Assembly: GCA_012514555.1 (NCBI GenBank)
Contig: JAAZAB010000037.1
Span: forward strand, 1 to 38,877
Source: Lentisphaerota bacterium
GTDB lineage: Bacteria > Verrucomicrobiota > Kiritimatiellia > JAAZAB01
Direction: 5' to 3'
DNA: 38,877 nucleotides
Below, piece by piece: positions 1 through 38,877 of this stretch (within the stretch, counting starts at the first letter, position 1; the number at the start of each line of letters is the position of its first letter). The notes beneath the pieces are model-generated. The model saw only the letters and a program-made list of their open reading frames with translations, was not told the DNA's origin and searched no databases. The position numbers and the translations under genes are program-made.

Positions 1-65
1 TCGAGGTGCCCGACTCTTCGCGGCTCGACTCCAAATCCCTGTCCATGCTGCTCCGGCGCCTGTAG
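1..65 (+). CDS. C-terminal end of an upstream CDS (partial), ...EVPDSSRLDSKSLSMLLRRL*
   Basis: Open frame from the window edge to TAG at 63-65; only 20 codons visible, family not identifiable. Confidence 0.4.
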   Translation, partial: EVPDSSRLDSKSLSMLLRRL

Positions 66-135
66 ATGTTTAATAAGCCGGCAGCATGCTGTGCTCGGAA
101 GTCAATGTCCTTCTCAAAACACAGGAGGCATGCCC

Positions 136-1662
136 ATGAACGAGGCAAACAAAACAACGGCGCTGTTCTGGCGGAAAATGGGGGTCATGATTGACGCCAG
201 CCTTCCCTTGATGAAGGCTCTGGCGACCGTTGTAAAAGAAATTCCGGAGCGCGATCCGCTGCGGAACGTGATTTGCGGGGTTGCAGCGGCGATCGAAAGC
301 GGATCCACCTTGAAGGAGGCGCTGGCCAGATATCCGGAGGCCTTTCCTCCAACGGTGCTGGCGCTGGCCGAGGTCGGAGAGATGACCGGGGCGATCGAGC
401 AATCCATGTTCAAAATTGCCGATGGCTACGACAACGGCACGTTCAGCGCCGGCGAGATGCCAGGGCAGGGAACATGCGCGCAGTATGCCGCCCCCGCGGC
501 GGACGCGGCGGAGAATGACGATACGGCAGTCAAGTATGTGAAGATGGTCATTGGCGAAGCTGTTAAGAGCAGGGCCAGCGACATACATTTCGAATGGGTG
601 AATGGAAACATGCGCGTCCGACGCCGGATAGACGGCGTGCTGCACGGCATGGAGGCGCCGCCCGTGCCGATCCAGGCGTCCGTAATAAGACGGCTCAAAA
701 TCATGGGGGCCATGAATGTCGCCGAGAGAAGGGTGCCCCAGGACGGAAGGATTCAGCTCAATGTATCCGGCGCGGACCTCGATTGCCGCGTTTCCGCGGT
801 TCCATGCGTCACCGGCGAGTCAATTTCGATCAGGATTCTGAACAAGCAGCCTGTCCTGCCCGGGCTGGACAGGGCCGGGTTCTCCCCGGAGAATCTCGAA
901 AAGATCGCGGGTTGGCTCAAACAGCCCGGCGGCATGATCGTCACAGCCGGGCCCGCTGGGAGCGGGAAAACCACGCTGCTCTACACGTGCTTGAAAGAGC
1001 TCAACAGTGACGGAGTGAAGATCGTGACGGTGGAAGACCCGGTGGAATACGTCATTGCCGGCGTGAATCAAGTGGCGGTCAGGCAGGAGCTTGGCTTGAC
1101 TTTCCCTGGCGCATTGCAGGGAATGTTGAGGCAGGACCCGGACGTGTTCATGATCGGCGAAATGAGGGATATGGACACGCTTTCCATCGGTGTTAATGCC
1201 GCGCTTACCGGGCGTCTTGTCCTGACTTCGCTGTACGCAAACGAGGCTCCGGCGGCTGTCATGCGGATGATTGAGATGGGCCTTGACCCGTTCTTCGTCA
1301 GCAGCGCGCTCCTGGGAGTGTGCGCCCAGCGCCTGGTTCGCAGGATATGCCCGGAATGCAGGGAGGAATACAAGCCCGAGCCTCGGCTTGTGGAACTGGC
1401 AAAAGCCGGGCCCGGGATGAAGTTCTTCCGGGGCAAAGGCTGTCCCGCCTGTAATCAAACCGGCTATCTCGGGCGCATTGCCATTCACGAGATGCTCGGC
1501 ATTAATGACCGGATTCGCTCTGTTCTTGCGCATGACTGCGACCTTGCGGCGCTCCGGAAAGCTGCCCGGGACACAGGCATGATGACCCTGCGTGAAGACG
1601 GGCTGGCCAAAGTCAAACAGGGAATCACCACGATTGACGAACTGCTCCGGATCGCCGTGTAG
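136..1662 (+). CDS. Type II secretion/type IV pilus ATPase (GspE/PilB family) with an N-terminal GspF-like (T2SSF) domain
   Basis: AGGAGG at 123-128 ahead of ATG 136; N-term FWRKMGVMIDASLPLMKAL...SGSTLKEALARYPEAFPPTVLALAEVGEMTGAIEQ resembles T2SSF; then Walker A GPAGSGKTT, LRQDPDVFMIGEMRD, and CPEC...CPAC tetracysteine motif. Confidence 0.9.
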   Translation: MNEANKTTALFWRKMGVMIDASLPLMKALATVVKEIPERDPLRNVICGVAAAIESGSTLKEALARYPEAFPPTVLALAEVGEMTGAIEQSMFKIADGYDNGTFSAGEMPGQGTCAQYAAPAADAAENDDTAVKYVKMVIGEAVKSRASDIHFEWVNGNMRVRRRIDGVLHGMEAPPVPIQASVIRRLKIMGAMNVAERRVPQDGRIQLNVSGADLDCRVSAVPCVTGESISIRILNKQPVLPGLDRAGFSPENLEKIAGWLKQPGGMIVTAGPAGSGKTTLLYTCLKELNSDGVKIVTVEDPVEYVIAGVNQVAVRQELGLTFPGALQGMLRQDPDVFMIGEMRDMDTLSIGVNAALTGRLVLTSLYANEAPAAVMRMIEMGLDPFFVSSALLGVCAQRLVRRICPECREEYKPEPRLVELAKAGPGMKFFRGKGCPACNQTGYLGRIAIHEMLGINDRIRSVLAHDCDLAALRKAARDTGMMTLREDGLAKVKQGITTIDELLRIAV

Positions 1663-2784
1663 TCAGTCGAAGGCGAGATAGGCGCCGGCAAGCGCCAGGC
1701 GCTTGCCCTTCAGGGGGATGTGTTCCAGCCGGCGCAGGCGCTGCCGTGCCCGGATTTTGAGAATTGCCGACACGGTTGTCGGGCCCAACCCGGGCACGCG
1801 CAGCAGGTCGTCGCGGCCCGCGGTGTTGGCGCGGACGGGAAAACGCTCCGGATGGCGGTCCGCCCACGCCAGCTTGGGATCGCGGTCCATGAGGAGGTTT
1901 CCATTTGAATCGAAGGGAATGTCCTCCTCCGCGAAGTGGTATTTGCGGAACAGGAAGTCCACCTGGTACAGCCGGTGCTCGCGCAGGAACCTCTGCTCCG
2001 GCTGCGCTTCGGTTCTGCGTTCGCCGGGAATGTCGGGGCTTCCGAGCCCGCGCTGGTAGGCCGAGAAATAGACGCGGTTCAGGCGGAGCCTTTGATAAAG
2101 GCCGAAGGTGTACCTGACGATTTCGCGGTCAAGCTCGTCGGCGGCGCCCACGATGAACTGGGTTGTCTTGCGGACTCGCTCAAACCTGGCGCCCGGCGCG
2201 GTTTTTTCGCTTATGAGCTTGAGCGGGCGAATGATGTCCTGCTCGTAGTTCTTCCGGGCTGATAGCAAATCAAAGTGGCGCTTGCCCGGGGTTTCGATGT
2301 TGATCGAGACCGCGCTTGCCAGCCCGAGCGCCTCCTCGATGGCCGCGTTCGAGGCGCCCGGAATGACCTTGAGATGAATGTACCCGCGGTAAGCGTGTTT
2401 ACTGCGCAGAATGCGGGCGGTCGCATTGAGCATTTCCATGGTCCTGTCCGGGGTGCCGACAACGCCGGAGCTGAGGAAAAGCCCGAAGATTCCCTCGCGC
2501 CTGACATAATCCATGAATACGTCCGCAATTTCACGCGGCTGCAGCGTGCAGCGGGGCGTATCCGCTTCGCCCCGGAACGGGCAATACTTGCAGTCGTTTG
2601 AGCAAGCGTTGGAAAGCAGGGTCTTGAGCATGATGGAATGCCCGCCGGATGCCAGCGTGACCGGGTAGAGCCAGGCGCCGTCCCTGCCGCGCCGCCTGTG
2701 CTCTTCATCGGCCGTGCCGCACGCGCAGGACAGGTCGTAGCGCGACGCATCGGCCAGCATCTTGAGCTTGTCGCGAGTGTCCAT
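1663..2784 (-). CDS. Putative DNA modification/repair radical SAM protein with C-terminal helix-hairpin-helix (rSAM_link_UDG-like)
   Basis: CSNDCKYC (CxxxCxxC) cluster motif; C-term LLRVPGLGPTTVSAILKIRARQRLRRLEHI resembles HhH; stop codon immediately abuts the convergent GspE stop. Confidence 0.8.
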   Translation of the reverse strand: MDTRDKLKMLADASRYDLSCACGTADEEHRRRGRDGAWLYPVTLASGGHSIMLKTLLSNACSNDCKYCPFRGEADTPRCTLQPREIADVFMDYVRREGIFGLFLSSGVVGTPDRTMEMLNATARILRSKHAYRGYIHLKVIPGASNAAIEEALGLASAVSINIETPGKRHFDLLSARKNYEQDIIRPLKLISEKTAPGARFERVRKTTQFIVGAADELDREIVRYTFGLYQRLRLNRVYFSAYQRGLGSPDIPGERRTEAQPEQRFLREHRLYQVDFLFRKYHFAEEDIPFDSNGNLLMDRDPKLAWADRHPERFPVRANTAGRDDLLRVPGLGPTTVSAILKIRARQRLRRLEHIPLKGKRLALAGAYLAFD

Positions 2785-2789
2785 GGCAA

Positions 2790-4271
2790 TCAGGGCCTGT
2801 TGCCGGGCGCCCGGCTTTTTCCCAGCAATTTCTTTTTGACGGCATCGGGCAGGCCGGAGCCGAGGATGTATGCCGCCGCGGCATCCGGATCCTTTCGCAG
2901 CCACAAATAGCCGGCCCTCTGCATCAGGTTGTTGCGCCGGTCGAGGTCGGTGATCACCTCGGCCCACGCCATGGCCCCGGCCGGGTTGGCCTTCATGACG
3001 ATTGACACCAGGGCCTGGATGGGGGCGTCAAGCTGCTCCGAGGGCGGCGACAATGAAAGCAGCCACGAGGCCGCGCTGTCAGGGAATTCCCTGGCCCATA
3101 TCCTGGTCATGCGCCCGGCAAATTCGCCCCAGTATTCATCCCGCGGGAGGCCCGCGACCCATTGCGCGGCCCTTGCGGGATTGTCATAGCCCCACTTGTC
3201 TATGAGGGTGTTGACGGCCTTGACGCGGACATACCGGTCGGTAAGCGTGGCGATCCAGGCAGCGGCCGCTTCCGGCTTGTAGGCGGCTATGCTCTCGATC
3301 TGCGCTTCGGCAAGCATGCTAAGGGCCGCCGCGTCGCCCCGGCCGTTGAAGTACAGCTCCAGCCTTCCGGCGCCGCCCTTTGCAACCTGGTCGCTAATGA
3401 CGGCGCGCAGCGCCCTGTTTCGAAGGCCGTCCGTCGGAAGCTTGTTCAGGCGGTCCAGCGCGGACTCCAGGCTCGCGTTTGCCATGCTTGCGAATAGCGC
3501 GCCTACGGCGTTGTCCAACTTTCCGGGAGAGCCCGGGCGGTTCTGCATGTACCAGTCGAACGCCGCCTCCGGATCGCGCTTCGCCCATTCGGTCAGAACC
3601 GTGTTCGCCGCGGCGGCGCCGGCCCTGCGGCTTTCTATGCGCAGCGCGTAGTCAAGGGCAGCGGAAGGATCGGACGACGCCCAGAGCTCCAGCACGACCT
3701 TGAGCTTGCCTTCCGCCTCCGGGCCCCATTCCATTGCCGCGATGGCGCGCAGTTCGGCTTCAACCTCGGCCCGGATGTCCCGGTCCCGCTGGGCGTCCGG
3801 CGCCGTCGCGGCCGCTTCGCCAATGGCGGTCTCGGCTGCCGCGCTTCCGGCTGGCGCGGCAGCCGCTTGCGGGGACTCGCCGGATGCCACGCCCGGCAGG
3901 GGCGGGGCTGCGCTGTCCTGCTCCGGCTCAGGGCGCGGCGCGTTGCGGGGATTCGGCGAAAAAAACGTTTCCCTGGAAGTTGTCGAGACGGATGCCGGAT
4001 TGATTCCCGCGGATTTCGGCAATGTCATGGCCAGGCTTCCGGCCTCGAACGCGGAGGAGTGTTCGCTGTCCGCGTCAATCATGTCCTCGCCCTGCGGCCG
4101 GGCCCCTTGTTCCGCGCCCGGCAGTTCCTGTAAGAGGCCGGAGTCAGGGCCGCGCCTCGCCCAGGAGCCGAGAAATATGAACCCGCACAGAATTGCCGCC
4201 AAAACGCAAAGCAAAAAGATTTCCAGAATTGAAAAACGCGGCCGCTTTCTCATTTCGACGTTGGTGGTCAT
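2790..4271 (-). CDS. Membrane-anchored protein with tandem DPxAAxxW-type helical repeats
   Basis: N-term TM ILEIFLLCVLAAILCGFIFLGSW; repeated SDPSAALDYA, RDPEAAFDWY, YKPEAAAAWI, DNPARAAQWV, EFPDSAASWL, ANPAGAMAWA, KDPDAAAAYI. Confidence 0.75.
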   Translation of the reverse strand: MTTNVEMRKRPRFSILEIFLLCVLAAILCGFIFLGSWARRGPDSGLLQELPGAEQGARPQGEDMIDADSEHSSAFEAGSLAMTLPKSAGINPASVSTTSRETFFSPNPRNAPRPEPEQDSAAPPLPGVASGESPQAAAAPAGSAAAETAIGEAAATAPDAQRDRDIRAEVEAELRAIAAMEWGPEAEGKLKVVLELWASSDPSAALDYALRIESRRAGAAAANTVLTEWAKRDPEAAFDWYMQNRPGSPGKLDNAVGALFASMANASLESALDRLNKLPTDGLRNRALRAVISDQVAKGGAGRLELYFNGRGDAAALSMLAEAQIESIAAYKPEAAAAWIATLTDRYVRVKAVNTLIDKWGYDNPARAAQWVAGLPRDEYWGEFAGRMTRIWAREFPDSAASWLLSLSPPSEQLDAPIQALVSIVMKANPAGAMAWAEVITDLDRRNNLMQRAGYLWLRKDPDAAAAYILGSGLPDAVKKKLLGKSRAPGNRP

Positions 4272-4302
4272 GCCGCGCCTCCCCTCTCTTTTGTCACTTC
4301 GC

Positions 4303-4331
4303 AGAATAGCAGGAACCCGGCCGCTTGTCGA
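4303..4331 (-). promoter_or_regulatory. Candidate sigma70-type promoter for the repeat-protein gene (TCGACA-N17-TATTCT)
   Basis: -35 at 4331..4326, -10 at 4308..4303 on minus strand, upstream of ATG at 4271. Confidence 0.4.
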
Positions 4332-4425
4332 TTGGAGATTCTCTTCGCCGTGAAACGGCGGATGGGGCGGCGCCGGGCCGAAATAACGGGCAAATTGATC
4401 GTTTAACTTGGCGTGGAGTTTTCGG

Positions 4426-4453
4426 TTGACTGGCGCCCGGCAAGGGATAGAAT
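4426..4453 (+). promoter_or_regulatory. Candidate sigma70-type promoter for acyl-CoA dehydrogenase (TTGACT-N16-TAGAAT)
   Basis: Hexamers and spacing read directly. Confidence 0.5.
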
Positions 4454-4530
4454 GCGCCGGATTGATCAAACGAACAGCGGCGCCGCTTCGGCGGCGCGGG
4501 CAGTTGTTTTTTTACATGGGGGCGCATTCA

Positions 4531-5691
4531 ATGGATTACGGCTTAACGGAAACCCAGACCATGATTCGCGACGTCTGCCGGAAGATCGCGGTGGAGAAGC
4601 TGAAGCCGATTCGGGCGCACTACGACGAAGCGAACGAATTTCCGCATGAAGTGCTCAAGATTTTCGCGCAGGCCGACATCTGCGGGCTTTACATTGAGGA
4701 AAAATACGGGGGGATGGGCGGCGGCGTCATGGACCTGACCGTTGGCGTCGAGGAGCTGTCCAAGGTTTGCAGCGGCATAGCCCTGAGCATGGCGGCCACG
4801 GCGCTGGGCACCTTTCCGATCATACTTTTCGGGACCGAAGCACAGAAGCAGAAGTACCTTCCGCTGATCGCTTCGGGGCAGTCCCTTGCGGCGTTCGGCC
4901 TGACCGAGGCCAACGCGGGCAGCGATGCTGGCGCCATCGCCACCACGGCGGCCAGGGACGGGGATTACTACGTCATCAACGGGACCAAGCAGTGGATCAC
5001 CAACGGCGGTGAAGCCGATATTTACTCGATCGTGGTCAAGACCGACAAGGCCAAGGGCGCCCGCGGCGCGAGCGCCTTCATCGTCGAGAAGGGCACACCC
5101 GGGTTCACCTTCGGCAAAAAGGAGAACAAGATGGGCATACGCGCCTCGGCGACCCGCGAGCTTGTTTTCCAGGACTGCCGTGTGCACAAGGACCAGATGC
5201 TCGGCAAGGAGGGCATGGGCTTCATAGTGGCTATGAAGACGTTCGACCAGTCCAGGCCGGGCGTGGCCGCGCAGGCGCTGGGCATCGCGGCCGGCGCGCT
5301 CGAAGAGGCTGTCAAGTACAGCCGGGAACGCAAGCAGTTCGGCAAGCCGGTATGTTCCTTCCAGGGCGTGCAGTTCATGCTGGCCGACATGGCCACCCAG
5401 GTGGAGGCGGCCAGGACCCTGGTCTACCATGCGGCGCGCTATATCGACTCCGGCGCCAAGGATATCAGCAAGATTTCCGCCATGGCCAAGCTTTACGCGT
5501 CGGATACGGCAATGAAGGTCACGACCGACGCCGTGCAGATTTTCGGCGGCTACGGATACATGAAGGAGTACCCGGTCGAGAAGATGATGCGCGACGCGAA
5601 GATCACGCAGATATACGAGGGCACCAATCAGATTCAAAGGGAGGTTATCGGCTTGAATCTGATCAAGGAGGCCGCCAGCGGACGGCTCTAG
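4531..5691 (+). CDS. Acyl-CoA dehydrogenase (short/medium-chain type)
   Basis: FGLTEANAGSDAGA, YVINGTKQWITNGG, FGGYGYMKEYPVEKMMRDAKITQIYEGTNQIQREVIG motifs. Confidence 0.93.
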   Translation: MDYGLTETQTMIRDVCRKIAVEKLKPIRAHYDEANEFPHEVLKIFAQADICGLYIEEKYGGMGGGVMDLTVGVEELSKVCSGIALSMAATALGTFPIILFGTEAQKQKYLPLIASGQSLAAFGLTEANAGSDAGAIATTAARDGDYYVINGTKQWITNGGEADIYSIVVKTDKAKGARGASAFIVEKGTPGFTFGKKENKMGIRASATRELVFQDCRVHKDQMLGKEGMGFIVAMKTFDQSRPGVAAQALGIAAGALEEAVKYSRERKQFGKPVCSFQGVQFMLADMATQVEAARTLVYHAARYIDSGAKDISKISAMAKLYASDTAMKVTTDAVQIFGGYGYMKEYPVEKMMRDAKITQIYEGTNQIQREVIGLNLIKEAASGRL

Positions 5692-5739
5692 GAACGCTTC
5701 CGACGGGGCTCAAGCCGGGCCGGAGGACGGGTTTTTACC

Positions 5740-7629
5740 TCAGTTCATTCCGGGCGCCTGGATAACGTCAAGGTATTTTCTCCGGTACATCTGGCGCGCA
5801 TTCTCAAGGGGAAAGAAGCGCTGGCGGGTCTTTTCATCCATCACGGAGAAAGGATAGTTGACCAGGCCCTCCGGCACTTGCAGGTTTATCCCGTCGGGCG
5901 TGAAATCACGAATCGTTCCCGTGACGGGCTCGTCCTGGTCCTTGAGATGCAGGGTGATGGATTCGTCGGGCTTTGGTTTTTGCCCCTCGCAGTAGCTGAG
6001 TATCCTCTTGAAGGCGGGGGTGTTCTCGATATCGCTGGCGGTGGCATTGTCGGCGGCGCCGGCGGTTTCGTCCTCGGCGGGCTGGGGGATATCGTGCGGT
6101 ATGGGCGTTTCGGCTGGTTCCTCCGGCGTTTCAGCCTCTTCCGCCGCTTCCGGGACGTCGCCTGCCCCGGCTTCCCATTCGTCTTCCGCGTCCTCGGCCG
6201 GCTCGGGCTCCTCTTTCCGGGGGCTCTCCCCTTTTCCCGGCAGGAAGTCCAAGTTGGTGCGAACCTTCCTGATGAATTCTACCGCCCTTTCCCGCATCGG
6301 CGCCAGGACATCTATGTTCCTGACAAATTTCATGTACATCACGTATGAAATGAACACTATCAGCGTGATGGACAGGAGCATGCGGAGGGTTGCGACGAAG
6401 TTCGAAAAGAAACGGCTGATTCGAATCGAAAGATTTTGCCATTTCGAGAAGGGCTGCTCACCGGCGCGATCCGGCGCGGTTTTGCCGTCCCCGGCCGATT
6501 GCCCGGGCCGCGGCGAAACAGGACCGCTGGCTAGCGCGGCTTGCATGGGCGCGGGCGTTTTTGACTGCCCGGCCCGGGCCCCGTCGGTCGCCGGCAGCAC
6601 CTTGACCTTCATTTTCTTGGGCTGCGCCGCGTCGCTGGACGCCTGAGCGATTCGCGCTCTGGCGGCGGGCGCGGCGTGTTCGCGGAGCCGGTTCACGGAC
6701 ACCGTGCTTTCGCCCGGCTCGGGCGGTTCGCCGACAGGCATTGTGCCCATCTGGACCAGGTAAATATCCTCTATGACTTCGGTCCAGTCCCTGTGCCTGA
6801 GATCGGGCTTCTTCATCATCATTTTTTCGATCAGCCGGGTCATTCCGGCGCTGACCGCGGGGTTGATCTTCCGGGGGTCCTGCACGTAGTAGTTGATTTG
6901 AAGTTCCATGGCGGCCCCCCCGTCGGCCTCCATGAAAGGCAGGTGGCCGCTCACCATGTGGTACAGCGAGGCGCCAAGCGCGTAAATATCCGTCCGGCAA
7001 TCCATGGACGTTTCGCCGCGGACCTGTTCGGGAGCCATGTAGTTTGGCGTGCCCATGACCAGGGTCTCGCCGTCCTGGTTGGTATAGGTGTGAACATTGC
7101 CCACCGCTTGAGCCAGGCCGAGGTCCGTAAGCTTGATGGTGCCGTCGCCGTCCACCATTATGTTGTCAGGCTTGATGTCGCAGTGGACGATCCGGGACTT
7201 GTTCCACGCGTAGCGCAGCGCTTCCGCAACGCTCTGGGCGACAACCAGCGCGTCCGCGTCAGATATGTGGTTCTTGCGCCTGATCCAGTCCCCAACGCTG
7301 TAGCCGGAAATAAACTCCATGATGAAATAGTAGCGCGAATCGGTCTTGCTTTGCCCGAAATCGTAGACCTGGACGATGCCCTGGTGCTTGAGGCTTGCGG
7401 CGACCCGGGCCTCGAACATGAACTGCTTGATGTCCTCAACGCCGCGAGATAGGTTTGAGGATAAAACCTTTATGACCACGTCCCGGCCAAGGGACACCTG
7501 CTGCGCCTTCCACAGCGTCGACATGCCGCCCTGGCCCAGCTTTTCCCTGACGTCATAGCCGTCTATGGCGGGCGGAATGTCGCCGCCGGCGGCGCCGGCT
7601 TTTGTTGCGTTGATATCTGGATTGCTCAC
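5740..7629 (-). CDS. Transmembrane Ser/Thr protein kinase
   Basis: GQGGMSTLWKA, VVIKVL, VHCDIKPDNIM, LTDLGLAQ, GTPNYMAPEQ; TM TLRMLLSITLIVFISYVMYM; acidic Glu/Ala/Pro-rich extracytoplasmic linker. Confidence 0.93.
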   Translation of the reverse strand: MSNPDINATKAGAAGGDIPPAIDGYDVREKLGQGGMSTLWKAQQVSLGRDVVIKVLSSNLSRGVEDIKQFMFEARVAASLKHQGIVQVYDFGQSKTDSRYYFIMEFISGYSVGDWIRRKNHISDADALVVAQSVAEALRYAWNKSRIVHCDIKPDNIMVDGDGTIKLTDLGLAQAVGNVHTYTNQDGETLVMGTPNYMAPEQVRGETSMDCRTDIYALGASLYHMVSGHLPFMEADGGAAMELQINYYVQDPRKINPAVSAGMTRLIEKMMMKKPDLRHRDWTEVIEDIYLVQMGTMPVGEPPEPGESTVSVNRLREHAAPAARARIAQASSDAAQPKKMKVKVLPATDGARAGQSKTPAPMQAALASGPVSPRPGQSAGDGKTAPDRAGEQPFSKWQNLSIRISRFFSNFVATLRMLLSITLIVFISYVMYMKFVRNIDVLAPMRERAVEFIRKVRTNLDFLPGKGESPRKEEPEPAEDAEDEWEAGAGDVPEAAEEAETPEEPAETPIPHDIPQPAEDETAGAADNATASDIENTPAFKRILSYCEGQKPKPDESITLHLKDQDEPVTGTIRDFTPDGINLQVPEGLVNYPFSVMDEKTRQRFFPLENARQMYRRKYLDVIQAPGMN

Positions 7630-7671
7630 ATCAAGAACGCGGTTTTATTGCATCTTAAAAAAAACGCATGT

Positions 7672-7700
7672 AGCATAAGACCTGGCCTCAGGCCAGTCAA
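7672..7700 (-). promoter_or_regulatory. Candidate kinase promoter (TTGACT-N17-TATGCT) with a 15-nt dyad CTGGCCT-C-AGGCCAG (7682-7696) mostly inside the spacer
   Basis: -35 7700..7695, -10 7677..7672 on minus strand; dyad perfect over 7 bp arms. Confidence 0.5.
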
Positions 7701-7739
7701 ATGGCAAATTATCCAATTACCGTTTTCCAACTATGCGCC

Positions 7740-7768
7740 TTGCAAAAATGCTCCGTGACAGGCATAAT
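7740..7768 (+). promoter_or_regulatory. Candidate sigma70-type promoter (TTGCAA-N17-CATAAT) for the glycosyltransferase operon
   Basis: Hexamers and spacing read directly; about 58 bp before ATG 7827. Confidence 0.45.
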
Positions 7769-7826
7769 ACGGCGGTTGATTTGCTTGAAAAAAGGCGGTT
7801 TTGCCCCTGACTCGCAGGTGGACCAG

Positions 7827-8594
7827 ATGCAGCTTTCGATCGTCATGCCAGCGTATAACGAAGAGCGCCGCCTGGCCGCCACCCTGGAGCGCTACGCGGG
7901 CTATTTCTCCGGGCGCTACGGGCCTGAAGCCGAGTTGATCGTGGTGGTCAACGGGTCAACGGACGGGACCGCCGATGTCGCCCGCGCCCTGGCCGCGCGC
8001 CTTCCGATCGTTCGCGTCATGGTTGATCCGCGGCCGATCGGAAAGGGCGGGGCGATCATGAAGGGCTTTCGCGCGGCCGCGGGGAACGCGGTTGGGTTTG
8101 TGGACGCGGACGGCTCCACGGCGCCGGAGGCGTTTGACGACCTTGTCCACAACCTCGGGGACGCGGGCGTGATAATTGCCTCCCGCTGGATTGCGGGCGC
8201 CATTGTCGAGCCACGCCAGCCCCTTAAGCGGCGGGTGGCATCCCGCCTGTTTAACGCCCTTGTGAGGATTCTCTTCGCTATGAAGGTGCGCGACACGCAG
8301 TGCGGGGCCAAGCTTCTTTCAAGGGCGGCCCTGGATGCCGTGCTGCCGCACCTGGGCGTCACCAGGTGGGCTTTCGATGTCGACCTGCTCTTCCAACTGC
8401 ATCGCATGGGATACGGGATCAAGGAATGGCCCACGGTCTGGCGCGATGCGGAAGGCTCGCGCTTGCGCGTGATCCGCGCGTCGCTGGAAATGTTTGTCGC
8501 CATGGTCCGCCTGCGCCTGCTGTATTCCCCCATGCGCTGGGTTGTCGGCGTTTATGACGCCACCCTGGGCCGCTGGACACACCGGGCCCGATGA
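7827..8594 (+). CDS. Family 2 glycosyltransferase, dolichyl/polyprenyl-phosphate glucosyltransferase-like
   Basis: LSIVMPAYNEERRL, VVVNGSTDGT, GKGGAIMKGF, FVDADGST, DTQCGAKLLSR motifs. Confidence 0.85.
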   Translation: MQLSIVMPAYNEERRLAATLERYAGYFSGRYGPEAELIVVVNGSTDGTADVARALAARLPIVRVMVDPRPIGKGGAIMKGFRAAAGNAVGFVDADGSTAPEAFDDLVHNLGDAGVIIASRWIAGAIVEPRQPLKRRVASRLFNALVRILFAMKVRDTQCGAKLLSRAALDAVLPHLGVTRWAFDVDLLFQLHRMGYGIKEWPTVWRDAEGSRLRVIRASLEMFVAMVRLRLLYSPMRWVVGVYDATLGRWTHRAR

Positions 8595-9862
8595 AACCAC
8601 TCTTGCATGACCGCGACGGTCTGATACGACACAGTTTCCTGCTGCTGGCGGCCAATTATGTTCCGTCGGTGGCCAACATGCTGTTTCAAATGCTTGTCGG
8701 GCGCACGCTGGCTGACAAGGCGGAATACGGTGCGCTGGCGACGATGCTTGGAATTGCGGTCATAGCGAGCATTCCCCTGGAGGCGCTGCGCGTCGCGGTG
8801 GCTCATTTTTCAGCAATCATGGTCCAGGAGGGGCGGCGCGAAGAGATATGGGGCGCGGTCAGGCGCATTTCCCTTCGTTTCCTGGCGCCGGCTGCATTAT
8901 TCGCGGCCTGCGCGCTGGCGTTCGCCGGGCAGGTCGCGGCCTTCTTCAATCTTTCCTCCAGCCTGCCCGTGGTCCTGATCGGATTCGTGGTGGCCGGCAG
9001 TCTTTTCATTCCCATAATGGCCGGCGCCCTGCAGGGCATCCAGGCCTTTGTCTGGATGTCCATAGGGATACACAGCTTCGCGGTCATCCGCCTGCTGGCC
9101 GGCGCGGTCATCATGTGTTTTCTCAGCGCCACCGCCGTTGGCGGACTTGCGGGCCACCTGCTGGGGATTGTCTTCGCAATCGCCATCGGTTTCGGCGGCC
9201 TGCGCCGGGTTCTTGGCCCTTCGAACAGGTGTGCCGCCCGGGTTCCGGGCTTTCGCCTGTACTTGATTCGTTCCCTGTTCATGCTGGTTTTTTTCGCTTT
9301 TCTCATGAACGCCGACATTCTCATTATAAAGCACTATTTTGCCGGGGAGATGGCCGGCGGATATGCCCGCGTGGCCACGATAGCGCGAATAATAGTTTTC
9401 ATGCCCATGCCGGTTGCCCTGGCCTTGTTTCCAAAAGTCGTTTCCGAGGGGGGCTCCGATCCGGGAAACAGCAGCCTCCTGTTCAAGGCCATGGCGTTGA
9501 CGGCGCTGATCATTGCCGCGGTGGGCGCGGGCTGCTGCGTTGCTCCCCAAATTCCGCTGGGCATTCTGTTCAAGGACTGGGCCCCGGCCCCTGAAACGGC
9601 GCTGATGCTCAGGCAGGTCACCTGCGCCATGAGCCCCCTCGGGCTGGTCTATCTGCTGGTGAACTACGAGCTGGCCCAGAAGCGTTTTGCCACGGCATGG
9701 GTGCTCGGGCCCTGCGCGGCCATGTACTTGCTCGGCGGTTTTCTATGGCATGCGCAGCCGGGGCATGTTATTGCGGTCCTGGCGGGAGTGAGCGTTTCCT
9801 GCCTGGCGGGCATGGCGGGGGTGATGGCCTTGATGCGGAGGAGAAGGGCATGCTGGCGGTGA
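8591..9862 (+). CDS. Polysaccharide flippase-like multi-TM protein (MOP/Wzx-type)
   Basis: About 12 hydrophobic segments; ATGA overlap with the upstream GT gene. Confidence 0.7.
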   Translation: MKPLLHDRDGLIRHSFLLLAANYVPSVANMLFQMLVGRTLADKAEYGALATMLGIAVIASIPLEALRVAVAHFSAIMVQEGRREEIWGAVRRISLRFLAPAALFAACALAFAGQVAAFFNLSSSLPVVLIGFVVAGSLFIPIMAGALQGIQAFVWMSIGIHSFAVIRLLAGAVIMCFLSATAVGGLAGHLLGIVFAIAIGFGGLRRVLGPSNRCAARVPGFRLYLIRSLFMLVFFAFLMNADILIIKHYFAGEMAGGYARVATIARIIVFMPMPVALALFPKVVSEGGSDPGNSSLLFKAMALTALIIAAVGAGCCVAPQIPLGILFKDWAPAPETALMLRQVTCAMSPLGLVYLLVNYELAQKRFATAWVLGPCAAMYLLGGFLWHAQPGHVIAVLAGVSVSCLAGMAGVMALMRRRRACWR

Positions 9863-10596
9863 TACTTGTCGGCGGCAAGGGGACGCGGCTCGCCGCGCTG
9901 CATCCCGGCATTCCAAAGGCGCTGGCCCCGGTGGCGGGCAGGCCTTTTCTGCAGTGGCAGCTCGAGTGGCTGCTGCGCGGCGGAGTGAGACGGGCGCACC
10001 TTGCCTGCGGGCACATGGCCGGCCAGATCATTGACTGGGCCGGCGGGGCGCCGGTGCCCGGCATGGAACTGTCGTGCTCGGCCGAGCCGTTTCCTCTCGG
10101 AACCGCCGGCGGCCTGCTTTTTGCGGCCCGGTCGGCGAAAGGGGACCCTTTCTTTGCCATTAACGGCGACAGCATTCTTCCAAACCTGCGCTTCGAAAGC
10201 ATGGCTCTCGCGCTGGAAAACGGCGACGCCGACGCCGCCATGGCGGTCACCAGCATGCAGGAGGCCGGCCGCTACGGGACGGTGGAGATCGGGGCGGACG
10301 GCAGGATTGGCGCGTTCCGTGAAAAGGCCGGCCGCGGCCGCGGCTGGGTCAACGCGGGCGTGTACCTGCTCAGGCGCAGCGTGCTTACGGACGTTCCCGA
10401 AAACCGGCCGGTCTCGCTCGAAACCGATGTCTTTCCCGCGCTTGCCGAGGCGGGCCGCCTGGCGGCTTACCGGGAGTCGCCGCCCATGCTGGACATGGGC
10501 ACTCCCGGCGGAATTGCCGCAATGTCCGAATATCTTTCAAAATCCCGGGCGCCTTCGGGTGAAGGGCGGAAGCGCCTTGAAGGGGGGGGTGCGTGA
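9850..10596 (+). CDS. Sugar nucleotidyltransferase, HddC-like (D-glycero-D-manno-heptose 1-phosphate guanylyltransferase family)
   Basis: AVILVGGKGTRLAALHPGIPKALAPVAGRPFLQWQL, LGTAGGLL, FFAINGDS; overlaps flippase 3' end. Confidence 0.75.
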   Translation: MLAVILVGGKGTRLAALHPGIPKALAPVAGRPFLQWQLEWLLRGGVRRAHLACGHMAGQIIDWAGGAPVPGMELSCSAEPFPLGTAGGLLFAARSAKGDPFFAINGDSILPNLRFESMALALENGDADAAMAVTSMQEAGRYGTVEIGADGRIGAFREKAGRGRGWVNAGVYLLRRSVLTDVPENRPVSLETDVFPALAEAGRLAAYRESPPMLDMGTPGGIAAMSEYLSKSRAPSGEGRKRLEGGGA

Positions 10597-11225
10597 ACAT
10601 CCTGGTCACTGCCGGTCCGACGCGGGAGTTTATCGATCCCGTGCGCTTTATAAGCAACAGGTCGAGCGGAAAAATGGGCTATGCCGTTGCCCGCGCCGCC
10701 TTGATGCGCGGGCACAAGGTTGTGCTTGTATCCGGCCCGGTCAGCCTTCAGGCGCCGGATGGGCTGGCCGTCGTTCGCGTGGTTTCCGCCGCTGAAATGC
10801 AGTCCGCCGTGGAGGCCGGCGTGGATGGCTGCGACGCGCTGGTCATGGCCGCCGCGGTCTCCGACTGGCGCCCGGCCCGAGTACACGCGAACAAGCTCAA
10901 GAAGCGCTCCGCCCCGGCTACGCTGGACCTTGAGCCGGTGCCCGACATCCTGATGGGGCTCGCATCCCGTAAAGGCGGGCGCATTTTTGTAGGCTTCGCG
11001 GCTGAAACGGAGAACCTGCTGGACGAGGCGCGCGCCAAGCTCAACAGCAAGAACCTTGACATGATCGTCGCAAACGACGTGAGCCGGACCGATGCCGGCT
11101 TTGAAGTCGACAACAACGCCGTCACCTTCATACCGGCGCATGGCGAGGCGATGGCGCTTCCGCTGATGTCGAAAGACGACGTCGCCGAGCGGCTGGTGAA
11201 GTGGATCGAAGCGCGCCGAAAATAG
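10593..11225 (+). CDS. coaB: Stand-alone phosphopantothenate--cysteine ligase domain (CoaB)
   Basis: ILVTAGPTREFIDPVRFISNRSSGKMGYA, AAAVSDWRP, KLKKR, GFAAET; GTG start overlapping the previous stop. Confidence 0.88.
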   Translation: MNILVTAGPTREFIDPVRFISNRSSGKMGYAVARAALMRGHKVVLVSGPVSLQAPDGLAVVRVVSAAEMQSAVEAGVDGCDALVMAAAVSDWRPARVHANKLKKRSAPATLDLEPVPDILMGLASRKGGRIFVGFAAETENLLDEARAKLNSKNLDMIVANDVSRTDAGFEVDNNAVTFIPAHGEAMALPLMSKDDVAERLVKWIEARRK

Positions 11226-11306
11226 AGCTTGCGGCCTGCTGCGCATCGTGCAAAACTATGCACCGTTTTTGCGCCGGAATGCATCCGGCGGAACGATGGA
11301 GACCGT

Positions 11307-11531
11307 ATGTCGGACAAAGAAGAAGTCATCAAGGTCGATGGAGTCGTCATCAAGGTTCTGCCGGCGACCATGTACCGCGTCAGGCTTTCGAACGGGAACG
11401 AGATACTGGCGCACATTTCGGGCAAGATGCGGAAACATTTCATAAAGATTTCGGCGGGTGACAAGGTGACCGTCGAGGTCTCCCCGTACGATCTGACCAA
11501 GGGCCGGGTCACGTTCCGCCAGAAAGGCTGA
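11307..11531 (+). CDS. infA: Translation initiation factor IF-1
   Basis: 74 aa S1-like protein: [65 protein letters not shown]. Confidence 0.96.
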
Positions 11532-11546
11532 TTCAGCCTCCGTTCG

Positions 11547-11570
11547 GCCGGGGGTCATGAGAGACCCCGG
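11547..11570 (+). terminator. GC-rich hairpin after infA (GGGGTC-ATGAGA-GACCCC), possible terminator or attenuator, no clear U-tract
   Basis: Perfect 6-bp stem at 11551-11556/11563-11568. Confidence 0.4.
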
Positions 11571-11685
11571 ACTCATCGGGATCCCGCCGGCATGTTCCAA
11601 GGCTGAGACGCTGTATCTTCCGAGCGCCTTATCCGGACTCGCCTGCGCAAGGGCGCGCTGTGAAACGGGACGCCTGGGGCGAATT

Positions 11686-13716
11686 ATGATCGCGCTTATC
11701 GAGAACCAGCCCGGGAATGAAACGATGGCCGGCTTTTTCGGCTGCGACGGCGCGCTTCACCGGGGCTGCGCCAAGGAAGGCCTGGAATTCGATATCAGGC
11801 CGCAGCAGACTGCCATGGCTGAAGCTGTTGAGGGCGCGCTTTCAGCGCCCGCGCACCTCGCGGTCGAGGCCGGAACGGGCGTCGGGAAGACCTATGCCTA
11901 CCTGGTCCCGCTTGTCCGCCACGCTCTTCGGACCCGTGAGCCGGCCGCTGTCTCAACTTACACGATCAGCCTCCAGGAGCAGCTGGTCTTCAAGGACATC
12001 CCCTTTCTCCAGCGGCATCTCGGCCTGGATTTCAAGGCAGCCCTCTGCAAGGGGCGGGGAAACTACCTGTGCCTGCGCCGGCTGCAGCGGACCAGGCGGA
12101 TGGGCGGCGACCTTTTCAGGCCGTCCCAGGAGGCCGAGGTCGAGCGGCTGTGGGCCTGGGCCCATGAGACTTCGGATGGAAGCCTGTCCGACCTGGCCGC
12201 CCAGCCGAGCGTCGAGGTCTGGGACCAGGTCTGCTCCGAGGCTGACAACTGCCTGGGCCGCCAGTGCGCCGACTACGGCCGCTGCTTTCTCATGCGCGCC
12301 CGCGCCAGGGCGTTTGACGCGAACCTGCTTGTCTTGAATCATCATCTTTTTTTCTCCGACCTGGCGCTCCGCGAGGAAAGCGCGTCGTTTCTGCCGGAAT
12401 TCCGCAGCATGGTGTTCGACGAGGCGCACTGCCTCGAGGCCGCCGCCACCGAGCACCTCGGCTTGCGCCTGTCGCAGTTCGGGGTGGAGCACATGCTGCG
12501 GCGCCTCTACGTTCCGGAAACGAACAAGGGCCTGCTCGTCCGGATCAGGGAGGGCCGGGCCGCGAACGCGGTGTCCCGCGCATGGGATCTGACCCATGAC
12601 TTCTTTGCCGCGATTCGGAAGTGGTCCGCGCTGGAGGGCAGGGAGGCCACGCGCCTCGTGGAGAAGCCCCTGGCAATGCCGGTGGACCTTGCCGCCGGCC
12701 TTGCGGAAATTGCATTGGAGGTCAAGGCAATCATCCTGAAGACGGATGACCCGGACATCAAGGCCGAGCTCACGGCTGCGGAGCGGCGCGCCGGGGAATT
12801 GCGCGACATGCTCGGCGCGTTCTTGAACAGGGCGCTGGACGGCCACGTTTACTGGGTCGAGCGCGAGGGCGCGGCCCGCCGCAACTTCGTGCTGAACGCG
12901 GCGCCGGTCGAGGTGGGGCCGGCGCTGAACCGCCTCCTGTTCGGCGGCTTTCGATCTGTCGTGCTTACAAGCGCAACGCTTTCGATAGGCGGCAGCATGG
13001 GATACTTCCGCGGCCGCGTGGGCGCGGAGCCGTGCGGCGAATGCCTCGTGGGGTCCCCCTTCGACTATGCGCGCCAGATGCGCGTGGTGATAGCGCGGGA
13101 CCTGCCGATGCCGACGGAAGGCGAGGCGTTCGCGGACGCCGTGGCCAGGGCGCTGCCCCGGTTCATCCTGCGGACCCGCGGGCGGGCGTTCGTGCTTTTC
13201 ACGAGCGGCGACTTGATGCGCAACGTGGCGTCCCGGCTTGAGCCTTTTTTCCGGAGGGAGGGCATCACCCTCTTCCTGCAGGGCGACGGGCTGCCCAATC
13301 GCGTCATGCTGGAGCGTTTCCGGGGCGAGGGCGACCATGTTTTGTTCGGGCTGGCAAGCTTCTGGATGGGCGTGGACGTGCGGGGCGAGGCGCTTGGAAA
13401 CGTCATCATAGTCCGCCTCCCTTTTTCCGTGCCGGACGAGCCGGTGGTCAAGGCGCGCATGGACCTGATCGAGGCCGGGGGCGGTGACCCTTTCAAGGAA
13501 TATTCCCTGCCCGAGGCCGTTCTGAAATTCAGGCAGGGCGTCGGCCGCCTGATTCGCACCGCCAGCGACGAGGGGATCATAGTGATTCTCGACGCGCGCG
13601 TCATCAAGCGGTGGTACGGGCGCCGGTTCCTGGAAGCCCTGCCGGAATGTCCCGTGGAAATTGTAGACTGCCTTGGGTCTGAAGCCGTCAACGGAGGGGG
13701 CGGGAATGAAAGTTGA
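11686..13716 (+). CDS. ATP-dependent DNA helicase of the DinG/XPD (Rad3) family
   Basis: VEAGTGVGKTYAYLVP, FDEAHCLEAAA (DEAH), FeS-type cysteine cluster (CKGRGNYLC...CSEADNCLGRQCADYGRC), VGRLIRTASDEGIIVILDAR. Confidence 0.9.
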   Translation: MIALIENQPGNETMAGFFGCDGALHRGCAKEGLEFDIRPQQTAMAEAVEGALSAPAHLAVEAGTGVGKTYAYLVPLVRHALRTREPAAVSTYTISLQEQLVFKDIPFLQRHLGLDFKAALCKGRGNYLCLRRLQRTRRMGGDLFRPSQEAEVERLWAWAHETSDGSLSDLAAQPSVEVWDQVCSEADNCLGRQCADYGRCFLMRARARAFDANLLVLNHHLFFSDLALREESASFLPEFRSMVFDEAHCLEAAATEHLGLRLSQFGVEHMLRRLYVPETNKGLLVRIREGRAANAVSRAWDLTHDFFAAIRKWSALEGREATRLVEKPLAMPVDLAAGLAEIALEVKAIILKTDDPDIKAELTAAERRAGELRDMLGAFLNRALDGHVYWVEREGAARRNFVLNAAPVEVGPALNRLLFGGFRSVVLTSATLSIGGSMGYFRGRVGAEPCGECLVGSPFDYARQMRVVIARDLPMPTEGEAFADAVARALPRFILRTRGRAFVLFTSGDLMRNVASRLEPFFRREGITLFLQGDGLPNRVMLERFRGEGDHVLFGLASFWMGVDVRGEALGNVIIVRLPFSVPDEPVVKARMDLIEAGGGDPFKEYSLPEAVLKFRQGVGRLIRTASDEGIIVILDARVIKRWYGRRFLEALPECPVEIVDCLGSEAVNGGGGNES

Positions 13717-14305
13717 GCTGATCGCGATCACCGCGGATGCGGAGGAGCTGATTGAGCTCGCCGCGCGGACGTGCTACCAGAGCGGCGACAAGACCGCGGC
13801 CGGAGGCGCCGGAAAATTCCTCGGCAGGCTGATCGCGTCGGGCCATGAATCGCCCTTCGAGCACGCATACGCCACGTTCCGCCTGTCCGGCTGCTCCCGC
13901 GCCATGACGCACCAGCTGGTCCGGCACCGCCTGCTTGCCGTGTCACAAAAGAGCCAGCGCTATGTCACGGAGGGCAATTTCGAATACGTCGTTCCGCCTT
14001 CGATCGGCAACGGCTTCGCGGACGAGTTCAAGGCCGACATGGAGGCGATCCGGGCCATGTACAGGAAGTGGAAGGAGCGCGGGCTCAAGAACGAGGACGC
14101 CCGCTACGTGCTCCCCAACGCCTGCGCCTCGGAGCTCGTCATATCGGGCAATTTCAGGGAGTTCCGGCATATTTTCAAGGTTCGCTGCAGCCCCAGGGCG
14201 CAGTGGGAGATCAGGCAGGCTTGCGACCGGATGCTCCTGCTGCTGCATGCCCGCGCGCCGTCGGTTTTCGGCGATCTCATGGGGCTGATTGCGGATCCGG
14301 GATGA
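13706..14305 (+). CDS. thyX: FAD-dependent thymidylate synthase ThyX
   Basis: RHRLLAVSQKSQRY (ThyX motif variant), SPFEHAYATFRLSG, RVRCSPRAQWEIRQ-type C-term. Confidence 0.93.
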   Translation: MKVELIAITADAEELIELAARTCYQSGDKTAAGGAGKFLGRLIASGHESPFEHAYATFRLSGCSRAMTHQLVRHRLLAVSQKSQRYVTEGNFEYVVPPSIGNGFADEFKADMEAIRAMYRKWKERGLKNEDARYVLPNACASELVISGNFREFRHIFKVRCSPRAQWEIRQACDRMLLLLHARAPSVFGDLMGLIADPG

Positions 14306-16262
14306 TGTCTTCCGCCCGGCGCATGGCCGATTCCAGCGCCTTCAGGCGCCCGCAGAAGGAAAGGGCGCGCCGCATCATGGCCAGGGCCGGCGGAATGTGG
14401 CGGGCGAACCCCGCCGTTTCCGGGCTGGCGCCCAGGCGTCCGAACGCGCCTATTGCCTGGGCAAGCCTTTCAACCGCGGCCCACCACACCAGCTCCCCGG
14501 GAGTTTCACCCGCTCCAGATGCGTTTGCATAGGCCGTCGCCAGGCGGACCTGCATGGACAGCGGCAGTCCCACGTAGGGATCGCAAAGCAGCGATGCAAG
14601 GTCGTATGCGGCGGCGCCCATGCGCATCCCCTGGAAGTCGATGAACGCCGGGCGCGCGCCGGCGAACAGGACGTTGCTTGACTGCAGGTCCCTGTGCACA
14701 AGGACGGCAGGCGCAGCAAGCAGACGCCGCGCCACCTGTTCGAGGTCCGCCATCGAGGAACGCACGTCCGCGTCGGACAGGCCGAGCCGCCTGACCAGGA
14801 AATGGCGCGCGAAAAACTCGCGCTCCCACTGGTACAAATCCGCCGAAAAAGGGTGCACCATCTCAAGCCGCGCCTTGCGGGCGGCGGCCGCCCCGGCCCC
14901 GTGCAGGACGGCAATTTCGGACAGGACCCGGCTGTAAAGGGCGCACTGTTTATCCAGCGGCAGGCCCTTGAGGCTGTCCTGGAGCGAGCGGTTGCCCAGG
15001 TCTTCGATCACGAGCAGGCGCTGCGCCGGATCGTCAATGATCACATCCGGCACCCGCAGTCCAAGGCCCTTGAGGAAGCGCGCGTGTTGCGCATAGAGCG
15101 CGTTTTCGGCGCGGTCCAGGCTGTAGCGGATAAGGATCACCGTGCGCCGCGCATGGCGCAGCCGGGTGAAGGTGCGCGCAGAGCCGCGGGGCTCAAGCGG
15201 GAGAACCAGCGTCCGGTTCGGAGCCCAACGCAGCTTGGCCAGCACCTGGGCCAGGTGCCGGTCCTGGACAGGCGCGGCTCCGTCCAGCAGGGTGTCCGAT
15301 CGCAGGGCCATGCGTTTGACCGTTCCCCGGACCTCCGTGTTCCGGGCCACGACCGCGCCGGTGACCGTGGCGCCGGCCGCTATGCGGGCGCCGTCCCACA
15401 CCACGGCGTTCTCGAGGGTCGCCCCGGGCTCCGCGCGGACGTTCCGGCCCAGAGAGACAAAGCCGCGGATGACGACCCCCGCCTTGAGCAGGCGCCCTGC
15501 CTTCCTGGCCGACGCGGGGTCGAACAGTGCGGCGCCGGGAAGTCCCGCCTTGTGCCTGCGCGCTATCTGCCCGTGAGCGCGAAGGTAGGACTCGGGCGTG
15601 CCGATGTCCTCCCAGAAGGAGTTTTCCTCGCAGACGCCCATGACAACCCTGCCCATGGCCATGGCCTTTTCATAGCCCCGGATCACCGGGCTGAATCCTT
15701 CCCTTGGAAGGTACTCCAGGATATCCGGGCTCAAAAGGTGAAGTCCGCAGAAAGTGTAGGTTCCGTCCGATTCCGGGCGCGCGCTCTGGAAATTCGTTAT
15801 GACGCCGCCGCGCATTTCCACCGTTCGCGGACCCAGGGTGGGGTGGAGCCACAGCACCGCCAGGGGCCGGCGCGAGCGGTAGAGCCGGGTCAGGGCGTAA
15901 GGGGCGAGATCAACGGCGATATCCGCGTTCACCATCCAGAATGGATCTTTGTCCAGAAACCATGCTGCCTTTCGCAGGGCGCCTCCGGTGCCGAGGATTT
16001 CCGGCTCGAACGAAACGGATATTTTCAGCCCTTCCGCGCAGCGTTCCCGGACATAGGCGAAGAGCGGGTCCGGCTGGTAATGCGCGTTGACCAGGAATTC
16101 GCGCACGCCCCAGCGCGCAAGCATGTCCATGACGCGCCCGATCACGGGCTTGCCCCAGAGCGGCATGAGCGGCTTGGGCGTTTCCAGCGAAATCGGCAGC
16201 AGGCGCGTGCCAAACCCGGCCGCCAGGATGACGGCCTTTCGCGGCATGGAAAATCTGCTCAT
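14277..16262 (-). CDS. Bifunctional protein: MurU-like nucleotidyltransferase with a left-handed beta-helix-like middle, fused to an AmgK-like aminoglycoside-phosphotransferase-fold kinase
   Basis: N-term AVILAAGFGTRLLPISLETPKPLMPLWGKPVI, ILGTGGALR, WMVNADI; C-term VLVHRDLQSSNVLFAGARPAFIDFQGMRMGAAAYDLASLLCDPYV. Confidence 0.85.
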   Translation of the reverse strand: MSRFSMPRKAVILAAGFGTRLLPISLETPKPLMPLWGKPVIGRVMDMLARWGVREFLVNAHYQPDPLFAYVRERCAEGLKISVSFEPEILGTGGALRKAAWFLDKDPFWMVNADIAVDLAPYALTRLYRSRRPLAVLWLHPTLGPRTVEMRGGVITNFQSARPESDGTYTFCGLHLLSPDILEYLPREGFSPVIRGYEKAMAMGRVVMGVCEENSFWEDIGTPESYLRAHGQIARRHKAGLPGAALFDPASARKAGRLLKAGVVIRGFVSLGRNVRAEPGATLENAVVWDGARIAAGATVTGAVVARNTEVRGTVKRMALRSDTLLDGAAPVQDRHLAQVLAKLRWAPNRTLVLPLEPRGSARTFTRLRHARRTVILIRYSLDRAENALYAQHARFLKGLGLRVPDVIIDDPAQRLLVIEDLGNRSLQDSLKGLPLDKQCALYSRVLSEIAVLHGAGAAAARKARLEMVHPFSADLYQWEREFFARHFLVRRLGLSDADVRSSMADLEQVARRLLAAPAVLVHRDLQSSNVLFAGARPAFIDFQGMRMGAAAYDLASLLCDPYVGLPLSMQVRLATAYANASGAGETPGELVWWAAVERLAQAIGAFGRLGASPETAGFARHIPPALAMMRRALSFCGRLKALESAMRRAEDIIPDPQSAP

Positions 16263-16374
16263 GTGTCCGGCTCGCTCGCGCCCGGTTGAACGCGCAAAGG
16301 ATCTGTGAAATATACGGCATTGGGCGCGCGGGGAAAAGCGGGAAATGCCGAAATCCATCCTGGTATATCGGATG

Positions 16375-16403
16375 TTGACCGCGGTGGGAACGCAACGTAT
16401 TAT
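16375..16403 (+). promoter_or_regulatory. Candidate sigma70-type promoter (TTGACC-N17-TATTAT)
   Basis: Near-consensus hexamers, 17-nt spacing, 46 bp before ATG 16450. Confidence 0.6.
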
Positions 16404-16449
16404 GACCTTTTTGCTCGGCGGCTGTTAAACCTTGTTTCGGGGGCGTGTG

Positions 16450-17703
16450 ATGAAAACCATGAGAATGTTGTGCGCGGCCGCGCTCGCGGGTTATTGCGCT
16501 TGCGCCGTCGCCAACGAGGCGAATCACCAGCAGTACGTCGTGGGCGAGCGGGCGGCCGGCATGGGCGGCGCAGCCTGCGCGCTCGGACAAGATGTCGATG
16601 CGGCCTACTACAATCCCGCGGGCCTGGGCTGGGTCGAGCGCAACTCCCTGTCGCTGTCCGCCAACCTGTACGGGTTCCAGAGGTATCAGAGCGAGGACTC
16701 GATATACATTGAAGAGGATTTCAAAACCTCTTCTTTCGTGACGATCCCCTCGGCCATGTCATCGGTCTTCCGCCTTGACGATAAAACGACGCTGTCCCTG
16801 TCCGCGTTTGTCCCGCGCCGGTATTCCCTGTCCGACCTGATCGCGTTCCCGGCCGTCAACCACTTCTACAACGTGAGCCGCGAGGATCAGACGCTGTGGG
16901 TCGGGCCGGCCGCGGGCCACGCCCTGAGCACAAACCTCTCGGTCGGCGCTTCTGTCTATGGAGTCTACCGGACTTTTTCGACGCTCGAAAGCCTTACTTA
17001 CGGCGACATGCGGGTGGCGTATTCGAGGGACTTGAATTACTGGAGCCTTGGAATGCTGGCAGTGCTGGGCGCCCAATACCGACCGGACGACAACTGGCGT
17101 CTAGGCGCATCTGTGCAAAGCCCGACGGTCAGCATGGCCGGCCGCGGAAAATACCAGTCCACAGTCGTTGATGACGATACCATAGACCCTATATACATGG
17201 ATGAGCTGGACGCCGACAGCCGCCTGCCCGGCAGGATTACGGCCGGCATCGCCTGGGAGAAGGAAAAGGTTTTTGCCGCCGGCGTGGATGTGACCTACCA
17301 TTTTCCCACGAGCTTCAAACTTCTGGAAGGGACGGACTACAAGGGGACATACCGGACCATGGAGATGCGCTACGAGGCCGTTGTTGACGTGAACGTGGGC
17401 GCCGAGTACTACGTGCTCGAAAATTATCCCCTGCGGTGCGGCTTTTTCACCAGCCATTCCTCGGCCCCGGACGTCACCCGGACAACCGAGGATTTCCCCG
17501 CGCAAATAGACCTGTACGGCCTGACTTTCAGCGTCGGCCGCGTGTCGGAGAACGTGGCCCTGTCGCTGGGGCTCAACTACCTGTTCGGTTCCGGGGAGGA
17601 TTACGGCTGGCGGGTCGGGCAGGACGGCTATCCGGTCGATGCCGTGGTTGACGCCAGGGAACAGCAGATATTCCTGTTCTTCAACACCTCGTACATGTTC
17701 TGA
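16450..17703 (+). CDS. Outer-membrane beta-barrel protein, OmpP1/FadL/PorV-like
   Basis: Signal peptide MKTMRMLCAAALAGYCACAVA; VVGERAAGMGGAACALGQDVDAAYYNPAGLGWVERNSLSLSANLYG; terminal FLFFNTSYMF. Confidence 0.82.
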   Translation: MKTMRMLCAAALAGYCACAVANEANHQQYVVGERAAGMGGAACALGQDVDAAYYNPAGLGWVERNSLSLSANLYGFQRYQSEDSIYIEEDFKTSSFVTIPSAMSSVFRLDDKTTLSLSAFVPRRYSLSDLIAFPAVNHFYNVSREDQTLWVGPAAGHALSTNLSVGASVYGVYRTFSTLESLTYGDMRVAYSRDLNYWSLGMLAVLGAQYRPDDNWRLGASVQSPTVSMAGRGKYQSTVVDDDTIDPIYMDELDADSRLPGRITAGIAWEKEKVFAAGVDVTYHFPTSFKLLEGTDYKGTYRTMEMRYEAVVDVNVGAEYYVLENYPLRCGFFTSHSSAPDVTRTTEDFPAQIDLYGLTFSVGRVSENVALSLGLNYLFGSGEDYGWRVGQDGYPVDAVVDAREQQIFLFFNTSYMF

Positions 17704-17712
17704 TGCTTCCGG

Positions 17713-17740
17713 CGCAGGCAGGCCTGTGCGCCTGCCTGTG
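17713..17740. terminator. Strong hairpin between convergent genes (CAGGCAGGC-CTGTGC-GCCTGCCTG)
   Basis: Perfect 9-bp stem, 6-nt loop, 10 bp after the OMP stop; no long T-tract. Confidence 0.55.
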
Positions 17741-17799
17741 TCCGGGAGGGGGAAGCGCGCTTTTGTCGAGCCCCGCCATGCGCCGGGGCGCCAAACTCG

Positions 17800-18786
17800 T
17801 CAATGCGCGCGCGGATTGAACGTCGAATCCCTTGCAAGCGCCTGGTACAATGCCTTTTCACGGTCGGTCGGATGCGCCGGCACCGCGATTTCGACCACGG
17901 CATACAGGTGCCCGGCCGCGCTGCGGCCGGATGCCGGAAAGCCCCGGTGCCTGAGGCGGAAGCGTTGCCCGCTCTGCGTGCCGGCCGGCACCGCGAGATG
18001 GGCTTCGCCGTCCAGCGTTTGAACGGGAATCCGCGCGCCAAGCACGGCTTCCCACGGCGCGATCGGAACAGACACCTCGAGGTCCCTGCCTTTCAGGCGA
18101 AAGCGCGGATGCGGGCGTATGCTGACTCTGAGATACAGGTCGCCGGCCGGCCCGTCCAGCATTCCCGGCCCGCCCTGGCCGCCCAGCCGTATACGCGCGC
18201 CGGGCTGCGTTCCTGGCGGTATGCGCACCTTGTATGTCCGGGCCTGGCGCTGCGCGCGGCCGCGCCCATCCGGCTCAACCGTTTCAAGCGTGATCATCCG
18301 CACCGCGCCGCGGACCGCCTCCTCGAGATCGATTTCGATCGCGCCCTCGTGGTCGGTCCCGCGCATGCCCCCAAACTCGGATTCGAACGGGGTCTGGCGT
18401 TTCCGGCCGTTTGCCCCGGGTGCGCCTCCGAAAAGGGCTTCGAAAAACTCGCTGAAATTCCCCATGTCCTCGGGGGAAAAACCGCGCGCGCCCTTGCCGC
18501 GGTTCCGGAATTCCTGGCGGCCGCCGCTCCACCCGGGCGGCGGCGTGAATTCCTCTCCGTTTCGATAGTCTGCTCCCAGCGCGTCGTACCGCTTCCGCTT
18601 GGCCGCGTCGCCGACAACGTCGTATGCTTCCGCGATTTCCTTGAAGCGCTCTTCGGCGTCGCGATTCTTGTTCACGTCCGGGTGGTACTTGCGGGCCAGC
18701 TTTCGATAGGCCTTCCGGATTTCCTCGGCCGAGGCGCTCCGCTGAACACCCAGGACTTCGTAGTAGTCTTTGAATTGCAGCGGCAT
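17800..18786 (-). CDS. cbpA: DnaJ-class co-chaperone, CbpA-like (no Zn-finger)
   Basis: J domain with HPD ([28 protein letters not shown]) and C-terminal DnaJ substrate-binding repeats. Confidence 0.92.
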
Positions 18787-18947
18787 TGGAGATGTGGAGA
18801 AATGAGAGCTTGAGAATCATCCGGGGCATGATCCCGGTGACAATGCCGTATGGAAATGCCCTTGCCCCGCGCAAACAGGCGGACGGCAGCGCGGGAGAAC
18901 GCTTTGCCTCATCGCAGTCTTTGTCGTCCGCCGTCTGCGGAAAGCGA

Positions 18948-19082
18948 CTATTTCTGCTTTTTTATGAGCTCGTCTACCTTTTTCGAGAGTCTCGAAATCT
19001 GCATATTGATTCCGAGGAAGAGCATGAGCAGGAAAAGAACGGTGAACAGGTTGAAATCCGCTGTAATAATTGAACCTTGCAT
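18948..19082 (-). CDS. Small single-TM protein (44 aa) with basic C-terminal helix
   Basis: Strong RBS GAAAGGAGACTGT before ATG; MQGSIITADFNLFTVLFLLMLFLGINMQISRLSKKVDELIKKQK. Confidence 0.6.
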   Translation of the reverse strand: MQGSIITADFNLFTVLFLLMLFLGINMQISRLSKKVDELIKKQK

Positions 19083-19209
19083 ACAGTCTCCTTTCTCTAT
19101 GTATCCTGAAATGGAAACACCAATCAAGGGGAAACGCAAGAACTTTGTGGCAGAACTTTGTGAAAAAAACAGATGGAAAAGCGGGGCCGGATATGATGAT
19201 CTTTCACCC

Positions 19210-20565
19210 ATGCGCCGGACCTACAAATTGCACTTGATAATGCCTGCCACGGGCCCGCACGTTTACGAGTATGTGGAAAGCGTGACAATGCCGCCATTGA
19301 CGCTGCTGACGCTGGCGTCGCTCACGCCTCCGAACTATGACATCCGAATTCTCGACGAGGCCATCGAGCCGGTTCGCCCCGGGCCCTGCGATCTGGCGGC
19401 CATTTCCCTCATATACTTCACAGCGGCCAGGGCTTACAAGCTCGCCGACTGGTACCGCAGCCGTAATATCCCCGTGGTAATGGGCGGGCCCCATGCCACG
19501 CTTTGCCCTGGCGAGGTTGCCGGGCATTGCGACGCGCTCGCGATCGGAGAGGCCGATGAACTGTGGCCGGCCATACTCCGGGATTTCGAGCAGGGCCGGA
19601 TGTCAGGGGTCTACAGGGCCGAATCACCGCCCGACCTCACGCGCCTGCCGCCTCTCCGATACGATGTGATAGACAAGACGAGATATGACGTTCAGAACCT
19701 GGTTCAAACCGGCCGCGGCTGCCCTGTCGGCTGCGATTTCTGCGCCATTCCGGCGCTCAGCGGGCGGGCCGCACGCCACAAGACAGTTCCCCAGGTCATC
19801 CGCGAAATAGAGGATTCCATGCGCCTGGCCCGCGGGTTCTGGAGGCGGCTGGTCGTTTTTTCCGACGACAACCTCGTGAGCGACCTGCGCTTTGCGCGCG
19901 AGTTGTTCGAGGCGCTCATACCCCTGCGCATCTGGTGGGCGAGCCAGTGCTCGATCGCGATTGCCCTGAACGACTCGCTGCTGGATCTCGCGGTGAAAAG
20001 CGGATGCCGCGGGCTGTTCATCGGCTTTGAGACGCCCAACCAGGCCGCGCTCGATGGCGTGCACAAGGCATACTCGGCCGCGCGCTTCGGGGAGGCGATA
20101 TGCAAGCTCAGGGCGCGCGGCGTTTTCCTGCTGGGCTCGTTCCTTTTCGGACTCGACGGGGACACCCGGGATTCATTCCGGGCCACCGTCGAGTTCAGCC
20201 TTAAGAACAGGCTGGATTTCGTCAATTACCACATTGTGAGCCCGGCGCCGGGCACTCCCTTTTTCCGCAAGCTGGAGTCGGAGGGCCGCCTGCTGCACCG
20301 GCGTTGGGAGCACTACCAGGAAAACGCCGTGTTCCGGCCGTCAGGCATGACGGCGGACGAGCTTCAGCAAGGCCAGATTTGGGCGTACCGCGAGTTCTTC
20401 CGCGCGGGGAATATTATCCGGCGCGCGCTGGCGTACTGGCCGTCGGTTTTCCGCATGCTCCTGGTCTTTTTCGAAAGCCTGAGGGTCCGGCGGAAAATTT
20501 TTGCCGGCATCCGGAGCAAGGAACGGTTTCTTGCGCGGAGCCCCGGGAATGAGATTGGCCCGTAA
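19210..20565 (+). CDS. B12-binding-domain radical SAM protein
   Basis: N-term B12-binding-like (TLLTLASLTPPNYDIRILDEAIEP, VVMGGPHATLCPGEVAGHCDALAIGEADELWPAIL), GRGCPVGCDFC cluster motif; in-frame upstream ATG at 19099 also possible. Confidence 0.87.
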   Translation: MRRTYKLHLIMPATGPHVYEYVESVTMPPLTLLTLASLTPPNYDIRILDEAIEPVRPGPCDLAAISLIYFTAARAYKLADWYRSRNIPVVMGGPHATLCPGEVAGHCDALAIGEADELWPAILRDFEQGRMSGVYRAESPPDLTRLPPLRYDVIDKTRYDVQNLVQTGRGCPVGCDFCAIPALSGRAARHKTVPQVIREIEDSMRLARGFWRRLVVFSDDNLVSDLRFARELFEALIPLRIWWASQCSIAIALNDSLLDLAVKSGCRGLFIGFETPNQAALDGVHKAYSAARFGEAICKLRARGVFLLGSFLFGLDGDTRDSFRATVEFSLKNRLDFVNYHIVSPAPGTPFFRKLESEGRLLHRRWEHYQENAVFRPSGMTADELQQGQIWAYREFFRAGNIIRRALAYWPSVFRMLLVFFESLRVRRKIFAGIRSKERFLARSPGNEIGP

Positions 20566-21885
20566 TCAGTCCACAAACGCACTGTACAGCGCGCGGACTG
20601 CCTTCTCGTAGTCCTCCGAGGACACTCCCACGATGATGTTCAGCTCCGATGCGCCCTGGTTGATAATCCGGATGTTCACGCCCGCGTTCCGCAGCGCAAT
20701 GAAAACCTTGGCGGCGATGCCGACCGTGTGGCTCATCTCTTCGCCCACAATCGCGATCAAGGCCAGGTCCCGCTCCAGCTCCATGCTGTCGGGCTGGAGA
20801 ACACGCTGGATTTCGTTCAGGATGACCTCGGCCTTGTCGCCCAGCCTGCCGTCCTCGATGATCACGTTTATGCTGTCGATGCTCGACGGGCAGTGCTCGA
20901 AGCTGATCCCGCGCGATTCGAGGATGCCGAGCAGCCGGTAGGCGAATCCCACTTCCTTGTTCATCAGGCTCTTCTCAAGGCAGATCATCGAAAAGTGCTT
21001 TTTCCCCGCGATCCCCGCGATCTCCGTGTTCTTTTCCGTCTCCGGGCTGAGCTTGGCCACGATCATGGTGCCGGGATCCTCAGGCTTGTTGGTGTTCCTT
21101 ATGTTGATCGGAATGCCCGCCTCCCGAACCGGAAGGATGGCTTCGTCATGGAACACGGACGCGCCCATGTATGACAGCTCCCGGATTTCCCTGTAGCTGA
21201 CTTCTGACATCGGGCGGGGATTGGCGACAATGCGGGGGTCGGCCATCAGCAGGCCTGAAACGTCCGTCCAGTTTTCATACACCTCGGCCTTTGCGGCCCG
21301 GGCTGCTATGGCGCCTGAAATGTCCGAGCCGCCGCGGGAAAACGTCTTGATGCGGCCCTGGCGATCGCGGCCATAGTACCCGGGAATTACGTACCTTTTT
21401 GCCGGGTCCTCGAGCCGCCGGGCCAGGAGCTGGTATGTCTCGGGGTCCACGCAGCCGGATGCGTCAATGATGATGAAATCCGCCGGGTCGACGAATTCGG
21501 CGCCAAGGTAAGATGCCATGAGCAGGCCGCAAAAATATTCGCCGCGCGACGCCGCGTAATCCGGCGTCTGCCCCGCACCGAGTTCAGCCCGGAATTTCTC
21601 CAGCTCCAGGCCCATGTTCGTGCTGAGCCCGAGTTCGCGCTCGATTTCGATGTACCGGTCCCGGATTTGCTCGAACGGGCCCGAAAAATCCGCCTTCACC
21701 GCCGCCATCTTGTGGCACAGGAACAGGAGGTCAGTCAGCTTGGTTTCCGCCGCGGTCCGCTTTCCCGGGGCTGAAGGCACAATGACGCGGCGCTTCGGAT
21801 TCGCGTCAACGATGGCTTTCACCTTGATGAACTGCCTGTGATCCGCCACGCTGCTCCCGCCGAACTTGCATACAATGAGCGACAT
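20566..21885 (-). CDS. lysC: Aspartate kinase
   Basis: IVCKFGGSSVAD, KTFSRGGSDISGAIAARA, ENWTDVSGLLMADPRIV, C-terminal ACT domains. Confidence 0.93.
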   Translation of the reverse strand: MSLIVCKFGGSSVADHRQFIKVKAIVDANPKRRVIVPSAPGKRTAAETKLTDLLFLCHKMAAVKADFSGPFEQIRDRYIEIERELGLSTNMGLELEKFRAELGAGQTPDYAASRGEYFCGLLMASYLGAEFVDPADFIIIDASGCVDPETYQLLARRLEDPAKRYVIPGYYGRDRQGRIKTFSRGGSDISGAIAARAAKAEVYENWTDVSGLLMADPRIVANPRPMSEVSYREIRELSYMGASVFHDEAILPVREAGIPINIRNTNKPEDPGTMIVAKLSPETEKNTEIAGIAGKKHFSMICLEKSLMNKEVGFAYRLLGILESRGISFEHCPSSIDSINVIIEDGRLGDKAEVILNEIQRVLQPDSMELERDLALIAIVGEEMSHTVGIAAKVFIALRNAGVNIRIINQGASELNIIVGVSSEDYEKAVRALYSAFVD

Positions 21886-22023
21886 GTTTCCCGTCTCCGT
21901 TGTTTGTCGTGGCCGTTGACCTTGGTTTTGCCGGACTGCGCAAGGGGGCAACCTTGACCCCGCAAAATCAGGGTTGAGTCTTTGTGCATTTCGCCGGCGG
22001 AACAGCAAGTCTTCGTCAAACCG

Positions 22024-22956
22024 TCACTTTTTGGCCGGCGCAGGAACGGGCGCGGCCTGGAATCCCTTCGCGAGCAGCTCGGCAGCCTTGGTGTCGCGCA
22101 GATTCCTGGACGCCCTCAAGTCGCCTTTGGCAAGATAGGTTCCAAGAACAACCGCGATGATTCTGCGGCCGTTGCGCAGGGCGGTGACGGCGCTGGAGTA
22201 GCCGGCTTTCCGGTAGAAGCCGGTCTTGAAGCCGTCGCAGCCCTCAAAGCTCTTCAAAAGATGATTGTGCGTCTCCATGATGAAGGGTTTGGCGCCCTGG
22301 CGGAAAGGTTTCTTCTGCGTTGACGTGTACGCAAACGCTTCAGGATGCTTCGCCAATTCCAGGCAGAGGCGGCTCACGTCCCGAGCGGTCATCACGTCAG
22401 GCAGTTGGCCCTTGCCGGGCGGCAGCCCGTGCACGGAATGGAATGCCGTGCCCGACATGCCCATTGCCTTCGCCTTTTGATTCATCAGGTCAACGAAAGC
22501 CTGCCTGCTGCCCGCCACGTGGATCGCCAGCGCCGCCGCGGCATCGTTTGCCGACTGCACTACAAGCGCATACAGCAGTTCATCAACCGTGAAGGTTTCG
22601 CCCTCCTTGAGATACACCTGCGAGCCGCCCATCTTTGCCGATTCCGCGGTCACCTTGACCTGCTCGTCCAGGGGCAGCGCGCCGGCCTTGACTTTTTCAA
22701 GGATGATCAGCAGGTTCATCAGTTTTATCACGCTGGCAGGCTGGGCGGGGGCGTCCGCATTGTCCTCGAACAGGACCCGTCCGTCCGCCGCGTCAACCAC
22801 GATGGCGCCGATATACGGATCCTTTCCAATGCCGGCGGCAGGCGCGTTTTTTTTTGACTTGGCCTTCGGTTTGTCGGCTGCCAGGGCGCCCGAGCCCAGG
22901 GCGAAGGATAAGAGCGCGATTAACACCGGCGCCGTTGCGCATTCAATTGAACGCAT
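22024..22956 (-). CDS. D-alanyl-D-alanine carboxypeptidase (PBP5/6-type)
   Basis: Signal peptide; SVIK (SxxK), SAN (SxN), KTGF (KTG) motifs. Confidence 0.92.
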   Translation of the reverse strand: MRSIECATAPVLIALLSFALGSGALAADKPKAKSKKNAPAAGIGKDPYIGAIVVDAADGRVLFEDNADAPAQPASVIKLMNLLIILEKVKAGALPLDEQVKVTAESAKMGGSQVYLKEGETFTVDELLYALVVQSANDAAAALAIHVAGSRQAFVDLMNQKAKAMGMSGTAFHSVHGLPPGKGQLPDVMTARDVSRLCLELAKHPEAFAYTSTQKKPFRQGAKPFIMETHNHLLKSFEGCDGFKTGFYRKAGYSSAVTALRNGRRIIAVVLGTYLAKGDLRASRNLRDTKAAELLAKGFQAAPVPAPAKK

Positions 22957-23019
22957 GCTTGAACCTCCCTGACATTAGCTGCCGCATTTCATTGCCGGAA
23001 AAACGGAAAAACGGGGACA

Positions 23020-23048
23020 ATGATCCGGTCAGGTTCAGCGCAAGTCAA
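23020..23048 (-). promoter_or_regulatory. Candidate promoter for the carboxypeptidase gene (TTGACT-N17-GATCAT)
   Basis: -35 23048..23043, -10 23025..23020 on minus strand. Confidence 0.35.
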
Positions 23049-23073
23049 GTTCAATCAGGGGCGCGCTTCGTCT

Positions 23074-23101
23074 TTGACTCTCCGGGCACTGGCGGTATAA
23101 T
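23074..23101 (+). promoter_or_regulatory. Near-consensus promoter TTGACT-N16-TATAAT
   Basis: Exact TATAAT -10; expected start site about 23108. Confidence 0.65.
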
Positions 23102-23108
23102 CCGGCGC

Positions 23109-23225
23109 ATGAAGTTACGGCATCCAGCACATTCTTCCGGCCTGAGCTGCGAGCCTTGTTATTCGCGCGGCTCCGTATTGCCGGCTTCGCGTCATCCGGG
23201 GCCGCGCGGAGCGGCGCTGCCGTGA
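23109..23225 (+). CDS. Candidate 38-aa upstream ORF/leader peptide MKLRHPAHSSGLSCEPCYSRGSVLPASRHPGPRGAALP
   Basis: ATG about 7-8 nt after TATAAT; TGA overlaps GTG (GTGA) of the release-factor-like gene. Confidence 0.3.
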   Translation: MKLRHPAHSSGLSCEPCYSRGSVLPASRHPGPRGAALP

Positions 23226-23641
23226 CCGACGCCTTTGTAGGAGCGGAGAAGCGGCGCGACCTGGCGGCGCTCATGGCCGACCTTGGCGTGCGGGAGGCGG
23301 ACCTCGAGGAGAAATTCATCCAGGGCTCCGGCTCGGGCGGGCAGAAAATAAACAAGACGTCCTCGTGCGTGTATCTCAGGCATGGGCCGACGGGCATTGA
23401 AGTCAAGTGCCAGAAAACGCGGTACAGGGAGCTGAACAGGTTTCTGGCCCGCCGCTCCATGTGCGACCGGATCCGGGATCGGCTGCTTGGCGCCAGAAGC
23501 GCCCTCCGCCAGGAAGCGGAGCGCATTCGGCGGCAGAAGCGGCGCCGCTCGAGACGCCAGAAACAGCGGATGCTGGAATGCAAGCGCCGCCAGGCGGAAA
23601 AAAAGCGGGGGCGCTCCGCGGTTGACCCGGATGCGGACTGA
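23222..23641 (+). CDS. GGQ-domain peptide chain release factor-like / ribosome rescue factor
   Basis: EEKFIQGSGSGGQKINKTSSCVYLRHGPTGIEVKCQKTRYRELNRFLARR; basic C-term; TTG at 23156 is an alternative start. Confidence 0.85.
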   Translation: MTDAFVGAEKRRDLAALMADLGVREADLEEKFIQGSGSGGQKINKTSSCVYLRHGPTGIEVKCQKTRYRELNRFLARRSMCDRIRDRLLGARSALRQEAERIRRQKRRRSRRQKQRMLECKRRQAEKKRGRSAVDPDAD

Positions 23642-23714
23642 GCCGGGCCGGCCAGGACGCGTGTGCCGGGGGCGCCTGTTCCGCGGGGCGATTTTTTTTC
23701 TGGAAACAGGGCGT

Positions 23715-24230
23715 ATGCAGACACCCGTGAATACATGCCGAAACAGCGAACGCTGGCGCGTGATACATGTCCGGCCCCGCTGCGAGAAGAAGCTTGCCGG
23801 CTACTGCGCCAGTCTTGGCATGGAGCATTATCTTCCGCTGAGGCGCGAAACCCGCGTCTGCCAGCGCCGCAAAGTCACCGTGGAAAAACCTCTTTTCAAC
23901 GGGTATGTCTTTCTCCGGTATGGCGGAATGCAGCGGCTTGATCTGCTGAAAAGCGGCCAGGTCGTCCGGATTCTCGAGGTTCCCGACCAGGACTCGTTCG
24001 TCTCGGATATCCGCCAGATTCGACGGGCCCTTTGCGTTGACCCGTCCCTTTCAGCTTGCCGTGCGCTTGCGCACGGGGACCGGGTCCGGATCGAGTCCGG
24101 CCCCTTCGAAGGCCTCGAGGGAGTCGTGGAGGCGATGAGGGACGGGTGCAAGGTGGTTTTGAATGTTGCGACAATCAACCGGGGCGTGGCCGTGGAAGTC
24201 GCCCTTGACATGATTGAAAAAATCGCGTGA
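23715..24230 (+). CDS. NusG-family specialised antiterminator (RfaH/UpxY/LoaP-like)
   Basis: WRVIHVRPRCEKKLAGYCASLGMEHYLP, PLFNGYVFLRY, KOW-like HGDRVRIESGPFEGLEGVVE. Confidence 0.85.
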   Translation: MQTPVNTCRNSERWRVIHVRPRCEKKLAGYCASLGMEHYLPLRRETRVCQRRKVTVEKPLFNGYVFLRYGGMQRLDLLKSGQVVRILEVPDQDSFVSDIRQIRRALCVDPSLSACRALAHGDRVRIESGPFEGLEGVVEAMRDGCKVVLNVATINRGVAVEVALDMIEKIA

Positions 24231-24254
24231 TCCCATCGGGAGGCTGGGCCTGCC

Positions 24255-24779
24255 ATGCTGCGCTGCGTGTTTTTCGACCGTGACGGGGTGGTTAACGAGT
24301 CGCCCGGCGCCGGGCGCTACGTTCTGGACTGGAGTGCTTTCCGTCTCCAAGCCGGTTTTGTCGAGGCGCTTGAGGCGGCGCGGGATTGCGGGTACGCCGC
24401 CGCGGTGGTCACAAACCAGCGGTGCGTGGCAATGGGCCTTCTTTCCCTTGACAGCCTGCTTGACATGCATCGCCGCCTGCGCGAGCTGCTTCGGGACAAG
24501 CACGGCCTGGAGCTTCTGGACATCATGGCCTGCCCGCATGAGGAGGGCGAATGCGAGTGCCGCAAGCCCAGGCCCGGAATGCTGCTCGAGCTGTGCCGCC
24601 GCCACAAGCTGGATATGGCCGCGTCCTGGATGGTCGGCGACGCCGAGACGGACGTGCAAGCGGGCCTGCGCGCAGGTTGCCGGGCCATATTGGTCAGCTC
24701 CGGCCCGGGCGCAACGGCGGCCGACTTCACCGTGCCGACCATGGGGGAACTGCCAGGACTGCTGCGCCGCGTTTTGTGA
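24255..24779 (+). CDS. gmhB: HAD-IIIA phosphatase, GmhB-like (D-glycero-D-manno-heptose 1,7-bisphosphate phosphatase)
   Basis: FFDRDGVVNE, VVTNQ, CPHEEGECECRKPRPGM Zn-site, MVGDAETDVQAG. Confidence 0.82.
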   Translation: MLRCVFFDRDGVVNESPGAGRYVLDWSAFRLQAGFVEALEAARDCGYAAAVVTNQRCVAMGLLSLDSLLDMHRRLRELLRDKHGLELLDIMACPHEEGECECRKPRPGMLLELCRRHKLDMAASWMVGDAETDVQAGLRAGCRAILVSSGPGATAADFTVPTMGELPGLLRRVL

Positions 24780-24787
24780 TGCGGGTC

Positions 24788-24816
24788 TTGATATTGACGC
24801 CGCGCAATGATACTAT
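24788..24816 (+). promoter_or_regulatory. Candidate promoter (TTGATA-N17-TACTAT) ahead of the epimerase and possibly the whole FHA-atp operon
   Basis: Hexamers and spacing read directly. Confidence 0.5.
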
Positions 24817-24844
24817 GCGGCAATCTTTTTAAGGGGGGCTCTCG

Positions 24845-25810
24845 ATGTCGGTCAATTCTAACGGAGCCCCGGTCCGGAAAGTGTCGCTGGTTCTCGGCGG
24901 AGCCGGCTTCCTGGGGTCCCACCTGTGCGAGGCCCTGCTCCGGGACGGGCACGAGGTGGTCTGCATTGACAACCTGATCACGGGCAACCTTGAAAACATC
25001 CGGCGCCTGCGCGAGAACGCCGCGTTCTCGTTCATCCGGCACGATGTGAGCAGGCACATAGACGTCGAGGGGCCGGTGGACTTCATCTACCATTTCGCCT
25101 CGCCGGCAAGCCCGGTTGACTACCTGAACTATCCCATCCAGACGCTCAAGGTCGGGGCGCTCGGAACTCACAACGCGCTCGGCCTGGCCCGCGCAAAGCA
25201 GGCCGTCCTGCTCCTGGCCTCGACATCGGAGGTGTATGGCGATCCCCTCGTGCATCCGCAAAACGAGGCATACTGGGGCAATGTGAACCCGATCGGTCCG
25301 CGCGGCGTGTACGACGAAGCCAAGCGCTTCGCCGAGGCCATGACCATGGCCTACCACCGCGTTCACGGAGTGGACACGAAAATCGTCAGGATATTCAATA
25401 CCTACGGGCCCCGAATGCGGCCGAACGACGGCCGGGTGGTTCCGGCGTTCATCATGCAGGCGCTGAAGAACGAGCCCTTGACCATTTTTGGGGACGGCCA
25501 TCAGACCCGCAGCTTCTGCTACGTGGACGACCTGATACGCGGCATAGTGCTGCTCTCGCGCAGCGCGGTTCACGAGCCGGTCAACATCGGGAACCCGCGC
25601 GAGATGACGGTCAGGCAGTTTGCCGAGGTCATTATCCGCCTTACGGGAAGCCGGTCGGCCATGGAAAGCAAGCCCTTGCCCGTTGACGACCCGAAAACCC
25701 GGCAGCCGGATATCAGGAGGGCCCGCGAGCTGCTGGGCTGGGAGCCCAACGTTCCCCTGGAAGAGGGACTGGCCAGAACCATAGATTATTTCAGGACCAT
25801 AGCCGGCTGA
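24845..25810 (+). CDS. UDP-glucuronate decarboxylase-like (UXS) NAD-dependent epimerase/dehydratase
   Basis: [70 protein letters not shown]. Confidence 0.9.
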
Positions 25811-25831
25811 ACGCCATGAAAGGAGCTTGCC

Positions 25832-26227
25832 ATGCGCTTGCGCTATAAAACGCCGGGCGGCGAAGAGAAGGTCATCGAGTTGACGGAGAAGGCCATCACG
25901 ATAGGGCGCAATCCGGAAGTGGACGTCGCGATAGACGACAAGATGATTTCGCGGATTCACTGCGGCATCAGTTTCTGGGACAACGCGTACTTTCTGCGCG
26001 ATTTCAATTCTAACAACGGCACGTTTCTGAACGACCGCGAGGTGTCCGTCGCCCGCATCAACCCCGGGGATTCGATCAGGCTTGGCGATACGGTGCTTGC
26101 CGTGGAGGACGAGGCTCCGGGCACATCGAACTCCACCGTGATCCGGGAGGTCAAGCAGAAGATGGACTCGGGCAAGGGCTATCACACCATCCTCCAGGAA
26201 ATCATCCAGGAAGAGAAAAAGAAATGA
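25832..26227 (+). CDS. FHA-domain protein
   Basis: ITIGRNPEVDVAIDDKMISRIHC...FNSNNGTFLNDREV. Confidence 0.92.
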   Translation: MRLRYKTPGGEEKVIELTEKAITIGRNPEVDVAIDDKMISRIHCGISFWDNAYFLRDFNSNNGTFLNDREVSVARINPGDSIRLGDTVLAVEDEAPGTSNSTVIREVKQKMDSGKGYHTILQEIIQEEKKK

Positions 26228-26472
26228 CGCGCGCGGGCGAGAGTCCCGGGGCGCAGGATTGGAGGCGGGCCGGCGCTCTCGCGTCCATCGGAACCACTCT
26301 TGCGGCATGCACCGTGGTCGGGCTTTCCGCGGGGTATTGGCTGGACAGATGGCTGGGAACCGGGCCCTGGCTGCTGCTGCTGTTTCTTGTGCTCGGGATC
26401 GTGTCCGGGTTCGTGAGCATGATTCAAACCGCGTTTCGCCACAAGCCGCCCCCCAGGGGGCCGGCAGCCTGA
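26224..26472 (+). CDS. atpZ: AtpZ/AtpI-like F0F1 ATP synthase accessory protein
   Basis: Two TM segments with GLSAGYWLDRWLGTGPWLLLLFLVLGIVSGF; immediately upstream of F0 genes; ATGA overlap with FHA gene. Confidence 0.75.
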   Translation: MTRAGESPGAQDWRRAGALASIGTTLAACTVVGLSAGYWLDRWLGTGPWLLLLFLVLGIVSGFVSMIQTAFRHKPPPRGPAA

Positions 26473-26489
26473 TCCGCCGAAAGCCGCCT

Positions 26490-26807
26490 ATGAAAAATGC
26501 CGCCACAGCAGTTCTGTCGCTGGTTCTCGGGCTGGGGGTGGGGTGGGTCAACTCCCTCGCTTTGCGGAAGAGCGTTCGGCGCCGCTTTTCGGCCGGATGC
26601 GCCGGCGCCTGCGGGGGCGCGAAACTGGCCGGCGCCTCGCTGCTCCGTCTCGCCTGCATCGCCGCTGCCTGCTGGCTTGCCTTGAAATTTGCCGGGGTTT
26701 TTGCGGCTGTTCCACTCCTGATCGGCATTGCCTTTTCCACCATGCTGTGTTCAAGCTTCCGTCCTTCAGGCGGAAACAGTGTCCAGGGTTCTCATGGAAG
26801 AAATTGA
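26490..26807 (+). CDS. Small multi-TM protein, ATP synthase subunit I-like
   Basis: Hydrophobic 105 aa between atpZ and atpB, overlapping atpB 5' end. Confidence 0.5.
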   Translation: MKNAATAVLSLVLGLGVGWVNSLALRKSVRRRFSAGCAGACGGAKLAGASLLRLACIAAACWLALKFAGVFAAVPLLIGIAFSTMLCSSFRPSGGNSVQGSHGRN

Positions 26808-27531
26808 AGGCCCTCTTTTTTTAACGCTCCTGGTCAAGCGGTTCTGGCCGGGCTGCCCCATACCCGTGGACCTGCTGTTCATGTGGCTTGCGGTTTTACT
26901 GGTCATGGTCTTTGCGCTGACCGCCGCAATCCGGTGCAGGCTCAAACCCGCCGGGGCTCAGAACGCTTTTGAAATGATTCTGGACGCGGTTTCCGACTTC
27001 ACCCTCAAGTTTATCGGCAAGGACGGCTTTCGCTTTCTGCCCCTGTTTTTCACGCTGTTCCTCGTGATCCTCTTCTCCAACCTGCTGGGGCTTATTCCCG
27101 GGTTCAAGTCGCCGACGGCTAACCTGAACATCAACGCCGGCATGGCGCTTGTCGTCGCGGTCTTTCCGCAGTACGTGGCCATACGGCATCGCGGCTTGCC
27201 GGGCTACCTTAAGAGCTTTTGCGGCCCGCCCTACTGGCTCGCGCCGCTGTTCATAATCATCCGCGTCATCGAGCAGCTTGCCCGGCCCCTGTCGCTGACC
27301 ATGCGCCTGTTCGGAAACATCATGGCCAAGGAGATTTTGCTTGGCATTCTGGTGTATTTGACGACAATATTCTTTTTCTCGAACGACATCGCATCCAGGC
27401 TTCTTTTCCCGGTGCCCTTCCTGATGCGGCCCCTGGTGATCCTGCTCGGTGTGCTGGTCAGCGTCATCCAGGCCCTTGTTTTCACCAGCCTCGCAATGAT
27501 CTATGTCGGCGAAGCGATCCACGAACACTAA
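26794..27531 (+). CDS. atpB: F0F1 ATP synthase subunit a
   Basis: [27 protein letters not shown] with essential Arg. Confidence 0.93.
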
Positions 27532-27548
27532 CAGAAGGAGATCGAAGT

Positions 27549-27917
27549 ATGGACATCACTTCCCTATCGGTGGTTGGCGCCGTTGTCAGTATCGCGATCA
27601 CGGGGACGGCGGCCGCCATCGCCCAGGGCCGCGCCGCGACCAGCGCGCTCGACGGCATTGCCCGGCAGCCGGAAGCGTCCGGACCGATAGGCACCAACCT
27701 GATCCTGGGCCTGGCTTTCATCGAATCCATAGCGATCTACGCGCTGGTGATCTCGCTGATACTGATATTCGCCAATCCGTTCACAAAAACTTCCCAGAGC
27801 CTGGAAGAGAGCAAGGCGAAGCTTGAGATGATCCAAATCGAAACGCAGGCGATGGAAGCCCAGTCCAGGCTCGATGCCCTGAAGCAGGCCCGGCCGCAGG
27901 CTGAAACGGCGAAATGA
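27549..27917 (+). CDS. atpE: F0F1 ATP synthase subunit c with a 44-aa C-terminal extension
   Basis: [21 protein letters not shown]...[22 protein letters not shown] followed by [44 protein letters not shown]. Confidence 0.93.
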
Positions 27918-28408
27918 TAGACTTCGACCTGAAGCTGATCCTGGCCTCGGCAATCACGTTCCTGGTCGCGCTGGCCATTCTGTGGCGGCTCGCCTACAAG
28001 CCGCTGCTGGGCATGATGCGGGACCGCGCCGCCAGGATCGCTTCGGACATGGATGCGGCGGAAGCCGCGCGAAGGGAAGCAAAGGCCATTGAAAAGCGCC
28101 TGGAGGAGGAGATGGCGGGAATAAGGGCCAGGGCCGACGAAGTCCTGGGCGCCGCGGCCCGGGATGGCGAAAAAATGCGGCAGGCCATTCTTGACGAGGC
28201 CCGGGCGCAAAGCGCGGCCGCGCTCAAGCGCGCGCAGGAGATGGTAGAGATCGAAAAGGAGAAGGCGCGCGATGAACTCCGGGGCGAAGTGGCTGAGCTG
28301 TCCTACCTCATGGCGGAGCGGATTCTCGGCCAGGCCGTTGAGCGCGATCCGGGCATTGACGGGCGCCTTGCCGAACAGGCGGCGCGCGAAGCGGGGGTAA
28401 AACGCTGA
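27914..28408 (+). CDS. atpF: F0F1 ATP synthase subunit b
   Basis: N-term TM plus long charged helix; ATGA overlap with atpE. Confidence 0.9.
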
Positions 28409-28950
28409 TGCGCATGGACGCTCTGGCAAGACGATATGCGGGGGCGCTGCTCCAGGCGGCCGTTGACGCCGGCGCCGAGCGGGAGGTGCGCGAGGGCCTC
28501 GGGCTCGTCGCCCGGACCATCGCGGACCGCCCTGAACTGGGCGCGTTTCTGCGCAGTCCCTGCCACGGCCCCGCGCTCAAGCTCGCGGTCATGTCGGACC
28601 TGTTTGGCGCGCGCGTCTGCGCAACCGCCATGTCCGGGGTCCGGCTTATTCTCGCCCGCGGCCGGGAGCGTATGATTCAGGATATCGCCCGGGCTTACGG
28701 CGAACTGCTCGACCGGCGGGAGAACCGGGTTCGGGTCAGCCTTGTTTCCGCGCGGCCGCTCGGGCCGGACTGCATCGGGCGGGTCAGGGCGCTGCTCGCG
28801 GAGCGCCTTGACATGGAGGTCGCCATGGATGTGGCAACCAGTCCCGGCCTGATAGGAGGCTGCGTGATCAGCATGGGCGGCCGCGCGCTGGACAATAGCC
28901 TGCGCGGCAGGCTTTTGGATATCAGGGACAGAATGATGAAATCCGGCTAG
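28408..28950 (+). CDS. atpH: F0F1 ATP synthase subunit delta
   Basis: [13 protein letters not shown]...; C-term [22 protein letters not shown]; position in operon. Confidence 0.9.
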
Positions 28951-28964
28951 CAGGGGTGTCCAAC

Positions 28965-30482
28965 ATGGCGGAGCATCAGACAATATCGGCCGATGAAGTG
29001 ACGTCGGTTCTGCGCAGGCAGATCGAATCTTTCACGGCCCGCATCGAAACGCGGGAGATCGGAACCGTCCTGCAGGTCGGGGACGGCATCGCCCGCATTT
29101 ACGGCCTGCCTCAAGCCATGTCCGGGGAGCTGCTGGAATTCCCGAACACGGTGTTCGGCATGGCCATGAACCTCGAGTCGGACATGATCGGGGCCATCAT
29201 CATGGGCGACGACACGCTCATCAAGGAGGGCGACAAGGTGCTCTGCACGGGGCGCGTCATGGAAGTCCCGGTCGGCGACGAGATGATCGGCAGGGTGGTG
29301 AACGCGCTGGGCAGCCCGATTGACGGCAAGGGCCCGATCGCCACCGCGAAAACCCGGCCGCTTGAGCATTCCGCCCCGTCGGTCATCGAGCGCCAGTCGG
29401 TGCGCCAGCCGCTTCAGACGGGGATAAAGGCGATTGACGCCATGGTGCCGATCGGCCGGGGCCAGCGCGAGCTCATAATCGGCGACCGCCACACCGGAAA
29501 GACGGCCATAGCCATCGACACGATTATCAACCAGAAAGACACGGGCGTTGTCTGCGTGTACGTGGCCATCGGCCAGAAGCGCTCGACGGTCGCGCGTGTC
29601 ATACAGACGCTAACCGAGCACGGCGCGATGAAGCATTCCATCGTCGTGTCCGCGTCGGCCTCCGACGCCGCCCCGCTCCAGTACATCGCGCCGTACACCG
29701 GGTGCGCCATAGCCGAGGAGTTCATGGATTCCGGGCGGCACGCGCTCATTGTCTATGACGACCTCTCGAAGCACGCGGTGGCCTACCGCGAAATCTCCCT
29801 GCTGCTGCGCCGACCCCCGGGCAGGGAGGCCTATCCCGGGGACGTGTTCTACCTTCACTCGCGCCTGCTCGAGCGCGCGGCAAAGCTGTCCGAGGCGCGC
29901 GGAGGCGGCAGCCTCACGGCGCTTCCGATCATCGAAACGCAGGCGGGCGACATTTCGGCTTTCATTCCCACCAACGTGATATCGATCACTGACGGCCAGA
30001 TATTCCTCGAACTGAGCCTGTTCAACGCCGGAATGCGGCCGGCGATAAACAGCGGACTCTCGGTGTCGCGCGTGGGCGGGAATGCCCAGACCAAGGCCAT
30101 GAAGAAGGTCGCGGGCCGCCTGCGCCTGGACCTGGCGCAGTACAGGGAGCTCCTGTCCTTTTCCCAGCTTTCCTCGGACCTGGATGACGCGACGAAAACC
30201 ATGCTCGCCCGCGGCGCGCGGCTTTCCGAGATTTTGAAGCAGGAGCAATGCAGGCCCATGCCGGTTGAGCAGCAGGCGATGATCATCTATTCTGCCGTGG
30301 GCGGGTTGCTCGACGAGGTGCCCCTGGACAAGCTGCGGGCCTTCGAGGCGGAGTTCCTCGCGTTCATGGGCAAGTCTTTCCCGGCCGTCGGTGAAAGTAT
30401 CCGCGAAAAAGGCGTGCTTGGCGAGGACCAGGAAAAGGCCCTTAAAGCCGCGATGGAACAGTTCAAGACCACATTTGGATGA
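28965..30482 (+). CDS. atpA: F0F1 ATP synthase subunit alpha
   Basis: [35 protein letters not shown], family-wide similarity. Confidence 0.96.
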
Positions 30483-30489
30483 GGCTGCC

Positions 30490-33015
<2,526 letters not shown>

Positions 33016-33034
<19 letters not shown>

Positions 33035-34038
33035 ATGATTTCGATCTGGCTCTTTCCCACCACCCGCGTGTTCAGAAGGCCGCCCCCGAGGATGGTCAGC
33101 ATTTTTTCGATCGGGATGTCGTAGTGGGCCGGCTGGTCAAAGGTGACGCATGCCCCGCTGATGGTCACCGGCGTGCCCGATTCCTTTCCGGCCTTCTCCT
33201 CGATGACCAGGCTGATGCGGTCGGCAATCTGCTTTGCCGTGTCCTTATCTATCCCGTACAGGCAAACGATGAATTCGTCGGCGGAAAAGCGTCCGACCAG
33301 GTCCATTTCCCGCACCACTTCCCGCATCAGGCCGTGCACGTTCTTCAGCAGCTCGTGCCCGCCCTGGATGCCGTGGATGCCGAGGTAGTCGGGAAAGTTG
33401 TCGATGTCGAAAAGGATGAGCGTCAAGGGAGCGTTGAAAGTCTTGGCCCTCGCGAGCTCGCGCCGGTATTCGTCAAGGAACGCGTTGTACTTGAGCGCCT
33501 TGCTGGCCTCGTCGATCCGGGCGAGATGGCGGGAGATGTAAAGCAGCTCGAATTTCTCCATCAGGAGCCCGATGAAAAGCGCCAGGACATGGATCGCGCG
33601 GGACTCGTCCCCGGAAAAGGCGCCCTCCCCGGCGCGGTCGCAATGCACGTAGCCAACGGTCCTCTGGTTGGATACGACCGGCGCCAGGCAGGCGCAGGAG
33701 AAATCGTATTCCAGCTTGATGGCATTGTAGTCGTCGCCGCCGGGCGCAATGTCGTTCAGAACCACAAGCTCATGCTTGAGCAGGACCCGTGAGATGACCA
33801 GGGACTGCGAATTCCTGCGCCACTTCTTGACGAACGAGTAGCTGAGCTTGCGCGACGTCTTCACGTACACCTCGTCCGTGTTGTCGTCAAGCATCATGAC
33901 GGCCAGCGACTGGTAAGGGATGAATTCCTTTGAGCCTTCCATAAGGACATGAAGGGCTTCCTCCATGCTGAGGCTCCCGCCGGTCTCCTTGAACATGCGT
34001 ATTATCCACTCGGAAAGACTGCGGTCCATGGGTGTCAT
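33016..34038 (-). CDS. GAF-like plus GGDEF-domain protein with degenerate SADEF signature
   Basis: LILFDIDNFPDYLGIHGIQGGHELLKNV...VGRFSADEFIVCL. Confidence 0.85.
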
Positions 34039-34109
34039 GATAAGGGTTCCTCGATTTACGACTCTCTGGCAGACGTTATCGATGTACACAGATCGAAGCA
34101 GATCAGAGT

Positions 34110-34138
34110 ATTATGTGGTGGAGTTCCACCAGTTGCAA
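34110..34138 (-). promoter_or_regulatory. Candidate promoter of the GGDEF gene (TTGCAA-N17-CATAAT) with dyad TGGTGGA-GT-TCCACCA (34116-34131) filling the spacer
   Basis: -35 34138..34133, -10 34115..34110 on minus strand; perfect 7-bp arms. Confidence 0.5.
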
Positions 34139-34194
34139 ACTTTTTATCATTTTGTGTTGCCATTGTCCACCCATAATGCGATTTTTCAGGCGCC

Positions 34195-35079
34195 GTGAAA
34201 GACTGCCCTGTTTCCAGGCATCCTGTATGTCCCATCGACGAGCCGGCGGCTCGCGCCCTGGTGAGGCTCGCCCTGGAAGAGGATGTCGGCCCGGGCGACG
34301 CCACAACCCTGGCCCTGGTGCCGGAAAACGCGATGTCCGCGGCCGTCATTCTGCCGCGCGCCGACATTGTGGTCGCCGGCGGCGCCGTGTTCCGGGCCGT
34401 GTTCCGGGAGCTCGATCCCAGGGTTGAAGTCGAATTCCTGGCGCCGGACGGCGCGCGCGCGCGCCGCGGCCGGCCTGTCATGCTGGTGCGCGGGCCGTCG
34501 CGCGCGCTTCTGACCGGCGAGCGGACGGCCCTGAATTTCCTGCAGCGGCTCTGCGGCATAGCGACGTTCACGGCGCAATTCGTGGACCGCGTCCGGGCCC
34601 GCAATGTCCGGATACTCGACACCCGCAAAACCACTCCGGGCCTGCGTGCGCTCGAGAAGTACGCCGTGGCCTGCGGCGGCGGCAGCAATCACCGGATGGG
34701 CCTTTACGACAGGGTGCTGATCAAGGACAACCACCTCAAGCTCTGGCGCGCAGGCCGGGGCGGCCTTGCCGCGGCCGTCGCGGAGGCGCGCCGCCTCTGC
34801 CCCGGCCTTGAAATCGAAATCGAAGCGGAGTCGTTGGCCGAGTTCAGGGATGCGCTCGAAGGCCGCCCTGACTGGATTCTGCTCGACAACATGGGCCCCG
34901 GCCGCCTGCGGCGCTGCGTCGAAATATGCGCCGGCCGCTGCAAGCTGGAAGCCTCTGGCGGCATCAACCTCAGGAACGTGGAAGCTGTCGCATCCTCCGG
35001 GGTTGACGCCATTTCCCTCGGGTGCCTCACCCATTCGGCGCCGGCGGCCGACTTGTCCATGGAATTCGCCGATGTGTGA
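34195..35079 (+). CDS. nadC: Nicotinate-nucleotide pyrophosphorylase (quinolinate phosphoribosyltransferase)
   Basis: EEDVGPGDATT, ERTALNFLQRLCGIAT, DTRKTTPGLRALEKYAVACGGGSNHRMGLYD; GTG start. Confidence 0.96.
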   Translation: MKDCPVSRHPVCPIDEPAARALVRLALEEDVGPGDATTLALVPENAMSAAVILPRADIVVAGGAVFRAVFRELDPRVEVEFLAPDGARARRGRPVMLVRGPSRALLTGERTALNFLQRLCGIATFTAQFVDRVRARNVRILDTRKTTPGLRALEKYAVACGGGSNHRMGLYDRVLIKDNHLKLWRAGRGGLAAAVAEARRLCPGLEIEIEAESLAEFRDALEGRPDWILLDNMGPGRLRRCVEICAGRCKLEASGGINLRNVEAVASSGVDAISLGCLTHSAPAADLSMEFADV

Positions 35080-35085
35080 GCAGCG

Positions 35086-35739
35086 ATGAACGCCCAGTCC
35101 GCCCCGTTGGAGCGCCGCATACGCGGCCGCGTGATGTCATTTGAGCTGATTGAATTCGAGACGTTGGATTCGACGAATGACCTGCTCAAGGACATGGCTG
35201 CAAAAGGCGCCAGTGAGGGCGCCGTCGTCCTGGCGAACGCCCAGACGCGGGGCCGGGGGCGCGGCGGAAAGACCTGGCTCTCCCTTCCCGGCATGGGACT
35301 CTACTTCTCAGTGCTCTTCCGACCCAAGTGGGACGCGTCCGACGCGTTGCTGGCGGGAATGATGGCTTCCCTGGCCGTGGCCCGTTCGCTTGAGCTGGCC
35401 GGGATGAAGGGCGTTGAGCTGAAATGGCCGAACGACGTCCTGGTCAGCGGCAGGAAAATAGCAGGCGTGCTGGTGGAAACGCGACTCTCCCTTGGGCGCG
35501 TCGAGTTCATCGTTGTCGGCATAGGGGTCAATCTTGCCCACGATGCCGCAATGCTCGAGTTTGGTAACGGAGCGAAGGCCACGTCCTGCCGGATCGAGGG
35601 GCTTGAAATCGCGCGCGAGGACATGCTCGCGGGGATTCTGGACGAGATCGAGCGGGGCTGCCTGCTGATCCGGGCCGGGGACCGCGATGCCGTCATTGGC
35701 GAGTGGCACGCGCGCCGGAACTCCCGCGCCGAACACTGA
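35086..35739 (+). CDS. birA: Biotin--[acetyl-CoA-carboxylase] ligase, single-domain
   Basis: ETLDSTND, TRGRGRGGKTW, LKWPNDVLVSGRKIAGVLVE, GIGVNL. Confidence 0.93.
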   Translation: MNAQSAPLERRIRGRVMSFELIEFETLDSTNDLLKDMAAKGASEGAVVLANAQTRGRGRGGKTWLSLPGMGLYFSVLFRPKWDASDALLAGMMASLAVARSLELAGMKGVELKWPNDVLVSGRKIAGVLVETRLSLGRVEFIVVGIGVNLAHDAAMLEFGNGAKATSCRIEGLEIAREDMLAGILDEIERGCLLIRAGDRDAVIGEWHARRNSRAEH

Positions 35740-35754
35740 GCCCGGCGCCTCCCT

Positions 35755-36864
35755 TCAAGTCGCGGCATTCACATACCGGCGCTCCGGCCGCGGACCGATC
35801 GCGCAGAGTATGTCGTATTCGTGGGTGCCCTTGATCCGCGCCCATTCCCCGATGGTGATGCCGTCGCCGAGGCAGGTTGCCGTGTCCCAGACGCGGGCCC
35901 CGGGCGCGTTTTCGAGGTTCACCGTCGTGTAGTCCATTGACACGCGGCCGATCACGGGGCAGCGCCGGCCTCCGATCAGCACGGCGCCGCGGTTGGACAG
36001 GGCCAGGGGAAGCCCGTCGGCGTATCCGATCGAGAGCGTTCCAACCCTGGCCGGCTTTTCAAGGCGATGCGTGCGGTTATACCCGATCGTGGCGCCTGCC
36101 GGCAATTCGCGGATGCCGATCAGCCGGGCCATGAGCCGCACCGCGGGCTCGAGCGCGCCGGCTTCGCAGCCCCCGCCGCCCAGGGCGCCGTAGAGGTTGA
36201 TGGCCGTCCGCGCCAGGTTGAACGGGGCTTTGTACGCGGCGGCGATGTTGTTTATGCCGTCGCTGTTCGCAATGTGGCGCCAGGCGAAGGAGATGCCGCG
36301 CTTTTCCAGGCGCGCAAGGAGCCCGGAAAGGAGTTCTACCTGGCTCTCGGAAAAAGCCGTATCCTCGTTGGCGTGCGGAAAATGCGAGTATATCCCGAGG
36401 GGATTGAGCCCGGGCAGGGCGTGAATCCCCGCTATGATTCGCTCGGCGTCGCGGGCAAGAATGCCCTGCCGCCCCATGCCGGTGTCAACCAGGTAATGGC
36501 ACGCGACCGTTCGCTTCTGGCGTAGCGCCTCGGCGCTCAGCGCCCGCGCAATGCTCTCGTCCGTGATCGCCGCGACAAGCCCCGCGCGCACGACTTCCGC
36601 TATCTCGCCCTCGACGAGGCCGCCCATGATGTGGACCGGCAATCCCAGCTCCAAAAGGGGCAGCGCCTCCCGCACCTCGGCCACGCCAAACCCGTAGACG
36701 CCTTCCTGCTTGAGCGCGCGGGCTATCGGGAGCGCGCCGAGCCCGTAGGCGTCGTTTTTCAGGACGGCCAGGATGCGGCACGGCCGGATGCGGCCAGACA
36801 TTTTTGCGAAATTAGAACGGATGGCGGCCATGTTCACTTCAAGCCATGTGTGCCGGCTATCCAT
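35755..36864 (-). CDS. alr: Alanine racemase
   Basis: WLEVNMAAIRSNF, AVLKNDAYGLG, VDTGMGRQG, IGRVSMDYTTV. Confidence 0.95.
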   Translation of the reverse strand: MDSRHTWLEVNMAAIRSNFAKMSGRIRPCRILAVLKNDAYGLGALPIARALKQEGVYGFGVAEVREALPLLELGLPVHIMGGLVEGEIAEVVRAGLVAAITDESIARALSAEALRQKRTVACHYLVDTGMGRQGILARDAERIIAGIHALPGLNPLGIYSHFPHANEDTAFSESQVELLSGLLARLEKRGISFAWRHIANSDGINNIAAAYKAPFNLARTAINLYGALGGGGCEAGALEPAVRLMARLIGIRELPAGATIGYNRTHRLEKPARVGTLSIGYADGLPLALSNRGAVLIGGRRCPVIGRVSMDYTTVNLENAPGARVWDTATCLGDGITIGEWARIKGTHEYDILCAIGPRPERRYVNAAT

Positions 36865-37727
36865 TATCGTTTAATCCTTCCCCTTTGCCGGTGTTGTTCC
36901 CGCTGAAAGTCAATCGTCATTCCCGGGCGAGCGGCTTCGCATTCCGGGAAAACCCGCTTTGCCGCGGCGGCAATCCTGGCGATTTGCGCGTCGGTCCGGA
37001 GCCGGTCGTGGTGCGTAAGGATCAGGCGCTTTACGCCCGCCGCCCGCGCCGCTTTCGCGGCTTCAGGCCAGGTGCTATGGCCCCAGCCCCTGTGGGCCGG
37101 TTATTCGGACGGCAGGTAGTGGGCGTCGGCCACAAGCACGTCCGCGTTCGCCGCAAAAGCGAAAAAGCGCCGGTCCATCTCCGGGTTGCCGTGCTCGCGG
37201 TCCGTCGCCACCACCACGGAGCCGCATTCCGTGTCGAAGCGGTATGCAACGCACGATTGGGGATGCAGGACCGGGCACCAGCCGATGCGCACTCCGTAGC
37301 GCCGCAGCGCACATGGCGCCGCCGCGCTGCCCGGCAGGCGCTCGTAAGTCACCGCGGCATCGGCCCCGGCGATCGGCACGGGCCACAAGGGCGGCCCGAA
37401 CACCCGCGAAAGGGCGCTTTCCGCCTCCGGCCCAGCCGCGGCGGAAAGGATGCGGATCCTGAACCTGCGCTGGTATATCGGCGAGAAGCAGGGCAGCCCC
37501 ATGACGTGATCCAGGTGCCAGTGCGTGAAAAGAAGGGTGATGTCCGGGGGCGACGGCCTGCGCATCAGCGCGTCGGCCAGGCCCAGGATGCCCGTTCCCG
37601 CGTCCACGATCAGAAGGCCCCGCGGCGTTTCAAGGCTGAAGCAGGTCGTTTCGGCGCCATACCTCGCGTGAGCGCGGCCGCTGGCCGACATGCTGCCGCG
37701 GGCGCCGTGGATGGTAAATCGGTTCAT
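36864..37727 (-). pseudogene. MBL-fold metallo-hydrolase interrupted by an in-frame TAA (37101-37103); intact ORF part is 37101-37727
   Basis: FTHWHLDH motif; same frame continues past TAA as PAHRGWGHSTWPEAAKAARAAGVKRLILTHHDRLRTDAQIARIAAAAKRVFPECEAARPGMTIDFQRE... to a TAA overlapping the alr ATG. Confidence 0.82.
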
Positions 37728-37788
37728 GGCCCGTCTTCAGCCTTCCCATCGACTGCCGGATGACTCCGGTTCCTTTCAAAAAGCCTTG

Positions 37789-37816
37789 AATATACGTCGC
37801 CGTCATGGATCTGCAA
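37789..37816 (-). promoter_or_regulatory. Candidate promoter for the MBL-alr transcript (TTGCAG-N16-TATATT)
   Basis: -35 37816..37811, -10 37794..37789 on minus strand. Confidence 0.4.
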
Positions 37817-37919
37817 GCGTTTATCGCAGCCGCTCGGAATGATCATTGCTCCAGTCAAGTGCAGGGTTTACAGTATCCCTGACCAATCGCAAAATCCGGG
37901 TTCAAGACTGGGAGGCAGC

Positions 37920-38877
37920 ATGAGGTTTGTTCGGAGCTTTGGAAAGTCATTCGCGCGCGCTGCGTTTGCATGCATCGTAATCCTGCCCAATGCTTCCCTG
38001 GGCGGCGCCCGGCCACAGGGGGCCACAAACACGATATCGCTGGCCGCAATCACGGACAGGACCAATGCGCTGTACAGGTGCGGCGAGCGCGCGGAGTTCA
38101 CCGTCACCGTGGCCGGCCTCGCTAACCTGGTCGCAACCGGGCGGGCGGAGAGAATCAATATCCATCTCTCCCTTGACGGGGGAAAAACCATAGCGGACAT
38201 GGAGCTGCCGGTAAAAGACAGCATTACCGTGACTAACACGCTTGATGAGCCCGGCTTTCTGCGATGCGACGCCGTGTATAACGCCGACGGCAAAAAATAC
38301 CGGGCATGCGCGGCGGCGGGATTCGAGCCAGAGCGGATAAAGTCGGCGGCCGTGATGCCGGACGACCTGGATTCGTTCTGGAATGACGGCATCAGGAAGC
38401 TGGGGAAAATGCCGCTGGATGCGAAGATGGAATCCATTCCGGAATACTCGGACGACGGCGCGCAATCCTTCAAGATCAGCCTTCAGAACGTGGACGGTTC
38501 GCGGATATACGCCTATCTCGGGATTCCGGAGAAGCGGCCGCCGCCATTTCCCGTTCATGTCCTTATTCCCGGTGCCGGAGTGGGGCCAAAATCGGCGCAG
38601 TGGGTCAAGGACTGGGCGGGGAAGGGGGCGATTGCCCTGAATGTGGCGGTGCATTCCTTCGACATCGGCCTCCCTCGCGGTGAGATAGACGAAAAATACG
38701 GGCATTTCTGTCGAATGGAAACGTACGCAGGGGTCACCAACCGCGAGGCTTACATTTTCCGCCGTTCGATCCTGGGGATTGACAGGTTCATCAAGTACGC
38801 GGCCGCCCGGCCCGATTTTGACGGGCGGCATATCGTTGTGGGCGGCAGCAGCCAGGGCGGGGGGCTGGCGCTGATCA
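37920..38877 (+). CDS. Acetyl xylan esterase-like (AXE1 family) alpha/beta hydrolase, secreted; 3' end outside window
   Basis: Signal-like N-term MRFVRSFGKSFARAAFACIVILPNASLGG; VMPDDLDSFWNDGIRKL; VHVLIPGAGVGPKS; nucleophile elbow GGSSQGGGLAL; frame open to window end. Confidence 0.85.
   Translation, partial: MRFVRSFGKSFARAAFACIVILPNASLGGARPQGATNTISLAAITDRTNALYRCGERAEFTVTVAGLANLVATGRAERINIHLSLDGGKTIADMELPVKDSITVTNTLDEPGFLRCDAVYNADGKKYRACAAAGFEPERIKSAAVMPDDLDSFWNDGIRKLGKMPLDAKMESIPEYSDDGAQSFKISLQNVDGSRIYAYLGIPEKRPPPFPVHVLIPGAGVGPKSAQWVKDWAGKGAIALNVAVHSFDIGLPRGEIDEKYGHFCRMETYAGVTNREAYIFRRSILGIDRFIKYAAARPDFDGRHIVVGGSSQGGGLALI

Follow-up and report, generated by a model that had tools for sequence, protein, structure and literature searches.

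The window analysed here (the whole stretch of 38,877 nucleotides) carries on its minus strand an MBL-fold hydrolase frame and, overlapping its end, alr, the gene for alanine racemase (Table 1). A single premature stop breaks this ordinary MBL-fold hydrolase gene. The translation around it reads ...VLVADAHYLPSE-stop-PAHRGWGHSTWPEAAKAARAAGVKRLILTHHDRLRTD..., and the peptides encoded beyond residue 209 include GWGHSTWPEAAK and LILTHHDR. When the TAA is read as tyrosine, the frame matches PF12706 over residues 40–240, spanning the stop, with E = 6e-15 and 55.7 bits; the gathering cutoff of 27 bits is passed by this read-through frame and also by the 208-residue product alone (28.0 bits). At the local base composition, 78 codons without a stop are no surprise on their own (P = 0.14); the case for a broken gene goes beyond chance because homology, both to PF12706 and to relatives, continues on either side of the stop. 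An in-frame TAA in an MBL-fold hydrolase gene, with a frame that runs on to a second TAA overlapping the alr ATG, had been proposed in a preliminary description of this DNA, and both elements are borne out at the positions given in Table 1.

Table 1. Features of the hydrolase–alr locus, in positions of the window.
Feature	Position	Strand	Details and evidence
MBL-fold hydrolase frame (PF12706)	37727..36864	minus	287 codons including the internal TAA
N-terminal 208 codons of the hydrolase	37104..37727	minus	translation; PF12706, 28 bits alone; invariant alignment columns
Premature in-frame TAA (codon 209)	37103..37101	minus	sequence; sense codon in 32/32 relatives; alignment
78 sense codons past the premature stop, plus terminal TAA	36864..37100	minus	translation; 17.7 bits to the end of PF12706; alignment
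Terminal TAA of the hydrolase frame	36866..36864	minus	
TAATG overlap of hydrolase terminal stop and alr ATG (36864..36862)	36862..36866	minus	sequence
alr, alanine racemase, intact	35755..36864	minus	369 aa; TIGR00492, 245.8 bits (cutoff 168)
Purine-rich AAGGGGAAGGA just upstream of the alr ATG	36870..36884 (approximate)	minus	sequence, by eye

An antisense open reading frame of 305 aa (36846..37763, plus strand) covers the same stretch; it was rejected as a real gene, having no Pfam match, whereas the minus-strand frame has homologues throughout. An AXE1-type acetyl xylan esterase gene (37920–38877, plus strand) lies divergently from the hydrolase and runs off the end of the contig. Elsewhere in the window, an F-type ATP synthase cluster (c, b, delta, alpha, gamma, beta; 27219–32765, plus strand) has all its frames intact.

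The stop site in relatives and the residues beyond it

We aligned the hydrolase with 32 relatives (about 32–50% identity), some belonging to the same class and some not; the records L024 and L034 among them apparently represent one contig. All 32 read through the stop site and end some 55–80 residues later, at the usual end of the family. Not one of the aligned relatives ends at the site itself, whereas a normal family end there would, by the preliminary description, have refuted the idea of a broken gene. The locus thus shows what marks a nonsense pseudogene, an in-frame stop where orthologues have a sense codon, with the stop found in 0 of the 32. The aligned column holds Tyr in 24 relatives, Ile in 5, and Gln, Leu and Ser in 1 each, which makes Tyr the probable original residue, in keeping with the suggested origin of the TAA from TAC or TAT. 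The suggested family pattern EYPxxxGWGHST stands for its Tyr, but Pro rarely comes next, and EYP is not the family norm.

When 346 genomes of the class were searched with a profile, 88 matches scored strongly (above 260 bits), and an interior stop is present in only one of them, the hydrolase studied here. A stop was flagged in four of the 88 rows, those of its own genome and of genomes G003, G006 and G320; in the latter three the flags reflect terminal stops or a frame that is open across the aligned region. Among these 88 matches, no other lineage showed a stop recurring at this site. The relatives compared include no genome of the same genus, and scanning genome contigs with the hydrolase returned only distant relatives, at 33–39% identity; its own genome yielded no close paralogue. 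A match to the hydrolase is missing in 20 of 58 relatives (15 of 46 when only good-quality genomes are counted), so the gene is dispensable in the group.

In enzymes of the YhfI/ELAC/RNase Z fold, two metals are held by an HxHxDH motif together with another His, one Asp and a C-terminal His. The N-terminal part of the frame keeps HWHLDH (residues 69–74), H155 and D176, and the part beyond the stop holds GWGHST (214–219), LTHHD with H239, and D246. There are 24 invariant alignment columns, and G214, W215, G216, H217, H239 and D246 all lie past the stop. A confident structural model of the read-through frame (mean pLDDT 91.6, pTM 0.91) places H239 at the end of a strand (234–239), where it is predicted to take the place of the last metal-ligand His. 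The full ligand set would therefore be complete only if the stop were read through, as H239 is absent from the encoded 208-residue product, which is missing the final strands and helices as well. We infer that this product is very likely inactive, because six invariant residues, among them H239 and those of GWGH, fall beyond the stop. The conserved histidines of GWGHST and LTHHD had been placed downstream in the preliminary description, and H217 and H239 are indeed invariant and past the stop; the loss of the last predicted ligand is also in line with its expectation that truncation would likely abolish metal binding. No in-frame ATG, GTG or TTG occurs between the stop and codon 270, which makes a separately started C-terminal piece unlikely and rules out internal re-initiation before that codon.

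Family and likely function of the intact gene

Our best guess is that the intact gene encodes a phosphodiesterase-like MBL hydrolase related to YhfI, Rv1339 and CpdA, with an RNase Z-like GWGHST. The solved structures closest to the read-through model are those of Bacillus subtilis YhfI, the Bacillus anthracis ELAC homologue and RNase Z. YhfI (6KNS) is the top structural match (E = 1.6e-16, TM 0.70/0.80), alike in fold and length, with a sequence identity of about 20%. YhfI, mycobacterial Rv1339 and Corynebacterium glutamicum CpdA are atypical class-II cyclic-nucleotide phosphodiesterases that share the PF12706 MBL fold, and their [T/S]HxHxDH signature (PMC9293780) is present here as THWHLDH. 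The GWGHST motif recalls RNase Z instead, whereas YhfI and BA1088 carry a plain GH at that place; unlike the YhfI-type phosphodiesterases, moreover, the copy studied here is cut by a stop.

Profile models point in both directions. The cyclic nucleotide-degrading phosphodiesterase model NF041851 aligns with residues 3–250 at 56.4 bits against a cutoff of 400. Residues 187–272 match RNase Z models, and the fold resembles that of RNase Z/ELAC (TIGR02651, 1Y44, 2CBN), but TIGR02651 scores 64.4 bits against a cutoff of 293 and the N-terminal half fits less well. Because both curated cutoffs are far from being reached, neither the cyclic-nucleotide phosphodiesterase name nor the RNase Z name should be assigned.

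The junction with alr

The preliminary description had called the TAATG junction with alr ancestral. Its presence is plain from the sequence; its ancestry is unsupported, as alr lies beside the hydrolase in no relative checked (flanks of up to 1.5 kb were included, and more for L032–L034). In every relative where both were located, the two genes are on different contigs, although in G001 alr sits at a contig start, where adjacency in some other arrangement is possible. In G001 and G003, the two members of the same family whose loci were read, the hydrolase is followed instead by a Ser/Thr protein kinase gene. An ancestral hydrolase–alr operon was rejected on these grounds, and the junction is better seen as particular to this lineage. 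The hydrolase frame overruns the usual family end by about 13 codons (36864–36905) to reach the TAATG, and the third positions of these extra codons look non-coding (6 of 13 are G or C).

The kinase directly 3' of the hydrolase in G001 (L006) and G003 (L003, L111) carries a GGMGAVY P-loop, and these arrangements hint at an older hydrolase–kinase neighbourhood that was lost here; a Pkinase gene does occur in the window, far from the hydrolase (5743–7629, minus strand). The alr gene itself has 62% identity to that of G001, 45–48% to those of the more distant G010 and G017, and 31–38% to those of other family members, a pattern suggestive of two lineages of alr or of transfer inside the group. 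The purine-rich stretch upstream of the alr ATG is plausibly the ribosome-binding site of alr itself.

Nonsense mutation, assembly error or readthrough

The part of the gene beyond the stop bears on the age of the stop. The identity of the C-terminal part to the relatives minus that of the N-terminal part is +0.059, among the highest of the 32 rows, and on a fixed tree the C/N ratio of the terminal branch is 0.85, 23rd of 32 and within the ordinary range. G or C occupies 49 of 65 third codon positions past the stop (75%; the last 13, non-conserved codons are left out of this count) versus 176 of 208 before it (85%; p = 0.10). By these measures the downstream part has not decayed, and its relative conservation is, if anything, higher than that of the N-terminal part. 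The stop is therefore recent, or unreal, or read through.

The preliminary description had raised stop readthrough next to a recent mutation and an assembly error, and for readthrough we find no support. If the TAA were subject to programmed or leaky readthrough, some full-length enzyme would be made; this would account for codons past the stop that look constrained, and the nucleotide following the stop is C rather than the U of a strong terminator. However, of the bacterial stop codons UAA is the least prone to leak (PMC5289835), and no relative has a stop at the site, which leaves programmed readthrough without positive support. Recoding is recognised by a stop conserved in orthologues or by a codon recoded genome-wide, and here the stop is unshared and internal stops number 0 in 97 conserved domains of the genome, sampled from four large families (41 ABC transporters, 36 radical SAM proteins, 18 response regulators and 2 sulfatases). 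A tRNA with a UUA anticodon is likewise lacking among the 26 typed of 27 tRNA loci in this genome (about 88% complete), and peptide release factor genes are present. We accordingly regard readthrough of this kind as very unlikely, and the narrower proposition, that a genuine TAA permits functional levels of readthrough in the lineage and so yields full-length hydrolase, as more improbable still. Reassignment of TAA to an amino acid throughout the organism has in its favour only the rarity of TAA as a terminator, which ends 1 of the 24 genes in the window that match a family, a rarity expected at high G+C. TAA itself terminates both the hydrolase frame and a radical SAM gene (18850–20565), no UUA tRNA was found among those typed, and the count of internal stops effectively refutes reassignment, to which we assign a negligible probability. 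A real shortened or split gene, in which the 208-residue product works or the enzyme works in two pieces, could draw on the HxHxDH motif, H155 and D176 kept upstream of the stop, but six invariant residues sit in the missing part, a second piece has no start codon within reach, and the partial family matches checked in G015, G141 and G306 end at contig ends and so set no precedent; we consider a functional short or split form highly implausible.

The choice accordingly narrows, as the preliminary description had anticipated, to a recent nonsense mutation or an assembly error, a framing supported by a stop that is unique among relatives and a downstream part free of decay. An assembly or consensus artefact (a base-calling or low-coverage error, or the allele of a minor strain in a mixed consensus) would leave the gene intact in the organism. 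One base would be enough, the undecayed remainder of the gene is expected equally under such an error, and the locus lies on a 38.9-kb contig of a draft genome that is split into 571 contigs and is 88% complete. Low coverage or quality is well documented to give spurious internal stops in assemblies, in a study whose scope did not extend to metagenome-assembled genomes (PMC11017572). Against this, the 0 of 97 conserved domains with an internal stop amounts to no genome-wide excess, and the consensus is thus not of poor quality overall. We regard an artefact as a substantial possibility, though one that falls short of being probable.

On balance we favour, as the probable reading, a real and recent nonsense allele in a dispensable hydrolase gene; that the base is truly in the DNA is, like the inactivity of the product, something we infer. 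We envision that a recent single-base mutation in this chromosomal MBL-fold hydrolase gene would stop translation at codon 209 and leave a non-functional product of 208 residues without H239; with no start codon nearby, the C-terminal part would not be re-initiated. The downstream alr would keep its own purine-rich ribosome-binding stretch and would still be made. The case resembles bacterial nonsense pseudogenes, true or spurious (PMC11017572), in having one in-frame stop in a well-preserved gene; only the gene is new.

The finding is an ordinary one, and nothing indicates unusual biology. For annotation, the frame should be recorded with its internal stop rather than as a 208-residue protein, and listing the enzyme among the functions of this genome should wait for confirmation of the sequence by reads. 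A real stop would add one more case of the recent loss of a dispensable MBL-fold hydrolase.
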